From Saccharicrinis fermentans DSM 9555 = JCM 21142 (lineage in GTDB: Bacteria > Bacteroidota > Bacteroidia > Bacteroidales > Marinilabiliaceae): a DNA stretch of 64,000 nt. How positions within the stretch are numbered: the first letter of the stretch is position 1; every line of letters starts with the position of its first letter. The position numbers and the translations under genes are program-made. The notes under the pieces are model-generated. The model searched no databases. It was not told the origin of the DNA and saw only the letters and a program-made list of their open reading frames with translations. The stretch lies in NCBI RefSeq assembly GCF_000517085.1, contig NZ_KI912107.1, positions 1,116,398 to 1,180,397 on the forward strand, written 5' to 3'. Below, one piece after another: positions 1-64,000 of the stretch.

Positions 1-312
1 TTATATCGCGATCATTGGTGTAATATATATGTTTTAAAAAGAGTGCTGACCAGCGATCCAACATGGATTGTGCTTCTGTTTATGTTGATAGTAATAGTCT
101 GTTTAAAAAGTGTATGGCCTTTATTACTTTATGGTTTACTGACGGCTTTTGCAGTTCTTTTTTCCATGCGTAAATCCGGATTTAGAGGTTATTTTAGCCG
201 TCTTGTAAATCACATATTGCGCGATCTTTTAAACTTATTTACTTTGTTCTTTTTTTATCCCTCCAATCATATCGAATTCCATTATAAACAGGTAAATGGA
301 GAGCAAAAATAA
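1..312 (+). CDS. C-terminal fragment of a membrane protein, possibly a family 2 glycosyltransferase
   Basis: The reading frame is open from base 1 to the TAA at 310-312 (103 residues), so the gene begins before the window. A GTG at 43 is not needed as a start because there is no upstream stop. The visible part has a basic N-terminal piece (RDHWCNIYVLKR), one long hydrophobic segment with a second one close behind, a basic loop, and an aromatic segment near the end. The pattern resembles the C-terminal membrane anchor of Bacteroidota GT2 glycosyltransferases, but no catalytic residues lie inside the window. The family call is therefore an inference; the existence of a coding tail is well supported. 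Confidence 0.55.
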   Translation, partial: LYRDHWCNIYVLKRVLTSDPTWIVLLFMLIVIVCLKSVWPLLLYGLLTAFAVLFSMRKSGFRGYFSRLVNHILRDLLNLFTLFFFYPSNHIEFHYKQVNGEQK

Positions 313-321
313 AAAGAGTGT

Positions 322-329
322 TATTTTTG
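322..329 (+). promoter_or_regulatory. Bacteroidota -7 box for the Bcr/CflA gene
   Basis: TATTTTTG matches the Bacteroidota -7 consensus TAnnTTTG. It lies 42 bases before the ATG at 372, giving a predicted leader of about 35 bases. No clear -33 TTTG is visible. Confidence 0.45.
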
Positions 330-371
330 CACCTTCAAGAATTAATATAGATATATAACCATTATTTTTAC

Positions 372-1565
372 ATGCTGAATATTCATAAAAGAAAACCATT
401 GTTGTTAACGGTCATGTTGGCTGCTTTGGTCACACTATCTCCTTTTGCCATTGATTCCTATCTTGCAGCAATGCCTATGATGGCTACATTCTTTGGTGTT
501 CATGGTAGTGTAATTGAACTAACCATTACCTTATATTTTCTGGGGTTTGCCCTAGGTAACTTTTTGGGAGGCCCCTTGTCTGACTCCTTTGGGCGTAAAC
601 CTATAGCCGTTTTAGGGGTGGCTATTTATGGTATTTCTGCGTTGTTGATCCCTCTTTGTGACCACATAGAATTGATCTTAATCTTGCGTTTCACGCAGGC
701 TTTTGGGGGAGGTTTTGCTACTGTGACCTCCAATGTGTTTATCCGCGACTGGTTTACTGGAAAAGAAGTGGCCCGTTTTGTTACTATCATTAGCATGATG
801 ATGATGTTAGCTCCTTTGTTTGCTCCTGTTATCGGTGCTTTTTTAATAGAGCATCAAGGTTGGCAAGGTGTTTTTTATTTTATGTTTGCTTTTTCTGTTT
901 TGTTATGGATTAGTTTCTTTATCCTCATCCCTGAGTCTCGTGAAAAAGCTTTGATAACCAAGAAGGTTTCAGTGAAACAGTTGTTTGAGAAATATAAAAT
1001 ATTTTTTTCTGATAAACAATCTGTCATCATGTTATTTGCCATCAGTTTTTCAATGGCTGGCTTGTACATTTTTCTTACTGGTGCTTCTTTTATTTATATA
1101 GAGTTTTTCGGAGTCGAAACGGCTTCATTTCCATTCTTATTTGGAGCTAATGTGGTTCTGAACATTTTGCTGTCTTTGGTGAATACGATGCTCTTGAAAA
1201 AGAAGAAACCTGGATTTTTGTTAGGGATTGGTATGTTGCTCCAGCTGATGGCAGGAGTAACTTTGTTTATTGTGGTGAGACAGTCTGCTCCTTCATTTGA
1301 ATGGGTCTTTGCCTGTATCGTTGTTTTTGTTGGAAGCCTGGGCTTAATATTTGGAAACGGAACAGCTGCGATACTAAATATTAATCCTCACGTAAGTGGC
1401 TCTGCCAATGCCACCATAGGTATTACTAGATTTGTCTTAAGTTTTATCATTGGAAGTATTATGGCTCTTTTCAGAACTGATAATCTGATTCCTATCGGAA
1501 CGGCTATGTTTTGTTGTACTTTCATCGGTAATATTTTGTACGTATGGGCACGTAAGTACGTTTAA
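372..1565 (+). CDS. Bcr/CflA family multidrug efflux MFS transporter
   Basis: A 397-residue inner-membrane protein with about 12 hydrophobic segments, probably a proton-coupled drug exporter. The N-terminus carries the family hallmark LSPFAIDSYLAAMP (residues 22-35). The MFS motif A between helices 2 and 3 is intact as GGPLSDSFGRKP (66-77). Length is normal for Bcr/CflA (about 390-410). It begins at the first ATG of the frame, 42 bases after a TAnnTTTG box, and appears to be a single-gene unit. Substrate cannot be read from the sequence. Sugar or amino-acid transport is less likely because the N-terminal signature is specific to the drug/H+ antiporter-1 group. Confidence 0.9.
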   Translation: MLNIHKRKPLLLTVMLAALVTLSPFAIDSYLAAMPMMATFFGVHGSVIELTITLYFLGFALGNFLGGPLSDSFGRKPIAVLGVAIYGISALLIPLCDHIELILILRFTQAFGGGFATVTSNVFIRDWFTGKEVARFVTIISMMMMLAPLFAPVIGAFLIEHQGWQGVFYFMFAFSVLLWISFFILIPESREKALITKKVSVKQLFEKYKIFFSDKQSVIMLFAISFSMAGLYIFLTGASFIYIEFFGVETASFPFLFGANVVLNILLSLVNTMLLKKKKPGFLLGIGMLLQLMAGVTLFIVVRQSAPSFEWVFACIVVFVGSLGLIFGNGTAAILNINPHVSGSANATIGITRFVLSFIIGSIMALFRTDNLIPIGTAMFCCTFIGNILYVWARKYV

Positions 1566-1761
1566 CTCCATAAATGCATTGTGAAAATGATTGCAGCTTG
1601 AAGTTTCGGTTTTATAACTAAATATTTCCAAAATCTTTGGTGTATATGTATTGTTAGTAGGTGAAATTATTTCTCCTGTAGTTAAAATTATTCAAACAGC
1701 AGATCTTTTTTTACCGTTGTGAAAGTAGTGATTACATTGTTTCATTATATAAAATTAAACT

Positions 1762-3108
1762 ATGATGAAAATAAAGACAATGGATAGACTTGGGAAAATA
1801 GGCTTATTATTTTTAGGTGTTTTTTTTGTGACAGCATGTAGCTTTTTGAAGCATAAAGAAAAGAAAGATATAATAACAAACAAAGAGGCTGCGAATTATG
1901 TGCAAATAGCTACAGGACAGTTATCTTCTTATGGAGTTGATGGAGAATTAATGAATGGAGTGAAAGCTGGTGATGCTCTGTTTGGGCAGGATGGCTATTA
2001 TTTAAAGGGACAAGTAATGTCTTATAGAAAAAATGGGGATGGAACGGTTTCTGATTTAAATTCCAATCTTATGTGGCAAGAAATTCCTACTGAGGAAGGG
2101 TTTGATTGGCAAGGAGCCAAAGATTATTGTGAAAACTTGAAGCTTGGTGGCTATGATGACTGGAGATTGCCTAGCGCTAAAGAGTTATTTTCAATTACAG
2201 ATTTTAATGCAGGTTGGCCCTATATTGATTTGAATTATTTTTCATTGGTTGATAATGTTCATATTGACAAAAGCGAGCAATATTGGTCGAGTAATAAATA
2301 CGTAGGACATACAGAAGAAGGCGGATTTAATGCTGCTTTTGGTGTTAATTTTGCTACCGGGCACATTAAAGCATATCCAGCCGCTGCACCCAGTAATAGA
2401 AGACAAGGTAAACACCGGCCGGGAGGAACTCCGCCTCCTCCAGCAAATGAGACAGGGCGTCTTAAAGGAACATCTTCATCCAATGAGCAAGGACCTCGCA
2501 ATGGAACACCTCCACCACCGGTTGCCAATGGAAGACCTCAGGGAAATCCAATGTTAAAACATGTACGGGCAGTTCGTGGAGATGTCTATGGACTCAATAA
2601 CTTTGTTGATAATGGAGATAGTACAATTACGGATATTTCAAGTGGATTAATGTGGTCAAAAAATGATAGTGAAATGGGGTTAAACTGGCCAGATGCTTTA
2701 GCTTATGCCGAAAATTCAGATCTTGCGGGCTATAGGGATTGGCGATTACCTAACATAAAAGAATTGCAAGGAATAGTGGAGTATAACTATGCGCCAGGAG
2801 CAAAAGATCCCAAGCTGGATAGACCTGCCATTAATCCTGTATTCCATTGCTCTGAAATTATCAATGAGAATGGAGATAAAGATTATCCTTATTTTTGGTC
2901 AAGTACTTCAGCTAGGTTTCAAAAGGGAAAACCATATTATTATGCTTGGTATGTTTCCTTTGGGCGTGCTGTAAATAAAAATGGTTTAGATTTTCATGGA
3001 GCAGGTGCTGTGAGATTTGATACCAAACATGAGAATGGTCCGGCAGGTGAAGGGGGGGAGCGCTTTTATAATTATGTCCGTTTAGTTAGAGAATTGCATT
3101 CAAAATAA
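1762..3108 (+). CDS. Lipoprotein with two DUF1566 (Lcl-type) domains
   Basis: 448 residues. A lipoprotein signal ends with the lipobox VTAC (Cys26), so the protein is probably anchored in the outer membrane. Two homologous DUF1566 modules follow. The first, about 90-215, has LMWQ, GGYDDWRLPSAKEL and YWSS. The second, about 285-448, has LMWSK, GYRDWRLPNIKEL and FWSS. The modules are joined by a low-complexity linker (about 216-260) rich in Pro, Gly, Arg and Asn with two PPPP tracts, which raises local GC content. DUF1566 domains occur in surface adhesins such as the collagen-like Lcl protein, so a surface-binding role is plausible but not shown. Monocistronic context. The linker could be length-variable between strains. 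Confidence 0.85.
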   Translation: MMKIKTMDRLGKIGLLFLGVFFVTACSFLKHKEKKDIITNKEAANYVQIATGQLSSYGVDGELMNGVKAGDALFGQDGYYLKGQVMSYRKNGDGTVSDLNSNLMWQEIPTEEGFDWQGAKDYCENLKLGGYDDWRLPSAKELFSITDFNAGWPYIDLNYFSLVDNVHIDKSEQYWSSNKYVGHTEEGGFNAAFGVNFATGHIKAYPAAAPSNRRQGKHRPGGTPPPPANETGRLKGTSSSNEQGPRNGTPPPPVANGRPQGNPMLKHVRAVRGDVYGLNNFVDNGDSTITDISSGLMWSKNDSEMGLNWPDALAYAENSDLAGYRDWRLPNIKELQGIVEYNYAPGAKDPKLDRPAINPVFHCSEIINENGDKDYPYFWSSTSARFQKGKPYYYAWYVSFGRAVNKNGLDFHGAGAVRFDTKHENGPAGEGGERFYNYVRLVRELHSK

Positions 3109-3154
3109 ATAGATGTGGTTCATGGAGAGGTATATACCTTTCTGTATCTATCCT

Positions 3155-3187
3155 TATGCCTGCTTTTGAAAAAATAATGCAGGCATA
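3155..3187. terminator. Inverted repeat between convergent genes, possible terminator
   Basis: TATGCCTGC (3155-3163) and GCAGGCATA (3179-3187) form a perfect 9-bp stem with a 15-base AT-rich loop, placed between the converging DUF1566 and ppk2 genes. There is no strong T-run on either side, so terminator function is only likely. Confidence 0.35.
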
Positions 3188-3192
3188 TTGGA

Positions 3193-4038
3193 TTACTTCT
3201 TTTTTACTGAATGGTCATAAAATTCCGGAACATAGCTTTGTTCGTCTTTGGGTGGGCGCATATATCCAACCTTATCTTGCAGGGGTGGTAGTTCTAGTTT
3301 TTTATAGGAAATACTTTCATACGGTATTGATGATAAAAGGTGGGAGATGCAGTTTAAACGGGCCTTTCTTTTGTCGTCTCCTTCCACAACGAACCAGGGA
3401 GCTTGTTTGGTGTCGGTGTATTGAAACATTTTATCTTTTGCGATGGAATAATCAACCCAATGGGTACGTGAGGCCATGTCCATGGGGCTTATCTTCCACC
3501 TTTTTAAAGGTTTATTAATACGTTCCTTAAAACGGCTTTCTTGTTCTTCATCACTCACCGAAAACCAATATTTAATGAGTATAATTCCAGAGCGTATGAG
3601 CATACGTTCAAATTCGGGACATGACCTGAGAAATTCGTCATATTCTTCATGGCTGCAAAATTTCATGACCTTTTCTACTCCGGCACGGTTATACCAGCTT
3701 CTGTCAAATAAAATCATTTCTCCAGCTGCAGGCAGATGTTGTACATAGCGTTGAAAGTACCATTGGGTTTTTTCACGCTCCGTGGGCATTGGTAATGCTA
3801 CCACTTTGCAAATGCGAGGATTCAGACGTTGAGTTATTCGCTTAATGGTTCCTCCTTTGCCAGCTGCGTCTCTGCCTTCAAAAATAATAACAACTTTAAG
3901 ACCCTTGAATTTTATCCATTCCTGAAGTTTGACCAATTCTAGTTGAACTTTTTCTAATTCCTTGAAATAAAATTTCTTAGTTAGATGCCCCTTTTTATTA
4001 TATATGTTTGTTGAACTGTGCTTGGTTTTCATCTTCAT
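3193..4038 (-). CDS. ppk2: Polyphosphate kinase 2 (PPK2) family
   Basis: 281 residues, the normal size of a single-domain class I PPK2. These cytoplasmic enzymes transfer phosphate between polyphosphate and nucleoside diphosphates. Seen: Walker A EGRDAAGKGG (54-63), the lid-proximal LPMPTEREKTQWYFQRY segment (82-98), Walker B EMILFDRSWYNRAGVE (107-122), and the C-terminal SPMD...W..Y region typical of the family. The first ATG is used; a second ATG two codons later is equally possible. It lies downstream of, and in the same direction as, the U32 gene with a 104-base gap. Whether it prefers GDP or ADP cannot be decided from the sequence. Confidence 0.92.
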   Translation of the reverse strand: MKMKTKHSSTNIYNKKGHLTKKFYFKELEKVQLELVKLQEWIKFKGLKVVIIFEGRDAAGKGGTIKRITQRLNPRICKVVALPMPTEREKTQWYFQRYVQHLPAAGEMILFDRSWYNRAGVEKVMKFCSHEEYDEFLRSCPEFERMLIRSGIILIKYWFSVSDEEQESRFKERINKPLKRWKISPMDMASRTHWVDYSIAKDKMFQYTDTKQAPWFVVEGDDKRKARLNCISHLLSSIPYESISYKKLELPPLQDKVGYMRPPKDEQSYVPEFYDHSVKKK

Positions 4039-4142
4039 TTTCTTTTTAGATCCAACAACTGATAGGTTCTCTTTATTTGTGTTTTCTTATGGTTATTTGA
4101 CACATGTCGAAGTAGGATCATAATATACGAAAATGATAGTAA

Positions 4143-6374
4143 TTAAATTCCTTTTTTAAATTGTTTATTTGTTGTGGGGTGAATATCATGATGACATAAT
4201 TTTTTCGCCTCACTGTCTCCCTTTAGAATTTGCGTAAAGTGTTGTATGAGCTCAATATTGCTGCATTTTATTTTTGTATCTGTTTTGACCTTACTTAAAT
4301 CAATGAAAAATGAATCAAATTTTTGATGCTTATCATCCACTATTTCTGTGTTCAGATAGTGTTGATGGCTATAGATACGGTGATAGTTTCCTTTGGTTTT
4401 TTCAATGAAAAAAGTATCTCCGGTGGAATGGGTGATGGTAGAATATTTTTCGCATTGATCAATGCAATAGCTATCTACAAATTTTTTAGGACATCCTATG
4501 GTCTGTTGTGTAAAACATTGTCGGGATGTCATTAATAAATTGGGATGGTAAATACTGTAGTAGAGTTTAAAATCAGTTGGTTTGTGAATGCCTTTGATTT
4601 GTACACGGCTTAATTCGTTTGAGATGAAGGCACCTGAGGCATTGAATTTTTCTTTTACACATTGCAGACTATAGGAATTTACAATATTCATGGCTGGTCC
4701 TGCAATCCATTTGATGCCATTTCTATAGGCAAAAAAGGCTATGCCACTGTTGTCAGTGACCATGACTTTGGGCTGTACCTTTCTTATGAATTCAATGGCG
4801 GTGGTATATTCATCTTCCATTAATACCGTAGGAAACCAAGGGATAAGATTGCTTTTTTCTTTAAAGATGTCGATATACGCTTGTAGTTGGTGCCTTAGCA
4901 TGCTGGGAAGCTTAAAATAAAGTGGGCTGTCGGTCTCTGAAATAAGAGAAACATCTTGCTGGGAAGATATGATAACTGATAGAGATGGCGCTGTAATTTG
5001 GTTTATGCTATCGATGGGTGCTAACTGAACTGATGTTGTATTTTTCTTTGTGACACCGAGTAAATAAAGAATTTGGTCCTTGAGAGAAGTTAATTCTTTA
5101 AAGGGTAGATATAGTCTTCCTTTAAGCTTATCCAAATTAATTTCTGAGATATAATACAGACTGTTGTTGATGGCTTTTAAACGTTTGAGAAGCATGTGCT
5201 CGTTTAGTGGCTCGTTACCTTGATGGTGAAGCAAAATAGTTGAGTGTATTTCAAAGGAGTGATCAGTTGTTTGTACGGATATTCTTAAGGGTAATCCACT
5301 TTCACCGGATATTTGGAGTCGCACCGGTTGTTTTTCTATACTATATGCTTGAATCTTGTTTTTAACAAGCTGCTTTATATTTTCTTTTTCATCATATAGT
5401 TCATTTTGCTGCCTTGTTAACGTGCTGTTAAAGGCAGTTTGATCCTTTAGGCGTAGGATAGAATAGTCTCTGGGATTATCAATGAACATCTCTTTTGATA
5501 TTTTATTTGTGAGGTAGCCGTTGGACAAATCGCGGTTAAAAACCTTGTACAGCATCTCTTTTTCATGAAGTAGTTCTTGGTGTTTTTGCCAATTCTCTAT
5601 TTGTTTTTTATAGGTTTTGACCACAGTATAAATATAATCGTACTTTTTCATTCGCCCTTCTATTTTGAGGGAGTCTACGCCGGCATTGTAAAGTGCACCT
5701 ATTTGATGATAGCCAGCATTGTCCTTTAAGTTTAAAGGATATTGTCTTGCTGTTTGTGTGCTTGCGTACCGGTCTCTGCAAGGTTGACTGCATCTGCCTC
5801 TGTTACCTGAATGACCGCTCATAACTGAACTCATATAACAGATGCCTGAAAATGAAACGCATTGTGAACCGTGTATGAAAACTTCACTTTGCATGTTGTG
5901 TTTTTTTGCCTGGGTGCTTAGATATTTAATTTCAGCCAGGTTCAACTCTCTGCATAAATTAGCCCTTTCTACATCCATATGAGCCAAAAATTGAAGTTGA
6001 CCTGCATTATGGGTGGTCATTTGCGTGGATGCATGAATGCGTAGTGTTTTGAAGTAGGAGGAGAGGATATAGAGTAAGCCCAAATCTTGAACGATAATTC
6101 CATCTATATTTGTATGAGAGAGTTTATTGAGTAGTTGTACTAAGGCTGGAATTTCATTTTCCAGAATAAGGATGTTAAGTGTTAAAAATATTTGGCATTG
6201 ATGTGAATGTGCCAACCTGATAACACCATTTAATTCATCAAAATTAATGTTGGCAGCTCTGTTGCGAGCGTTAAATTTATCTAAACCGCAATAAATAGCA
6301 TCTGCTCCAGCAATAATCGCTGCTTTAATACTATCTACATCTCCACCGGGTGCCAATAATTCAATTTCCCTCAT
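4143..6374 (-). CDS. U32 family peptidase-like protein, RlhA/YegQ type with DUF3656
   Basis: The conserved N-terminus MREIELLAPGGDVDSIKAA places the start at 6374 (743 residues). An in-frame ATG at 6476 would add 34 residues unlike the family, so it was not used. The core has the U32 TIM-barrel-like region (AGADAIYCGL, RIHASTQMTTHN) and the cysteine cluster SGICYMS...GNRGRCSQPCRDRY, probably binding an iron-sulfur cluster. The C-terminal half holds the DUF3656 part and more cysteines (RQCFTQQTIGCPK, YCIDQCEKY). In E. coli the relative RlhA takes part in hydroxylation of 23S rRNA C2501; related members act in prephenate-dependent tRNA hydroxylation. An rRNA modification role is inferred. Proteolysis, implied by the family name, is doubtful. 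Confidence 0.85.
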   Translation of the reverse strand: MREIELLAPGGDVDSIKAAIIAGADAIYCGLDKFNARNRAANINFDELNGVIRLAHSHQCQIFLTLNILILENEIPALVQLLNKLSHTNIDGIIVQDLGLLYILSSYFKTLRIHASTQMTTHNAGQLQFLAHMDVERANLCRELNLAEIKYLSTQAKKHNMQSEVFIHGSQCVSFSGICYMSSVMSGHSGNRGRCSQPCRDRYASTQTARQYPLNLKDNAGYHQIGALYNAGVDSLKIEGRMKKYDYIYTVVKTYKKQIENWQKHQELLHEKEMLYKVFNRDLSNGYLTNKISKEMFIDNPRDYSILRLKDQTAFNSTLTRQQNELYDEKENIKQLVKNKIQAYSIEKQPVRLQISGESGLPLRISVQTTDHSFEIHSTILLHHQGNEPLNEHMLLKRLKAINNSLYYISEINLDKLKGRLYLPFKELTSLKDQILYLLGVTKKNTTSVQLAPIDSINQITAPSLSVIISSQQDVSLISETDSPLYFKLPSMLRHQLQAYIDIFKEKSNLIPWFPTVLMEDEYTTAIEFIRKVQPKVMVTDNSGIAFFAYRNGIKWIAGPAMNIVNSYSLQCVKEKFNASGAFISNELSRVQIKGIHKPTDFKLYYSIYHPNLLMTSRQCFTQQTIGCPKKFVDSYCIDQCEKYSTITHSTGDTFFIEKTKGNYHRIYSHQHYLNTEIVDDKHQKFDSFFIDLSKVKTDTKIKCSNIELIQHFTQILKGDSEAKKLCHHDIHPTTNKQFKKGI

Positions 6375-6490
6375 TCTCTGTCTAAATTTGTTTTCAATGG
6401 AACCATGAGACCTCATGCAATATGCCACCATTCGTAAGTGTATAATCGGATGATGAAATTTACAGGTGTGTTTCATGTCTGTTGATAGGA

Positions 6491-6498
6491 CAAAGATA
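6491..6498 (-). promoter_or_regulatory. TAnnTTTG -7 box for the U32 gene
   Basis: The minus strand reads TATCTTTG here. Transcription would begin near 6484. That is only about 8 bases before the ATG at 6476 and about 110 before the preferred ATG at 6374. No -33 element was recognised. Confidence 0.4.
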
Positions 6499-6699
6499 TA
6501 TATTCAAATGAAGAATGAAGCGGGTAATTGTACTGGTTTTATAATATCAAAGGTCACCTTTTGTCTATGATGCTATGTTTCATTCGTCGGGTAAAAGTAT
6601 TCAAACTTCTAAAAGATGTATGCAACGGTCTAATTATATTGATTGAAGTATAGAATTGTTGAAGATTTGTGGTGTAAATCAATCATTAAAGCTTCAACA

Positions 6700-8025
6700 A
6701 TGAATAACATATTTAAATTATTCGTGCCCATCTTATTTGTAGTATTTATGGTACCAGTTCATGGGCAGGAACAACTATTTTCGCTGGACGATTGTATCAG
6801 TTATGCACTTGAAAACAATACCATGATTGGGAGGGCCGAAAATGACGTGCTCAGTCAATATTCTCAATTGGAGCAAAGAAAGGCAGAACGTGGTCCTAAT
6901 TTGATCTTGTCGGCCAATGAATCAGTAAGTTCCAATAATACCTATGACAGTAGCACTGCTGGCTGGAACAGGGAAACCAATAATAATATGAATGTTTCTT
7001 TAAGTTCTAATATTGTATTATATAATGGAGCGAAAATACGAAATGCGATACTTCAGGGAAAGATGAATGTTTCGGCAGCGGAAACGGAAGTGAAGACCGA
7101 AAAGGAGTTGTTGAGTCTGGACATCCTAGCTAACTACATCACTGTTTTGCAAGCCAAGGAACAGATGAAGAATACCCAGTCACAGTTGGAGTCTACAGCA
7201 AAGGAATTAGAAGAGGCTACCATTAGACGGGAGGCTGGGGTTATGTCACCAGCGGATTATCTAAATATTAAATCGCAGCATTCTGCAGATAAGGCCGCTT
7301 TGGTATCTTCACAGAGTACATTACGAATTGCGTTGGTTACCTTAATGCAAACAATGAACATGCCAGTGAGTTCTTCATTTGACATTATGGTGCCCAATGA
7401 ACAATCCTTTGTGAAAATGAGTATGGAAACAGATCCTGCTGTTGTGTATAATGTGGCTTTAGGAATACAGCCGGGTATTAAAACAGCTGAGCTGGATTTG
7501 GAGAGCGCAGAAATGGATATTCAACTGGCAAAGGTAGATGCGCTTCCTTATCTATCTTTAAATGGGGGTGTGCAAAGTAATTATTATAGTGGATCTGATC
7601 TTGGTTTCAATGAACAACTATCTAATCAGTTGACACCTACTATTGGATTGTCTTTGTCTATACCTATATATCAACGTAAAGAAGTGAAAAATAAAGTAAA
7701 GCAAGCTTTTATTTCGCGAGATAATTATCGCTTTAACCTGGTGGACACAAAAAATGATTTGCGTAAATCCATAGAACAGGCTTGTACTGATGCACAAACT
7801 GCCAATAGTGCTTACTTGTCCTATAAAGAACAATATCTAGCTGAGCAAGAATCTTTTAAATTGGCCGAAGAGATGTTTTCTCAGGGAATGTTAAGTTCTG
7901 TGGATTATTTGACTTCAAAAAATAATTTAATAGAAGCCGAAAATAACCTAACAAAGGCAAAGTACGAAATGGTTTTGCAAAAAGAAATTATAGAATATTA
8001 TATGGGTAAGGCCATTGCTTTTTAA
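6700..8025 (+). CDS. TolC family outer-membrane efflux protein
   Basis: Starting at the ATG at 6700 gives a 441-residue protein with a clear signal peptide (MNNIFKLFVPILFVVFMVPVHGQ); a TTG at 6643 would add residues before the signal. The protein begins FSLDDCISYALENN, the standard opening of TolC-type outer-membrane factors. It shows the two-fold repeat of long amphipathic helices (SAAETEVKTEKELLSLDILANY and the later NLVDTKNDLRKSIEQA region) and ends EIIEYYMGK. It would form the trimeric exit duct for the adaptor and ABC transporter encoded just downstream in the same direction, making a MacAB-TolC-like tripartite pump. The 199-base gap to the next gene contains no recognisable terminator. 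Confidence 0.92.
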   Translation: MNNIFKLFVPILFVVFMVPVHGQEQLFSLDDCISYALENNTMIGRAENDVLSQYSQLEQRKAERGPNLILSANESVSSNNTYDSSTAGWNRETNNNMNVSLSSNIVLYNGAKIRNAILQGKMNVSAAETEVKTEKELLSLDILANYITVLQAKEQMKNTQSQLESTAKELEEATIRREAGVMSPADYLNIKSQHSADKAALVSSQSTLRIALVTLMQTMNMPVSSSFDIMVPNEQSFVKMSMETDPAVVYNVALGIQPGIKTAELDLESAEMDIQLAKVDALPYLSLNGGVQSNYYSGSDLGFNEQLSNQLTPTIGLSLSIPIYQRKEVKNKVKQAFISRDNYRFNLVDTKNDLRKSIEQACTDAQTANSAYLSYKEQYLAEQESFKLAEEMFSQGMLSSVDYLTSKNNLIEAENNLTKAKYEMVLQKEIIEYYMGKAIAF

Positions 8026-8224
8026 CAATGCCTATCTACCATATCTTCCTAGTGAACAACTGGATTATTAAAAAATGAGTGCTTTCCTGAAGCGTGATAT
8101 TGTGTTGTTTGCAGGAGTTGGCGTAATAAGAGGAAGCTTTTGATTCAAAGTGATCTTTAGCGCATTGAATGTGTTTTAATAAATAAGAATACTGGATTAA
8201 TTAGGGTACTAAAATATATTGAAG

Positions 8225-9535
8225 ATGAAACGGAAAAAAATAATGATTTATGCATTGGTCTCCTGTATAGCGATAGCGGCCGTGCTGATTTATTCCTTCG
8301 TAGGAAAAGGCAAATCGGGTTATGCTTTTGAGACCGCTACAGTGGAGCGTGGTTCAATTAATAATTCGATTACGGCTACGGGAACCTTGGAAGCAACCAA
8401 CACCGTGGTGGTCGGGACGCAAGTGTCAGGCGTGATTGAAAAGTTATATGTAGATTTTAACTCCATTGTAACAAAAGGACAATTAATTGCAGAACTGGAT
8501 AAATCAACCTTAAAGTCGTCCTTAGAGAATGCGGTGGCAGATTTTAATAGGTCACAGGCTGAATATGAGTATCAGAAAAGTAACCTAGAGAGAATGAAAA
8601 TCTTGTATGATAAGGGTGTGTTGTCGGACAGTGATTATGATTTGGCAGTATATAACTATAAAACCAGTGAGGCGAATTTAAGCTCCTCCAAAGCCAACGT
8701 AGAAAAAGCCAAACGTAATTTGGGTTATGCTAATATTTATGCGCCTATAGATGGTGTGGTGTTAAACCGTGCTGTGGAGGAAGGACAAACTGTGGCTGCC
8801 AGTATGAGTACGCCAGAGTTATATACGATTACCAATGACCTAAGTGAAATGCAGGTGGAGGCTGATGTAGATGAGGCAGATATAGGTATGGTGAAGGTAG
8901 GACAACATGTTGATTTTACTGTGGATGCTTTTCCGGATGACACTTTTACCGGAAAGATATCGGAAATCAGATTACAACCTAATGAATCATCCAATGTAAT
9001 AACTTATACAGTGATCGTTATTGTGGCTAACCCTGATAAAAAATTGAAGCCGGGTATGACGGCTAGTATAACGGCTTATGTGGAAGAGGCCAACGATGTG
9101 TTGTTGGTAACCGGTAAGGCATTGCGTTTTACACCGGAGAGGGAAATGATGATGGCCTACTTTAAGTCACTTCCTGAGGATCAGCGTCCTGCACGTCGTG
9201 GTCAAAGACCCAATGGGAGCCAAGGAAATAGAGCTGGTAAGGAAACGTTAGATTCTGGTTCTAGGATGGGGCAACAAGAGGATGATTCGAAAAAAACAGT
9301 GTGGGTGAAAGATGGTAATATGATTAAACCCATTCATATAGAAACAGGTATTAATGATGGCAACACTGTGGAGATTGTCTCCGGCCTTAATGAGGGAGAT
9401 AAGGTTGTTGTTGCCATGCGTGAAGGCGTTGAAGAGGAAACCCAAGAGAATGCTCAAGCGGATAGTAGTGAAGGGCAATCGTCGAGTCCTTTTCTACCAT
9501 CACGTCAGGGCAAAGGTGGGCGTCCTCCAAGGTAG
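8225..9535 (+). CDS. macA: MacA-like periplasmic adaptor (HlyD/RND-type membrane fusion protein)
   Basis: 436 residues from the ATG at 8225 (a TTG two codons earlier is not preferred). One N-terminal membrane anchor (about 7-25) is followed by a lipoyl half (ATGTLEATNTVVVGTQVSGVIEKL), a coiled-coil hairpin (about 100-160), the second lipoyl half (YANIYAPIDGVVLNRAVEEGQTV), a beta-barrel and a membrane-proximal domain. An Arg/Gly/Gln-rich insert (about 318-350) and a basic, Gly-rich C-terminal tail are low-complexity additions. The adaptor would link the downstream ABC permease to the upstream TolC. Substrate is unknown; macrolides, peptides and lipids are known for the family. Confidence 0.92.
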   Translation: MKRKKIMIYALVSCIAIAAVLIYSFVGKGKSGYAFETATVERGSINNSITATGTLEATNTVVVGTQVSGVIEKLYVDFNSIVTKGQLIAELDKSTLKSSLENAVADFNRSQAEYEYQKSNLERMKILYDKGVLSDSDYDLAVYNYKTSEANLSSSKANVEKAKRNLGYANIYAPIDGVVLNRAVEEGQTVAASMSTPELYTITNDLSEMQVEADVDEADIGMVKVGQHVDFTVDAFPDDTFTGKISEIRLQPNESSNVITYTVIVIVANPDKKLKPGMTASITAYVEEANDVLLVTGKALRFTPEREMMMAYFKSLPEDQRPARRGQRPNGSQGNRAGKETLDSGSRMGQQEDDSKKTVWVKDGNMIKPIHIETGINDGNTVEIVSGLNEGDKVVVAMREGVEEETQENAQADSSEGQSSSPFLPSRQGKGGRPPR

Positions 9536-9641
9536 TATGAAATGTATGAAAGGAGAATCGGTTTGTAAATACTCATTCTCCTGGACTGTAATTAAGAGGA
9601 TAGTTTACACTAAGTTTTGCGAACGCATAAAAAGGTAAATC

Positions 9642-10403
9642 ATGAGCGATAATAAAATCATAGAAATAAAAGATCTCCATAAGAATTATCAAGTGGGAGA
9701 TGAGACTGTTAAGGCGCTTAGAGGGGTGGACTTATTGATTACCAAAGGTGAGTTTGTGGCCATAATGGGAACCAGTGGATCGGGAAAATCTACCTTGCTT
9801 AATATATTGGGGTGTCTCGACAAGGCTTCACAGGGTGATTATTGGCTCGATGGGATCAATGTAAAAACCCTAAAAAGAAATCAACTGGCAGAGATAAGGA
9901 GTACCAAGCTGGGCTTTGTTTTTCAATCTTATAACTTATTGCCCCGAACAACCGCTTTGGAAAATGTGGAGCTGCCGCTGTTGTATAACCCTCAAATTAA
10001 TAGCAAGTTAAGAAGGGAAAAGGCAGAGGCTGCCTTGGAGGCTGTAGGTCTGAAAGATAGAATGAAACATTTGTCTAATCAGATGTCTGGTGGCCAACAA
10101 CAACGGGTGGCTATCGCACGATCGATCGTGAATGACCCTGTGATTATATTGGCCGATGAGGCTACAGGTAACTTGGATACTCGTACGTCATTTGAAATTA
10201 TGGCTTTGTTTCAAGAGTTGAATCAAAAGGGTATCACCATTGGCTTTGTAACACATGAGCCGGATATTGCTGCTTTTACAAAAAGGAATATATTGTTTAG
10301 AGATGGGCGTCTTATAAAGGATTTTAGAACAGAGAATCCACTGAGTGCTCAAAAGGCCATTGAGGCCTTGAAAAATGATGATTATATATTGAACCAAGTG
10401 TAG
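9642..10403 (+). CDS. ABC transporter ATP-binding protein, MacB/LolD type
   Basis: 253 residues. Walker [10 protein letters not shown] (about 43-51), Q-loop [11 protein letters not shown], signature [15 protein letters not shown], Walker [14 protein letters not shown] and the H-loop THE are all present and intact. The [16 protein letters not shown] segment after the Q-loop is typical of the MacB/LolD/FtsE-like exporters. Unlike E. coli MacB, ATPase and permease are separate genes, as is usual in Bacteroidota. The gene lies 106 bases after the adaptor and 174 before the permease, all in the same direction, so one operon is likely. Confidence 0.94.
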
Positions 10404-10577
10404 GAGTGAATAGTCCTTGGTGGGCAAGAGTAGATGGGGATTGTTCTTGAGTTTCACTTTATTGAATGTATTGGTATGAAAGTCAAGAGAGAGAATGAGT
10501 CTTGAGAAAACTTCTGATATACTAGAAGAATTAATGTGTTGGTATGGTTTGGGTCATTAAATAATAAAATTAAGCGG

Positions 10578-11798
10578 ATGAAATTTGTAAATCTTTTTAA
10601 AATAGCCATTGCAGCTATTAAGAGAAATAAAATGAGATCTTTTCTGACTATGTTGGGTATTGTCATTGGGGTAGGAGCCGTGATTACCATGTTGGCTATT
10701 GGTCAAGGGTCCAATGAAAGTATTAAATCAAGTATTGCTTCCATGGGAACCAACCTGATAAATGTGATGCCGGCCAGTAGAAACAAAGGTGGAGTGCAGC
10801 AAGGACGAACATCGTCACAAACCTTGAAAGAGAAGGATGTGGCTTATTTGAAGAAAAATAGTACTCTCCTGGAGGCTGTGTCTCCAGGAATGAAAGGTTC
10901 TGGTCAGGTAGTATATGGATCAAATAATTGGCCAACGGAGATAAGTGGTGGCAATGAAGAATATGCCCAGATAAAAAAATATGAGATTAGCACAGGACGG
11001 TTTTATAACAGTCAGGAAATAAAGACAGCTGCTAAGGTATGTGTGTTAGGGCAAACGGTGGTGGAGAATGTTTTTGGTGTGGGGGTGGATCCCATTGGAG
11101 AGAGTATTCGGTTTGATAATATTCCCTTTAAAGTAATTGGAACTTTTAAGGAGAAAGGAAATAATACATTCGGCCAGGATCAGGACGATATGATTTTGGC
11201 TCCTTATTCGACGATCATGAAAAGAATTACCCGTGAAACCCACTTGCGTGATATTGTGATATCGGCTAAGGATGAAAATCAAATTGATGAAGCAAGTTCT
11301 GAGATAGAAACCTTATTGCGTGAATCGCATAAGCTGAAAGATGCAGAGGATAATGATTTTGAAATTCGTACGCAAGATGAATTGATTAGTAATTTTGGTT
11401 CTATTTCTGAAATGATGTTGGTTCTATTGGGCTCTATATCAGCTATCTCATTAGTGGTGGGAGGAATTGGGATTATGAATATTATGTATGTGTCGGTTAC
11501 AGAGCGTACTCGGGAAATAGGCTTGCGTTTGGCCATAGGAGGTAAAGGAAAGGATATATTGATGCAATTCTTATTGGAAGCTATCTTATTGAGTGTGTTG
11601 GGGGGGATTATTGGTGTAATACTGGGATATGTGGCTTCCAACGCAGTAGAAAGTATTTTGAATTGGCCCGTATTGGTTACTTCTGACTCGGTGGTATTAT
11701 CTTTTTTGGTATGTTCCTTTATTGGTGTGTTTTTTGGATGGTATCCTGCGCGTAAAGCTTCGGCTTTGGATCCAATAGTGGCCTTGCGTCATGAGTAA
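10578..11798 (+). CDS. macB: ABC transporter permease, MacB/FtsX type
   Basis: The ATG at 10578 gives 406 residues; a GTG at 10536 would add 14 residues with no family support. Layout is one N-terminal transmembrane helix (LTMLGIVIGVGAVITMLAIG), a large periplasmic MacB_PCD domain (about 45-270), and a C-terminal FtsX bundle of three helices with the conserved VGGIGIMNIMYVSVTERTREIG and the closing YPARKASALDPIVALRHE. This is the mechanotransmission permease of the tripartite pump. The histidine kinase gene starts 24 bases after the stop, suggesting that pump and two-component system are co-transcribed. Confidence 0.93.
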   Translation: MKFVNLFKIAIAAIKRNKMRSFLTMLGIVIGVGAVITMLAIGQGSNESIKSSIASMGTNLINVMPASRNKGGVQQGRTSSQTLKEKDVAYLKKNSTLLEAVSPGMKGSGQVVYGSNNWPTEISGGNEEYAQIKKYEISTGRFYNSQEIKTAAKVCVLGQTVVENVFGVGVDPIGESIRFDNIPFKVIGTFKEKGNNTFGQDQDDMILAPYSTIMKRITRETHLRDIVISAKDENQIDEASSEIETLLRESHKLKDAEDNDFEIRTQDELISNFGSISEMMLVLLGSISAISLVVGGIGIMNIMYVSVTERTREIGLRLAIGGKGKDILMQFLLEAILLSVLGGIIGVILGYVASNAVESILNWPVLVTSDSVVLSFLVCSFIGVFFGWYPARKASALDPIVALRHE

Positions 11799-11822
11799 TT
11801 AAAATTATTTTATCTTTATCGC

Positions 11823-12893
11823 ATGCAAATTCATATATCAAAATTCAGATCATGGTTACCGCATATACTTGGTATTTTGTTTGTCATGACCATACCTTTG
11901 TTTGTGTTTGACCAATCAGATAATCGCCTTGTCTTTTGGAAATATGGCTATTATTATCAAATGATATTTATGATGGCGGCCTTTTATACCAATTACCTCT
12001 TAATAGTGCCCCGACTATACTTTTTAAAGAGAAAGTGGTATTTTTTTGTCACTATTTTTTTATTTGCCATAGCTACTATCATATTGGTGCAAATGGGGTA
12101 TGAAATACTGGATTTTGAGGGGGTGAGAGAGCGTCTGGCTTTAAAAAGAATGGAGTCTGCTCGAAAAGTGGCCAATTTCACTATACATCCCAAGCTTATT
12201 GATAATTTTTATTTACTTGTTTTGGTGCTTAGCGCAAGTACCGGAATAGCCATTATTAAACAGCTTAATCATAGCGAAAAAATGCAGCATGAAAAAGAAA
12301 AGGCACATAAAGATACGGAACTGGCATTCTTGAAGAATCAAATAAGTCCCCATTTTTTTTTCAATGCTTTGAATAATATTTATGCGCTTATAGCTATTGA
12401 TGGAGATAAAGCTCAGCGTTCTGTTGAAAAACTGTCTGCTTTAATGCGTTATCTAATATATGAATCGGATATTAAAACCATTGCATTGAGTAAAGAGTTT
12501 GCGTTTATTCAAAACTATATCGATCTGATGAGGCAACGTTTAAGCTCAAAAGTACAACTGGATGTGAATATTACGCATAAGCATCCGCAGACGCATATTC
12601 CTCCCTTATTGTTTATTCCATTTATTGAAAATGCCTTTAAGCATGGTGTAAGTTATCGTGAGAAGTCTTTTATTGAAATAGGTTTAAAGGAAGAGAATAA
12701 ACAGATTATTTTTACTTGTAATAACAGTGTGCCTACGAAAAAGAATGTAGATGATAGTAAGAGTGGTGGACTGGGTATTGTTAATATAAAAAAACGTTTG
12801 CATTTGATTTATGGGGATAGGGCTGTTTTAAAAATGGATGAGGATGAGAATGTATTTAGCGTTTGTTTAATAGTTCCATTGGAAGCTTGTTAA
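11823..12893 (+). CDS. LytS-like sensor histidine kinase (His_kinase PF06580 family)
   Basis: 356 residues. Four hydrophobic segments in the first 150 residues, with no obvious periplasmic sensor domain, are followed by a coiled linker and the family H-box FLKNQISPHFFFNALNNIY. The ATPase part has FIENAFKHG (N-box) and SGGLGIVNIKKRL (G-box). Such kinases pair with LytTR regulators, and the cognate gene at 14277 is the next cellular gene, now separated by an IS110-family element. The 24-base gap to the permease suggests that the pump genes and this pair originally formed one operon. The signal is probably membrane- or substrate-related, but this is inferred from context only. Confidence 0.92.
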   Translation: MQIHISKFRSWLPHILGILFVMTIPLFVFDQSDNRLVFWKYGYYYQMIFMMAAFYTNYLLIVPRLYFLKRKWYFFVTIFLFAIATIILVQMGYEILDFEGVRERLALKRMESARKVANFTIHPKLIDNFYLLVLVLSASTGIAIIKQLNHSEKMQHEKEKAHKDTELAFLKNQISPHFFFNALNNIYALIAIDGDKAQRSVEKLSALMRYLIYESDIKTIALSKEFAFIQNYIDLMRQRLSSKVQLDVNITHKHPQTHIPPLLFIPFIENAFKHGVSYREKSFIEIGLKEENKQIIFTCNNSVPTKKNVDDSKSGGLGIVNIKKRLHLIYGDRAVLKMDEDENVFSVCLIVPLEAC

Positions 12894-13036
12894 GAAATTA
12901 TTTGAGAATATGACTGTTTTTACTCATGATAAAGTAGCATGAAAGCGCTGTTCTTGCACTGAAGGATGATGAATGTTGGCGAGTTCCATATGACAACTGA
13001 GAAACAAATTATAAACATATCGTTAGTTTGTGGTAC

Positions 13037-13223
13037 GTAAAATATTATTAGAAATGAATAAGAAATAATACCCTTATATTGGTTAAAAAGCTCCATCTGC
13101 TGCGTTAACTTTATTAAACAGATAGATTGAATCTAAGTTTCATATTAAGAACAGCAGATTATTGAGTAAAAGCCAGAGAGTATTTAGGGCAGAACCCACT
13201 ATCACGATGTTAGCCACTCAATA
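13037..13223 (+). ncRNA. Predicted IS110 bridge RNA (target and donor guide loops)
   Basis: The non-coding left end folds into three consecutive hairpins. (1) TATTATT 13043-13049 pairs with AATAATA 13064-13070. (2) ATCTGCTG 13095-13102 pairs with CAGCAGAT 13152-13159; it encloses a two-sided internal loop and an inner hairpin (AGAT 13124-13127 with ATCT 13131-13134). (3) TATTGAGT 13160-13167 pairs with ACTCAATA 13216-13223; it encloses another two-sided loop and an inner GGG/CCC stem (13187-13189, 13195-13197). A 5' hairpin followed by two guide loops just upstream of the transposase is the known IS110 (IS621) bridge RNA layout. A near -7 box (TAGTTTG, 13024-13030) would start RNA near 13037, giving about 187 nt. 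Exact ends are estimates. Confidence 0.75.
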
Positions 13224-13239
13224 CGGAGCATAAAACAAA

Positions 13240-14253
13240 ATGTTTATGCAAGTATATGGAATTGATTTATCAATGGAAAAGTTTGATGTAAACTTTATTG
13301 ACAAGAATGGAAAAGAAAAGAAGAAACAAGTGAAGAACAGACTAAGTGCCATATCAAAGTTCTTAGAGAACGTATCAGAAGATGCCGTATTGTGTGTTGA
13401 GCATACAGGTTCCTATGGAGACTTATTGGTTTATTTATGCAACCAGTTAGGAATAGATATAGCCTTGATACCGGGTTATACCATAAAGCATAGCCTAGGT
13501 ATGATAAAGGGAAAGTCTGATGATATAGATGCCGCTAGAATACGAGAATATGGAGAGCGATTCTTTGATAAGTTAAAATACAAGCAGTACGATTCAGAAG
13601 AGATAGTTGAATTGAAAAGTTTGTATACACTGCGTTCTCAATTAGTGAAGGCAAGAAAGGTTTTAAGAACAGGAGAGCACGGTCGTTCCAATGTGCCCAT
13701 ACAAAGCGTAAGTGCACATAAATATGCAGATAAAGCTATATTCAATTTAAACAAAGAGATAGAAGAAGTAGAAAGTGAAATAGAAGCTATAATAACGGCA
13801 AACAATGAACTGAACGACAATTATGAACTAGTTGTCAGCGTAAAAGGAATAGGGCCTGTTATAGCCACGGATTTGATTATTAAAACAGGGAACTTTCTTG
13901 TGATTGACACCGCTCGAAAGGCATCTTCATATGTGGGGATTTGCCCTTTCCCCAATGCGTCAGGAAAGATGGTCGGCAAAGCAAAAATAAGCCCGTTTGG
14001 AGATCGAAAACTAAAGGCTCTCCTTTATATGGGTGCTAAGTCTGCTGTCAAGCACAATAAAGAATATAGGCTGTATTACGAAAAGAAAAAGTTAGAGGGC
14101 AAACCTCATTATTTAATTATGAATAATGTGTCAAATAAAATGTTGAGAACAATTTATAGCGTTGTAAAAAATAAAACGCCTTACAGTCAAGATTACATAT
14201 GTCTTGACCCGAGAGAGAAAAATATTAATAGCTCCACTGAAATAGTGGCTTAA
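13240..14253 (+). CDS. IS110-family transposase (bridge-RNA-guided recombinase)
   Basis: 337 residues. The N-terminal RuvC-like DEDD domain shows YGIDLSMEKFDV (D9), CVEHTGSYG (E54) and KSDDIDAARIREYG (D94/D95, D97). The C-terminal Tnp_20 domain shows VVSVKGIGPVIATDLI, ASSYVGICPFPNASG and KISPFGDRKLKALLYMGAKS, with Ser251 in the position of the catalytic serine. All key residues are intact, so the element may be active. Starts at ATG 13240; ATG 13246 is an alternative. IS110 transposases excise as circles and integrate at sites set by an RNA encoded in the element's own non-coding end, which here lies immediately upstream. Confidence 0.96.
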   Translation: MFMQVYGIDLSMEKFDVNFIDKNGKEKKKQVKNRLSAISKFLENVSEDAVLCVEHTGSYGDLLVYLCNQLGIDIALIPGYTIKHSLGMIKGKSDDIDAARIREYGERFFDKLKYKQYDSEEIVELKSLYTLRSQLVKARKVLRTGEHGRSNVPIQSVSAHKYADKAIFNLNKEIEEVESEIEAIITANNELNDNYELVVSVKGIGPVIATDLIIKTGNFLVIDTARKASSYVGICPFPNASGKMVGKAKISPFGDRKLKALLYMGAKSAVKHNKEYRLYYEKKKLEGKPHYLIMNNVSNKMLRTIYSVVKNKTPYSQDYICLDPREKNINSSTEIVA

Positions 14254-14276
14254 AAATTTGTAATTAATTAGAGTAT

Positions 14277-15008
14277 ATGAAAAAAATTAGCTGTATTGCC
14301 ATCGATGATGAGCCGTTGGCCCTGGGGTTGATTGTGTCGCATATTAATAGAACACCTTTTTTAGAACTTAAAGGCCAGTTTGATAACCCTATAGATGCTA
14401 TGGAATATTTGCAGAGCAATCCGGTTCAGTTAATCTATTTGGATATTCAGATGCCAGATTTTACAGGTGTTGATTTTGCACGTACTTTGGATGAAAATTG
14501 TAAGGTGATATTTACCACCGCATATGAAAAATATGCGGTAGAGGGCTTTCGGCTTCACGCATTAGGGTATCTATTGAAACCGGTGAGTTATGAGGTTTTT
14601 TTGGATGCTACCCAGCATGCACAGAAGCATTTTAATTGGATAGATCTGGCCATGCAACAGCCCGACAAACAGCTAAGGTCCGATGAGGATTATTTATTTG
14701 TGAAAGCCAATGCGCAGTTAAAACGAATAAATTACGGAGATATTCTTTATCTGGAGGGATTGAAAGATTATGTAAAACTTTATACCGAAACGGAACAAAC
14801 ACCCATTGTGTTTTATGCAACAATGAAATCGGTGGAACAACGCTTGCCTTCTGATCGCTTTATGCGTGTTCATCGCTCTTTTATTGTGAATCTTGAAAAA
14901 ATTACCACCATTGAACGTTATCGAATTATCTTTGGTAAAGAACGCATTCCCATAAGCAAGCAATATAAAGAAGTCTTTGATGAATTTGTCAAAAAAAAGT
15001 TTCTTTAG
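14277..15008 (+). CDS. LytTR family response regulator
   Basis: 243 residues: an N-terminal receiver domain (acidic pair D10/D11, phospho-acceptor D56 in IYLDIQMPD, KPVSY near 102) and a C-terminal LytTR DNA-binding domain (about 140-240, with ILYLEGLKDYVKLYT and FMRVHRSFIVNLEKI). It is the expected partner of the LytS-like kinase at 11823-12893. Its ATG lies directly after the predicted AT core of the IS110-family element, so its original upstream region has been replaced by the element's AT-rich right end, while the coding sequence is untouched. Expression may now depend on read-through from the kinase or on transcription from the element. Confidence 0.94.
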   Translation: MKKISCIAIDDEPLALGLIVSHINRTPFLELKGQFDNPIDAMEYLQSNPVQLIYLDIQMPDFTGVDFARTLDENCKVIFTTAYEKYAVEGFRLHALGYLLKPVSYEVFLDATQHAQKHFNWIDLAMQQPDKQLRSDEDYLFVKANAQLKRINYGDILYLEGLKDYVKLYTETEQTPIVFYATMKSVEQRLPSDRFMRVHRSFIVNLEKITTIERYRIIFGKERIPISKQYKEVFDEFVKKKFL

Positions 15009-15095
15009 CCTGGCAGACTATGGAAGAAGCAAAACTTTAGGGTGTTTGTATGTTTTCCTTGGAGCAAGCTTATTATTGCTGGCGCGAAGGTGTTT

Positions 15096-15404
15096 TTAGA
15101 TGCTTACTTCATATGCTCCTTCAAAGAAACATTTGTGCTCCAAGTTAAACCGACCTTTGAATCTGCCTTTGGAATAAATGTCACTTTTTGAATGATGCTT
15201 GTTGTGTTCTATTAATTTGCAATGAAAATCTGCCACAACATTCACCGTACCATCTGCTTCGTCGCTATGATATATATAGGTTCCATATAGGTTGTGTAAA
15301 TCTGAATCCAGTAATTCACAGTTTAGCTCTACACTATAGGGTACTATCTTGCCATTTAATAATTCATAAATCAATTGTTTTATATCTAACTCAATATATT
15401 CCAT
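15096..15404 (-). CDS. Hypothetical protein of about 102 residues
   Basis: The ATG at 15404 begins MEYIELDIKQLIYELLNGKI; a TTG four codons earlier is less likely. The protein is hydrophilic, has no signal peptide or membrane segment, and looks like a small cytoplasmic alpha/beta domain with several His residues (HKHHSK). I do not recognise a family. A TAnnTTTG box lies 21 bases upstream and codon use resembles the neighbours, which supports a real gene. It is transcribed against the response regulator and stands alone. Confidence 0.6.
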   Translation of the reverse strand: MEYIELDIKQLIYELLNGKIVPYSVELNCELLDSDLHNLYGTYIYHSDEADGTVNVVADFHCKLIEHNKHHSKSDIYSKGRFKGRFNLEHKCFFEGAYEVSI

Positions 15405-15424
15405 CTTTCTTATCAATTTTTGGG

Positions 15425-15432
15425 CAAAGATA
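15425..15432 (-). promoter_or_regulatory. TAnnTTTG -7 box for the small hypothetical gene
   Basis: The minus strand reads TATCTTTG, which predicts a start near 15418 and a leader of about 14 bases to the ATG at 15404. No convincing -33 motif. Confidence 0.45.
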
Positions 15433-15521
15433 TTTAATTCGTGAAATTGACCTTGTTTCTTCTTTGATATTATTTGCTTTTAGGTAGCTTGTTCGCTTGG
15501 CCAGGTACCGCGTTCGTTGTC

Positions 15522-16747
15522 TTATTCCCGGAGCATTCCTTTTACTCTTTCAAAGTTGCCGTCATTGGGTGCCGGTTTTATGTTTAACAAGTGAGCAATC
15601 AAATTGTAAATGTCTACATTTTCAAAGGTGGGGTGAACATAGGCTTTTTTTAATGCAGGTCCCATGGCATAAAAAATGGCATGCATATCTGAATTGATTG
15701 GATCATAACCGTGGGTACCTCCGTGCCAGGCTGTAGGTAATGTATCCCACCCAATACTCCACGATGAATCGGCTACAACTACCAGGTCAGCTGCTCTTTC
15801 TACGTTATTGTAATGCCAGTGCTCGGGCCTTTCCAAGTTCTTCGTTACCTGAATGTGTGCGATATCTTTTAGTTTGTTATAGATTTTGTTGACTTTGTTT
15901 TTTTTAGGTTGTATGAAAACAACGGGATTGCCAGGTATCATATATTCCAAATTCTTTTTCTTTATATATGGTTTTAAATCCACATACCTGTCAGAACTGG
16001 TTGCTCCCATGCCATGGTCGGAAGTTACTATTAAATGAATATTGGGATAGTGGGGTAGCTTTTCTAGTCGATCAAGGAAAGTGCCTAAAAAATGATCTAA
16101 TTTTTGTACCATATCATGTAGCTCCTGGCTTTGGGGACCGTATTGGTGTCCCACACCGTCAGGCTCTGGCAGGTACCACATTAATAAATGGGGCGTTGTG
16201 GAGCTGGTAGCGATAACCAAGAAATAACACTGTCTATTCTGGCTTCCCAAGGAAAGTGATGGTCATATTTTTTCCAAATAGATGGATGCATATCTTGAAT
16301 GGGTGCTTCTGAACCTACCCAATAAAAACAGGCCGCCTTTACTCCTTGTTTTTCGGCGGTATTCCATATGGGTTCTCCGCCATAAAAAGCTTTATTTTCT
16401 ACTGTGCTCCGGTCGGATATTTTGTAGGTAATATCTATTTTTTTGTCATAAAATGAATTGTTGACCAATCCGTGATGTCCTGGGTATAATCCGGTGGCTA
16501 TGGTGTAATGGTTAGGAAAGGTTTTGCTGGGAAAAGAGGGTTGTAAAGAAATGGCCTTGGTGCCTATTTGAGCCATTCGGTCGAAGTTTGGTGTTTCGAT
16601 GTCTTGTGTGTAATCCCAACGAAAACCATCCAGTGATAACACAACGACGTAAGGCTGTGCTTGATGTGAATCCTTTTGTTGCGATTGAATGGGCCAGTAT
16701 ATGAGTAAGTAGCAAATTAAAATAAACGCTGTTTTATAACTTTTCAT
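15522..16747 (-). pseudogene. Frameshifted ectonucleotide pyrophosphatase/phosphodiesterase (alkaline phosphatase superfamily)
   Basis: Two overlapping frames encode one protein. 16747-16181 gives the N-terminal half: a signal peptide, LSLDGFRWD, the nucleophile region FPSKTFPNHY, and GLYPGHHG. 16250-15522 gives the C-terminal half: PDGVGHQYGP, TSDHGMG, and the last His in GGTHGYD. The break is at the GGGG run 16190-16193 on the plus strand. One extra G would join the frames as QRPHLLMWYLPEPDG, matching the family. All metal-binding and catalytic residues survive on one side or the other. The intact product, about 400 residues, would be a secreted nucleotide or phosphodiester hydrolase. The break is either a recent mutation, a phase-variable tract or a sequencing error. 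Confidence 0.88.
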
Positions 16748-16830
16748 GGGGGAGAAATTGATTATAATGAATGTTGTAGAAAACCTCGGTAAGGTGATAA
16801 AATTGAGTAATAAATGTTTTTAATGCAATA

Positions 16831-16858
16831 AGAGGACTCCCTATGAAGGGAGTCCTCT
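16831..16858 (-). terminator. Intrinsic terminator after the Oar-type receptor gene
   Basis: A perfect 11-bp stem (AGAGGACTCCC 16831-16841, GGGAGTCCTCT 16848-16858) with a 6-base loop lies 42 bases past the stop of the receptor gene, with A/T-rich flanks on both sides. Confidence 0.75.
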
Positions 16859-16899
16859 TTGTTAAATATGATATCTAATTCTATAAAAGCATGATATTC

Positions 16900-19800
16900 T
16901 TAAAAAATATATCGGATACCAATTTGTGCCTGCCAACGCGAGCTTTGTAATCCGCTATCATCAATACCATAGGTTTTGTCACCACTTTTGTTTATGTAGG
17001 AATAAGTAGGATTATTAGTTCCTGTTTCGTAGCCTTGGAATTCTAATAGTTGATAGGTTCCATAGTCTCCAACAGCGTAGTGCATTCTTCCCCAATCTTT
17101 ATTCAACATATTTGTAAAGTTGAAGATGTCAAGCGTCAATTGAAGCTTGTTTTCACGATCTTCAGAAACTTTGAATTTAAATTCTTGCATAAATTTAAGG
17201 TCTAGCGTATGCTCAAAAGGCATGCGTTGAGCATTGCGTTCTACAACTTCTCCTCTATGATCGCTTAGGTAATCATCATTATTAATGAAGGCATTCAGAT
17301 CAGCCCATTGTTGAGCCGCAGTATAGGTTTTTTTAACTTCATTCTCTGTTATCTCTACATCTACCAAGTTGATGTCAGATTGGTTTTTCGGAACATACAA
17401 TAAGGTTAATTCATATCCGTCCGTGTTATCTCCTGTAACTCCTGCATACGAAGCAACACCATTATTGTAACCATAAGAATAACGGCCGCCTGATTGTCCA
17501 TTATAGAACAATGAAATGGTAGAATTGGCAAAATTGCTATACTCCCATTTGTAAGATACATTGGCCATGATGCGATGCCCCAGGTCATAAGTCGAATAAC
17601 CTAAATCAAGGTTGTTACGTCCATTTTGATTGGGTACACGCCATTGGGATGAGTTTTGTGATGATTGTCCATCATTCATTGATTTTGCAACACCATAGTT
17701 ATATCCAACGCTGGTAAAAAGACCATTTTGCCAACTTTTATCGAACATGGTAGATAGGTTTAAACTATGTCCCTCACTGGTGTTGGTGCCTAAGTAGATT
17801 CCCGAATAGTCACCAGCAATACTGGCTTCGTTATCTAATTCATTAGAAATATCTTCCCAGATGATACGCTTATCTCCCGTTCCTGTTAATTCTTCACCAC
17901 TGTCCTGTACCAAAAGGTTCTGGTAAGTTACATTGTTCACATTTTGGGTATAGGTGAAATCAAAGGTACCGTTGATGCCATAAGGAAGTTTAATGTCATA
18001 GGCCAGATTGGCTCTGAAAACCTGAGGCATTTTAAAGTCTTTGGCAAAGATATCAATCTGACCGGATGGAGCATCGATGGGCAAAGAATGCTGATTGTCC
18101 CATTGAGATTCAAAATCATATCCTCCGTATACTCTCATACCTCCAACAGTTGTTCCGTTGTTGTTATAGGCACCACCAGGCCATACGTAAGGAATGCGAC
18201 TAGTAAATAGACCGGCACCACCGCGCAGTTGCATGGATTTGTCACCATGAATATCCCAGTTAAAACCTACTCTGGGTGAAATAAGAGGAGTGGCATCTGG
18301 CATTTGTCCGGTTTTTGCTCCTTCAAAATCCACATCGTAATTATTTTCTAAAAAAGGAATGACATTATTATTGAAATCATCATTCGTATTGGGATCATCC
18401 AAATACAAGGGTAAATCCATTCTGATACCTGCTGTTAATTTAAATCGGTCGTTTACTTGCCAATCGTCTTGTACATAAAAACCAAGTTGTAATACTTTAA
18501 ATTCTGCTGCAGCATCGGTGTCGTCGCCTGTTACATTATCCAGTAACGAAAAACTTCTGTCGTATCGGTTGTAATTGTTAGGGTCGGTCATAAATGTATT
18601 CAGGTCGTCATAGCGGTAATATCCATAGTTCTGACGGATAAAAACGTTGAACATATCATAGTATTCGTGGTGCATACCAAGGGTAATATTATGCTGGCCT
18701 GCATAAATATTAAAGTTGTCGGTAAAGGTAAAAGTCTTTTGCGTTAGACGGTTAGCCGTAGAATATTGCTCACTACCCAAGGAAATATTTTCATCCTGTA
18801 TATAGATGTATGGAAATTTAGATCCCATAGGATCGCGGTTGTCATCAACATTGGTATAAACTACTCGCATTTGGTTGGCAAACTTACTTCCGAATACACT
18901 GTTTAATTCTGCGGTGGTTGAGTTTGTAGTGGAGATAAAATCTATACCGGAATTAGAAAATCTAATGGCATTTGAGCTGGATGTTGAAGGAGAAATACTA
19001 GCCCCATTAGAGTATTGGTGGCGAATGGAAAATTTATGATTATTATTGATATTCCAATCCAGTTTAAAGAATAGTTTTTCAGCATCCAGGGTTTCTGTGG
19101 TGTTTTCATAGCTTCCTGCATCGTATCCATAGTCATTGCTAACTTTGTTTCTTAAGGCATCCACATCTGCTTTTGAAGCAGGAGTGCTTGCGTTACTAGC
19201 ATAATCACTAAAGTCAAATGGTTTGGGTGTTTCGTCACGTTGGAACTCTGCGTTGGCAAAGAAAAATAATTTGTTTTTAATAATGGGTCCACCTAAAGTC
19301 ACACCGTAGGTTTTGGATGTAAATTCATCTAATTTTTTCCGTTCAATTTCAGAATTATCAGTTGGTGTTTTTCCTGCCAAATTTTCATTGCGGTAGTAGC
19401 CGTAGCCTGAACCTTTAAAGCGGTTTGTACCACTTTTTGTTACGGCATTGATGCCTGCGCCTGCAAAACCACTTTGCGTTACATCATAGGGCGATAAGGA
19501 TATGGTCATCTGATCAATGATGTCCATACTCATTGGGTTGATACCTATCTGTCCACCATTGGTGCCACTACTGGCTAATCCAAAGGCGTCATTTTGTAAG
19601 GCTCCATCAATCGTAAATGAATTATACTTACTACTTTGACCTGCTACTTCAATTCCACCATTCTCGTTGATTTTTGCTTGAGGTGTTAAGCGGGCAAAAT
19701 CGCTTACTCCACGACTGATGGTGGGCATGGTGTTAAGACGTTCTTGAGATACGGTGGTTTTGGAACCTGTTGTATTGCCATCAAATACGCCGCTTGTTAC

Positions 19801-20169
19801 CGCTATTACTTGAACTTCATCAAGACTGGTGGTAGAGGCAGTCAGAGGAATCTGCAATTGCATAGTCTGACCTAATGTTAAGTAGATTTCTTTTTTTACA
19901 AAGGTATGGTAGCCAATAAAAGAAGATGTGAGGGTGTACGGGCCTCCGGGTGCAAGATTAGGGAGGTGGTACAGACCTAACTCGTTTGTAATAGTAGCGT
20001 ATTGGGCACCTGTTGGTTCGTGGGTTATCAATACAGTTGCTCCAGGAAGGCTTTCTTCATTGCTGAAAATCCGTCCCTTGATACCAGATGTGGTCATCTG
20101 TGCCATTGCTGATAATGGAAGGGTTAGTAGTATACCAACCACATAAAGTTTCGCGATTAAGTGTTTCAT
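16900..20169 (-). CDS. Oar-type TonB-dependent outer-membrane receptor
   Basis: 1089 residues. A signal peptide (first 24 or so, ending AMAQ) is followed by a carboxypeptidase-regulatory-like beta-sandwich (about 28-115, GIKGRIFSNEESLPGATVLIT), a plug domain (about 120-260, SKYNSFTIDGALQNDAFGL and GAGINAVTKSGTNRFKGSGY) and a large beta-barrel ending in an aromatic residue (IGIRYIF). This order and length are those of the Oar/TonB receptor group, which import large or complex ligands with TonB energy. There is no SusD-like partner gene next door, so it is not a typical glycan-uptake pair. A TetR gene upstream and a palindrome in the promoter suggest repression by that regulator. Confidence 0.9.
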   Translation of the reverse strand: MKHLIAKLYVVGILLTLPLSAMAQMTTSGIKGRIFSNEESLPGATVLITHEPTGAQYATITNELGLYHLPNLAPGGPYTLTSSFIGYHTFVKKEIYLTLGQTMQLQIPLTASTTSLDEVQVIAVTSGVFDGNTTGSKTTVSQERLNTMPTISRGVSDFARLTPQAKINENGGIEVAGQSSKYNSFTIDGALQNDAFGLASSGTNGGQIGINPMSMDIIDQMTISLSPYDVTQSGFAGAGINAVTKSGTNRFKGSGYGYYRNENLAGKTPTDNSEIERKKLDEFTSKTYGVTLGGPIIKNKLFFFANAEFQRDETPKPFDFSDYASNASTPASKADVDALRNKVSNDYGYDAGSYENTTETLDAEKLFFKLDWNINNNHKFSIRHQYSNGASISPSTSSSNAIRFSNSGIDFISTTNSTTAELNSVFGSKFANQMRVVYTNVDDNRDPMGSKFPYIYIQDENISLGSEQYSTANRLTQKTFTFTDNFNIYAGQHNITLGMHHEYYDMFNVFIRQNYGYYRYDDLNTFMTDPNNYNRYDRSFSLLDNVTGDDTDAAAEFKVLQLGFYVQDDWQVNDRFKLTAGIRMDLPLYLDDPNTNDDFNNNVIPFLENNYDVDFEGAKTGQMPDATPLISPRVGFNWDIHGDKSMQLRGGAGLFTSRIPYVWPGGAYNNNGTTVGGMRVYGGYDFESQWDNQHSLPIDAPSGQIDIFAKDFKMPQVFRANLAYDIKLPYGINGTFDFTYTQNVNNVTYQNLLVQDSGEELTGTGDKRIIWEDISNELDNEASIAGDYSGIYLGTNTSEGHSLNLSTMFDKSWQNGLFTSVGYNYGVAKSMNDGQSSQNSSQWRVPNQNGRNNLDLGYSTYDLGHRIMANVSYKWEYSNFANSTISLFYNGQSGGRYSYGYNNGVASYAGVTGDNTDGYELTLLYVPKNQSDINLVDVEITENEVKKTYTAAQQWADLNAFINNDDYLSDHRGEVVERNAQRMPFEHTLDLKFMQEFKFKVSEDRENKLQLTLDIFNFTNMLNKDWGRMHYAVGDYGTYQLLEFQGYETGTNNPTYSYINKSGDKTYGIDDSGLQSSRWQAQIGIRYIF

Positions 20170-20218
20170 GATGAAAATGATTGAATTTAGGTTGTAATAA
20201 AAACTAGCTAATGTTATT

Positions 20219-20226
20219 CAAATATA
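20219..20226 (-). promoter_or_regulatory. -7 box of the Oar-type receptor gene
   Basis: The minus strand reads TATATTTG, a full TAnnTTTG match 50 bases before the start codon at 20169. The predicted start is near 20212. Confidence 0.5.
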
Positions 20227-20252
20227 TGAATATTCTGGCGCAAATATCATAA

Positions 20253-20274
20253 AAACCGACTGACAAGTCGGTTT
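20253..20274 (-). promoter_or_regulatory. Perfect palindrome, probable TetR-family operator
   Basis: AAACCGACT (20253-20261) and AGTCGGTTT (20266-20274) form a perfect 9-bp inverted repeat with a 4-base spacer. ACCGAC...GTCGGT half-sites are typical of many TetR/AcrR operators. It covers the -33 region of the predicted receptor promoter and lies between the receptor gene and the tetR gene. On the minus strand the stem is followed by five T, so it could alternatively act as a terminator for tetR, though it lies over 200 bases past that stop. Confidence 0.55.
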
Positions 20275-20478
20275 AATAATCATTAAGAATGCGTTATCGT
20301 AATGTTATCACGGGGATACAGCATTTAATTATTAAATGAAAAAAAACTTAAAAAAAGTAAAAATGGAAAAATGCAGTAAAATTGACAGTTTGGTTGATGG
20401 GTATAAATGGGGGTGGAGTGTTTTTTTTTATTAAAAAAAATATCACCCTATTGTTTTGAGGGGGGTGTATTAAGAATG

Positions 20479-21036
20479 TTATCTGGAAGCTCCGTTCCAG
20501 TATAAGTCAAAGGCCTCATCAAATTCCTGACGAAATTTTCCCATGGGATTCGGTTGTGACAAGAAATAATTGGCGGTGGACCGCGTAAATGCAAAATCAA
20601 AGAATGTAATAAGCTCAGTACTATAGTTTTTCATGACGCCCATATTTACTTTTTGCATAATGTTTTTTTGAGGACCATTCAATGTTTCCCTCAGTGAAAG
20701 GGCGTGTATTGAACTGTAAGGACTGGCTTCGAAACTGTTGATGTAGTGGAATTTACTTGGGTTCTTGATAAACCATCTTACTATCTTTGCAAATACATCC
20801 TTTGTATAGGCTAAAGGATCTTCTTCTTCAAGCATTTCTGAAACACATTCGGTCTCAATTTCAAACATCAGGGTTTTGTATATCTCAACGATTAACTGAT
20901 CTTTACTTTTAAAGTGATGATAAAGAGTTCCTTTGGCAATGCCTACGCGGCTAATTAGTTCATTGGTAGAAGCAGAAAACCCCTTGGCAACAAATAGTTC
21001 CGTAGCACCGTTTATAATGACATCTTTCTTTTTCAT
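20479..21036 (-). CDS. TetR/AcrR family transcriptional regulator
   Basis: 185 residues. The N-terminal helix-turn-helix is clear (GATELFVAKGFSASTNELIS, then GIAKGTLYHHFKSKDQLI, about 10-52). The C-terminal ligand domain is mostly helical and not assignable to a known effector. It lies upstream of the Oar-type receptor gene in the same direction, separated by 309 bases that contain a TetR-like palindrome over the receptor promoter. It is therefore probably a repressor of that receptor. The ligand is unknown. Confidence 0.9.
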   Translation of the reverse strand: MKKKDVIINGATELFVAKGFSASTNELISRVGIAKGTLYHHFKSKDQLIVEIYKTLMFEIETECVSEMLEEEDPLAYTKDVFAKIVRWFIKNPSKFHYINSFEASPYSSIHALSLRETLNGPQKNIMQKVNMGVMKNYSTELITFFDFAFTRSTANYFLSQPNPMGKFRQEFDEAFDLYWNGASR

Positions 21037-21238
21037 TGTATGTTGAAGTTTTCGCTCGATAGAGGTGATGTATTTAACAAAATATTATAGAATTGATAAT
21101 GTGGTAAAAATAATAATTAATGAGAGTGGTTTTGTGGATTCGGGCGAATTAACGAAAATATAACATTAGCATAAAAAATATGCATGAACCGAGTAATCTA
21201 CCAGAAAATCTATGGTGTTATTTGGCTTAAACAACACT

Positions 21239-21275
21239 AAAAAGGCCATCTCAAAATTCTTTGGATGGCCTTTTT
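21239..21275 (-). terminator. Intrinsic terminator at the end of the galactose cluster
   Basis: AAAAAGGCCATC (21239-21250) pairs with GATGGCCTTTTT (21264-21275), a 12-bp stem with a 13-base loop and a T-run on the minus strand, 20 bases past the MFS stop codon. Confidence 0.85.
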
Positions 21276-21295
21276 AGTATAATAAATTTCTATGT

Positions 21296-22582
21296 TTATT
21301 CCACGGGAATATCCTGGTTCACGTTTTTGCTTCCTATCAAAGAATAATAGAGCATGTAGGCTAAACCAATAAATGGTACCCAGTAAGATACCATATAGCC
21401 CATATTATCAGCTACTGCATTTTGAATTAAAGGTAAAATTCCACCACCAACTACCATCGTCATAAAAATTCCTGAAGCAGCGGCTGTAAATCTACCTAAG
21501 CCTTCCACTGCAAGGTTAAATATACCACCCCACATAACCGATGTGCATAGTCCTATTAATACAAGAAACATGGCATTAATGGGCACATTCGCTAAGCCAA
21601 AAGAAATACCACTGGTTCCGCTTTGGAATAATGGAATAGAGACGGTAGTAGATGTGGGTGAGATAATGGCCATAAAAGCTAGTATCATACCTACAGAAGA
21701 GGCTACAATTAGCATGCTTTTGCTGGATACCTTACCTCCGATAGATGCGCCAATAAAACGGCCAACTAACATTAGTAACCAGTAGGTTCCTGTAACAAAG
21801 CCGGCTGTTGTTGCATCCAAACCACCAGCTTTTGCATCTGCTAAAAATAAGTTTAAGGTGGCAGGAACACCAACTTCTATACCTACATATACCCCAATAC
21901 CAATAGCTCCCAGAACAAAATGACGGAAAGACCATGCACTGTAAGCCGATTTTTCTTTGACTTCTCCATCTTTAATAATGTGAGGTTCTGGTATGTTTAC
22001 AAAGTAAAGAACTAAACCCACCAAGGCAAATACGCCCATTGCAATAAACAATACTGGGTTAACATCCTTAATGGCGGTGTCTTTTGTTGCTACACCTACC
22101 AACATACCAATAAGAATAGGGGTAAGGGTCCCGGTAAGCGAGTTGAAGGTAGCACCTACTTGAATCAATTGATTGCCTTTTTTTCCAGCACCACCTAAAG
22201 TGTTAAGCATTGGATTTACCACAATGTTTAATAAACACATGGAGAAACCTGCCACGAAAGCTCCCAATAGGTACACAAAGAAACTTTCAGCTACTCCTGA
22301 GAAAAATTGGATGCCCACGCCAACAAAGCCAATGATAATAGCTAATAGGGCTGTTTTTTTATACCCGACTTTTTCCAACAGTTTACCTCCTGGTATTCCC
22401 ATAAAAGCATAGGCCAGGAAGTTTGCGAAGTTACCTAACATTCCCAGAAAATTGGAAGCACCGAACTGCGACTTTACAACAACTCCCATGGGAGCTGCCA
22501 AATTGGTGACAAATGAAATCATACCAAATAGTAATATCATCATTACAATTGGTAAAAGATTGCTTTTTTTAGTAGTGTTCAT
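21296..22582 (-). CDS. Sugar MFS transporter (FHS/FucP-like)
   Basis: 428 residues with about 12 hydrophobic segments. It contains an MFS motif-A-like loop (GGKLLEKVGYKKTALL, about 66-81) and a central hydrophilic loop. It resembles the fucose/galactose/glucose:proton symporter group common in Bacteroidota. It is the last gene of a cluster with galM, a second MFS transporter and galK, so galactose or a related hexose is the likely substrate; this is inferred from context. It is separated from galM by a strong terminator, so it may be transcribed at a lower level or from its own promoter. It is clearly a different paralogue from the MFS protein at 23858-25060. Confidence 0.85.
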   Translation of the reverse strand: MNTTKKSNLLPIVMMILLFGMISFVTNLAAPMGVVVKSQFGASNFLGMLGNFANFLAYAFMGIPGGKLLEKVGYKKTALLAIIIGFVGVGIQFFSGVAESFFVYLLGAFVAGFSMCLLNIVVNPMLNTLGGAGKKGNQLIQVGATFNSLTGTLTPILIGMLVGVATKDTAIKDVNPVLFIAMGVFALVGLVLYFVNIPEPHIIKDGEVKEKSAYSAWSFRHFVLGAIGIGVYVGIEVGVPATLNLFLADAKAGGLDATTAGFVTGTYWLLMLVGRFIGASIGGKVSSKSMLIVASSVGMILAFMAIISPTSTTVSIPLFQSGTSGISFGLANVPINAMFLVLIGLCTSVMWGGIFNLAVEGLGRFTAAASGIFMTMVVGGGILPLIQNAVADNMGYMVSYWVPFIGLAYMLYYSLIGSKNVNQDIPVE

Positions 22583-22726
22583 TTTGTAGTTTTAAGTAGT
22601 TTATTTAATTCTAGAGGAAAATTATGCAAGTGATAAATGCTAATTTTCTATAAAGTGAGATAAAAAAGTTAAAAAAAATTCAAATAAACAAGGATAGTGC
22701 GTGTTTTCAATTTTTTTTATAATAAA

Positions 22727-22757
22727 AAAGGTCATCCTGACTTACAGGATGACCTTT
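22727..22757 (-). terminator. Intrinsic terminator after galM
   Basis: AAAGGTCATCCTG (22727-22739) and CAGGATGACCTTT (22745-22757) form a perfect 13-bp stem with a 5-base loop, followed by T-rich sequence on the minus strand. Confidence 0.85.
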
Positions 22758-22782
22758 CGTATGTAAAATATAGCTGGATATT

Positions 22783-23805
22783 CTATGAGAATTTGTAAAC
22801 GCAGGTGTGTTTATATGTTTCACCTGGTCTTAATACAGCGTTTGGAAAATGATCCTTGTTGGGGGAATCAGGGAAGATTTGTGTTTCTAATGCCACGCCT
22901 GCCCATTTTACAATAGGAGTGCCAAGCTTTCCTGTTTCTGTTCCATCGAAATGACTTCCGGTGTAAATTTGTACGCCCGGTTGATCTGTGAATACCTCCA
23001 TTTCGCGTCCGCTTTCCGAATCAGTTAATCGGGCGGCAAGTTTTAAACGGCCGTCGTAACTATTGATTACAAAGTTATGGTCAATACCATCCACTAGCTT
23101 CACTTGTGGGTCATCGCTTTTGCAAGCCTCACCAATTTTCTTGGCATCTACAAAGTCCATGGCTGTACCTTTTACCTCGGCAATCTCACCAGTTACTGTA
23201 CCCAACTCAGCCGAAATAGGGGTGTATTTGTCGGCATTTAACTCAAGAACATGGTTCTCTATGGTACCTGTTCCTGCTCCTTTTAAGTTAAAGTAAGCAT
23301 GGCTGGTAAGATTTATAATGGTAGGCTTTGTTGTTTCTGCAGTGTAATCAATAACGAATTCGTTGTCGTCTGTTAAACCATAGATAACACTAACTGTTAA
23401 TTCTCCAGGATATTTTTGATCACCATCAGGACTTACAATAGATAATTTGTATGCTTGTGCATATTTGCTGTCGGCATATGGTTTCACATCCCACACACGA
23501 TTGTTAAAGCCATCGTTACCTCCGTGTAAATGGTTAGGCTCGTTATTAATATCCAACTGGTATTTGGTTCCATCCAGTTCAAACTTACCTTCCACTATAC
23601 GGTTCGCATATCGACCACAAAGTGCACCAAAATAACCATCTCCTGCTAAGGCCGCATCCACATTTTCGTAGCCTATAACCACATCGGCTATTTGCCCTTT
23701 TGCATCAGGAACTTTAATTCCAATCACTTGTCCACCTCTTCCAATAAAGGTAACTTCAATATTATTAGCGTTTTTTAGCGTAAAAACGTCAGAAGCTTTT
23801 GTCAT
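22783..23805 (-). CDS. galM: Galactose mutarotase (aldose 1-epimerase)
   Basis: 340 residues, normal for GalM. It interconverts alpha and beta anomers of galactose, supplying alpha-galactose to galactokinase. Seen: GRYANRIVEGKFELDG (about 63-78), EPNHLHGGNDGFNNRVWDV with the substrate-binding His pair (about 90-108), NLTSHAYFNLKG with the catalytic His (about 165-176), DGIDHNFVI and, near the end, the family Glu in VALETQIFPDSPN. No signal peptide, so it is cytoplasmic. It follows the sugar transporter gene by 52 bases and probably shares its transcript. Confidence 0.94.
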   Translation of the reverse strand: MTKASDVFTLKNANNIEVTFIGRGGQVIGIKVPDAKGQIADVVIGYENVDAALAGDGYFGALCGRYANRIVEGKFELDGTKYQLDINNEPNHLHGGNDGFNNRVWDVKPYADSKYAQAYKLSIVSPDGDQKYPGELTVSVIYGLTDDNEFVIDYTAETTKPTIINLTSHAYFNLKGAGTGTIENHVLELNADKYTPISAELGTVTGEIAEVKGTAMDFVDAKKIGEACKSDDPQVKLVDGIDHNFVINSYDGRLKLAARLTDSESGREMEVFTDQPGVQIYTGSHFDGTETGKLGTPIVKWAGVALETQIFPDSPNKDHFPNAVLRPGETYKHTCVYKFS

Positions 23806-23857
23806 ATCTTTTTGTTTTTAATTTAAAACCTATCCAAAGATAGGCTCTCTGAAAAAA

Positions 23858-25060
23858 TTAAGCTACTTTTTTTCTGATTTTTGATCCTGCCAAGGCAAAG
23901 TATATGATAAACGCATAGAAAACCCAAAGTACCATATAAGCGGTTGATATATTTGAGATGGCTTCGATGCTTCCCATTACATACGTCCATAGCCCTACAA
24001 AAACAACGCCTGTACATAGGATGCCAGATCCTAATTTGGCAGCACTTGGAACTACATCTTTTAATGAAAGGTCGAAGATGACAGACCACATGATAGAATG
24101 GAATAGTCCAGTGGCTAGAATTGAACCTAAGGCAACATAACCTTCCGTACTAACAGTGATTAGTATCATCAAAGCACCTAAGGCTGATGAAATAGCCAGT
24201 ACCTTGTTGGGTGAGTTTTTCTTTAATATGGCGGCTCCGGCTAAACGACCAATAACAAATCCAAAGGGATAGGCCATCATCCAAAATTTAATATCCTCGG
24301 CACTCAGACCTATCTTTGTTTCCATATATCTATATAAAAACGAATTTACACCTACTTCCAATCCCATGTACATGCCTATTGCTACAAAACCCAGTACCAA
24401 GTGTGTATAACTCCATGCAGATCTTTCTTCGCCACCACCTTCTTGTGCATCATCATCAGAAATGGCAGGTAGTTTCATGAAGATAAGAAGCACTGCTGTT
24501 AATACGGCAATTCCTCCTAAAACGTAATAAGGTGGTCTGGCCAATAATGCATCGGCAACAGGATCACCACTTACCTTACTCATGATCAGTGCTGTTCCAA
24601 CAAAAGGAGCAAGAACGGCTGCCGCTGAATTAACGGCCATGGCCAATGTTAAACGAGCCGATGACGTTTCAGGACTACCTAATGCAATCACATATGGATT
24701 GGCTGCTACCTGTAGAACAACAATGCCAATGGCACTTACGAAAAGAGCAAATAAGAACATGCCGAAACCAGTAGTAACCGCAGGAATAAATAAAAGGCTA
24801 CCAATACCTGTAATTAATGCACCTATGATCACACTCTTTTTGTAGCCTAATTTTTTTACGACCCCTCCAACTGGAATGGATATTATATAGGCACTAAAAA
24901 ATGCCGCATTTACTAACTGAGCAACTGCTGGTTTTAGATCGTATAGTTTTTGTAAAAAAGGAACTAAAATACCATTCATCCATGTCACAAATCCCAATAG
25001 GAATAGTAAAAATGACATGATAATAAATGGAACTGTATAATTCGTTTTTGAACTCCCCAT
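23858..25060 (-). CDS. Sugar MFS transporter (FucP/GluP type)
   Basis: 400 residues, about 12 transmembrane segments. The opening IMSFLLFLLGFVTWMNGILVPFLQ is the signature of the FHS family of fucose, galactose and glucose:proton symporters, and MFS motif A appears as GGVVKKLGYKKSVIIG (about 62-77). VVLQVAANPYVIALGSPETSSARL is another family hallmark. It sits between galK and galM, so it is the most likely galactose/glucose uptake protein of the cluster. A terminator lies between galK and this gene, suggesting partial uncoupling of their expression. Confidence 0.9.
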   Translation of the reverse strand: MGSSKTNYTVPFIIMSFLLFLLGFVTWMNGILVPFLQKLYDLKPAVAQLVNAAFFSAYIISIPVGGVVKKLGYKKSVIIGALITGIGSLLFIPAVTTGFGMFLFALFVSAIGIVVLQVAANPYVIALGSPETSSARLTLAMAVNSAAAVLAPFVGTALIMSKVSGDPVADALLARPPYYVLGGIAVLTAVLLIFMKLPAISDDDAQEGGGEERSAWSYTHLVLGFVAIGMYMGLEVGVNSFLYRYMETKIGLSAEDIKFWMMAYPFGFVIGRLAGAAILKKNSPNKVLAISSALGALMILITVSTEGYVALGSILATGLFHSIMWSVIFDLSLKDVVPSAAKLGSGILCTGVVFVGLWTYVMGSIEAISNISTAYMVLWVFYAFIIYFALAGSKIRKKVA

Positions 25061-25094
25061 GATAATTAAATTATTTTAGTTTAACATATATGTA

Positions 25095-25125
25095 AAAGCA
25101 GCTGAGTGATATTCTCAGCTGCTTT
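25095..25125 (-). terminator. Intrinsic terminator after galK
   Basis: AAAGCAGCTGAG (25095-25106) pairs with CTCAGCTGCTTT (25114-25125): a 12-bp stem, 7-base loop, short T-run on the minus strand, 13 bases past galK. Confidence 0.75.
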
Positions 25126-25138
25126 CTGTTTGTTTGTA

Positions 25139-26416
25139 CTATAATTCTACGGCTACCGCACCTTTGGAACGGATAAATAACTTGTGGCAATTTCCTTTTC
25201 CGAATACTGATTCTAAAGTAGAAATGTAATTGTCTAATAAATCGTTTGGAACAAAGGCTTGTATGGTTCCGGCAAAGCCTCCTCCATGAACGCGCCACGC
25301 ACCTTTACCTTTTAACACCAAGTCGCTGAGAGCTAGTGCTAATGCAACATTTTGGTATTTGGATTCGCCACCCACAAAAATATTTTGGTTGTACATGTAA
25401 GAGCTATAACCAGACTCAATTACCAAGGCTAAAAATTCATCAAATTTACCATCTTCAAGGGCTTTTACCTGATCTACTACGCGGGCATTATCTCCCTGAA
25501 AGTGTATAGAGCGAAGTAAAGCTCGGTCTCCAACTTTTTCTCTAATGGTAGGTATACCTTTTACAATATCTTCCATGCTTAATGGACGAAGGACTTCCTG
25601 GCCTAATTCCTTGGCAACGGATTTCATTTCTCCTGGGAGCGCGTTGTACTCTTCGTCAAGACCACCATGACTTCCTCCTGTGTTTGTGATTACCAATGAG
25701 TAACCTGTCTTAGCAAAATCGAAATTTAAAGCTTTTACTTTGGGATCTGCTTTGTCTTTAAAATCAATTGTGATAAATCCCCCTACTGCACAGGCAGTCT
25801 GATCCATTAAACCACAAAATTTCTTACAGGCATGTTCTGCTTTTTGTCCAATTTTGGCATTGTCAACAGGATCAAGTTTACCGTCGTTAAATAGGTTACT
25901 GAAAATTGCACCAATCAATACTTCAATGGATGCTGATGAGCTTAGGCCTGAACCTTCGGGAACACATCCATGAATCACTGCATCAAATCCTCCAATTTTT
26001 AAACCAAGTTCTTTGATGCCTGCTGCAATAGCTCTCACAAGGTTTGCTGGTGTGATTTGAAATTCTGTAATCTCTAATTCATCTAAATCAACTTCAAAAG
26101 GATCAAAGCCAATGGAAGTTATACGTACTTTATTTGTGCCGTTGGGTGCAACAATAGCTATGTTGTCAAGATTTACTGCACCTGCTAAAACGCGACCTAA
26201 TTGATGGTCGGTGTGATTTCCACCTACTTCAGTTCGTCCAGGTGAACTTAGTAAGGTTACATCGTCCGAGCCATAGATGCTTTTAAATTCATTCATGTAT
26301 TGGATATAACGCTCGCTTTGCTCCTTAAGAACAGTAGCGTCTGTTCCATATAATTCTTTGAAAAAAGGATTGTTTCCTCCGTTTATTTTTTCGATTAATG
26401 AACTTATTTGTGCCAT
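25139..26416 (-). CDS. galK: Galactokinase family protein
   Basis: 425 residues, GHMP kinase fold. It phosphorylates galactose to galactose-1-phosphate at the entry of the Leloir pathway. Seen: the galactokinase signature as LLSSPGRTEVGGNHTDHQLG (about 59-78, a variant of the usual GR.NLIGEHTDY), the ATP-binding GHMP motif VPEGSGLSSSASIE (about 151-164), and a C-terminal GHMP motif GAWRVHGGGFAGTIQAF. The family's GGNHTDH variant occurs widely in Bacteroidota and Firmicutes. galT and galE are not in the window. The 485-base upstream region carries repeats that could be regulatory. Confidence 0.93.
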   Translation of the reverse strand: MAQISSLIEKINGGNNPFFKELYGTDATVLKEQSERYIQYMNEFKSIYGSDDVTLLSSPGRTEVGGNHTDHQLGRVLAGAVNLDNIAIVAPNGTNKVRITSIGFDPFEVDLDELEITEFQITPANLVRAIAAGIKELGLKIGGFDAVIHGCVPEGSGLSSSASIEVLIGAIFSNLFNDGKLDPVDNAKIGQKAEHACKKFCGLMDQTACAVGGFITIDFKDKADPKVKALNFDFAKTGYSLVITNTGGSHGGLDEEYNALPGEMKSVAKELGQEVLRPLSMEDIVKGIPTIREKVGDRALLRSIHFQGDNARVVDQVKALEDGKFDEFLALVIESGYSSYMYNQNIFVGGESKYQNVALALALSDLVLKGKGAWRVHGGGFAGTIQAFVPNDLLDNYISTLESVFGKGNCHKLFIRSKGAVAVEL

Positions 26417-26467
26417 AATTTCAATGTGTTATTAAAAATTTAAAATGTTTTTATCATCGTTATCGTA

Positions 26468-26494
26468 TTCTACATGTGTTAATGGGATGTAGAA
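26468..26494 (-). promoter_or_regulatory. Inverted repeat in the galK upstream region
   Basis: TTCTACAT (26468-26475) and ATGTAGAA (26487-26494) are a perfect 8-bp inverted repeat with an 11-base spacer, 52 bases upstream of the galK start. No binding protein is recognised. Confidence 0.35.
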
Positions 26495-26547
26495 ATTGTT
26501 AATTTTTATTTATGTTGTTGCAATAATAACAAAAAAAAACCATATAA

Positions 26548-26567
26548 TACCTACCAGTCCCTACTAG
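26548..26567 (-). repeat. Tandem 10-bp direct repeat upstream of galK
   Basis: TACCTACCAG is followed directly by TCCCTACTAG (8 of 10 identical), one helical turn apart. The arrangement resembles a direct-repeat binding site for a dimeric regulator. It lies about 130 bases upstream of the galK start. Confidence 0.35.
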
Positions 26568-26714
26568 TTTAGTTTTTTAACATTTTTGTGGAGCTATTTG
26601 TCTTATGTGACAGGACTGATTGTTGTGAGGTGGTCTTTGTTACTAGTTGTTTATGTTTGTATTATGAGTGAGCTGTGTTTCTAAAATTGATGAGTTATGG
26701 TATTTAATGATGGT

Positions 26715-26728
26715 GTGAAATGGTTCAC
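26715..26728 (+). promoter_or_regulatory. ATGG-centred palindrome, site 1
   Basis: GTGAA-ATGG-TTCAC, a perfect 5-bp inverted repeat. The wider TGTGA-N6-TCAC also fits a CRP-type half-site layout. First of three related sites before the YfiR-like gene. Confidence 0.45.
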
Positions 26729-26787
26729 TATTATTTTGTAATATGGTTTTGTAATATGGTCTTGTAGGGTAGCGTAAATTAAAATTT

Positions 26788-26801
26788 GTTAAATGGTAAA
26801 C
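26788..26801 (+). promoter_or_regulatory. ATGG-centred palindrome, site 2 (imperfect)
   Basis: GTTAA-ATGG-TAAAC has the same spacer as sites 1 and 3, with 4 of 5 pairs matching. Its centre lies 73 bases from site 1. Confidence 0.35.
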
Positions 26802-26851
26802 TATTTGGTCTCAGCTTCGTAATATTAAAAAAATAGCGATCAATCTTATCT

Positions 26852-26867
26852 GATGAAATGGTTCATC
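26852..26867 (+). promoter_or_regulatory. ATGG-centred palindrome, site 3
   Basis: GATGAA-ATGG-TTCATC, a perfect 6-bp inverted repeat that runs into CATCTTTG, a near match to the -7 consensus. It ends 34 bases before the ATG at 26902, so a bound protein would block or position RNA polymerase. Confidence 0.45.
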
Positions 26868-26901
26868 TTTGAAATGAATAGAATTTAAATAGATTATAAA
26901 A

Positions 26902-27414
26902 ATGAAGGTTAAAAATTTATCGGTACTACTGGCTTTTGTCTTTGTCTTTAATTTTGTTGACGCACAGGTGCGAATTCAAAAGGTGGAGGCTTCTTTTATA
27001 GCTAACTTTATGAGGTATATAAAATGGCCTGGACAGGAGTCTATAAAAACAATGAAAGTAGGTGTTTTCGGGACAAACCAAGCCATATATGATGAACTTA
27101 ACATAACAATTAATGGTAAAAATGTTGGTATGGCTACCATAGCGGTTGTAGAGGTGCAATCAGCAGAAGAGATGAAGGATTGTCATATTGTGTTCGTTTC
27201 GCGAGAAAAGTTGTTTAAAGCCAAAAAGGAGTTGGAGGCGCTGGGTGCCAATTCTGTTATGACAATCACGGAAGAGCAAAACTATATGCCTAAATTTGCC
27301 ATGGTAAATTTTAAGGTAGTTAATAGCAAATTAACTTTTCAGTTGAATCAGGAATTGGCCAAACAAAAGAAAATCCAAGTAAGTTCTAAATTGGTTCAAA
27401 TGGCTTCGAGTTAA
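26902..27414 (+). CDS. YfiR family (DUF4154) exported protein
   Basis: 170 residues with a signal peptide (LSVLLAFVFVFNFVDAQ). It matches the YfiR/DUF4154 pattern: VEASFIANFMRYIKWP near the N-terminus, IGVFG-like strand VGVFGTNQAIYDEL, CHIVFVSREK, and the closing MVNFKVVNSKLTFQLNQELAKQKKIQVSSKL. In Pseudomonas, YfiR is a periplasmic repressor of the diguanylate cyclase YfiN. No GGDEF partner is adjacent here, so the function in this organism is open. A strong terminator follows. Three palindromes with a common ATGG centre precede it, suggesting tight regulation. Confidence 0.85.
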   Translation: MKVKNLSVLLAFVFVFNFVDAQVRIQKVEASFIANFMRYIKWPGQESIKTMKVGVFGTNQAIYDELNITINGKNVGMATIAVVEVQSAEEMKDCHIVFVSREKLFKAKKELEALGANSVMTITEEQNYMPKFAMVNFKVVNSKLTFQLNQELAKQKKIQVSSKLVQMASS

Positions 27415-27493
27415 TAGTATTTTGTAGCTACCTGTTTTGTCACTGTGTTTGTTGTGATTAAATGGGTATTTGAAAAATCAATGTATGTGCTAG

Positions 27494-27538
27494 GCATAAT
27501 CAAGGCAGATCTTCGTCTGTGCTGATTATGCTTTTTTT
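27494..27538 (+). terminator. Intrinsic terminator after the YfiR-like gene
   Basis: GCATAATCA (27494-27502) pairs with TGATTATGC (27523-27531), with further pairing inside (GGCAGA/TCTG-GC), then a run of seven T. Confidence 0.88.
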
Positions 27539-27566
27539 GTATGGGTGGCTATTTTAATAAAAAGAT

Positions 27567-27574
27567 TATCTTTG
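27567..27574 (+). promoter_or_regulatory. TAnnTTTG -7 box for the MaoC gene
   Basis: TATCTTTG, with predicted start near 27581, 26 bases before the ATG at 27607. Confidence 0.5.
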
Positions 27575-27606
27575 GCTGAAATTGTAGAATAAATTATAAA
27601 TTGTAT

Positions 27607-28071
27607 ATGGCGCAAATGATTATTAAAAGCTTTGAAGAACTGGAAGCTTTAAAAGGACAAGAAATAGGAAAATCAGATTATCATATAATCACACAGGAGC
27701 AGATAAACTTGTTTGCAGAAGCAACCATGGATCATCAATGGATTCATACTGATCCAGAGAAAGCAAAGAAAGAATCTCCATTTGGCAATACAATTGCACA
27801 TGGGTATTTAACGGTTTCGCTATTGGCTTTTTTGTGGGAGCAAATTGTTGAGGTGCAGAATATTAAATTGCAAGTAAACTATGGAATTGAAAGTCTTAAG
27901 TTTAATCAGGCTGTTTTGGTGGACTCAAAAGTGAGATTGGTGGCTAAAGTGGTGGATGTTAAAAATCTGAGAGGAACTACCAAGGCCAATATAGGCGTGG
28001 TTATGGAAATAGAAGGAAGTAAAAAGCCTGCTTTTGAAGGGGAAATAGTATTTTTATATCATTTTAACTAA
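27607..28071 (+). CDS. MaoC family dehydratase ((R)-specific enoyl-CoA hydratase type)
   Basis: 154 residues from the ATG at 27607; a TTG two codons earlier is less likely. This is a single hot-dog domain. The hydratase 2 motif is intact: FAEATMDHQWIHTDPEKA.....SPFGNTIAHGYLTVSL, with the catalytic Asp/His pair in DHQWIH. Such enzymes hydrate enoyl-CoA to (R)-3-hydroxyacyl-CoA, or act on branched or modified acyl-CoA. It has its own promoter and no operon partner, so the physiological substrate is unclear. Confidence 0.9.
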   Translation: MAQMIIKSFEELEALKGQEIGKSDYHIITQEQINLFAEATMDHQWIHTDPEKAKKESPFGNTIAHGYLTVSLLAFLWEQIVEVQNIKLQVNYGIESLKFNQAVLVDSKVRLVAKVVDVKNLRGTTKANIGVVMEIEGSKKPAFEGEIVFLYHFN

Positions 28072-28373
28072 CTAGTCAGCCCCCTCTTTATTATTTATTA
28101 CAAACCGAAACAGTTTTGATATGAGGTAATGCTACTTTTCTTTTTTTTAATAGTAAATTATTTTAAAAACTAAAAAATGCCGTTTTGTCTTTTAGATGTT
28201 CGCGGCAATATCTCATGAATAAATTAGGTGGGTTTTTTGACCATTGTATATAGGGCTGTCTTTTTTGAGATGGCTTTTTTTGTGCTCTTGCTGAGTTAGT
28301 GTGTAAATACGGATTATTATAAATGATCTGTGATCTTTTCTGTATATAGTTTAATTCATTATTTATTGATATT
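28072..28373. other. Intergenic region without recognised features
   Basis: About 300 AT-rich bases between the MaoC and S41 protease genes. I see T-rich tracts but no convincing terminator stem, promoter match, RNA gene or gene remnant. The region must contain the S41 promoter, since both flanking genes point right and the gap is long. Confidence 0.4.
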
Positions 28374-29750
28374 ATGAGGATTTTTAATTTTTTGAGGCTT
28401 ATCGCTTTTTTTGTGTTCGGTTCCTTGTTACTGATGGCTTGTGAAGATACTGATAACGATACGGATATTGATCCGGAATTGTTATTGGTGAATAATTTTA
28501 TATATGACAATATGAATAACTATTACTTGTGGAATACTAAAATGCCTATTTTGGATCCTAATACACAAAGTGATAGTGAAGACTTTTTTAATAAGTTGTT
28601 ATATGAAAAAATTGATAAATGGTCATTTATCACTGATGATGTAGACGAATTAAATAATTATTTTGATGGTGTTAGGGTGGAAATGGGGTATTCTTTGCAA
28701 GGATATTACTTGGAAGAGGGAAGTGATCGTGTAGTCGCTTTTGTTGAATATGTTGAACCGGATGGGCCGGCTGATAAGGCTGGTCTGAAACGAGGTGATT
28801 TGATAGTGGCGATAAATGGTGGGTGGATTACTGAAGATAATTACGCGGATTTATTCTATGATGAACAACTAAATGTTGGTTTGGGAACTATTGAGAATGG
28901 CATTGTTTATGATTTAAACCCTACTGTTAATTTGGTAGCTGAAGAGTTGAATATTAATCCGGTGCTGCAAACAGAGGTGTTTGATGTGGATGGGGTAAAG
29001 ATTGGATATTTAGCTTATACAAGTTTTATTAGTAAATTTGATGATCATTTAGAAGCTGTTTTTTCTGATTTTAAGAATGCGGGTGTCTCTGAGTTAATTT
29101 TAGATTTGCGATATAATGGGGGTGGATCTGTTGAATCAGCTAAACTGATGGCTAGTATGATTTGTCCGGCCTCTTGCGTGGGTAAGTTATTTTTAAGAAC
29201 AGCTTATAATGAGGCCTTAGATGAAGCTATAAAAAATATGTACCCCGATACTTATACCGAGCAGTTTGAAGATTATTTCGAAAGCAATGGCAATAATTTA
29301 GATTTGAGTAATTTGTATGTTTTAACAACCAGCGGAACAGCTTCTGCCAGCGAAATGGTTATTTATAGCTTGTCTCCATATATGAATGTTGTTCAAATAG
29401 GGGAGCAATCACACGGAAAATATTATGGTTCTATAACTATTTATGATGAAGAAAAAAAGCATAGCTGGGCCATGCAGCCTATAGTTATGAGAGCGGAAAA
29501 TGTGGATAATTCAATCGATTATAGTGTAGGGTTGATTCCTGATTATGAAATGAATGATAATTATGAATACGAATTAGGGGATAGTGAAGAAGTGCTTACT
29601 TCTTTTGCGATTTCTTTAATTAAGGGCTCAGGTACTCAAACAAATAAGGTTCTGAAATCAGTACAAAAAAATGCATGTATTCCTTCCGATGTGTTTAAGC
29701 AGATGGAAAATCCACTGAAGTATCAGATGTATAAGAACCTCTTGAAGTAG
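28374..29750 (+). CDS. S41 family peptidase (C-terminal processing protease-like) lipoprotein
   Basis: 458 residues. The lipobox LLMAC (Cys23) predicts membrane anchoring, followed by an acidic stretch. An N-terminal cap with YYLWNTKMP (about 50-58) precedes a PDZ domain (about 105-185, EPDGPADKAGLKRGDLIVAI). The peptidase domain carries LILDLRYNGGGSVES (about 241-255), the catalytic serine region TSGTASASEM (319-328) and the lysine in IGEQSHGKYYGS. This architecture is common for secreted Bacteroidota S41 proteases. Probably a single-gene unit. Confidence 0.92.
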   Translation: MRIFNFLRLIAFFVFGSLLLMACEDTDNDTDIDPELLLVNNFIYDNMNNYYLWNTKMPILDPNTQSDSEDFFNKLLYEKIDKWSFITDDVDELNNYFDGVRVEMGYSLQGYYLEEGSDRVVAFVEYVEPDGPADKAGLKRGDLIVAINGGWITEDNYADLFYDEQLNVGLGTIENGIVYDLNPTVNLVAEELNINPVLQTEVFDVDGVKIGYLAYTSFISKFDDHLEAVFSDFKNAGVSELILDLRYNGGGSVESAKLMASMICPASCVGKLFLRTAYNEALDEAIKNMYPDTYTEQFEDYFESNGNNLDLSNLYVLTTSGTASASEMVIYSLSPYMNVVQIGEQSHGKYYGSITIYDEEKKHSWAMQPIVMRAENVDNSIDYSVGLIPDYEMNDNYEYELGDSEEVLTSFAISLIKGSGTQTNKVLKSVQKNACIPSDVFKQMENPLKYQMYKNLLK

Positions 29751-29874
29751 GGCATCTGTGTTTAGTGTCTTCGGAATGAACAGGTTGTTCTTTTGAAGGA
29801 GAAGCTATAAGGGTTAATGTTTTATGATGTGGCATCGATTTTATCGACACAGAATTATCCTATTCTTAGAAATA

Positions 29875-29909
29875 AAAAATCCCTCTTCAATTTTTGAAGA
29901 GGGATTTTT
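29875..29909. terminator. Bidirectional terminator between the S41 protease and rplS
   Basis: AAAAATCCCTCTTCAA (29875-29890) pairs perfectly with TTGAAGAGGGATTTTT (29894-29909), a 16-bp stem with a 3-base loop. A and T tracts lie on both sides, serving both converging genes. Confidence 0.9.
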
Positions 29910-29925
29910 ATTTATGAAGAGTTTC

Positions 29926-30276
29926 TTACATTCTTCTTTCTTTAATTCTGGCTTTTTTACCCGTAAGTCCACGCAAGTAGTAAATACGTTTTCTGCGAAC
30001 TTTACCATAACGGTTTACTTCAATTGACTCGATGAAAGGTGAATTTAAAGGAAAAATTCTTTCAACCCCTTGGTTTCCTGACATTTTTCTTACAGTCATC
30101 ATTTTAGCTGACCCTGCACCTTTAATCTGAATAACTACACCTTTGAAAATCTGGATACGTTCCTTATTTCCCTCTTTAATCTTATAAGATATAGAGATGG
30201 TGTCGCCTGCTCCAAAAGAAGGTCTTTCTTTTGTTTCAGTTTTAAATGCGTCTTCGGCAATTTTAATTAAATCCAT
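29926..30276 (-). CDS. rplS: 50S ribosomal protein L19
   Basis: 116 residues when started at the conserved [11 protein letters not shown] (ATG 30276); an ATG at 30297 would add seven residues not found in the family. Family hallmarks: [38 protein letters not shown]-like [19 protein letters not shown], and the C-terminal [23 protein letters not shown]19 lies at the 30S-50S interface. It is a stand-alone gene here, not next to rimM/trmD, and ends at a strong bidirectional terminator. Confidence 0.97.
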
Positions 30277-30434
30277 TTTTTTAAAATATGATTGCATTTA
30301 ACAAATACATGCAATATTACGTGAACCACCTGTTCAATAAGAGATTACATGCAGATTAATATAATCGGCCGCAAAGATAGGGTTTTTATTTTATTTGTAA
30401 AATTAAATTGGTTTTTCTTTTTTGTATATTTGAC

Positions 30435-31238
30435 TTACTTTCGATAATGGGTGCTTTCAAATATTTTGTCAGCAGAGCCGGTGATAAATCCTTGAAACAG
30501 TTGGCCATCTGGAAGCGTGAAGCGTTCGGCAAATTCGTAATAACAGGCCGGTATTTCGTAACGACCTTCAATAAAGTCGATCATTACTTTATCGGCTAAA
30601 GTGCTTGATTGTTTTAGAAACTGTTCTTTACTGCCCTTAATAATTCCGCCTGCACTGTTTAGCTCAATGGCGTTTTTTGTTAAGAAATCATTCAACATTT
30701 CCAGGGATGAGAAACTTTTTAGAGGGTTAACCAATACGGTAAAGTGATTGGCTCTAAAGCCGTGCACGTATAACCAGGCGGCGTATTCTGATTCTGCCCG
30801 TAATTGTTCAAAATTTCTGTAGCTAAGATTTGGCACAGGGTTGTGTGCAAATATGAGTTCATCATTCAAGGATAGGTGGTGTAATAGGTTTAAATAGTGT
30901 TTGTTAATGAGTTTTTGCGCCGTCTGGCTGAGTGCTTTGCATTCCAATTGGCTGATAAAGATTTTGGGTGCATGAGGAATTTTATCATTTTCATAGTGTT
31001 TTGCTGTTAATTTTTTTTCTTTAAATCGATAATTTCCCTTTTCTTTGTATCCTCTAACTTCAAAAGCTTTGGCAAGCACATCAATATTGATTTTTGGTAA
31101 ATTGTACGTTCTGAATGCAATATGGTCATTTCGAATTTCTTCATTTTCACTTTTTAACAGTGAATGAATATTACCGACCGAAGGATTTAACGATATATAA
31201 TCGGCAAATAGTCTTGAAAATACAGCTTGCAGGTCCAT
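30435..31238 (-). CDS. DUF1338 protein, HglS-like 2-oxoadipate dioxygenase/decarboxylase
   Basis: 267 residues. Hallmarks of DUF1338: NDHIAFRTYNLP (about 37-48, with a metal-binding His), FRANHFTVLVNPL (second His), GGIIKGSKEQFLKQSSTLADKV, IPACYYEFAERF (Glu ligand) and GFITGSADKIFESTHYRK at the end. HglS from Pseudomonas converts 2-oxoadipate to 2-hydroxyglutarate in lysine degradation, using a vicinal-oxygen-chelate-like iron site. Members in fermentative Bacteroidota have not, to my knowledge, been assigned a substrate, so the reaction is inferred. No lysine catabolic neighbours are visible. It is divergent from pta. Confidence 0.87.
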   Translation of the reverse strand: MDLQAVFSRLFADYISLNPSVGNIHSLLKSENEEIRNDHIAFRTYNLPKINIDVLAKAFEVRGYKEKGNYRFKEKKLTAKHYENDKIPHAPKIFISQLECKALSQTAQKLINKHYLNLLHHLSLNDELIFAHNPVPNLSYRNFEQLRAESEYAAWLYVHGFRANHFTVLVNPLKSFSSLEMLNDFLTKNAIELNSAGGIIKGSKEQFLKQSSTLADKVMIDFIEGRYEIPACYYEFAERFTLPDGQLFQGFITGSADKIFESTHYRK

Positions 31239-31432
31239 CTTTAAAATTTTTTATAATAAGTTAAGAAATTTATAGCTGAATTTCAAGTAAATAAGTGAAC
31301 ATCCTTTTTTTGCGGATGTTGTCATATCGCATTGATTGTTATTCTATAATAGTATGTGCCAATTAATGAAGTGATTGAGTACGAATTAAAAAATGATTTT
31401 AATTAATAAATTTATCATATAATATACCTGAA

Positions 31433-32437
31433 ATGGAGTTCATTAACAAACTGAAGGCCAAGGCCAAAGAAAACAAAAAAAGAATTGTCCTACCTGAGGG
31501 ACTAGAAGAAAGAACGCTGAAAGCAGCTGACACAATTATTAAAGAAGGTTTTGCTGATATTATTTTGATTGGTAATCCGGATGCTATTGCTAAAGAAGCT
31601 GATAAATTTAATTTGAGTCATATTCAGCAGGCTAAAATAATAGATCCTCAAAATCATGATAAGAAGGAGCAGTATACTCAATTATTGATGGATTTACGTA
31701 AAAGCAAAGGTCTAACCCAAGAGCAAGCTGAGAAATTGGTGTTAAATCCTTTGTATCTATCTACTTTGATGATTAAGAGTGGAGATGCTGATGGAGAAGT
31801 TGCAGGAGCAGAAAATTCAACAGGAGATGTACTTCGTCCTGCATTTCAGATTGTAAAAACCTTACCTGGTATCAAAGTTGTTTCTGGTGCTTTTATTATG
31901 ATTCTACCAGATAATGAGTTTGGCGACAATGGTATGTTAGTATTTGCTGACGGTGCCGTGCATCCCAATCCAACAGCCAGTGAGTTGGCTGAAATTGCCG
32001 TGGTTACCGGAAGAACAACAAAGTCTATTGTGGGTATGGAACCGCGTGTGGCCATGTTGAGTTTTTCTACCAAAGGAAGCGCAAAGCATGAGATGGTTGA
32101 CAAAGTGGTTGAGGCTACTCGTCTGGCCAAAGAGATGGATCCTCATTTGAAGATAGATGGAGAACTGCAAGCTGATGCAGCCATTGTGGAGGCAATTGGT
32201 GCTAAAAAAGCTCCAGACAGTGAGATCGCAGGAAAAGCCAATGTCTTGGTGTTTCCTAACTTGGAAACGGGTAATATTTGCTATAAATTGGTGCAACGAA
32301 TGGCACATGCAGAGGCTATAGGACCTGTATTGCAAGGAATGGCTGCTCCTATCAATGATTTGTCCAGGGGATGTTCTGTAAGTGATATTGTTAACTTGGT
32401 GGCTATTACTGCAAATCAAGCAGCAGGTAACGTTTGA
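31433..32437 (+). CDS. pta: Phosphate acetyltransferase
   Basis: 334 residues, the short single-domain form of Pta (PTA_PTB family), which converts acetyl-CoA and phosphate to acetyl phosphate and CoA. Seen: KKRIVLPEGLEERTLKAAD, GDADGEVAGAENSTGDVLRPA, GRTTKSIVGMEPRVAMLSFSTKGSA (the phosphate/CoA region) and NVLVFPNLETGNICYKLVQR. It opens a six-gene cluster of acyl-phosphate enzymes in which ackA completes the acetate branch. The gap to the next gene is 71 bases. Confidence 0.96.
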   Translation: MEFINKLKAKAKENKKRIVLPEGLEERTLKAADTIIKEGFADIILIGNPDAIAKEADKFNLSHIQQAKIIDPQNHDKKEQYTQLLMDLRKSKGLTQEQAEKLVLNPLYLSTLMIKSGDADGEVAGAENSTGDVLRPAFQIVKTLPGIKVVSGAFIMILPDNEFGDNGMLVFADGAVHPNPTASELAEIAVVTGRTTKSIVGMEPRVAMLSFSTKGSAKHEMVDKVVEATRLAKEMDPHLKIDGELQADAAIVEAIGAKKAPDSEIAGKANVLVFPNLETGNICYKLVQRMAHAEAIGPVLQGMAAPINDLSRGCSVSDIVNLVAITANQAAGNV

Positions 32438-32508
32438 TCTGAAAAGTAGTATGTGAATGGATTCTCAAATCGGTCCATATTTTAACTGTAAAAACAAAAA
32501 CAATATAA

Positions 32509-33471
32509 ATGGCTGAAATTTTAGTAGAACCTATTGAAGGTTATGCGTTAAGCAAAGATAAGAAAAAAGGGACTACACTTTTTTCTAAAATTGGTGTTAT
32601 TGGATGTGGTAAGGAAGGGCAAAGTATTGCCCGTATTGCTGGTTGGCACGGTATGGAGGTGGTGTTTCTAGAGCTGTCTGAGGAAAATATTGAACGTGCT
32701 ATTTCCAATATTGGTAAAGAATTGGATAACCGAATCGAGAACTGGGGACTGACGGCTGGTGAGAAAAAAGCTATTATGAGTCGTATTAACGGCACCTTGG
32801 ATTATAAAGATTTGGCCGACTGTGATTTTGTGATTGAAGCGATTCGTTCTGAATCAAATATAAGTTTCAGAAGTATTGAGGAGCGTAAAGAGGTTTTTAG
32901 AAAGGTGGAAGAGATCGTGCGTGAAGATACGATCATAGCTACTAATTCTACCACTATTATTATCACAGAGTTGGCTTCTGAAATGAAAAAGCCCGACAGA
33001 TGTATTAGCTTACACTTTTTTGTAGCTTCTCCTGAGGCTAAAATTATTGAGGTGGTCAAAGGTTTATATACTTCAGAAGAAGTGTATAACAAAGTATATA
33101 CTTTTGTTAAGTTAATTAACCGAGATGTTATTCCCGTGGAGGAATCTGCCGGTCTAGTGAGTGTTCGCTTGTATGTTACCTTGTTAAATGAAGCTTGTCA
33201 GGTATTGATGGAGGGAATTGCTAGTCTGCCTGATATTGATAAAACAATGAATGTGGGCCTAGGTATGAGATTCGGTCCTTTTAGAACCGCTGATATCATT
33301 GGTTTAAATAAAATTTCTAAATGGATGGATAACTTATATGAAGAGTTCGGAAATTCAAAGTATAAGCCGAGTCCAATGATTAAGAGATTGGTACGTGCCA
33401 AACGTTTAGGAAAACAAACCGGAGAAGGTTTTTATAAGTACAATGAAAATGGTGATATTATTTTGGAATAA
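32509..33471 (+). CDS. 3-hydroxyacyl-CoA dehydrogenase family (3-hydroxybutyryl-CoA dehydrogenase-like)
   Basis: 320 residues. An extension of about 25 residues precedes the Rossmann fold (KIGVIGCGKEGQSIA), followed by the NAD-domain CDFVIEAIRSESN and TNSTTIIITELAS. SLHFFVASPEAKIIEVVKG contains the region with the catalytic His. The C-terminal domain has FGPFRTADIIGLNKIS and GEGFYKYNENG. It would oxidise 3-hydroxybutyryl-CoA or reduce acetoacetyl-CoA. Its place between pta and ackA, with ptb and buk downstream, fits a butyrate-type fermentation step, although crotonase and butyryl-CoA dehydrogenase genes are not here. Confidence 0.9.
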   Translation: MAEILVEPIEGYALSKDKKKGTTLFSKIGVIGCGKEGQSIARIAGWHGMEVVFLELSEENIERAISNIGKELDNRIENWGLTAGEKKAIMSRINGTLDYKDLADCDFVIEAIRSESNISFRSIEERKEVFRKVEEIVREDTIIATNSTTIIITELASEMKKPDRCISLHFFVASPEAKIIEVVKGLYTSEEVYNKVYTFVKLINRDVIPVEESAGLVSVRLYVTLLNEACQVLMEGIASLPDIDKTMNVGLGMRFGPFRTADIIGLNKISKWMDNLYEEFGNSKYKPSPMIKRLVRAKRLGKQTGEGFYKYNENGDIILE

Positions 33472-33506
33472 GTAAGCCAGTTTATTAAATAGTAAGAAAA
33501 TAACCA

Positions 33507-34724
33507 ATGAATATATTAGTTTTAAATTGTGGTAGTTCCTCCATTAAGTATCAGTTATTCAACATGGATGACAATAGTCATCATGTGTTGGGCAAGGGAG
33601 CTGTAGAGAAAATTGGACTCAAAGGTTCTTTTTTAAAACATGAAAAAGAAAATGGTGAAAAGGTACTACTGGAAGGTGAGATTTTGGATCACCAAACAGG
33701 TATAGATTATATTTTGGGTCTGTTGTCCAGTGAAAAACATGGTTGTATTAAAAATCTGGAAGAGATTGATGCAGTAGGACACCGTGTGGTACATGGGGGG
33801 GAAACCTTTAATTCAAGTGTGTTTATCACCAACGAGGTAGTGGATAAAATGAATGAGTGCATCGATTTGGCACCGCTTCATAATCCACCTAATCTAAGTG
33901 GAATATCGGCTATCGAACATTTGTTACCGAGTGTTCCTCAGGTAGGTGTTTTTGATACCGCATTTCACCAAACAATGCCTAAACATGCCTATATGTATGC
34001 TATACCTTATTCTTTGTATCAAAAATATGGTATCAGACGTTATGGCTTCCACGGAACCAGTCATAAGTATGTGTCGGCGCGGGCATGTGAGATATTAGGT
34101 ATAGACTATGCTAAAGCCAAAGTCATTTCATGTCACCTGGGTAATGGTGCTTCTATCTCGGCCGTTAAAAATGGAGAGTCTGTGGATACTTCCATGGGTT
34201 TTACTCCTATTGAAGGGTTAATGATGGGTACGCGCGCCGGGGATCTGGATATCGGCGCAGCTACCTATATCATGGATAAAGAAATGATAGGTACAAGATC
34301 CGCCAGTGTGCTCTTTAATAAGCAAAGTGGTCTGATGGGGGTAACAGGTATTTCTTCTGATATGCGTGAGATTAGGGCTGCAGCTGCTAAAGGTGATAAA
34401 ATGGCTATATTGGGTATGGACATGTACGCTTATAGGGTTAAAAAGTATGTAGGTGCTTATGCTGCCGCCATGGGGGGAGTTGATGTTATATTATTTACAG
34501 GTGGAATTGGTGAAAATGCCACTTACCTTCGCCAGGAAATATGTTCAGAACTAGAATATATGGGCGTTGAGATGGATGATAAAGTAAATGAAACAGTCCT
34601 TGGCGAAGAAGCGGTTGTGAGTAAAGACAGTAGCAAGGTGAAAATCATGGTAGTGCCTACCGATGAAGAACTCGTAATTGCTAAGGATACAAGGCAAATT
34701 GTTGAGGAATTAGCTAATAGATAG
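33507..34724 (+). CDS. ackA: Acetate kinase
   Basis: 405 residues, normal for AckA. It makes acetate and ATP from acetyl phosphate. Seen: VLNCGSSSIKYQLF at the start, GHRVVHGGETF, APLHNPPN, GVFDTAFHQTMP (catalytic Asp), RYGFHGTSHKYVS, ISCHLGNGASISA, and FTGGIGENA near the C-terminus. It lies 35 bases after the dehydrogenase gene and is followed by a terminator-like hairpin, so pta-hbd-ackA may form one unit and ptb-ptb-buk another. Confidence 0.97.
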   Translation: MNILVLNCGSSSIKYQLFNMDDNSHHVLGKGAVEKIGLKGSFLKHEKENGEKVLLEGEILDHQTGIDYILGLLSSEKHGCIKNLEEIDAVGHRVVHGGETFNSSVFITNEVVDKMNECIDLAPLHNPPNLSGISAIEHLLPSVPQVGVFDTAFHQTMPKHAYMYAIPYSLYQKYGIRRYGFHGTSHKYVSARACEILGIDYAKAKVISCHLGNGASISAVKNGESVDTSMGFTPIEGLMMGTRAGDLDIGAATYIMDKEMIGTRSASVLFNKQSGLMGVTGISSDMREIRAAAAKGDKMAILGMDMYAYRVKKYVGAYAAAMGGVDVILFTGGIGENATYLRQEICSELEYMGVEMDDKVNETVLGEEAVVSKDSSKVKIMVVPTDEELVIAKDTRQIVEELANR

Positions 34725-34747
34725 ATTCAAATTTCGCAATAAAAGTA

Positions 34748-34797
34748 AATAAAGGTGCAGTACTGCTTCAACTGGAAATGGTATTTGCACCTTTATT
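34748..34797 (+). terminator. Terminator-like hairpin between ackA and ptb
   Basis: AATAAAGGTGCA (34748-34759) pairs perfectly with TGCACCTTTATT (34786-34797): 12 bp with a 26-base loop. There is no long T-run, so it may attenuate rather than stop transcription. Confidence 0.55.
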
Positions 34798-34894
34798 GCT
34801 TATAAAAGTCATTTTTATAGTGCTTTATCAACCGTATTTTTAGGATCAGCAAATCGAGATATTATAAGGTAAAAATTTATTTAAAAGGTAGGAT

Positions 34895-35791
34895 ATGTTT
34901 AAAAAGTTGTCGGATCTGGAACATCTCATTAAAAAAAATAAAGTGACTAAAACTTTAGTACTGGCTGTTTCGCAAGATGCACATTCGCTTAATGCCGTTT
35001 ATAAAGCTTTTAAGGAAGGAATCATTGTTCCAATATTGATAGGAGACCAGGCTTTAACACGTGAGATAATTGCCGAAAAAGGATATTGCTTTGATGGTGT
35101 AACATTTGTTGATGAACCGGACTATGAGAAGTGTGTAGAATTAGCAGTTAGGATGGTGCACGAAAAAAAAGCCGATATTTTAATGAAGGGGAAAGTGGCC
35201 ACTCCTATCTTGTTGAAGGCTGTGCTTAATAAAGAATGGGGATTGCGTACAGGTACCTTGCTTTCTCATTTTGCCTTATTCGAAGTGGATACTTATCATA
35301 AATTAATGGCTATTACGGATGTGGCCATGAATATTGCTCCTAACCTGAAGGATAAGATTGCTATTATAAATAATTCGGTAGCTTATTTAAATAAAATGGG
35401 GATTGTTAAACCCAAGGTAGCTGTTCTGGGGGCCATTGAAATGGTTAATGAAAGTATGCAGGCCACCATGGATGCAGCTTTGTTGTCCAAGATGAATCAG
35501 CGCGACCAAATCAAAAACTGTATTATTGATGGCCCTTTGGCTTTTGACAATGCAGTGAGTTTTGAAAGTGCCAAAGAAAAGAATATCAACAGCTCAGTGG
35601 CCGGTGATACCGATTTGTTGTTAATGCCCGATATTGAGGTAGGAAATGTACTTTATAAAACTTTGGTGTTCTTTGCTAAAGCCAAAGTAGCATCGGTTAT
35701 TTTGGGTGCCGAAGCCCCCATTGTATTAACCTCCAGAAGCGATTCGGAAGAATCGAAATATAATAGTATACTACTGGCTGTGTTAGGCTAG
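34895..35791 (+). CDS. Phosphate butyryltransferase family protein, first copy
   Basis: 298 residues of the PTA_PTB family in its Ptb form, about 300 residues. Seen: KTLVLAVSQDAHSLNAVYKAFKEG, KADILMKGKVATPILLKAVLNKEWGLRTG, LMAITDVAMNIAPNL, CIIDGPLAFDNAVSFE, and GDTDLLLMPDIEVGNVLYKTL, all standard phosphotransbutyrylase motifs. It converts butyryl-CoA (or branched acyl-CoA) and phosphate to the acyl phosphate. A divergent second copy follows 96 bases later, so the two may differ in acyl specificity or form a hetero-oligomer. Confidence 0.92.
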   Translation: MFKKLSDLEHLIKKNKVTKTLVLAVSQDAHSLNAVYKAFKEGIIVPILIGDQALTREIIAEKGYCFDGVTFVDEPDYEKCVELAVRMVHEKKADILMKGKVATPILLKAVLNKEWGLRTGTLLSHFALFEVDTYHKLMAITDVAMNIAPNLKDKIAIINNSVAYLNKMGIVKPKVAVLGAIEMVNESMQATMDAALLSKMNQRDQIKNCIIDGPLAFDNAVSFESAKEKNINSSVAGDTDLLLMPDIEVGNVLYKTLVFFAKAKVASVILGAEAPIVLTSRSDSEESKYNSILLAVLG

Positions 35792-35887
35792 ACTTATGAA
35801 ACGAGCCATGGGTATTATTTCATATACACAGGGAAAGGATGATGATGGCGAAATCCATGTGAGCAATGACAAATTAAATTTAAACAT

Positions 35888-36814
35888 ATGGAAAAACGAA
35901 TAAATAAATTGGATCAAATTCCTCAATATGTAATGGGGCTTCGACGTAAGTTTAAAGTGGCCGTTGTTATTGCAGAGGATACGAGCACCATCGATGCTGT
36001 TATTCAAGCCACTAAAGATGGCTTTATACATCCTGTTTTAATGGGTAATCGTAGCAAAATATTACCATTATTACCCCATGAATTTCTGAAACAGGCAGAA
36101 GTATATGATATAATAGATTGTGATAGTCATCAGAAAGCTTCAGAACTGGCGGTATCCATGGTGAATAGGGGGGAGGCCGATATTGTGATGAAAGGACTGA
36201 TCAATACCGACTTGTTTTTAAAGGCCGTGTTAAATAAGGAGAACGGATTGTTGCGGCCAGATAGCGTATTGAGTTATGTTTGTGCCATCGAATTACCCGC
36301 TTACAATAAGTTGTTATTTCTTACAGACCCAGCTGTTTTGCCGTTTCCAACAATGCAGCAAAAAGTATCTATGGCCAATTATGCCATAGATATGGCCCAT
36401 AAGTTAGGTATAAAAAAGCCCAAAGTGGCCTTGATTGGTGCTTCGGAGAAAGTATCTTCTCACTTTCCAAATTCATTGGAATATGAAAGAATGTGTAAAA
36501 TGGCCGAAAATGGTGTGATAAAGGATTGTATCATGGATGGTCCTTTGGATGTATACCTGGCATGTGATCCCGGTAGTGTAAAAACCAAAGGCGTTGATAC
36601 ACCTATTGGGGGAGAGGCCGATATATTATTGTTTCCGTCGCTGGAAGCCTCCAATCCTTTTTATAAAAGTATTATGTTGTTTGGAGGAGGTGAACTGGCC
36701 GGACTCATTCAGGGTACAACCCACCCTGTGGTTGTTATGTCACGAAGTGATAGTTTTAGATCTAAATACTATTGTTTAGCTTTGGCCTGTCTGATGGCTG
36801 AAAATAATTCTTAA
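35888..36814 (+). CDS. Phosphate butyryltransferase family protein, second copy
   Basis: 308 residues. It has the same domain as the preceding gene but clearly diverged: VAVVIAEDTSTIDAVIQATKDG, ADIVMKGLINTDLFLKAVLNKENGL, LLFLTDPAVLPFPT, CIMDGPLDVYLACDPGSVKTKG, GEADILLFPSLEASNPFYKSI. It lies 17 bases upstream of buk and is probably co-transcribed with it, making it the more likely kinase partner. Divergence across the whole length, rather than near identity, points to an old duplication with separated functions. Confidence 0.92.
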   Translation: MEKRINKLDQIPQYVMGLRRKFKVAVVIAEDTSTIDAVIQATKDGFIHPVLMGNRSKILPLLPHEFLKQAEVYDIIDCDSHQKASELAVSMVNRGEADIVMKGLINTDLFLKAVLNKENGLLRPDSVLSYVCAIELPAYNKLLFLTDPAVLPFPTMQQKVSMANYAIDMAHKLGIKKPKVALIGASEKVSSHFPNSLEYERMCKMAENGVIKDCIMDGPLDVYLACDPGSVKTKGVDTPIGGEADILLFPSLEASNPFYKSIMLFGGGELAGLIQGTTHPVVVMSRSDSFRSKYYCLALACLMAENNS

Positions 36815-36831
36815 TCATTGAAAAATAATCT

Positions 36832-37908
36832 ATGGAAATCTTTAGAATCTTAGTGATCAATCCGGGATCTACATCTACAAAAATTGCGGTTTACGATAAT
36901 GAGAAATCTGTTTTTTTAAAGAACATTAAACATTCAAATGACGATTTGGCTGTGTTCGATACCATTGCTGATCAATACGAGTTTAGGAAAGAGGTGATTT
37001 TAAATGAATTGATACAGGCTGATATTGACATAGATCGAATCAATTGTGTAATGGGGCGCGGAGGGTTGGTCAAACCTATACAATCAGGTGTTTATGTGGT
37101 CAATGAAGACCTGAAGCGTGATTTGAGAATTGGAGTGCTCGGAGAACATGCTAGTAATTTAGGTGGACTCATTGCCGATGATATTGCAAAATCCTTACCT
37201 GGCGCTAAAGCTTATATTGCCGATCCTGTGGTTGTGGACGAGTTGGAAGACGTGGCGCGTATCACTGGCTGTCCGGACATGCCTCGTCATTCCATATTTC
37301 ATGCGCTTAACCAAAAGGCTGTTGGACGATTGTTTGCACATACCCGTGGCTTTGTGTATGAAGAGTTGAATCTTATTGTCGCGCACATGGGAGGAGGAGT
37401 GTCTATCGGAACACATCGCCAGGGAAAAGTAATTGATGTGAATAATGCCATCGATGGATATGGCCCCTTTTCTCCTGAAAGAGCCGGAACTTTGCCTGCT
37501 GGTGCATTGGTGAAAGAATGCTTTAGTGGTGCCTATTCTTTTGAAGAAATGAAAAAAAAGATTAATGGTAAAGGAGGATTAGTGGCCCACCTTGGTACCA
37601 ATCAGGTTACAGAGGTGGAAAGAATGATTGAAGCTGGTAATGAGAATGCTAAATTAGTTTTAAGTGCCATGAGTTACCAAATTGCCAAAGCCATTGGTGG
37701 CTGTGCTGCTGTATTAAAAGGGAAGGTTAATGGTATTATTTTAACAGGAGGTATTGCGCACGATAAGTTTGTTGTTCAGTATATTAGAGATATGGTTGAC
37801 TTTATTGCTCCCGTGGCAGTTTATCCCGGTGAAGATGAAATGACTGCTTTGATGCAGAACGCCTTAATGGTACTGCGAAACCAGATAGATTGTAAAGTTT
37901 ACCAATAG
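36832..37908 (+). CDS. buk: Butyrate kinase
   Basis: 358 residues, an ASKHA-fold kinase making butyrate (or a branched-chain acid) and ATP from the acyl phosphate. Seen: ILVINPGSTSTKIAVYDNEK at the start, MGRGGLVKPI, ADPVVVDELEDVARITG, HALNQKAVGR, VAHMGGGVSIGTH, and GIILTGGIAHDKF at the C-terminus. It ends the acyl-phosphate cluster and is followed by a T-run terminator. With ptb it gives a substrate-level ATP from butyryl-CoA, or from isobutyryl-/isovaleryl-CoA if amino acids are fermented. Confidence 0.96.
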   Translation: MEIFRILVINPGSTSTKIAVYDNEKSVFLKNIKHSNDDLAVFDTIADQYEFRKEVILNELIQADIDIDRINCVMGRGGLVKPIQSGVYVVNEDLKRDLRIGVLGEHASNLGGLIADDIAKSLPGAKAYIADPVVVDELEDVARITGCPDMPRHSIFHALNQKAVGRLFAHTRGFVYEELNLIVAHMGGGVSIGTHRQGKVIDVNNAIDGYGPFSPERAGTLPAGALVKECFSGAYSFEEMKKKINGKGGLVAHLGTNQVTEVERMIEAGNENAKLVLSAMSYQIAKAIGGCAAVLKGKVNGIILTGGIAHDKFVVQYIRDMVDFIAPVAVYPGEDEMTALMQNALMVLRNQIDCKVYQ

Positions 37909-37944
37909 ACTGAAACAATATAATAACAAATAACGTTTTAAAGT

Positions 37945-37982
37945 AGTTGTCATTGTGTTTATCATTGGCAACTTTTTTTTTA
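37945..37982 (+). terminator. Intrinsic terminator after buk
   Basis: AGTTGTCA (37945-37952) pairs with TGGCAACT (37966-37973), including one G-T pair, with a 13-base loop and a following run of T to about 37981. Confidence 0.75.
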
Positions 37983-38010
37983 ATGCGTTTAAATTTTACG
38001 ACATAAAAAT

Positions 38011-39333
38011 ATGAATATATTAGCATTACAGCATTTAATTAACACAAACAACATTGCGTATTTTTTAATTATTGGGGCTGCCTTAATCATTATTTTGTCC
38101 TATTTTTTTACCTTATTGTCTGAGAAAACTGCCATTCCTAGTGTGATATTATTGATATTATTGGGTTTTTTTACAAAGCGTTTTTTTAATATCGGTGTGG
38201 ATGATGTGGATTGGATTTTTCCTCTTGAAATATTGGGTATTGTGGGGCTTATGCTTATCGTACTTGAAGGGGCATTGGATTTGAAACTCTCCAAAGAAAG
38301 GTGGCCAATGATATGGAAATCAGGTCTTATCGCTTTGGTGTCGCTGTTTGTGAATGTTTTTGCCTTTGCCTATGGTTTACAATTTCTTATTACTAATCTG
38401 GATTTTCTGACGGCCTTTATTTATGCCATCCCACTCTCTATTATTAGCAGTGCCATTGTGATACCCAGTGTAAGTCAGTTGGAGGAAGAAAAGAAAGAGT
38501 TTTTGATTTACGAAAGTACCCTCTCTGATATTTTTGGGTTGATACTCTTTTATACTGTCATCAATAATGTATATACCGATCAAGTTACTAAAATAGGGCT
38601 TAATGTGATATCGAATATTGGTGGATCATTTATTCTTTCGGTTGTATTATCTTATGTGATGATTATCTTTTTCCAAAGAATAAATACGCAAATTAAACTA
38701 TTTCTGTTTATTTCCGTATTACTTTTACTATATGCAGTGGGTAAAGTGTTTCATATGTCTTCGCTATTGATTATTCTGGTTTTTGGTCTGATACTTGAAA
38801 ATAGGCATATCTTTTTTTCGGGTGTGATGAAAAAATTTTTGAGAGAGAATAAAGTGAAGCAGGTGTTGGCCGATTTTAAATTATTGACAGCAGAAAGTGC
38901 ATTTGTGGTGCGTACTTTTTTCTTTTTTGTCTTTGGTTTGAGCATTACTGTTGCTGGTATATTTAAAACAAAAGTTGTTGTGGGGGCTCTGGCGTTCTTA
39001 GCTATCATGTTTTTAACAAGATGGCTGCTTTTTAAATTCATCGTTAAAAAAGATTTTTTGCCACAAGTGTTTATTGCTCCCCGAGGATTGATTTCAGTGT
39101 TGCTTTATTTTGCTATACCGGATGATTTTTTAATCAATGATTTTGAAACAGGATTATTATTATTTATAATTTTGGGCACTAGTATTTTGATGGCATGGGC
39201 TTTGGTTCATTATAAGTTGGGTAAAACAGGACGTTTAAGACGTGTTGCAAAGGTTAAATCAACACTTCAGATGAATGGTCATAGCCAAGATGTTGATGTT
39301 TATAATAAGGAAGATGTTAACGCTAATCGTTAA
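38011..39333 (+). CDS. Cation:proton antiporter (CPA family, Na+/H+ exchanger domain)
   Basis: 440 residues with about 12-13 hydrophobic segments. Features of the Na_H_Exchanger domain are visible: an N-terminal SVILLILLGFFTKR helix, LEGALDLKLSKERW, a helix ISSAIVIPSVSQLEEEKKEFLIYESTLSDIFGLILFY carrying the acidic residues that bind the cation, and a late RGLISVLLYFAIP segment. The tail is short and hydrophilic, without a TrkA-N or TrkA-C regulatory domain. It is probably an inner-membrane exporter of Na+ or K+. It follows buk by 102 bases past a terminator and precedes the T9SS protease gene by 26. Confidence 0.85.
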   Translation: MNILALQHLINTNNIAYFLIIGAALIIILSYFFTLLSEKTAIPSVILLILLGFFTKRFFNIGVDDVDWIFPLEILGIVGLMLIVLEGALDLKLSKERWPMIWKSGLIALVSLFVNVFAFAYGLQFLITNLDFLTAFIYAIPLSIISSAIVIPSVSQLEEEKKEFLIYESTLSDIFGLILFYTVINNVYTDQVTKIGLNVISNIGGSFILSVVLSYVMIIFFQRINTQIKLFLFISVLLLLYAVGKVFHMSSLLIILVFGLILENRHIFFSGVMKKFLRENKVKQVLADFKLLTAESAFVVRTFFFFVFGLSITVAGIFKTKVVVGALAFLAIMFLTRWLLFKFIVKKDFLPQVFIAPRGLISVLLYFAIPDDFLINDFETGLLLFIILGTSILMAWALVHYKLGKTGRLRRVAKVKSTLQMNGHSQDVDVYNKEDVNANR

Positions 39334-39359
39334 ATATAAAAGCAATAGAGAATAATTTT

Positions 39360-41564
39360 ATGGATCAGAAAGGAAATATAAAATGGGGACTATGGTTGTT
39401 TCTGTTGTTCAACTTGGCTTTTGATCTCCAGGGGCAGGTTAGTTATGGTGGTAGTCCTATTTATAAATATGAACTTAGCCCGGATCTTGAATCTTGTGCT
39501 AAAGAACTTCACTTTGCGGCCAGTCAACAACAGCTTAAGTCTCTGGAACAATATAGTAAAGGACAAGCCTTGACTTTTGCACATCAGTATACTGTAAACT
39601 ATACGCCTGATAATTCAGGAACCTGGACTACCTTGGAAGATGGTACCAAAGTGTGGCGTTTATTGATTAGCTCCCCCGGTGCATTTACTATTAATCTAAT
39701 ATTTGATAGATATAGATTACCAGAAGGAGGGAAATTGTTTATTTATAATACAGACTATTCCGACATGATTGGGGCTTTTACGTCTGAAAATAATATGACC
39801 TCGGGTGTTTTACCAACTGCACCGGTGCGCGGTGATGAAGTTGTAGTGGAATACCAGGAACCAAAAGATGTTCCTTTTCATGGAGAATTATTGATTGGTG
39901 CAGTTAACCATGATTTTTTAGGTTTCTATGATCTCGGCTCTTTAAAATATGGAATTTTCGGTGAATCGGGCAGCTGCAACGAAGATATTTCTTGTTATGA
40001 TGCAGATAATCAGTTGGATATTCGTCGTTCTGTGGTTCGTATGCTGGTTGGAGGTGTTGATTATTGTACTGGAACGATGATTAATAATACCAATAATGAT
40101 GGAACACCTTATATGATTACAGCAGCTCATTGCATGAAAGAGGATGCTGCGGGAAGTACTACCTTACTCTTTTTTAATTATGAATCGCCTCACTGTGCTG
40201 TTATCGATGGTTCCAATTTGCAAACTTTGGGCACTAGCTCACAGAGTATTACTGGAGGAGAGACGAAAGTGCTAGTGGATAGTTTGGATATTGCATTGTT
40301 AAAAATGGAGGAGAGGCCACCGGCTTATTATAGACCTTATTATGCAGGCTGGACTTTGAGTTCGTCGCCTTCGGCACCTTTTGTTTCTATTCATCATCCG
40401 CAAGGTGATGTTAAAAAAATTTCAACCTTTAGTGGTGAGTTGGAAGCATCAACCTATAATTTTTTGTCAAATAGCCCATATGCTCAGGTGGATAATTTTC
40501 ACTGGAGAGTGAGCGAATGGACCACCGGAGCCACAGAGAGAGGGTCTTCGGGTTGCCCCATATTTGATGCCAACAACCTATTAGTTGGAACACTGTCCGG
40601 AGGTCAGGCCTATTGTGGTAATCCAATAAATGATTATTTTACCCAGTTTTATAAGGCTTGGGATAAGAATACAGAGGAGAACGCACATTTTAAGTCGTGG
40701 CTCGATCCCCAAAATTTAGGTGCCCAAAGCTTGGAAGGGCTCGATCCTTATGCGGATAATCCTTTTGTGCGTATAAGTAATGTAGAAACAGGAGATGATG
40801 CCATCGACTCAGATGTCACAGTTGATGGCTATCTGGCCGGACATAATGTAATGCAAGCCACTATGTTTGCTGAAAAATTTACAGGCATTAAATCGGCCAT
40901 TATAAAAGGAATTTATATGATGCCGTGTGACTATAAATATGGTTCTGGACAAACTGTTGATGTGATGGTATGGCAAGGTAGTGAATCTCCACAGACCTTG
41001 TTGTCTAAAAAGGAGGATATTAGTATCGGATCGCTCACCAAAAATAAAGAAGTTTATCTGGAGTTAGATGATCCAGTAGAGGTGACAGGTAGCTTTTTTG
41101 TAGGTTATGAAATCAATTATGAAGGCTCACCAATAGATTCTTTTGCACTGTATGTTTCTGTTGCTGATAGCAAAGTAAACAATACAATGTGGGTTTATCA
41201 TAGTAGCACCGGATGGGAAAAGGCCGCTGATGTATACGATAATAGCATGCATTATTCGCTTTGGTTAGATGTGTTGGCAGAATCGGTAGTCTACGGTGAT
41301 ACTCAGGTGGTTTTATCAGAAGAGAAAGAGTTGGTGCTATATCACCTACCTGGAGTAAAAGATGCTATTTATTTAAATAGTAATCAACAATTTGTTGATC
41401 ATGTTCAAGTGATTGATATGGGTGGCCGGGTATTATTTACCCAGCCTATTAATAAAAGTGGTGAAGAAATTGAAGTGACCTTAAATGATATACCTGCAGG
41501 GGTTTATATACTAAAAATACAATTGGAAGATGCGTGGCTCAATAAAAAAATACTTGTTGAATAA
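39360..41564 (+). CDS. Secreted trypsin-like serine protease with T9SS sorting domain (lysyl endopeptidase-like)
   Basis: 734 residues. A signal peptide (about 10-25) is followed by a propeptide-like region. The catalytic domain of the Achromobacter lysyl endopeptidase type has MITAAHCM (catalytic His), DSLDIALLKME (Asp), SIHHPQGDVKKIS and TERGSSGCPIFDANN (Ser). Paired cysteines fit a disulfide-rich extracellular protease. A beta-sandwich region follows, and the C-terminus is a type A sorting domain (VQVIDMGGRVLFTQ, LNDIPAGVYILKIQ, KKILVE), which directs export by the type IX secretion system. This shows that the organism has T9SS. It would cleave extracellular protein, feeding the amino-acid or peptide fermentation suggested by the upstream cluster. 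Confidence 0.9.
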   Translation: MDQKGNIKWGLWLFLLFNLAFDLQGQVSYGGSPIYKYELSPDLESCAKELHFAASQQQLKSLEQYSKGQALTFAHQYTVNYTPDNSGTWTTLEDGTKVWRLLISSPGAFTINLIFDRYRLPEGGKLFIYNTDYSDMIGAFTSENNMTSGVLPTAPVRGDEVVVEYQEPKDVPFHGELLIGAVNHDFLGFYDLGSLKYGIFGESGSCNEDISCYDADNQLDIRRSVVRMLVGGVDYCTGTMINNTNNDGTPYMITAAHCMKEDAAGSTTLLFFNYESPHCAVIDGSNLQTLGTSSQSITGGETKVLVDSLDIALLKMEERPPAYYRPYYAGWTLSSSPSAPFVSIHHPQGDVKKISTFSGELEASTYNFLSNSPYAQVDNFHWRVSEWTTGATERGSSGCPIFDANNLLVGTLSGGQAYCGNPINDYFTQFYKAWDKNTEENAHFKSWLDPQNLGAQSLEGLDPYADNPFVRISNVETGDDAIDSDVTVDGYLAGHNVMQATMFAEKFTGIKSAIIKGIYMMPCDYKYGSGQTVDVMVWQGSESPQTLLSKKEDISIGSLTKNKEVYLELDDPVEVTGSFFVGYEINYEGSPIDSFALYVSVADSKVNNTMWVYHSSTGWEKAADVYDNSMHYSLWLDVLAESVVYGDTQVVLSEEKELVLYHLPGVKDAIYLNSNQQFVDHVQVIDMGGRVLFTQPINKSGEEIEVTLNDIPAGVYILKIQLEDAWLNKKILVE

Positions 41565-41574
41565 GGTCTTTATT

Positions 41575-42564
41575 TTATTCAATGATCTTAACTTCATCAA
41601 AGCAGACAAAAGGCGGGGTATTTATTTTTCCGCCTTCGCTGTCTGAAGAGCTGAGCACAAACTCCAGTCGCGATACCTTACCTATATTCTGAAGATCGTA
41701 GGCAGTCCATTCTTTTAAAATGGTATTGTAGCGATTACTACCCGAAGTATAGTCCGCAAGCATAATCTCAACGTTTCCACGGGTGGTTCCATTCTTGTTA
41801 ATTCCAGTAATAGTAAGTTTTAACCAATCTGTATCAGTACCCGTTTCGCCACCGAATTTTTTGGAGCCATTGTTGCCGTTACTGATAGCATCCACTACAT
41901 AGTAGGCGTTATTAATGGAGATACTTTTAAATAAATGATCTTCACCATCTTTAGTGGTCAATGTGATGGGATGCTGGTAGGCATCCAGTAACATTACTCC
42001 AAAAATGTCAGAATCATATTCGTCTGGATCGTCGTAACTGCTGTATTTTTCGTAGTCATTATCCGAATTGCTACCAGTAAGATTAGAGTAAGTAAAACCA
42101 GTCCATTCGTCTGATTCGTAGTTTCCCGTTGATTCAAATTGAATTTGATCGGATATAAATGAAGTGTAATTTTCGGTATTGGTCCAGAAGGTGTCTTCTT
42201 CAAGCACTATTTCTTCAAAGTCTGTTTTGTACATAGACTGAACGCTAATGTTTATGCTGGCAATTCCACGGCTATTGTTGATGGAAAACAGATAAGCATA
42301 TTTATTCAATTCTGTTGGAATCAGGCGAAGATCTTTTTCTGTACTAATAAGACTACCATCGAGTACCCAAGAATACGTAGTGTTAATGTCATAGGTGATT
42401 TTGGGTGATATATCAATGGTATCATTAACTTTCACCTCATAACCATCTTCAGGCATATTGATATAAATTTCAGAATTAGGTATCTCTTTGGTATTGTTCT
42501 CACAAGCCATCAATCCCATGAGAAACGCCACCGATGTAAAGTAATATATATATGTTTTGCTCAT
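41575..42564 (-). CDS. DUF4465 domain lipoprotein with an Ig/PKD-like N-terminal domain
   Basis: 329 residues from ATG 42564, which gives a proper lipoprotein signal (lipobox GLMAC); an upstream ATG at 42645 would bury it. Residues of about 30-110 form an Ig/PKD-like module (VNDTIDISPKITYD, TYSWVLDG). From about 115 the DUF4465 domain follows: DFEEIVLEEDTFW, DEWTGFTYSN, NNAYYVVDAISNG, GGETGTDTDWLKLTITG, VEIMLADYTSG, VSRLEFVLSSSDSEGGKINTPPFVCFDEVKI. DUF4465 proteins of Bacteroidota are often found near TonB-linked or cobalamin-related surface systems; no such partner is adjacent here. Its molecular role is unknown. Confidence 0.82.
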   Translation of the reverse strand: MSKTYIYYFTSVAFLMGLMACENNTKEIPNSEIYINMPEDGYEVKVNDTIDISPKITYDINTTYSWVLDGSLISTEKDLRLIPTELNKYAYLFSINNSRGIASINISVQSMYKTDFEEIVLEEDTFWTNTENYTSFISDQIQFESTGNYESDEWTGFTYSNLTGSNSDNDYEKYSSYDDPDEYDSDIFGVMLLDAYQHPITLTTKDGEDHLFKSISINNAYYVVDAISNGNNGSKKFGGETGTDTDWLKLTITGINKNGTTRGNVEIMLADYTSGSNRYNTILKEWTAYDLQNIGKVSRLEFVLSSSDSEGGKINTPPFVCFDEVKIIE

Positions 42565-42683
42565 TCTTATATAATGATTCTGTGTGTAATTTATTGGTGA
42601 ACAGATTGCTTTGTATGCTGTAACGACTGTGTACGTACTAAGCAATAAGCTTTTGTGTTGAACATTGAAGTTTGGGATAAATT

Positions 42684-44126
42684 CTATAGACTAGCGGCAG
42701 CTTGTTTGTTTAGTTTTAGCTGATGGTCAATGAAATCAGGAACCTGTTCAGCACCAATTCTTTTTCCAATGATCTTTTTATTTTCATCTAAGATATAAAT
42801 AGCTGGTGTGCTATAAATATCATATAAGTTACGGAAATTACTTTGATGATATGGGTCATAAACATTTATCCATTCTTCCAGTTGATGATCAGCAATGAAA
42901 TCTGTCCATTTTTCTTTTTCATGCTGCGTGAATACGGCAAATATTTTCACACCCACATCTTGATATTTATCCCAGACTAACTCTTTTAGTTTAGGAATTT
43001 CTTTTTTACAGTGTCCACAGTCCGGTTCCCAAAATATCAATATAGTGATGGGTGCGTACACTTCGCTGAGACGGTAATATTGATTGTTGGGAGATACCAT
43101 TTTTAAGTCGGGTGCTGTATTGCCAATCAGGTTGGGTTTAAGTTTTGTAATTCTATCTTCCAGTTTGTCAATAAATTCTTGGTCTACCCAATCGGCTATC
43201 CCTGAAAGGTAATACTTTTCGCCCAACTGAACCATAGCGGCATCCATTCCCATTAGTTTGCTTTCGTTGGCATAGTTAAAGGTGAACTGAATGAGATATT
43301 TTTCCATATCCTTGTTTCCTTTGGCCATGTCAATGACTCTCACTGCTTCTTTTACGATACTGTCAGGCAATTGTAGAATCGTTTTAGAGAAGAAGTTCTC
43401 CAGCTTGCCCGTAAAAAAAGGTGTACGTAACAAACGATCGTCATTCATATCGATATTGTCAAAATAATGTTGTTTGTAATATTGATATCTCTTCACCTGT
43501 ATCACAGAGTCTGGTTGGTTAAGTGCTTTGAAGTCAGGAACCTCAATTTCACGCATGGCCTTGATAAATGAGGCCAAGAAAGTTCCTTCGTGTAGATGTA
43601 ATATCTTGTCCCAATATGACTGAACATCAGTAGATAGTTCCGACAATTGCTTTTTGAAAGTATCTTGCTGCTCTTTTGTATATTGGTCTTTGTCTTTTAG
43701 TTTTTCTTGTATCTCCTTTGCCTTTTCTTGTTTTGAAAATATAAATTTCTGGTAGTCATTAAATGCCTTTTCTTGTTTATTACCATGTATCACTAATGAT
43801 TGAACCGGGTTTTCTTTGTTTGCGGTAATAGAAAAGTGCTGTTCATCATCTACGATGATATCGAAATATGTTTGATCGGGCATATATATGATATAAACAC
43901 CACCAGGTAGTTTTTCTTCTCCTGTAAACGTGCCCGCCCCGTTATTATCAATATAAATGGTATCATTAACCAACATCTTTTTGTTGAAATAATGTCCTAG
44001 TATCAGTGTGGTATCTTGCCATCCTTTTACAGAAACATCAATTTTGTATCCTTGAGCTTTACTGAAGGAAGTGTAACAACATAGTATCAAGATAAAAAAA
44101 ACGTGTGTTATGGATCGTGTGTTCAT
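42684..44126 (-). CDS. TlpA-like thioredoxin-fold protein with DUF4369/DUF5106-type N-terminal regions
   Basis: 480 residues from ATG 44126, which places a signal peptide (HVFFILILCCYTSFSKAQG) at the N-terminus; the earlier ATG at 44171 lies inside the preceding gene. The order is a DUF4369-like beta domain (about 27-120), a helical middle region (about 125-325, DUF5106-like), then a thioredoxin/AhpC-TSA domain (about 335-475) with the redox motif EPDCGHCKKE and the cis-proline region YDIYSTPAIYILDENKKI. This is a periplasmic thiol-disulfide oxidoreductase of the type common in Bacteroidota. It starts 12 bases after the GT2 stop codon. Confidence 0.88.
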   Translation of the reverse strand: MNTRSITHVFFILILCCYTSFSKAQGYKIDVSVKGWQDTTLILGHYFNKKMLVNDTIYIDNNGAGTFTGEEKLPGGVYIIYMPDQTYFDIIVDDEQHFSITANKENPVQSLVIHGNKQEKAFNDYQKFIFSKQEKAKEIQEKLKDKDQYTKEQQDTFKKQLSELSTDVQSYWDKILHLHEGTFLASFIKAMREIEVPDFKALNQPDSVIQVKRYQYYKQHYFDNIDMNDDRLLRTPFFTGKLENFFSKTILQLPDSIVKEAVRVIDMAKGNKDMEKYLIQFTFNYANESKLMGMDAAMVQLGEKYYLSGIADWVDQEFIDKLEDRITKLKPNLIGNTAPDLKMVSPNNQYYRLSEVYAPITILIFWEPDCGHCKKEIPKLKELVWDKYQDVGVKIFAVFTQHEKEKWTDFIADHQLEEWINVYDPYHQSNFRNLYDIYSTPAIYILDENKKIIGKRIGAEQVPDFIDHQLKLNKQAAASL

Positions 44127-44137
44127 GAATATATTGT

Positions 44138-45061
44138 TTAAAGTTCTGTTCTTTGAATAATTTCTGTGCATTTATAAGTAGTTACTAAGTAGCCTATCTT
44201 AAAAAAATCAAAAAGTTTCAAGCTCGGCTTTGCGCTCAGTAAATTGCGAGTTATAGCGGACTTTAGTAAAGTAAAAAAAAAGATTATCAATCCATCGGTT
44301 TTTGTTTTATATATCCAATTAAAATATCTAAGAAGCTTGATTCTTTGTGACAAGACTATTTTATACTTTGGTTCTCTCAATAGTTGTACCAGATTTTCGA
44401 TGGCCTGTTCTGTTTTTTTTAAGTAATCTTTATTTAAATCTATACCCAAGTGTATTACGGGGTTGTCAATGTGTTTGATATGAATGTTTTTTAGTTCTAA
44501 GTCTATACCAAATAAGGTATCTTCATGACCGTATTTTTTGATTTTTTCATCGAAAGATATATGTTCAAATATATCTCTCTTGATAACAAAATTATTGGAA
44601 GTCAAATTTTGATATGTGTTTTTTATCCTTTGTTCAACAGAATGACTTTCTCTGAATTTACCTGCTTTCCAGTGAAGCATTTTATGGGGATCAGGACATG
44701 TGTCGGTATAAATAGTGCCACCACAGATTACATAGGTATCTGTTTCAATGGCTTTTATGTAACGATCCAGAAAGTCAGGTTTTATGGAGGAATCTCCATC
44801 TAAAAAAAGAATATAGTTGTATGTAGCTTTACTAGCCAATAAATTTCTAATGCAAGATCTTCCAATATTGTCGCGCAGTTTAATAAAACTAACATTATTG
44901 TATTTTTCTATTTTAGTATTTATGTTGATATACTCCGGTATAGAAGCATCGTCCATAACAATAATCTCCACCAAATGGTTCGTATTTATTGTTTGTTGAA
45001 CTAAATGGTGCACCAATGGGCAGACATCATAGTTATATACCGGAATACAAACTGATAACAT
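44138..45061 (-). CDS. Family 2 glycosyltransferase
   Basis: 307 residues. The GT-A fold is clear: LSVCIPVYNYDVCPLVHHL at the start, VEIIVMDDAS (first Asp motif), LRDNIGRSCIRNLLASKA, and the DxD-like ILFLDGDSSIKPDFL (about 89-103). The acceptor region has GHEDTLFGIDL (about 193-203), which resembles the ED motif of inverting GT2 enzymes. No transmembrane segments. It is not in a polysaccharide cluster, lying instead between aminopeptidase P and a thioredoxin gene, so its acceptor is unknown. Confidence 0.92.
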   Translation of the reverse strand: MLSVCIPVYNYDVCPLVHHLVQQTINTNHLVEIIVMDDASIPEYININTKIEKYNNVSFIKLRDNIGRSCIRNLLASKATYNYILFLDGDSSIKPDFLDRYIKAIETDTYVICGGTIYTDTCPDPHKMLHWKAGKFRESHSVEQRIKNTYQNLTSNNFVIKRDIFEHISFDEKIKKYGHEDTLFGIDLELKNIHIKHIDNPVIHLGIDLNKDYLKKTEQAIENLVQLLREPKYKIVLSQRIKLLRYFNWIYKTKTDGLIIFFFTLLKSAITRNLLSAKPSLKLFDFFKIGYLVTTYKCTEIIQRTEL

Positions 45062-45078
45062 AAAAAATAGATCTCAAA

Positions 45079-46863
45079 CTAATTTATTTCTTTTGTGTGT
45101 TCCTGAAGCCATTGTTTTAGTTCATCATTTAAAAAAGGTGATAAGGTATCGTATACTTTTTGGTGATAGTTATTTAACCATTCTTTTTCTTCATGGGTAA
45201 GCAAACTAGGTTCAATGGGTTTTAGATCAATAGGACAAAGGGTTAAGGTTTCGAATTTTAAAAACTCTCCAAATTCTGATTGGTTTGATTCTATGGTTAA
45301 AAGGAGGTTTTCAATGCGGATGCCGTATTGACCAGTTCTGTATAGTCCGGGTTCATTGGACGTAACCATCCCTTTTTCAAAGGCGACACCATTGTCATTG
45401 GGGCGAATACTTTGAGGCCCTTCGTGTACATTTAAAAAACAGCCTACCCCATGTCCTGTTCCATGTCCATAATTTAACCCTTTAGACCATAGTGGTTTGC
45501 GTGCTAATATATCTAGGTGTACACCCCTGGTTCCTTGAGGGAAAGAGGTGGTGTCCAAGGCTATATTGCCTTTTAAAACCATGGTATAATCTGATTTTTG
45601 TTGCGCACTTGGCGTCCCCAAATGAATGGTTCTGGTAATATCTGTTGTGCCCTCGTGATATTGACCACCGGAATCAATGAGGTAAAAGTTATCGGGAGTC
45701 AGTGTGGCATCGGTTTCTGGAGAAACACTGTAATGAACAATGGCTCCATGGGCAGCAAAGCCTGATATTGCACCAAATGATTCCCCCACAAAGTTTTCAT
45801 TTTCGGCCCTGAATTTTTTTAATTGATGGGCGGCAGAAAGTTCAGTGACTGTTTTTTTAGCAACATTGTTTTGAAGCCAATGCAAAAATTTCACCATGGC
45901 TACTCCATCTTTTATCATGGCCTTTCTGAAGCCTTCCTGTTCTGTTTGATTTTTAACACCTTTTAGATCCTGAACAATACTGGCTTTCTCAATTTTAATC
46001 ACTTCTTTGGGTACCAGTGAGTATATTTTTGTATTGGTTGTTCTAGGGTCAAATAACAGACCTGATTCCACCGGCATATCCTTTATCCATTTAAAGATAT
46101 CAGTGTATAGATGTACAGTGATGTCATCTTCTGCCAACACTTTGCCAATGGAAGCCGATATTTTGTGGGTGTCAATAAATAAATATACGGCATCCAGTGA
46201 GATGATTAAGTAGGCATGAAAGACCGGATTATAAGGTACATCGTTCCCTCTTAAATTTAGTGTCCAGGCAATCTCATCCAAGGCTGTTATAATATAGTGG
46301 GATGCATCTTGTTGACGCATTTTTTTTCGGATGTTCTCCACTTTTTCCTTTCGGCTTAAACCGGCATATTTTGTTTCATGGACAAATATGGTATTTTCAG
46401 GAAGGGGAGGTCTTCCTTCCCATATATCATCCAATAGTGTTTGGTTGGGATCTAAGGTTATACCATAATGTTTATATTTTTTGGAGAGTTTACGTGCTGC
46501 ATCAATGGAGAATACTTCTGCCTCAAAAGCAATCTTGCTTCCGGGGTTCAGGCGTTCTCCAATCCAATCTACATAGTCGGGAGTATCCGGCTCTGAGGCT
46601 TTGAATAAAGTGATGCCACTGCCCGCTAGCTCTTCTTCGGCCTGTAAATAATATCTGCTATCGGTCCATAAGCCTGCTTCTTCAACCAAAACCACTACGG
46701 TGCCTGCTGAGCCTGTAAAACCAGATATAAACTCTCTTTTTTTCCAATGGGCAGCAGTATACTCGCTCATATGTGGATCGCTACCTGGAATTATAAAGGC
46801 ATCAATACCTAAATGAAGCATTTTAGTTCGAAGAAGAAATATTTTTTCGGCAGTTGTTGACAT
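45079..46863 (-). CDS. Aminopeptidase P family protein (Xaa-Pro aminopeptidase)
   Basis: 594 residues, the long three-domain form also found in eukaryotic cytosolic aminopeptidase P. Two creatinase-like N-terminal domains (starting LRTKMLHLGIDAFIIPGSDPHMSEY, about 10-300) precede the pita-bread M24 domain. The metal ligands are visible: IDSGGQYHEGTTDITRT (two Asp), GHGTGHGVGCFLNVHEGP (His), TSNEPGLYR (Glu) and GIRIENLL (Glu). It removes N-terminal residues before proline and is likely cytoplasmic. It fits with peptide use suggested by the secreted protease, though it is a housekeeping gene in many Bacteroidota. Confidence 0.95.
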   Translation of the reverse strand: MSTTAEKIFLLRTKMLHLGIDAFIIPGSDPHMSEYTAAHWKKREFISGFTGSAGTVVVLVEEAGLWTDSRYYLQAEEELAGSGITLFKASEPDTPDYVDWIGERLNPGSKIAFEAEVFSIDAARKLSKKYKHYGITLDPNQTLLDDIWEGRPPLPENTIFVHETKYAGLSRKEKVENIRKKMRQQDASHYIITALDEIAWTLNLRGNDVPYNPVFHAYLIISLDAVYLFIDTHKISASIGKVLAEDDITVHLYTDIFKWIKDMPVESGLLFDPRTTNTKIYSLVPKEVIKIEKASIVQDLKGVKNQTEQEGFRKAMIKDGVAMVKFLHWLQNNVAKKTVTELSAAHQLKKFRAENENFVGESFGAISGFAAHGAIVHYSVSPETDATLTPDNFYLIDSGGQYHEGTTDITRTIHLGTPSAQQKSDYTMVLKGNIALDTTSFPQGTRGVHLDILARKPLWSKGLNYGHGTGHGVGCFLNVHEGPQSIRPNDNGVAFEKGMVTSNEPGLYRTGQYGIRIENLLLTIESNQSEFGEFLKFETLTLCPIDLKPIEPSLLTHEEKEWLNNYHQKVYDTLSPFLNDELKQWLQEHTKEIN

Positions 46864-46879
46864 GTCACACAGTTTTTGA

Positions 46880-47941
46880 TTAATTAAACTCTACTTTTTG
46901 ATTTTTGTTGAAAATGATGACTTTTCTTTGTGTATTCGGATCTTTACCCACCACACCACTAAAACCTATCTTGTTGAGATCGGTAACGACCTTAAGTTGG
47001 TCTTTATGTGTATGTGTAAATTTTCCATTGAACACCTCTCCATTTAAAAGATAGCTTGTGTTACTATCTATTTTTACGGTGGTGGGTGTTTCCTCGTTGT
47101 TAATGGTTAACTCCCGAAAACTTCCACCGGAATGGGATACCATTAAGGAACCTTTATGTCCTTCGAATAAAGCTTTCTGGGTAAAATTCTGAACGTTTAT
47201 AATACTGTTGTTGCTGTTGATAGTCACAAAATCACCAGCTTTAATTTTTATATTATCTACCTGAGAACTTCCTTGATAATCTTTAATACGACCAATTTTT
47301 AATAAACTGTATTTAGTGATGGCATTGATATGATCAGCTTCCTGGATTTCTATGGTGGAATTATTAATTTCTATATCGGATGAACCTAAACTTTTAATGA
47401 TACCATTACAGTGCAGTAAATTAATGTGATTAACACTTTTACTTGTGTCGGCTGATATTTTTCCAAACTGAATATCACAGTATGAGATATTTGCAAATAC
47501 GCCTCCATGCACTCCTTCCAGATTAACCCGGCCATGCATGTTTTCAATTCTAAGTCCTAATTTTTTAGGAAAAAATATGGTGTATTTAATTTTATATGGG
47601 ATTGTTCGATTGAAATCTTTAACCAAGCTGGTCTTTACAAGCAAAGTATTGCTGTATCCAACGGTTTTTAGTTTGATTTCATTCATCATTTCTTTGGCTA
47701 GATTGGGTTTGTCTGAATAAATTTCAATACTCGCCTCTACACTGATGGAGTCTTTGTCCCAGTTGACCAGATCAACCTGTGCATGTTTTGCCCTAACATC
47801 CAGTTGTGTTATATTGTGTAATGGAAATACCTCCAACGAATATGAAGTAAAATCGCTTGCTGATCTATCTTGTGATGATAGGGATATCCATGATGTCAGT
47901 ATGGCAATTAATATGGTTTTTATTCTTCGCATTTTCTTCAT
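46880..47941 (-). CDS. Exported beta-rich protein, DUF4097/adhesin-like
   Basis: 353 residues from ATG 47941 (MKKMRRIKTILIAILTSWISLSSQ), which gives a clean signal peptide; 48007 would add 22 residues before it. The mature protein is made of short strands with frequent I/V-N-I patterns (INLLHCNGIIKSLGSSDIEINNSTIEIQ), as in the right-handed beta-helix of DUF4097/putative auto-transporter adhesin head domains. It lies 9 bases after the giant exported protein and 17 before aminopeptidase P, so it is co-transcribed. Function unknown. Confidence 0.7.
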   Translation of the reverse strand: MKKMRRIKTILIAILTSWISLSSQDRSASDFTSYSLEVFPLHNITQLDVRAKHAQVDLVNWDKDSISVEASIEIYSDKPNLAKEMMNEIKLKTVGYSNTLLVKTSLVKDFNRTIPYKIKYTIFFPKKLGLRIENMHGRVNLEGVHGGVFANISYCDIQFGKISADTSKSVNHINLLHCNGIIKSLGSSDIEINNSTIEIQEADHINAITKYSLLKIGRIKDYQGSSQVDNIKIKAGDFVTINSNNSIINVQNFTQKALFEGHKGSLMVSHSGGSFRELTINNEETPTTVKIDSNTSYLLNGEVFNGKFTHTHKDQLKVVTDLNKIGFSGVVGKDPNTQRKVIIFNKNQKVEFN

Positions 47942-48016
47942 GTTATAAATGGCGTAAAAGTAGCTAAAAAGATAGGTATGGGAAAATATTATCTTATTTG
48001 CTAACAATCAAAAGTG

Positions 48017-51000
48017 CTATTCTTTCGACCTTTCTTCTGCTGCTCCTTCATCAATACTGATACTTTGACCTGAAGCAGCAGCGCTTGTTTTAATAGGACT
48101 AAGACCAAATTTCTTAATAAAACGGTTTAATCTGCTCGCTGGTGACTGGATAAATGTAAAACCACCAGACTTCGCTTTTCGTTCATCACTTTTTAGGGTG
48201 CTTATTGTTGTGTTAAATGCTTCATCAGAAGAAAGTGTATACATCATTTTTGCTTTGTAGGCAAAATAGTACCACGTGTCTTTATCAAAACTTAAAAACA
48301 GATCGATGGAATTGCCGCTTCTTTTCTTTACTATTTCAGCTTTTACATTTACTTTTTTGTTAATAACATTGTTTTTAATCATTGTTAAATCTGCCGTGCC
48401 ATCTGCAATATAAGCATGTGATACACCATCAAATACAAAGTCTATGTTTCCAAATAGAAACATGTTGTTGACTACTTCGTTTAAAGATGCGATTGGTTTT
48501 CCTTCTTTTTTTAGCTTTGTGATTTCCGCGGCCTCTTTACTACCAACTAATTCGGCCAGGCGTTTTTTAAATCCGCTGTCCGACTGTTTGCTTTCCGGTG
48601 CCGTTGATGCCATTATCCGGGTCACCATCTGTTGGGTGGCCGTTTCGTTAAAAAAGAAATCTATACCCAGTAGGGTAGTAAGAGATATCTTATCATTTTT
48701 TGGATTGTCAATAATGGTACCTGCACTTCTTAGAGACACCTGATCTAGATCAACCCCCATATTCAAAGGACCTTCTGCCAATAATTGACAACTTGAGTTA
48801 GAGTATCTAAATAAAACACCAGTGGTGTCCGGGTTTTGTATTTTATCTAAATGAGCAATCTCAAAAGCGTTTTGCTGCTCATTAAAGTATAGGTAATCAC
48901 CCGCCGTAATAATGGGTATGTCACTGTAATCTTTCCTCTTCGCTAGAAAAGTAGCGTAAATATGAGAGGAATCTTTGGTGATGTAAAAGTCACGATATAT
49001 CTTTTTTCTTTCAAAATCAACGGGTTCTTCTCCTATTGGAATTACGATACTGTCTGGATCAATGGTCGCTTTAAAATAAGTATAGGTTTGTGGGCCACCG
49101 GCACATTGATGTAACATCTGAACACCACCATCGAAATTAAGGTGTGGTGAGGTTGATGTTAGTTTTGTTTTACCTTTAAAGGTGAAATTCTTATCAAAGG
49201 TAAATATGTCTTCTTCTGGTATGTTACCTTCTGCTGTAGTCTTTAAATCATCATTTAATTCAATATTACTGAATTGTAGCGTGAACTTCTTACCATCTCC
49301 GTTATAATAATCGTATTCTCCGTAACCTGAATAATTAAACTTACCTCCTACTTTGAGGTGAGAGTTATATATGGTGTGTGTGAAGTTTGTGTCATTTGCT
49401 AAGACAATGGAAGCACTGTCAATGGGAGCCATATCGGCATTTTCGCGTATCGTTAATAATCCGTCGTTGAGTATTATATTGGCATCTGCTACCTGAATGT
49501 TTTTTACTTCCTCGGCATATATAATTTTATTTTCCACATCGTATCTAGCCAGTGGTACCATAAAGTCTAGAGAATCTTGTTTTTTGTGGGTGGAAACAAA
49601 ACGGTTTCCTTTTGAGCCGCTGGCTCCTAAATAAATGTCATTGTTTTCCATATCCCATGAAAATTCATTGATATAGGATATGTATCTATTGTCGGTAAAA
49701 TTAACAGGATTGCCTCCTGATATTGATTTGAACTTACCTTGCCTTTTTTGAAAATCTATATTGGATATAAGGTTGGTGGTGTTAAATGATACTGCTTCGT
49801 CAATATCGGAGTTGCTTGCCAGATTAAAGTCAGAGGAATCTGCCATCATCGAATAACCACCAAAGGTCATGTCTTTGGATACGATATTGGCTTTGTCCAT
49901 GTAAAAGGTTCCTTTACCTGTGGATCCTTCGGGTGCAACGGTTAGCTCTCCATCCAGTGAGGCCTCGTTGTTATACATGGTGAAAGATTCTTCTTGCGAT
50001 TTTGATATTAATTGGTCTTGATAGGGCAAGAAATTAATATGGTTATATTTTCCATGTACATCGGGATATTCAACGCCTTCTTCGCTTTTTTTAACCGTGA
50101 AATCATAGGCTTGTCCTGTGGCATTTTCGGGTAGAAATACTAAATTTTCGGATTGGGCGGTAGCACTTAAATATTGAAGTGTTCCTTTTCCTTTAAGTCC
50201 CTTGTTGCTCATGTCAATGTCTGCAATAAAGGTCGCTTTGCCGTCATAAACTGCATAACCGTCGGCCGGAGTTTTACGTTTAAAACCCAGAGAGTAGTCA
50301 TTTCTCACGGTCAATTGTTCTTTGAATGTGGGAAATATATTAGAAACAAAAGTTCCTGTAAAGTCAAAGTTTTTTGCACTCAACTTACTAATACTATCTA
50401 AAGTAAAAGTATCAAGCTTAAAATAAAATTTCTCTCTGTCATATTGTCCGTCCTGAATTTCAGGTTTATCGTAGTATACATATGATTCGGTTGCACTATT
50501 CAGAATGGGATATTCGCTATGAAAATCTTTTCCTGATTTGTTATTGGGTTCGTCAATCTTTAGATTACCGGATAAGTTTTCGATGGCATTTTTAACATAG
50601 GTCATTTGCGGTTGTCCAAAATAATCCAGTTCTCCTGTTTCAACTTTCATCCTTACGGAATCCAGATTTTTCATTTCTATTTGAAAATCGTCATAGTCAA
50701 ATTTAAAGCCATCACCGTATAAATTTAACATGCCTGCATTAATGGCTCCATCAAAAACAAAGTTTCGATTTCTTTTTAAGAGGATATGTTCATTCTTGGG
50801 GAAGAATATTACATTTTGATTATCGGATATGGATATGGATTTAACGCCGTTGACATTGATGTCGTAGTTGAGTAAATCTATTTGTGCATTGGCTATATTA
50901 CCAGGTGTATGGGAAACAAACCGAATGACATCGTAATCTTTATTGCCTAATCGAAATTGTAAATAATCATATAGTCGTTGGCGTAGTTCTATCATATCGG

Positions 51001-52507
51001 TGTTTACATTGTAGCCGATAAAACCATAGAAGGATAATTGTATGATCTGCTGGCGGATTTGATTTTCCGGTAGGTGCATCATCTGTGCATATTCAGATGC
51101 GGTGAAAGGTCTACCATGGTGCATCTTAGAGCAGTTCTTTAGACCTTGTAAGGGGTGTATGGCATCCATACCTTGCAAGCTGTTATAGAAACCTTCTCTA
51201 AAATAACTTAAGGACTCAAACTCACCGTGGTTTTCAGCTGCACCAGATACCATCTTTAGATCCATGGTTTCACTACCTATTTTCCATGTTAGTAACTCGA
51301 TGTCCATACTAACGTTATGGAAGGTATTGAAATATGGACTCAATGCAAGTCCTTCTCCATTTCTAATCAGGTGTAATTCGTTTTTATCTACCATCAGTTT
51401 AAAAATCAGCCCTGGGTGATAGATATAATCTGTTTGTAGGCTAATTTTAACTTCTGTATCACTGCTGAGTATCTGGTCTTTGCGCAAAGCAAAATAAAGA
51501 GACTTAGCCGTTAAAAAAACAGTGTCATTACGGTATATGGTAATTGTGGCAGGGTTGTCATGTGTGCCTGATCCTAAAAACTTAGATCCGAATTGCGAGA
51601 ATCCACCTTCATAATTAATGTCTGGATGAATATTATCCAGTTTAAATCGCTGTTCAACGGATGTGAATTGTGGATAGGTAGAGTTAGCCGTTGATTTAAT
51701 ATCCATTACCTTGTGACGTAAGCTACCTATTAATGGATGATCAAAATAGATGGTATTGTAAAATTGTACTGAGTCTATATCGAAATAGGATTGTTTAAAT
51801 GGAAATGAGTAGGAGCCAAAAGTGGCACTTACTTGTTCGGCTTTAAATCCTGATCGTTCCCAAGTTACCTTGCCTTTGTCTCCATTCCAAATTTTTGTAC
51901 TGTAGTTAAATGTTCCTTTGGTATCCCATATTCGTATGCTATCGTTTTTGGAGTGGCAAGTTAGGTTAAGAGCTGGAAAACGAGCAATTAGTTCTTTGTT
52001 GGTATATGAGAGCGTCCAGTTAGTATTGTCGGTTTTCCATTTGTTGGAAGGGGTCGAGAAGATAATGCTGTCTGTTACTAATTGAGAAGTAGTTTTTAAA
52101 TATGTATTGATGGTGCGAAGGTGTAAGCGCGGTTTTTTTATGAGATCAACCACTGCATTGTTCCATGCTGTAAAAGAACTTTGAGAAATGTCAGCTTTCA
52201 AATACACACGAACCGCATTTAGGTATGCTTCGTAATCGGGTATAGGACGTGCTTTCTTTTTCGCCAATGCATTACAGTTGTTAATGATCAATTTCTTCTG
52301 CTCTTCATCGGTTTCGGGTGAATCCCAGAAAACGGATAATTCTTCCAAGTACGCCTTTGCATACTTTTTGTCGGAAACGGTTTTAAAGAGTTCCTCCATT
52401 TTAGGGACGAACTCTTCTGTGTTATCACTAAATGTCTGTGATGAGCTTTGGCTAAAAGCTATGTGGGTAATTAATATGCAAATAAATAAGGTAAATGTGC
52501 TTCTCAT
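48017..52507 (-). CDS. Very large exported protein of unknown function (1496 residues)
   Basis: Signal peptide RSTFTLFICILITHIAFSQ. I do not recognise a family. A helical region (about 25-130) includes paired KKARPIPDYEAYLNAV-like helices. Most of the rest is repetitive beta structure with recurring phrases such as FNYSTKIWNGDKGKVTWER, GKGTLQYLSATAQ and GKFNYSGYGEYDYYNGDGKK, as in long beta-sheet proteins of the AsmA/TamB/LptD-like kind. A short helical insert (about 455-505) looks like a winged-helix-like segment (ASEYAQMMHLPENQIRQQIIQLSFYGFIGYNV). The C-terminus is basic then acidic, with no T9SS domain or lipobox. It is probably periplasmic or on the inner face of the outer membrane. It follows prmA by 62 bases. 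Confidence 0.8.
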   Translation of the reverse strand: MRSTFTLFICILITHIAFSQSSSQTFSDNTEEFVPKMEELFKTVSDKKYAKAYLEELSVFWDSPETDEEQKKLIINNCNALAKKKARPIPDYEAYLNAVRVYLKADISQSSFTAWNNAVVDLIKKPRLHLRTINTYLKTTSQLVTDSIIFSTPSNKWKTDNTNWTLSYTNKELIARFPALNLTCHSKNDSIRIWDTKGTFNYSTKIWNGDKGKVTWERSGFKAEQVSATFGSYSFPFKQSYFDIDSVQFYNTIYFDHPLIGSLRHKVMDIKSTANSTYPQFTSVEQRFKLDNIHPDINYEGGFSQFGSKFLGSGTHDNPATITIYRNDTVFLTAKSLYFALRKDQILSSDTEVKISLQTDYIYHPGLIFKLMVDKNELHLIRNGEGLALSPYFNTFHNVSMDIELLTWKIGSETMDLKMVSGAAENHGEFESLSYFREGFYNSLQGMDAIHPLQGLKNCSKMHHGRPFTASEYAQMMHLPENQIRQQIIQLSFYGFIGYNVNTDMIELRQRLYDYLQFRLGNKDYDVIRFVSHTPGNIANAQIDLLNYDINVNGVKSISISDNQNVIFFPKNEHILLKRNRNFVFDGAINAGMLNLYGDGFKFDYDDFQIEMKNLDSVRMKVETGELDYFGQPQMTYVKNAIENLSGNLKIDEPNNKSGKDFHSEYPILNSATESYVYYDKPEIQDGQYDREKFYFKLDTFTLDSISKLSAKNFDFTGTFVSNIFPTFKEQLTVRNDYSLGFKRKTPADGYAVYDGKATFIADIDMSNKGLKGKGTLQYLSATAQSENLVFLPENATGQAYDFTVKKSEEGVEYPDVHGKYNHINFLPYQDQLISKSQEESFTMYNNEASLDGELTVAPEGSTGKGTFYMDKANIVSKDMTFGGYSMMADSSDFNLASNSDIDEAVSFNTTNLISNIDFQKRQGKFKSISGGNPVNFTDNRYISYINEFSWDMENNDIYLGASGSKGNRFVSTHKKQDSLDFMVPLARYDVENKIIYAEEVKNIQVADANIILNDGLLTIRENADMAPIDSASIVLANDTNFTHTIYNSHLKVGGKFNYSGYGEYDYYNGDGKKFTLQFSNIELNDDLKTTAEGNIPEEDIFTFDKNFTFKGKTKLTSTSPHLNFDGGVQMLHQCAGGPQTYTYFKATIDPDSIVIPIGEEPVDFERKKIYRDFYITKDSSHIYATFLAKRKDYSDIPIITAGDYLYFNEQQNAFEIAHLDKIQNPDTTGVLFRYSNSSCQLLAEGPLNMGVDLDQVSLRSAGTIIDNPKNDKISLTTLLGIDFFFNETATQQMVTRIMASTAPESKQSDSGFKKRLAELVGSKEAAEITKLKKEGKPIASLNEVVNNMFLFGNIDFVFDGVSHAYIADGTADLTMIKNNVINKKVNVKAEIVKKRSGNSIDLFLSFDKDTWYYFAYKAKMMYTLSSDEAFNTTISTLKSDERKAKSGGFTFIQSPASRLNRFIKKFGLSPIKTSAAASGQSISIDEGAAEERSKE

Positions 52508-52569
52508 CGCTTAAGTCTTGTATGTTGGAATATAGATATTCCATGTTCCAAAATCTTCTTAAAAAAAGA

Positions 52570-53412
52570 TTAATCAGCCTTTATATACGCAAGGGCTACC
52601 CATTGGTTATCTTCCTTTACTGATTTTTTTACCAAGTTATGAACATTACATTCTTTTTCTATGATTTCTATATCACTTTGGTAAAATCCGCTTAATAGTA
52701 ATATGCCACCTTTGTTCAATACTTTTACGTATTTACTGATATCGTTTAATAGTATGTTGCGGTTGATATTAGCCATTATGATATCAAATGTTTCTTTGTC
52801 TAATAATGAGGCGTTGCCGCATTGTACTTCCATTTGATCAATATGGTTCATTTTGATATTGTCCCTTACATTGTTATAGGCCCATTCTTCGATGTCAATA
52901 CCAAGAACTTTTTTGGCTTTTTTCTGAGCTGCTAATATGCCGAGTATCCCAGTTCCGCATCCCATATCCAAAATAGATTTGCCCGCAATATCCATCTCTA
53001 AAATATGCTTTATCATTAAACCAGTAGTTTCGTGATGGCCTGTGCCAAAGGCCATTTTAGGTTCGATTAATATCTCATATTCAGATGTAGGTACATTCGT
53101 GTGAAAAGGACTTTTAACCACACATCGCTTGTCAATAACAATGGGGTTGAAATAATTTTTCTCCCAGGTCTCATTCCAGTTCTGATCGGGTATGTTTTCT
53201 GCATCAAAGCTGATGCTATATTCCTTGTTGTTCAATAATTGAATGCTCTTTACTTCTTCTAGATGGTATTGATGGGTGGGGATATATGCATTTAAACCGT
53301 ATTCTGTTTCTTCAAAACTGTCAAAGGCAAATTGTGCCAACTCAGCCATGAGTATTTCTTGGGCAAGCTCCGAAATAGGCGATATCTTAAATTTTACTTT
53401 GGTATATTCCAT
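52570..53412 (-). CDS. prmA: Ribosomal protein L11 methyltransferase
   Basis: 280 residues. The N-terminal ferredoxin-like substrate-recognition domain (about 1-100) is followed by a class I SAM-dependent methyltransferase: MAFGTGHHETTGLMIKHIL, SILDMGCGTGILGILAAQKKAKKVLGIDIEEWAYNNVRDN, and DIIMANINRNIL (NPPY-like catalytic segment). PrmA trimethylates L11. It is the first gene of a minus-strand run that continues through the giant exported protein to the DUF4465 lipoprotein. Confidence 0.95.
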   Translation of the reverse strand: MEYTKVKFKISPISELAQEILMAELAQFAFDSFEETEYGLNAYIPTHQYHLEEVKSIQLLNNKEYSISFDAENIPDQNWNETWEKNYFNPIVIDKRCVVKSPFHTNVPTSEYEILIEPKMAFGTGHHETTGLMIKHILEMDIAGKSILDMGCGTGILGILAAQKKAKKVLGIDIEEWAYNNVRDNIKMNHIDQMEVQCGNASLLDKETFDIIMANINRNILLNDISKYVKVLNKGGILLLSGFYQSDIEIIEKECNVHNLVKKSVKEDNQWVALAYIKAD

Positions 53413-53433
53413 CTTGAGTTTTTATGTTTCTGG

Positions 53434-53441
53434 CAAAAGTA
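53434..53441 (-). promoter_or_regulatory. TAnnTTTG -7 box for prmA
   Basis: The minus strand reads TACTTTTG. Predicted start near 53427, leaving a leader of about 15 bases. Confidence 0.4.
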
Positions 53442-53527
53442 TACAAAATGAAGAGGATGGTGGGTATTGATGGGAAAGAAAAATTTGAAATATTCTTCTG
53501 CTGTGATTCGGGAGATCCTATATTTTA

Positions 53528-53535
53528 TACTTTTG
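53528..53535 (+). promoter_or_regulatory. TAnnTTTG -7 box for the AraC gene
   Basis: TACTTTTG; predicted start near 53542, leaving a leader of about 105 bases before the ATG at 53648. Confidence 0.4.
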
Positions 53536-53647
53536 TGGGCCTTAGGTAAAATATGTCATATGTATCGTGAGATCGACGAAGTGAACACTTGACCAATAGT
53601 TATAATGACGGTGAGTTTTATATGACAATTAAATGTATATTAGATAA

Positions 53648-54520
53648 ATGAGTGATGCCATAAAAAAATATCCGTTTAAAGATGGTTTGAACCATGAATT
53701 TGAAATCTTGGATTTATCAAGTATCCTGAGTGTTAAAAATGAATTGATGACTGTACCGCATAGGGCTCAGTTTTATCATATTCTTTGGATTGAAAAAGGA
53801 AAGGGTACTCATTATGTAGATTTTAAGCCCGTGGACTTGGAGGATAATATGATTATTTTTGTGCCGAATAATTGTGTGAACCTGTTTGATAAAAAAGGTG
53901 CTTATCAAGGAAAAGTAATTATTTTTACGGATAGTTTTTTTAGTAAAAATAACCATGATATGTTGTTTTTGCATAGTAGTATTTTGTTTAGCGATTGGTA
54001 TGATATTGTAACCATTAAGTTAAATTCGAACCCTTCGGAGTTGCACCTTTGTATTGATTTTATGGAGAAGGAATTCAAACGCAGTGCTGATGCTGCCCAA
54101 TATTATATTCTGCATAATATGTTGTACGTGTTTTTGTTACAGGCAGAGCGGGAAATGCGAAAGCAAGGATTTAAGGAGCAGAAACCTAGTTTTCACCTGG
54201 ATTGTGTTGTTCTTTTTAAGGACTTGCTGGAACAAAATTTTAAAAAAGACAGGTCTGTTAAAAATTATGCCGCGGCATTAAATATTTCTGATAAACAGTT
54301 ACATAAAGCTACTACAACTTTGTTGGATAAGACGCCTAAGCAAATCATTGATGAGCGGGTTATATTAGAAGCTAAACGATTGTTGGTACACAGTCATCAG
54401 TCTATCAAAGAAATTACCTTTGCATTGGGGTATGATGAACCTACAAATTTTGTTAAGTATTTTCGCAAGCATACCGATCTTACGCCATCTGAATTTAGAC
54501 AAAAGCAATTGGATCATTAA
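53648..54520 (+). CDS. AraC family transcriptional regulator
   Basis: 290 residues. The N-terminal cupin-like ligand domain (about 1-170) has FYHILWIEKGKGTHYVDFK and NMIIFVPNN. The C-terminal AraC domain (about 190-285) has two helix-turn-helix motifs: KNYAAALNISDKQLHKATTT and SIKEITFALGYDEPTNFVKYFRKHTDLTPSEFR. No membrane segment. It stands between prmA (divergent) and the zinc-ribbon/acyltransferase pair (convergent), so its target cannot be assigned by position. Confidence 0.93.
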   Translation: MSDAIKKYPFKDGLNHEFEILDLSSILSVKNELMTVPHRAQFYHILWIEKGKGTHYVDFKPVDLEDNMIIFVPNNCVNLFDKKGAYQGKVIIFTDSFFSKNNHDMLFLHSSILFSDWYDIVTIKLNSNPSELHLCIDFMEKEFKRSADAAQYYILHNMLYVFLLQAEREMRKQGFKEQKPSFHLDCVVLFKDLLEQNFKKDRSVKNYAAALNISDKQLHKATTTLLDKTPKQIIDERVILEAKRLLVHSHQSIKEITFALGYDEPTNFVKYFRKHTDLTPSEFRQKQLDH

Positions 54521-54622
54521 GTCTTATTTTGTTGCCTATTGTTTCTGCTTTTCTTGTTTGTGTGTGCATTCAATACGGCATTGTTGTGATCGTTTTTGAC
54601 TTCTGTTTTTATCATTCTAATT

Positions 54623-55360
54623 CTATAGGTGAAACAAGCGTTTGAGTTCTCGTCCTTTTTTCATGCGATAATGTACAAACAATAAAATGCCAGAAATGGG
54701 AATGCCTGAAGAGATCACGTATATGCTCCAGCCCATGGTGATTTTTTGGCCAGAATAATAATCCAAAAGAATTTCAACTGCCATGCATATGATACTGGCC
54801 AAAGATAGTATAAGAGCAATAATATTGATTCCTTTTTCTTTGAGTTTTTTGATGAATAAAATGGAGCAAAGAAAAAACAGGTATAGTAACAAAAGAAGTG
54901 GAATACCTGCTTTAAAGCTCCACCCGGTTGCATTTCCCAGATAATCTATGGCCAATATTAAGAACGATAGGGAAGCAAAACTACCCAGGGTTAGCGTTAA
55001 GGATTGATGTCGGAAAAAGCTTAATAAACTGCTGTTTATAAACAAAACAAAACATATTATTGCAGTATACTTAGACCATGAAATATGTTGGCTGGTTAAT
55101 AAATCAATTAAAAATGTGATAATGGTAGCTGATAGTAAAACAATGACCGTTAATTCCCAAAAAAGCTTTCTATTTAGCTGTTTTTCTGGTGTTGTTTTTA
55201 CTTGGTTCTCTTTTTCTTTTTTTCCATGAGAGGAGGTGAATGATGTATTGGTTTCTTGGGATTCTGCCAAGGAGCTTTTTTTATTACTTAGATCATGGCA
55301 TAAAGGACAACTGTCCATGCTTGGGTCTAATTCTACTCCGCAATTTGTACAATATTTCAT
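54623..55360 (-). CDS. Zinc-ribbon membrane protein (DUF6320-like)
   Basis: 245 residues. An N-terminal zinc ribbon with C4-x2-C7 and C18-x2-C21 (CTNCGVELDPSMDSCPLC) is followed by a polar linker and about six hydrophobic segments (about 68-235). The combination is typical of DUF6320 proteins. Its ATG overlaps the stop of the acyltransferase gene by four bases (ATGA at 55357-55360 on the minus strand), so the two are translationally coupled and very probably work together, the membrane protein perhaps as anchor or acyl-chain handler. The reaction is not known. Confidence 0.8.
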   Translation of the reverse strand: MKYCTNCGVELDPSMDSCPLCHDLSNKKSSLAESQETNTSFTSSHGKKEKENQVKTTPEKQLNRKLFWELTVIVLLSATIITFLIDLLTSQHISWSKYTAIICFVLFINSSLLSFFRHQSLTLTLGSFASLSFLILAIDYLGNATGWSFKAGIPLLLLLYLFFLCSILFIKKLKEKGINIIALILSLASIICMAVEILLDYYSGQKITMGWSIYVISSGIPISGILLFVHYRMKKGRELKRLFHL

Positions 55361-56658
55361 AAATCACTTAGTTTTTTGATCTGAACGTGCATACCTTCTT
55401 TAGTCAGGAAACTTAGAAAATATCGCTCTAGTTCTTTAGAGCGTGTGATATTACCAAAGCTAAGAACCAATTTGTCGTGAAAACCTGCTACTCCGCAATT
55501 GATTTTTAGTTTTTTGTTGGGGGGAGGAGGCGTGATAACAAAATAGTCAATTTTATCCTTTAGCTTGTCCGGAACCTTTATTTTACCTAAGTTACTGATA
55601 ACGCTGCAATATTGATATGCACCTTCGGTATAATATTTATAACGTAGAAACAAATTTTTTAATATCAGCGGGATACCACGGACAAGCATTTTTTTTTCAC
55701 CTCCAACATTGCGTGAAATTATTTTACTGATTAATTTTTCATCGGTCTCTAATCTCATCTTGTGATATACTATCTTTAAGATTTCATCAAATGAATATAT
55801 TCCCAAACGAGTGTCAATTTCAGGCATTACAAATAGTGAAAAATTACGCATCGTCTTCGAAGGGTATATATTCCGAAGATTGATTGGTACTTGAATTCGA
55901 ATGACTCTTTTCTTTGATGTGTTTTTATGGGTGGCTATCTGTTGTAGAGCAAACAGTTGAACAGCAATGAGATATTCGGTGATGCTGACTCCTTTTTGTG
56001 CAGATTTGTGTTTTATTTCTTGCATATTGAGTATCGCCACCAATACATCAAACCTAGGTTTCTTATTTAATTTGTAGGGCAGGTGAAATGATTTTGACAG
56101 CCGTGCGGCAAAAGGAATATTATCCTTAAAGTATCTTGAATAGGCATCTTCTGTTTCTGCTTCCAGTAATTGTTTATCGAGGCCTAGTTTCGTTTTATCT
56201 ATGGTATCTGAATGCTTTAAGGAGTGATAAGTGTCAAGAATCCAAATCAAAAATTGAGAAGCACCATATCCATCGGTGAGTATATGTGAACATTCTATAC
56301 TTAACCGGTTCTTGTAAACAAGGATTCGGAGTAAATGAGCGTTGGTATCATGCTTATTAAATGCTTGACAGGGAAGTCCGGTGTCTGGAGCTAGGGTGAA
56401 AGGCCTTTTTGTTTCTTCAAGGTAATACCAAAAGATGCCATGGTGTAAACTTACTTGGTAATAGGGAAATCTTTTCTCTGCCAGTGAAACAGCTTCCAGT
56501 AGGTACCGGATAGCTATTCTGTGGTGTAAAACGGCAGTGCACCGTAAAACCGTTGTGTGCTCTTGCGTGCGAATGGCGGGAAATATCTTTGCCGCATTGT
56601 CTAATGAGAACCAGAATAGTGATTTATTTTTATTACCTATATTATTTTTCCCTTTCAT
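55357..56658 (-). CDS. Condensation/acyltransferase-superfamily protein (alcohol acetyltransferase-like)
   Basis: 433 residues. The CoA-dependent acyltransferase/condensation fold is indicated by the catalytic HxxxDG motif as SHILTDGYG (H125, D129, G130). Support also comes from RIQVPINLRNIYPSKTMRNFSLFV, the counterpart of the DFG-like structural region in the second lobe. An N-terminal start like FWFSLDNAAKIFP is shared with a group of Bacteroidota and Firmicutes proteins found with DUF6320 genes. The likely reaction is transfer of an acyl group to an alcohol or amine; the substrate is unknown. There is no carrier protein or adenylation gene nearby, so this is not a peptide synthetase module. 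Confidence 0.8.
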   Translation of the reverse strand: MKGKNNIGNKNKSLFWFSLDNAAKIFPAIRTQEHTTVLRCTAVLHHRIAIRYLLEAVSLAEKRFPYYQVSLHHGIFWYYLEETKRPFTLAPDTGLPCQAFNKHDTNAHLLRILVYKNRLSIECSHILTDGYGASQFLIWILDTYHSLKHSDTIDKTKLGLDKQLLEAETEDAYSRYFKDNIPFAARLSKSFHLPYKLNKKPRFDVLVAILNMQEIKHKSAQKGVSITEYLIAVQLFALQQIATHKNTSKKRVIRIQVPINLRNIYPSKTMRNFSLFVMPEIDTRLGIYSFDEILKIVYHKMRLETDEKLISKIISRNVGGEKKMLVRGIPLILKNLFLRYKYYTEGAYQYCSVISNLGKIKVPDKLKDKIDYFVITPPPPNKKLKINCGVAGFHDKLVLSFGNITRSKELERYFLSFLTKEGMHVQIKKLSDL

Positions 56659-57005
56659 AAAAAAAAAAAGTTGCTGCCCGTGGCAAAGTAAGCATTCTTT
56701 TGTACAAATTTATTGAGTAATTTTTCCTCTACAAAATATTATTGTTGTTGGAGGATGCTCTCCCAAAATGGTCAAGAAAATATTTGCTAATATTTATTAC
56801 ATTTTATGTATGTCTTTTTTTTCCTTGGTCGCTGTTACTGTTTTATTTATCATTCACTTCTGAGATATTGTGTTATTGTTTGGATGTTTTAACCTGTTTT
56901 ATGTTTAAAATGAGGCGGTCAATTACTATCTTTGAATTCATAAATTATCTCCATTGGTAAAAGGCAGTTCTTGTGTTTTTTATCCTGTAAATTAATGCAA
57001 TTGTT
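56659..57005. other. Intergenic region between divergent genes
   Basis: About 350 AT-rich bases holding the promoters of the acyltransferase (left) and the MBL hydrolase (right). The only clear element is the TATCTTTG box at 56927. A 72-codon frame at 56742-56960 is rich in Phe and Leu from the AT bias and is not considered a gene. Confidence 0.45.
56927..56934 (+). promoter_or_regulatory. TAnnTTTG -7 box for the MBL hydrolase gene
   Basis: TATCTTTG with a TTTA 19 bases upstream as a weak -33 element. Predicted start near 56941, 65 bases before the TTG start codon. Confidence 0.5.
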
Positions 57006-57767
57006 TTGAAAATAACTTTTCTTGGTACCGGAACTTCGCAGGGGGTGCCTGTGATAGCTTGTCAATGTGCAGTCTGTAAATCATTAGATTTGCATGATAA
57101 ACGACTGCGATCATCTGTTTTGATTGAAGTAAATGGAACTCATATTGTTATTGATTCGGGTCCTGACTTCAGGCAGCAGATGTTGGTGAATGATGTTCGT
57201 AAATTGGATGGTATTCTGTTTACTCATGAGCATAAAGACCATACGGCAGGATTGGATGATGTAAGAGCTTTTAACTGGGTGACGCAAAGTCCGGTGAATG
57301 TTTTTGCCGAAAAAAGAGTATTGTCTGCATTAAAAGTTGAGTTTTCTTATGCTTTTGATCCTAAACCTTATCCTGGTGTTCCTAAGATTAACTTGAATGT
57401 CATTGACGAAAAACCCTTTCAAATAAATGGTGTTCATGTTATTCCCATTCGGGGTATGCATATGAATTTACCTGTGCTAGGTTTTCGTATTGGTGACTTT
57501 TCTTATTTGACAGATTTTAATTATATTTCTGATGAATCACTCAATAAAGTTAAGGGTTCAAAGGTGATTGCCTTGAATGCGGTTAGGAAGGAACCTCATA
57601 TTTCTCATTATTGTTTAAGCGAAGCTGTAGAGGTGTTGCAGAAGGCCAAGCCAGAAATGGGCTTGGTGACACATATGTCGCATCAATTGGGCCTATATGC
57701 AGAAGAAAACCCCTTATTACCCCCGGGAATACAGCTGGCATATGACAATTTAGTATTGGAAATTTAG
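57006..57767 (+). CDS. MBL-fold metal-dependent hydrolase (PhnP-like)
   Basis: 253 residues beginning at a TTG codon. This is the only start that gives the family opening MKITFLGTGTSQGVPVI; the frame is closed by TAA at 56988 and the nearby ATG is out of frame. The metal site is intact: THEHKDH (H74, H76, D78, H79), MHMNLPVLGF, THMSHQ. The CQCAVC cluster near residues 19-24 is the structural zinc site of PhnP-like phosphodiesterases, which act on cyclic phosphates. There are no phosphonate genes around, so the substrate is open. The stop overlaps the convergent MFS stop by four bases. Confidence 0.9.
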   Translation: MKITFLGTGTSQGVPVIACQCAVCKSLDLHDKRLRSSVLIEVNGTHIVIDSGPDFRQQMLVNDVRKLDGILFTHEHKDHTAGLDDVRAFNWVTQSPVNVFAEKRVLSALKVEFSYAFDPKPYPGVPKINLNVIDEKPFQINGVHVIPIRGMHMNLPVLGFRIGDFSYLTDFNYISDESLNKVKGSKVIALNAVRKEPHISHYCLSEAVEVLQKAKPEMGLVTHMSHQLGLYAEENPLLPPGIQLAYDNLVLEI

Positions 57768-58954
57768 GTTGGTTTTTCTGATTCTAACGATCGGAGAAAC
57801 AAAAAAATGGAGGATCCGACTAATATTGTAAATACGATACCGATGACCTTTAATGAGAAAGAACGGTCATAGGTGTCGGATAAAAAGCCTACCACTGGCG
57901 CAATAATTGCAAAAAAAGCTCTGATGATCAGACTTCGAATAGATAATACGGTAGCCCGCATATCGTCAGCAGTAATTCGATTGATATAATCTTTCAAAAC
58001 GGGCGTGGCTATTCCTCTACTAAAATAAAATATACCCAGAATAATCAAGATCCAGGCTGACTCCATAAATCCAGAAAGAATATAACTACCTGTAATAATG
58101 ATGGATGTTAGCCAGATGGTCATTTGGGGTTTAAGTCTTGCCTCAATTTTATAGGCAAAGAGTGTTGTTGTTCCTACAATTAAGTTGAGAACAGTGTGGG
58201 TGGCTCCGATGGCATATTCAGAAAAACCGATGTCGTTGAGGTATAATTGATACATCCAAGCCATGGTTAGCGTTGCTGTACCTAGGATGCTTGAATAAAG
58301 TAGATTATACCTTAGTTTGGCATTTTTTATTGTGGCATACCATACGATGCTCCATATATCTTTTATTCCGGGCTTCTTTCTAATGCCACTCCTGATGGGT
58401 TCAATCAACATGATGGACGCAGGAACGGCCATAAATGCAATGCCTGTTTGAAAAATAAAGGGATATCGTATATGTATTGCTGCCAAAGAACCACCTATGA
58501 TACCTGCCAGGGCCTCTGAGTAATTACCTACCGTAAAGTTCCGTCCTTCGTATTTTACATACTCTTTTTCTCGCCCTACACTTTTAAGGGAATCGTACAT
58601 AATAGCTGAATCAGCTCCGGAAACAAAACTTTGTCCTATACCCAGGGTCACTTCAGCCAAGAGAAACCAGTAATATCCCGATGTTGTGGCATAAACCAAA
58701 AAACCTAGCGTTCCCAGTATCGATCCGAATATCAAGGTCTTTCTTCGACCGATAACATCTGCTACATATCCTGATGGAATTTCAAAAATAACGATGGCTA
58801 TGGAGTAAAAAGCCTTTAGTTGAAATGATTCTCTGTCAGAGAATCCCATATCCTTATAAAACAGCATCAAAATAGGCATGGTCAGCATAAACCATTTTGC
58901 TATTTTAATGATGTATAGTTTGCCTATGTTTGACTCAATGCCCGTCCTTGCCAA
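57764..58954 (-). CDS. MFS transporter
   Basis: 396 residues, about 12 transmembrane segments. MFS motif A is present as GYVADVIGRRKTLIFG (about 62-77). LGIGQSFVSGADSAIMYDSL (about 104-123) is typical of a group of uncharacterised MFS exporters in Bacteroidota and Firmicutes. Substrate unknown. It follows the coiled-coil lipoprotein gene by 35 bases in the same direction, so a shared transcript is likely. Confidence 0.88.
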   Translation of the reverse strand: MARTGIESNIGKLYIIKIAKWFMLTMPILMLFYKDMGFSDRESFQLKAFYSIAIVIFEIPSGYVADVIGRRKTLIFGSILGTLGFLVYATTSGYYWFLLAEVTLGIGQSFVSGADSAIMYDSLKSVGREKEYVKYEGRNFTVGNYSEALAGIIGGSLAAIHIRYPFIFQTGIAFMAVPASIMLIEPIRSGIRKKPGIKDIWSIVWYATIKNAKLRYNLLYSSILGTATLTMAWMYQLYLNDIGFSEYAIGATHTVLNLIVGTTTLFAYKIEARLKPQMTIWLTSIIITGSYILSGFMESAWILIILGIFYFSRGIATPVLKDYINRITADDMRATVLSIRSLIIRAFFAIIAPVVGFLSDTYDRSFSLKVIGIVFTILVGSSIFLFLRSLESEKPT

Positions 58955-58989
58955 CCTGTGTCTTGTTGTATTATATGTTAATAATAATT

Positions 58990-59706
58990 TTAATAGTGAC
59001 CTAGTTCTTTGGCCATTTTGTCAATGTGCTTGTTCTTGTTGGGATCTATGATTTTATTATTTGATTTGGCTGATAACATCTCCTTTCTTAGTTCTATTAA
59101 AGAGGAGGAGATGATCTCCATCTTTTGCTTGTTTTTAACCAATTGCTGTTCAAAAGAGAGTAGTTTTTGCTTGTTTACTTCCATCTCTTTGGTTAATTGA
59201 CGGTTGCTACTGCTTACTGCATTGTACTTTTCTTTTTGAAGGGTAAGTTCGTATTCGAGTTTGGAAAATCTCTCTTTGGATAGTTTTAATGCATATTTAA
59301 TGCTGGCAGTATCTCTTTTGAGTTTGATGTTGTCGGAACGTAAACTCTTGAGTTCTTCTACTGTGGTTTGGGTGGATTGCTTCTGCGACTGATATAGTTT
59401 AACAGTCTCCTCTAGTTTATTTTCAAGTGCTTTATTGCTGTCAGTGAGTTGTGTTACCTTAACCAATAAGTCACTAATTTCGTCCGACTTCACTGCATTA
59501 CTTAAGTGTAACTCGCTTTTCATCAATTCAAAATCCGATACGTTGGTTTTTATTCTGGATTGTAAGGTCTTATTCTCGCTAAGGCTCGCACTTAACTCTT
59601 CGTTTAGCTTTGATTTTTCAGCTAAGCATGCTTCGTATTTCTTTTTAGAAACTACACAACTGTTTAATAGTATGGTGCTTACAGTAAGTAATAATACAGT
59701 TCTCAT
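58990..59706 (-). CDS. Coiled-coil lipoprotein
   Basis: 238 residues. The lipobox LLNSC (Cys17) is followed by continuous heptad-type sequence (KLNEELSASLSENKTLQSRIK, then several similar segments to about 215), so it is a long coiled coil attached to a membrane. The C-terminal tail is basic and short. No OmpA peptidoglycan-binding domain follows, unlike many similarly opening Bacteroidota lipoproteins (CVSKKKYE...). Function unknown; it may be a periplasmic spacer or scaffold. Confidence 0.78.
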   Translation of the reverse strand: MRTVLLLTVSTILLNSCVVSKKKYEACLAEKSKLNEELSASLSENKTLQSRIKTNVSDFELMKSELHLSNAVKSDEISDLLVKVTQLTDSNKALENKLEETVKLYQSQKQSTQTTVEELKSLRSDNIKLKRDTASIKYALKLSKERFSKLEYELTLQKEKYNAVSSSNRQLTKEMEVNKQKLLSFEQQLVKNKQKMEIISSSLIELRKEMLSAKSNNKIIDPNKNKHIDKMAKELGHY

Positions 59707-59730
59707 AAGTATCCTGTTTTTTTATGATTC

Positions 59731-59738
59731 CAAAAATA
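59731..59738 (-). promoter_or_regulatory. TAnnTTTG -7 box for the coiled-coil lipoprotein gene
   Basis: The minus strand reads TATTTTTG. Predicted start near 59724, about 18 bases before the ATG at 59706. Confidence 0.45.
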
Positions 59739-59831
59739 GCAAAGTTTTTAATCATTTCCTTCATAAATTTAAAGACATCATCATCAACAAATCGGTATTA
59801 TTCTTACTTTTAAGCATTAAAATTATATGTG

Positions 59832-60986
59832 ATGAATAGAAATGTAATGAAATACAGTCTGTCTTTTATTTTATTGTTTATTATTGGTAAGGTTTTAACT
59901 GCGCAAAATTTTACCGTTACAGGTACGGTTATTAATGCAGAAACGGGAGCTGCTGTTGAATTTGCAAATATTGGTATTGAGGGTACTTATTTGGGAACAG
60001 CCTCAGATATGGATGGAAATTTTGAGATTAAATTATCGGAAGCTTTGCTGGAAAAACAAATCAGTATTTCTGCAGTTGGCTATAAATCAAAAGTATATCA
60101 GGTTAGAGAATGGTCGAAAAAGGATGGATTAATGATACAGTTGGCACCGGTAAATTATGGTATATCGGAGATAAATGTAGCGGCGAAGTCTAAGATTGGG
60201 TACGGGATTATCCGTACTGCGGCCCATCTGATTACTGATAATTATATCGTACAACCATATACTTATCGGTGCTATATGCGTACCGTAACAAATATGAATG
60301 GTAAATCATTCATGGATGAAGCCATCGTATTGTTGACAGATAGTAAAGGATATGGTGAACGGTCATTTGCTGAGGCCTACCAAAATATCCATTACCGTAT
60401 CGTACAAAATAATCCACATAGAAAAGTAGCTTTATTAAAGGAGGGCCTTACTTTTATGGATGATTTGATAAGCTGGGATATCGTGCGTAATCCTGGTAAC
60501 ATACTATCGGTGGAATCAATGAACGATTTTGAGGTAAATGTGGAGGGAGAAACGGCGCTGGATGGTGATTCTGTGTGGGTGCTTTCGTATGATTGCCAAA
60601 AGCCAGATGTTCAAAATGCTGGAGATCCACAATTAACAACGTATAAAGGGAAAATATGGGTGACGCAAGAAAATAATAAGGTATTAAAAAATAGCTTTGA
60701 AGCAACGCGGATAGGTGCATCTCGTCATGGAAATAGTTTTTATGTTAGTAAGGAAAATGCAACACCATTGAAATATAAGGTCGAAACGCATTATAAAAGG
60801 AAGGATGGTAAGCTGGCCTTAAACTCGGTGCAATATCTACAGGAGGAAAGCAATGGACAGGAAACGGCTGTTTATTTGAAAGTTGTGGAGGTGGAAGCCT
60901 ATGATAATCGTATTACTGGACGACAATATTATAATGGAGACGATAAAAATGAAGGTTTCTGGAATAAATACAAGCGGCCGGAATAA
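59832..60986 (+). CDS. Exported protein with CarboxypepD-regulatory-like domain
   Basis: 384 residues from the ATG at 59832 (a GTG one codon earlier is less likely). A signal peptide (YSLSFILLFIIGKVLTAQ) is followed by a carboxypeptidase-regulatory-like beta-sandwich (about 29-115): TVTGTVINAETGAAVEFANIGIEGTYLGTASDMDGNFEI. The remaining 270 residues are an outer-membrane-lipoprotein-like beta-rich region (YTYRCYMRTVTNMNGKSF, KGKIWVTQENNKVLKNSFEATR) that resembles the N-terminal half of DUF5686-type proteins but lacks their barrel. Function unknown. It is divergent from the coiled-coil lipoprotein. Confidence 0.8.
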   Translation: MNRNVMKYSLSFILLFIIGKVLTAQNFTVTGTVINAETGAAVEFANIGIEGTYLGTASDMDGNFEIKLSEALLEKQISISAVGYKSKVYQVREWSKKDGLMIQLAPVNYGISEINVAAKSKIGYGIIRTAAHLITDNYIVQPYTYRCYMRTVTNMNGKSFMDEAIVLLTDSKGYGERSFAEAYQNIHYRIVQNNPHRKVALLKEGLTFMDDLISWDIVRNPGNILSVESMNDFEVNVEGETALDGDSVWVLSYDCQKPDVQNAGDPQLTTYKGKIWVTQENNKVLKNSFEATRIGASRHGNSFYVSKENATPLKYKVETHYKRKDGKLALNSVQYLQEESNGQETAVYLKVVEVEAYDNRITGRQYYNGDDKNEGFWNKYKRPE

Positions 60987-61367
60987 TTGGGTTGTATTAT
61001 GGTACGCGACCTATTTATTGTCTTATGAAACCGACATGGACAACCCAAATAATTGGACTTTCAGCGATGATTGAATTCAGCATGGCTTAGTATGGTTTCG
61101 CTAATTTTTAAACATATAAAACTCGCCGAAGTTAAGTATACTAACGTGTGATAAATATTTCGCATGGTCCGTTTCTTGTTTCATTATAGTTTGCTATTTC
61201 TGCAAACTTAAATACCGCTACTTTGGATTTTTTTTATTGCTTTTTTGATGCCTATCACGACCAATTATGAATAGATCAGGTTAGAATTAAAAGTGATCAA
61301 ATGTGTTGTCATTTTTTAGAATATTTATTACTTTAACACGCAGGGAACAATCTAAACAAAACAAGCG
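60987..61367. other. Long intergenic region with an inverted repeat and direct repeats
   Basis: TTGGGTTGT (60987-60995) and ACAACCCAA (61040-61048) form a 9-bp inverted repeat with a 44-base loop. AATAATTGG occurs directly at 60982-60990 and 61047-61055, overlapping the arms. Further right, AGTTTGC/GCAAACT (61188-61194, 61202-61208) is a smaller hairpin. No gene, RNA or full promoter match is seen. The first structure could be a long-loop terminator or a remnant of a tiny element. Confidence 0.4.
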
Positions 61368-62483
61368 ATGGAAGATAAAATAATTACCTTAGCGACATTG
61401 TCATTTGAAAAAGCACAACTTATTAAAACCTTATTGGGCAACGTGGATGTAGAATGCTTTCTGGAGAATATTAATTTGGTTCAGGGAGCCGTGTCTACGG
61501 GTGTAAAGGTTAATATTAAAGAAGTTGATTTTCAAAAAGCGCTTGTTATTTTTGACGCCATTCATGCGTCTGAATTTGATACCAATAAAGTTAAGGTTGA
61601 AGCCACAGAAGGAATTAAAGTATTGGTTCCGGTTGATTTTTCGGAGTATTCTCAGAATGCAGTAGATATTGCGTTTGATTGGGTGGCGAAAAGTAGGGGA
61701 GAACTCGTCTTGTTTAATGCCTACTACTCACCTATGAATACTGGACTCCCTTTCAGTGATGCCTATGTGTATGATGTCAATTCTGATGACCTCAGTTTTG
61801 AGATGAAAGAAATGGCTGAAAAGAGATTGCGACTTATGAAAGAAGAGCTTGAAAAACGTATTGTTAATCAGGGTATTCATTCTATTAATGTGAGTACTGA
61901 AATAAGACGTGGTATAGCCGAGCACGAAATTCTTGCTTTTAGCGAGCACTATAATCCATCTTTAATTGTGATGGGAACTAGAGGGGCTGATAAAAAGGCT
62001 GTGGACTTGATAGGTAGTGTCACTGCAGAAATAATTGAAGGAGCCAAGGTTCCTGTTTTAGCTGTTCCGGAGTGTTTTAAATATGAAGGGCTGGATAAAA
62101 TTAATAGCATTGGATATCTTTCGGTATTTGGAGAAAGTGACTTTGGTTCTATACAAAAGTTATCCACTATCATAAAAGCACTTGATGTGGTGGTGAAATG
62201 TGCACATATAACTGGTAGTGATAAGGTTGCGGTGAATAGAGTGAAAATGGATGGACTTGTGGATCATTTTGAGCATAATAAAATAGGTAAGGAGCTTGAT
62301 TTTAGATTGATTGAGAATGAGGACTTTTGGGTGGGAGTAGAGAGTTTTGTTTTATCTGATCAAATAGATATTTTGGCCTTTACCACATTTAAACGAAGTC
62401 TTATTTCAAGATTGTTAAATCCATCTATTGCCAAAAAAATGCTTTTTCATTCAACAACACCATTGTTGGTATTTCATTCATAA
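61368..62483 (+). CDS. Universal stress protein with N-terminal DUF2007-like domain
   Basis: 371 residues. Residues 1-70 look like a DUF2007 signal-transducing domain (LATLSFEKAQLIKTLLGNVDVECFLENI, VKVNIKEVDFQKALVIF). From about 83 a UspA fold follows: IKVLVPVDFSEYSQNAVDIAFDW, RGIAEHEILAFSEHYNPSLIVMGTRGADKKAVDLIGSVTAEII. The G-2x-G-9x-G-S/T nucleotide motif is present as GTRGADKK....GSV, so ATP binding is likely. A second, degenerate Usp half (about 240-371) lacks that motif. This is a cytoplasmic stress-response protein; the extra sensor-like domain is unusual. Confidence 0.85.
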   Translation: MEDKIITLATLSFEKAQLIKTLLGNVDVECFLENINLVQGAVSTGVKVNIKEVDFQKALVIFDAIHASEFDTNKVKVEATEGIKVLVPVDFSEYSQNAVDIAFDWVAKSRGELVLFNAYYSPMNTGLPFSDAYVYDVNSDDLSFEMKEMAEKRLRLMKEELEKRIVNQGIHSINVSTEIRRGIAEHEILAFSEHYNPSLIVMGTRGADKKAVDLIGSVTAEIIEGAKVPVLAVPECFKYEGLDKINSIGYLSVFGESDFGSIQKLSTIIKALDVVVKCAHITGSDKVAVNRVKMDGLVDHFEHNKIGKELDFRLIENEDFWVGVESFVLSDQIDILAFTTFKRSLISRLLNPSIAKKMLFHSTTPLLVFHS

Positions 62484-62522
62484 TTTTCTATTTTAGGGCG
62501 ACCTATAATGTTGTTACCTAAT

Positions 62523-63413
62523 ATGGGAAAAACAATTTTTGTTGCATTTTTAATTTTCAAACTTGGATGTTTAACTATTCTGGGACAAGAATTGTACCCC
62601 GTTAGAGGAACTGTTTATGTGAGGGAAGGTAAGGCGGTAAAAGTGAACCTATCTATTAGTAAGGAGGGCACTGAGAAACGAGTCCCTGTGGATGTGAATG
62701 GTGATTTTGTGACATATCTCACCTGGAATGGTGTTTTTCAATTTCGGTTTTCTAAGCCGGGATATATTAGTAAAATAATAAGTTTTAGTACGCAGTTGCC
62801 CGAGGAAGTAGATAAGAGTAATATCTTTCCATATGAAATTTTGGTGGAATTATTTCCTACTTTTCCAGAGGTGGATACCGCTTTTTTTAAGCGTCCTGTG
62901 GCAAAAATTAAATATTCAAAAGAGGATAACGATTTTGTTTACGATCTGGATTATCAGCTGATTATTCAACGGAAAATGAAGCAGATCAAAACGCAATATG
63001 AAGCTTGGAAAAAGAATATTGTTGCGAAACCTAAAAGCTCAAGGGCTGCACTATTAAAAGAAAGAGAGGAAAGTGCCATTCGTTATCAGAAGAGCGTTGA
63101 GATTAAACAAAAAGGAGCTGCTCTGTCGACTTCAACAAAAGTGCCTTCCAAGTCTATAAAGTCAATTGTTAAAGAAGAAAGACCTTTTGATTTTCCTCCC
63201 TTGCAAGATTCTTATCCTGAGGGGAAATCCATTGAAATTCATGAATTAAAGGGGAAAGTTATTACCCGTGTGATTATCAAAAATGGAAAGTATCAAAAGA
63301 TATTTTATAAAGTGAAGCATAATTGGGGTGGTCTGTATTACTTTGTTCAAGAATCTCCATCTCATTATAGAAATATCTCGAAGTATAACTTTGAAAAGGC
63401 AACAAAAATTTAG
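62523..63413 (+). CDS. Exported protein of unknown function
   Basis: 296 residues from the ATG at 62523 (another ATG at 62508 adds five residues). A signal peptide (GKTIFVAFLIFKLGCLTILGQ) is followed by a beta-sandwich-like region (YPVRGTVYVREGKAVKVNLSISKEG, FQFRFSKPGYISKIISF, about 25-100) that resembles a degenerate carboxypeptidase-regulatory-like domain. A lysine-rich helical stretch (about 145-200) and a small beta-rich C-terminal part complete the protein. No known family is recognised. It starts 40 bases after the Usp gene, so the two may be co-transcribed. Confidence 0.7.
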   Translation: MGKTIFVAFLIFKLGCLTILGQELYPVRGTVYVREGKAVKVNLSISKEGTEKRVPVDVNGDFVTYLTWNGVFQFRFSKPGYISKIISFSTQLPEEVDKSNIFPYEILVELFPTFPEVDTAFFKRPVAKIKYSKEDNDFVYDLDYQLIIQRKMKQIKTQYEAWKKNIVAKPKSSRAALLKEREESAIRYQKSVEIKQKGAALSTSTKVPSKSIKSIVKEERPFDFPPLQDSYPEGKSIEIHELKGKVITRVIIKNGKYQKIFYKVKHNWGGLYYFVQESPSHYRNISKYNFEKATKI

Positions 63414-63618
63414 GGATGTGAAATGCCTTATATGTTGTTAGATAGTCGGTTTGATATGTTGGGATGCTTAATAGATGAGATGATCGTGTTGCTAAAAAAA
63501 TAGAAGTTCTTGTTGGCTGATGCGGATCAAAGAGAAACGAATGAGGTATGCCCGTAGTAAGTAAATGATTCATTTTTGTTATCAAAGCTTAAAATCATAG
63601 CAAAAGTCATGTTTTAAT

Positions 63619-63648
63619 TTTGTCGATTGAAATAAATCCCTATTTTTG
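63619..63648 (+). promoter_or_regulatory. Complete Bacteroidota promoter of the threonine leader and thrA
   Basis: TTTG (63619-63622), an 18-base spacer and TATTTTTG (63641-63648) match the -33/-7 consensus TTTG...TAnnTTTG. Predicted start near 63655, about 29 bases before the leader ATG. Confidence 0.7.
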
Positions 63649-63683
63649 CATTATAAAATAAAAGCAAAATGCATTTATAGCTT

Positions 63684-63749
63684 ATGGTTTATAAATTAAC
63701 CCATATTACCTCTAATATTACTTCAGCCATTACCCCTTGGGGGGTCTAG
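63684..63749 (+). CDS. thrL: Threonine operon leader peptide (21 residues)
   Basis: A short frame from ATG 63684 to TAG 63747-63749 begins MVYKLTHITS and ends ITPWGV. Threonine is at positions 6, 9, 13 and 17 and isoleucine at 8, 12 and 16. Thr and Ile are the end products of the pathway that starts with the downstream aspartate kinase. The frame sits about 30 bases after a consensus promoter and just before alternative hairpins, with no other gene before thrA. Length equals that of E. coli ThrL, although the sequence is unrelated. It is proposed to act by ribosome stalling at Thr codons when charged tRNA is scarce. Confidence 0.75.
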   Translation: MVYKLTHITSNITSAITPWGV

Positions 63750-63765
63750 TTATTATTCTTCTGCC

Positions 63766-63807
63766 TTCAGGAGGTTTATTCGTATAAATACTACCTGGAA
63801 TTGTTTT
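63766..63807 (+). terminator. Attenuator hairpin of the threonine leader
   Basis: TTCAGGAGGTTTAT (63766-63779) pairs with 63784-63800 (ATAAATACTACCTGGAA) through a 4-base loop, with three bulges, followed by TTGTTTT. An alternative pairing of GGTCTAGTTATT (63743-63754) with AATACTACC (63787-63795) would remove its right arm, as in an antiterminator. The ACCC/GGGT stem inside the leader (63732-63745) could sequester that alternative strand. Confidence 0.55.
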
Positions 63808-63934
63808 AAAAGCATTTTAATAGAATGCTAATGTAAACATAGAAATAGTTCATTGAGCAATCGCAATCATCTTTTATAATAGTATAAAACATAAAGCCAT
63901 ATCTTTTAATATGGTTAATCAATATTCAAATCAT

Positions 63935-64000
63935 ATGAAGGTCTTAAAATTTGGGGGAACGTCCGTAGGTTCTTCGGAGAGTATATTAAAAGTTAAAAAT
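63935..64000 (+). CDS. thrA: Aspartate kinase start (probably bifunctional aspartokinase/homoserine dehydrogenase I), partial
   Basis: The last 66 bases encode MKVLKFGGTSVGSSESIL, the invariant N-terminus of aspartate kinases (KFGGTSV nucleotide/aspartate-binding motif); the gene continues beyond the window. The bifunctional ThrA form is the most likely because a Thr-rich leader precedes it and Bacteroidota ThrA proteins open with MKVLKFGGTSVG. The monofunctional LysC form cannot be excluded from 22 residues. Confidence 0.88.
   Translation, partial: MKVLKFGGTSVGSSESILKVKN

What the first reader, a model, noticed from the sequence alone, without database searches (positions are those of the whole stretch)
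13019..14282. IS110-family element with a complete, self-consistent bridge RNA and four matching guides around an AT core
The non-coding left end folds into a 5' hairpin (13043-13070) and two abutting hairpins with two-sided internal loops (13095-13159 and 13160-13223), the layout of an IS110 bridge RNA. Reading the loops as guides gives four matches that share one AT core. Left target guide TAAACAGAT (13115-13123) equals the left flank TAAACATAT (13012-13020) in 8 of 9 bases. Right target guide TTTCATAT (13138-13145) is the exact complement of ATATGAAA at the right flank (14275-14282). Left donor guide AGAGTAT (13177-13183) equals the right end of the element (14270-14276). Right donor guide ACGAT (13204-13208) is the complement of ATCGT at the left end (13019-13023). 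Each match is short, but all four fall in the expected loop and orientation and agree on the same core. An AT core would differ from the CT core of IS621.
Basis: partly seen in the sequence, partly recalled or inferred. Interest (0 to 1): 0.9.

Follow-up and report, generated by a model that had tools for sequence, protein, structure and literature searches.

The report
RNA-guided jumping gene targeting start codons
This is a real IS110-type jumping gene, probably mobile until recently, whose own guide RNA appears to steer it to the first codon of bacterial genes, where it splits the ATG but rebuilds it, so the neighbouring gene can still be read.

Summary
The finding holds up, with one correction. 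13019-14276 is an IS110-group insertion sequence with a complete bridge RNA in its left end. The genome holds six full copies, four identical and two with one base change each. Across homologues the left target guide follows the flanking DNA: 8.4 of 10 bases in own pairs against 4.7 in swapped pairs, 0 of 20,000 shuffles as good. The two hairpins keep pairing through compensatory changes. The recombinase has D9, E54, D94, D97 and S241.

Correction: the right core is the AT at 14277-14278, not 14275-14276, so the empty site reads TAAACAT-ATGAAA.

New here: that core is the AT of a start codon. All six copies split the ATG of a long reading frame and restore it on the right. Joined in a circle, the ends make TTTG-N20-TTAGTTTG, one base off a Bacteroidota promoter. 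One source of target sites is a ~90-bp repeat standing just before start codons, about 400 copies by extrapolation. RNA, circle and activity are inferred, not measured.

The parts
12938..13018 (+). Copy of the ~90-bp start-codon repeat (5' part diverged or missing); its 3' end is the left target flank
   Evidence: nhmmer with a profile of the genome's own copies, E = 1.9e-12, matched 12938-13017
13011..13018 (+). Left target LT, ATAAACAT
   Evidence: matches the left target guide in 6 of 8 bases, 8 of 10 with the core
13019..13020 (+). Left copy of the AT core
   Evidence: common to all six copies in the genome
13021..13239 (+). Left end (219 nt) holding the right donor RD (CGTTAG, 13021-13026) and the bridge RNA
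13023..13030 (+). TTAGTTTG, candidate -7 box of the promoter formed when the ends are joined
   Evidence: present in 13 of 17 joined ends; TTACTT variants in the other 4; consensus TAnnTTTG from PMC7366714
13037..13230 (+). Predicted bridge RNA (ends are inferred)
   Evidence: fold and covariation; transcript not measured
13043..13070 (+).
13090..13094 (+). Outer stem, 5' arm GCTCC (3' arm GGAGC at 13225-13229)
   Evidence: GCTCC/GGAGC in 17 and GTTCC/GGAAC in 5 of 22
13095..13159 (+). Target-binding loop hairpin
   Evidence: covariation in stem, 4 of 8 pairs with changes on both sides
13114..13123 (+). Left target guide TTAAACAG with core AT
   Evidence: follows the flank across homologues
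13135..13143 (+). Right target guide AAGTTTC with core AT (reads target AT-GAAACTT)
13144..13145 (+). Target-loop handshake guide AT, complementary to the last two bases of LD
   Evidence: AT in 22 of 22; role by analogy with IS621
13162..13221 (+). Donor-binding loop hairpin
   Evidence: covariation, 3 of 7 stem pairs with changes on both sides
13177..13183 (+). Left donor guide AGAGTAT
   Evidence: equals LD 14270-14276
13199..13208 (+). Right donor guide CTA(TC)ACG-AT, read with a 2-base bulge against AT-CGT-TAG
   Evidence: sequence; the two bulge bases are absent in 6 of 22 rows
13209..13210 (+). Donor-loop handshake guide GT
   Evidence: GT in 13 and TT in 9 of 22; role by analogy with IS621
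13240..14253 (+). IS110 recombinase, 337 aa
   Evidence: PF01548 and PF02371; relatives ISCro4 and IS621 in the PDB; D9, E54, D94, D97, S241
14254..14276 (+). Right end (23 nt)
   Evidence: same in all six copies
14257..14260 (+). TTTG, candidate -33 box, 20 nt before TTAGTTTG in the circle
   Evidence: TTG at 19-20 nt in 17 of 17 joined ends
14270..14276 (+). Left donor LD, AGAGTAT
14277..14278 (+). Right copy of the AT core = first two bases of the start codon
   Evidence: empty sites
14277..15008 (+). LytTR-type response regulator gene whose ATG is split and restored
   Evidence: PF00072 and PF04397
11823..12893 (+). Histidine kinase gene upstream of the insertion
   Evidence: PF06580

Best explanation
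A recently mobile IS110-group element. Shown by sequence: its left end encodes a conserved two-loop RNA; the target loop is addressed to TTAAACAG-AT-GAAAC(TT) and the donor loop to AGAGTAT-AT-CGT(TAG); six copies sit at such sites. Inferred from the IS621 mechanism: the element leaves as a circle joined at AGAGTAT-AT-CGTTAG; the junction makes a promoter that transcribes the bridge RNA and probably the recombinase gene; two RNA loops bring circle and target together and the recombinase exchanges strands next to the AT core. Because that target address is a Bacteroidota translation start (A/T-rich leader, then ATGAAA), insertion falls inside the ATG, and the core AT followed by the target's G rebuilds the start codon at the right junction, with the A/T-rich right end as the new leader. 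In this genus one source of such sites is the 3' end of a ~90-bp repeat standing before start codons.
For: Six full copies, 0-1 differences. Own left guide against own flank 8.44 of 10, swapped 4.72, 0 of 20,000; right guide 4.38 of 6 against 3.14, 0 of 20,000. Covariation in both hairpins. Catalytic residues and PDB relatives. All six copies open a reading frame of 243 aa or more at the restored ATG. Empty sites. Joined ends keep TTG-N19-20-TTA[GC]TT in 17 of 17.
Against: No RNA, circle or new insertion was measured. Left guides match poorly in L030, L032, L036 (6 of 10) and L029 (7 of 10). Only 17 of 32 right flanks open a frame of 60 aa or more; the 15 misses include all six of the GGAAACGGA-target class. 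The donor guide has TT where the donor core has AT. The single-sequence fold is not exceptional (z = -1.45). Donor matches and end motifs hardly vary, so they give no covariation.
Confidence: 0.88

Rival explanations
1. The guide is addressed to the 3' end of the host's ~90-bp repeat, as IS621 is to REP, and start codons are hit only because the repeat ends there.
For: The repeat lies at the left flank of the window copy (E = 5.6e-14), of L010, L011 and L027 from other genomes, and weakly of L002 (E = 0.018). IS621 and other IS110-family elements insert in REP sequences (PMC1525189, abstract and passages).
Against: No repeat was detected at the left flank of L003-L006 at E <= 1 (L003 shares the last 19 bases of repeat copies by eye). 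In hosts of other orders ATGAAA-type flanks also occur, e.g. L030, L035, L049; the repeat was not searched for in those genomes.
Confidence: 0.35
2. The four guide matches are chance and the element is placed by protein recognition alone.
For: Each match in the window alone is short, and most flanks are A/T-rich.
Against: Own guide-flank pairs beat every one of 20,000 swaps, including non-A/T addresses such as GAAACGGA and GCGGTGGT.
Confidence: 0.02
3. It is an IS1111-group or Piv-like member rather than IS110 group.
For: Same recombinase superfamily (Pfam matches).
Against: Long left end (219 nt) holding the RNA and a 23-nt right end, the IS110-group layout described in PMC11208160 section 12; closest solved relatives are ISCro4 and IS621; dispersed copies.
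Confidence: 0.04
4. A dead relic kept by chance.
For: No activity was measured; only partial matches or right-end sites without a full recombinase gene were found in G007.
Against: Six copies with at most one change each and an intact frame.
Confidence: 0.06

Closest known systems
IS621 (E. coli, IS110 group; PMC11208160 sections 5, 7, 12 and passages; PMC11208158 passages)
   Same: DEDD plus Ser241 recombinase; bridge RNA in the left end with target and donor loops; core inside all guides; donor guide with a discontiguous right pairing; promoter across the joined ends; the target-loop handshake guide AT and, in this element, the donor-loop GT are the same letters as the wild-type IS621 handshake guides quoted.
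   Different: AT instead of CT core; address is a start codon rather than REP; Bacteroidota-type promoter boxes instead of sigma-70; recombinase similarity is distant (E = 6.9e-14).
ISCro4 (PDB 9t56)
   Same: Nearest solved recombinase by sequence (E = 1.8e-14).
   Different: Its RNA and target were not examined here.
ISEc21 (IS110 type, seekRNA; PMC11187229, passages)
   Same: Non-coding region upstream of the recombinase, circle with promoter at the junction, insertion at the usual site without duplication of target bases.
   Different: Its target is a conserved stretch of an IS3-family transposase gene, not start codons.
ISPa11, ISPpu9, ISPpu10 (IS110 family at REP sequences; PMC1525189, abstract and passages)
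   Same: Insertion at a host short repeat.
   Different: REP sequences, not a repeat ending at start codons.
IS900 (IS110 family, mycobacteria)
   Same: Recalled only: said to insert beside start codons. Not confirmed in the passages of PMC8141618 that I saw nor in two search listings.
   Different: Actinobacterial; its guides were not examined here.

Membership tests
IS110 family (IS110 group) | DEDD RuvC-like N-terminal domain and C-terminal domain with conserved serine | tested here: met
   PF01548 and PF02371 above cut-off; D9, E54, D94, D97, S241
IS110 family (IS110 group) | Long left end, short right end, RNA in the left end | tested here: met
   219 nt against 23 nt; fold in the left end; definition
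IS110 family (IS110 group) | Insertion around a short core, no other target duplication | tested here: met
   six copies and empty sites differ only by the element and one AT
IS110 family (IS110 group) | Circular form with promoter at the joined ends | not testable with these tools
   promoter-like boxes are conserved in 17 of 17 joined ends, but circle and transcription need an experiment
Bridge RNA (IS621 type) | Two internal loops whose guides match target and donor and share the core | tested here: met
   the left donor guide has TT at the core positions
Bridge RNA (IS621 type) | RNA is expressed and bound by the recombinase | not testable with these tools
   needs RNA sequencing and binding assays
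Bridge RNA (IS621 type) | 5' stem-loop before the target loop | tested here: inconclusive
   different or no hairpin in individual homologues
IS1111 group | Long right end holding the RNA | tested here: not met
   right end is 23 nt
IS1111 group | 7-17 bp subterminal inverted repeats | not tested
   no search of the ends for inverted repeats was run

The most novel reading that the evidence does not exclude
A bridge RNA evolved to read a functional signal, the translation start, so that insertion is gene-preserving: the core lies inside the ATG, the right end replaces the leader, and the address is present at many genes. A bolder, weakly supported extension: the ~90-bp cassettes that begin AT-GAAAC, end just before AT-G and stack head to tail at start codons could themselves have been inserted by bridge-type recombination around the same AT core.
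Probability: 0.45. Interest if true: 0.7.

Novelty: new member of a known kind. Interest (0 to 1): 0.5.

Why it matters
Bridge RNAs are known to be programmable; this clade shows natural reprogramming, with guides that follow their sites across hosts, and one solution that aims at start codons and spares the gene. It is a compact candidate bridge recombinase from a phylum with its own promoter and leader rules. It also exposes an abundant start-codon repeat for which Rfam gave no family in the five loci scanned.

Tried and rejected
Rfam on 12800-14500: three matches, all below their gathering scores. Rfam on five repeat-bearing loci: only a tRNA. Direct repeats in the window: one unrelated two-copy family. 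Excision scars: I considered that AGAGTAT-ATG sites without an element are scars; G001, G004, G005 and G006, which lack a close relative of the recombinase, also have such sites (1, 1, 4 and 4), so this was dropped as unproven. Repeat moved by a REP-type tyrosine transposase: four Y1_Tnp matches in the genome, two with stop codons inside, and a repeat found only in one of the four loci; left open. In one search my script cut the left guide of L031 wrongly (4 of 10); corrected (10 of 10). Reports of bridge RNAs aimed at start codons: the listings showed none by title or abstract; supplementary files of the bridge RNA papers could not be read, so it may be tabulated there. Not done: structure prediction, a recombinase tree, inverted-repeat search of the ends.

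Full report
What was checked. The window lies in a 5.98-Mb genome (G000, contig C3). The 337-aa frame 13240-14253 matches both IS110 domains. Its only PDB relatives at E <= 0.001 are ISCro4 (1.8e-14) and IS621 (6.9e-14). D9, E54, D94, D97 and S241 fall at the DEDD and Ser-Gly motifs of the alignment; IS621 uses D11, E60, D102, D105 and S241 (PMC11208158, passage).

Boundaries. Six full copies were found. Over 13019-14276 the window copy, L002, L003 and L005 are identical; L004 and L006 carry one change each. All six begin AT-CGTTAG and end AGAGTAT, followed by ATGAAA. Left flanks end AAACAT (3), AATCAT (1) and AACAG (2).

Where the core is. The left flank of the window copy (gagaaacaaattataaacat) is the end of a repeat; an empty copy reads gagaaacaaattataaacat|ATGAAA (L086). 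In 864 kb of this genome TAAACA[TG]ATGAAA occurs 14 times and TAAACA[TG]ATATGAAA never; the shorter AACATATGAAA occurs 12 times and AACATATATGAAA once. An orthologous empty site in a sister genome (L147, for the L005 insertion) keeps a single aligned ATG; a second (L157, for L004) lacks the element but is too diverged to place the ATG base for base. So the target is LT-AT-GAAA, the right core is 14277-14278 and LD is AGAGTAT. That AT is in 22 of 22 left ends; the donor-loop handshake pair is GT in 13 and TT in 9.

Guides. Homologues came from genome contigs (30 loci) and from genus and family searches. By my knowledge 29 of the 30 titles name Bacteroidota; the last, L042, is a MAG titled Algicola, a gammaproteobacterial genus in the taxonomy, and is otherwise like the Flagellimonas loci. 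Of 37 loci parsed, 27 had a readable target loop and a 12-nt left flank. I kept 18, dropping nine that repeat a guide (L002-L006, L045, L046, L048, L051). Own left guide against own flank averages 8.44 of 10; swapped pairs average 4.72 with a maximum of 6.67; 0 of 20,000 shuffles reach the observed value. On the right, 13 loci give 4.38 of 6 against 3.14, 0 of 20,000; without the GGAAACGGA class (12 loci) 4.33 against 3.26, 1 of 20,000. Weak left cases are L030, L032, L036 (6 of 10) and L029 (7 of 10). The left core is CT in L031 and GT in L055 and L056, otherwise AT among the loci parsed with a left end; IS621 cores also keep the T.

Donor guides. The left donor guide AGAGTAT equals LD, but is followed by TT where the donor core is AT. 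The right donor guide can be read as CTA-(TC)-ACG-AT against AT-CGT-TAG with a two-base bulge; PMC11208160 section 7 describes nine RNA bases pairing discontiguously with seven donor bases. In the six rows of the GGAAACGGA clade exactly these two bases are absent; in L027 (CGATC) one of the extra pairs is broken. These matches hardly vary, so they give no covariation, and the bulge reading is mine.

RNA fold. The alignment A1 has 22 left ends; loci without the 5' part and redundant copies were left out. RNAalifold gives 28 pairs, 9 with compensatory change. Counted on the same alignment, 98.2% of cells pair (shuffles 93.3%), 39 cells changed on both sides (shuffles 11.3), 0 of 500 shuffles as high; slid partners pair 27-51%. 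One measure goes the other way: further pair types 14 against 17.4 in shuffles. The window sequence alone folds at z = -1.45. The outer stem covaries (17 and 5 of 22). The 5' hairpin is not a conserved feature.

Promoter. Joined ends give TTTG (14257-14260)-N20-TTAGTTTG (13023-13030), one base off the Bacteroides consensus TTTG and TAnnTTTG quoted in PMC7366714 (passage), which also says that the -33 motif was not found in Flavobacterium johnsoniae. Of 22 loci tried, 17 had both ends; all 17 keep TTG at 19-20 nt, 13 keep the whole TTAGTTTG, and four have TTACTT followed by AG or TA. These bases may also be kept for recombination.

Start codons. At the right junction the six own copies open frames of 243, 386, 461, 402, 342 and at least 502 aa. 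Of 40 loci tried, 32 had a right end and at least 150 bases of flank, and 17 of the 32 open a frame of 60 aa or more (one, L028, runs into the contig end; one, L221, has only a right-end-like sequence). Eight were set aside: five with 2-7 bases of flank and three without a right end found. The 15 misses are L014, L020, L029, L031, L033, L036, L038, L039, L054 and the six of the GGAAACGGA class. N-termini of L053, L049 and L017 look like RfbB, XylA and CoaD to me; no search was run. In the window the element separates a histidine kinase gene (PF06580) from a LytTR response regulator gene (PF00072, PF04397). Bacteroidetes generally lack Shine-Dalgarno signals and use A/T-rich unstructured leaders (PMC3155529, abstract), so the A/T-rich right end may serve as a leader; that is inference.

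The repeat. A profile of the genome's own copies gives 58 hits in 864 kb (the window plus 40 stretches taken at regular spacing). Of 54 with a complete 3' end, 47 have ATG within 4 nt of the predicted place (39 exactly there) and 35 open a frame of 50 aa or more. That extrapolates to about 400 copies. The repeat matched in 9 of 9 genomes of the genus, some only weakly, and in 13 of 149 genomes sampled from the order, the own genome included. It often stands in tandem and itself starts ATGAAACGAGCC. One copy plus flank folds better than shuffles (z = -3.1). TAAACAKATGAAA occurs 91 times in the genome against 0 for the reversed control; of the first 30 of these sites, 20 open frames of 50 aa or more. 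With a base rate near two thirds, six of six own insertions at genes does not by itself show a preference beyond the sequence address.

Verdict. The element meets the tested features of the IS110 group; what is new is its address. Expression, circle and recombination remain to be shown.

Noticed in passing
window 12938-13017, 35796-35886, 61110-61175; L178 11385-11473; genome-wide: A ~90-bp repeat (ATGAAACGAGCCATG...GGCGAGTTCCATATGACCATTGAAAAATAAATTTAAACAT) stands directly before start codons, often in tandem; 58 hits in 864 kb, about 400 copies by extrapolation, also in 9 of 9 genomes of the genus.
   Followed up: partly
L104, L087, L097, L099 (at the centre of each locus): A second short module beginning ATGAAACTGGCATGGCCAG... 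follows TAAACAKATG sites in the same way, so different modules seem to stack at start codons.
   Followed up: no
L058, L060, L066, L219, L225: Repeat copies whose 3' end is TTAGAGTAT|ATGAA, the same as the element's right end; also in genomes without a close relative of the recombinase.
   Followed up: partly
L261, L262, L260, L263: Fragments of Y1_Tnp (REP-associated-type tyrosine transposase) in the same genome; L262 has a copy of the repeat nearby.
   Followed up: partly
L040-L048, L051: Sister clade in Flagellimonas, Muricauda, Maribellus and others with the guide GAAACGGA-AT and flanks that continue AT-AAA; its right donor guide lacks the two-base bulge.
   Followed up: partly
L030 around 2750-2790 and after 4000: The Olivibacter copy has the same stretch GAAAAAACTGATAT on both sides and a poorly matching left guide, possibly a different event or an assembly effect.
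   Followed up: no
L223: Sister genome G002 holds a remnant: the left target TATAATGAG, then a piece of the recombinase 3' end and the right end, before an ATG of a frame of at least 501 aa.
   Followed up: no
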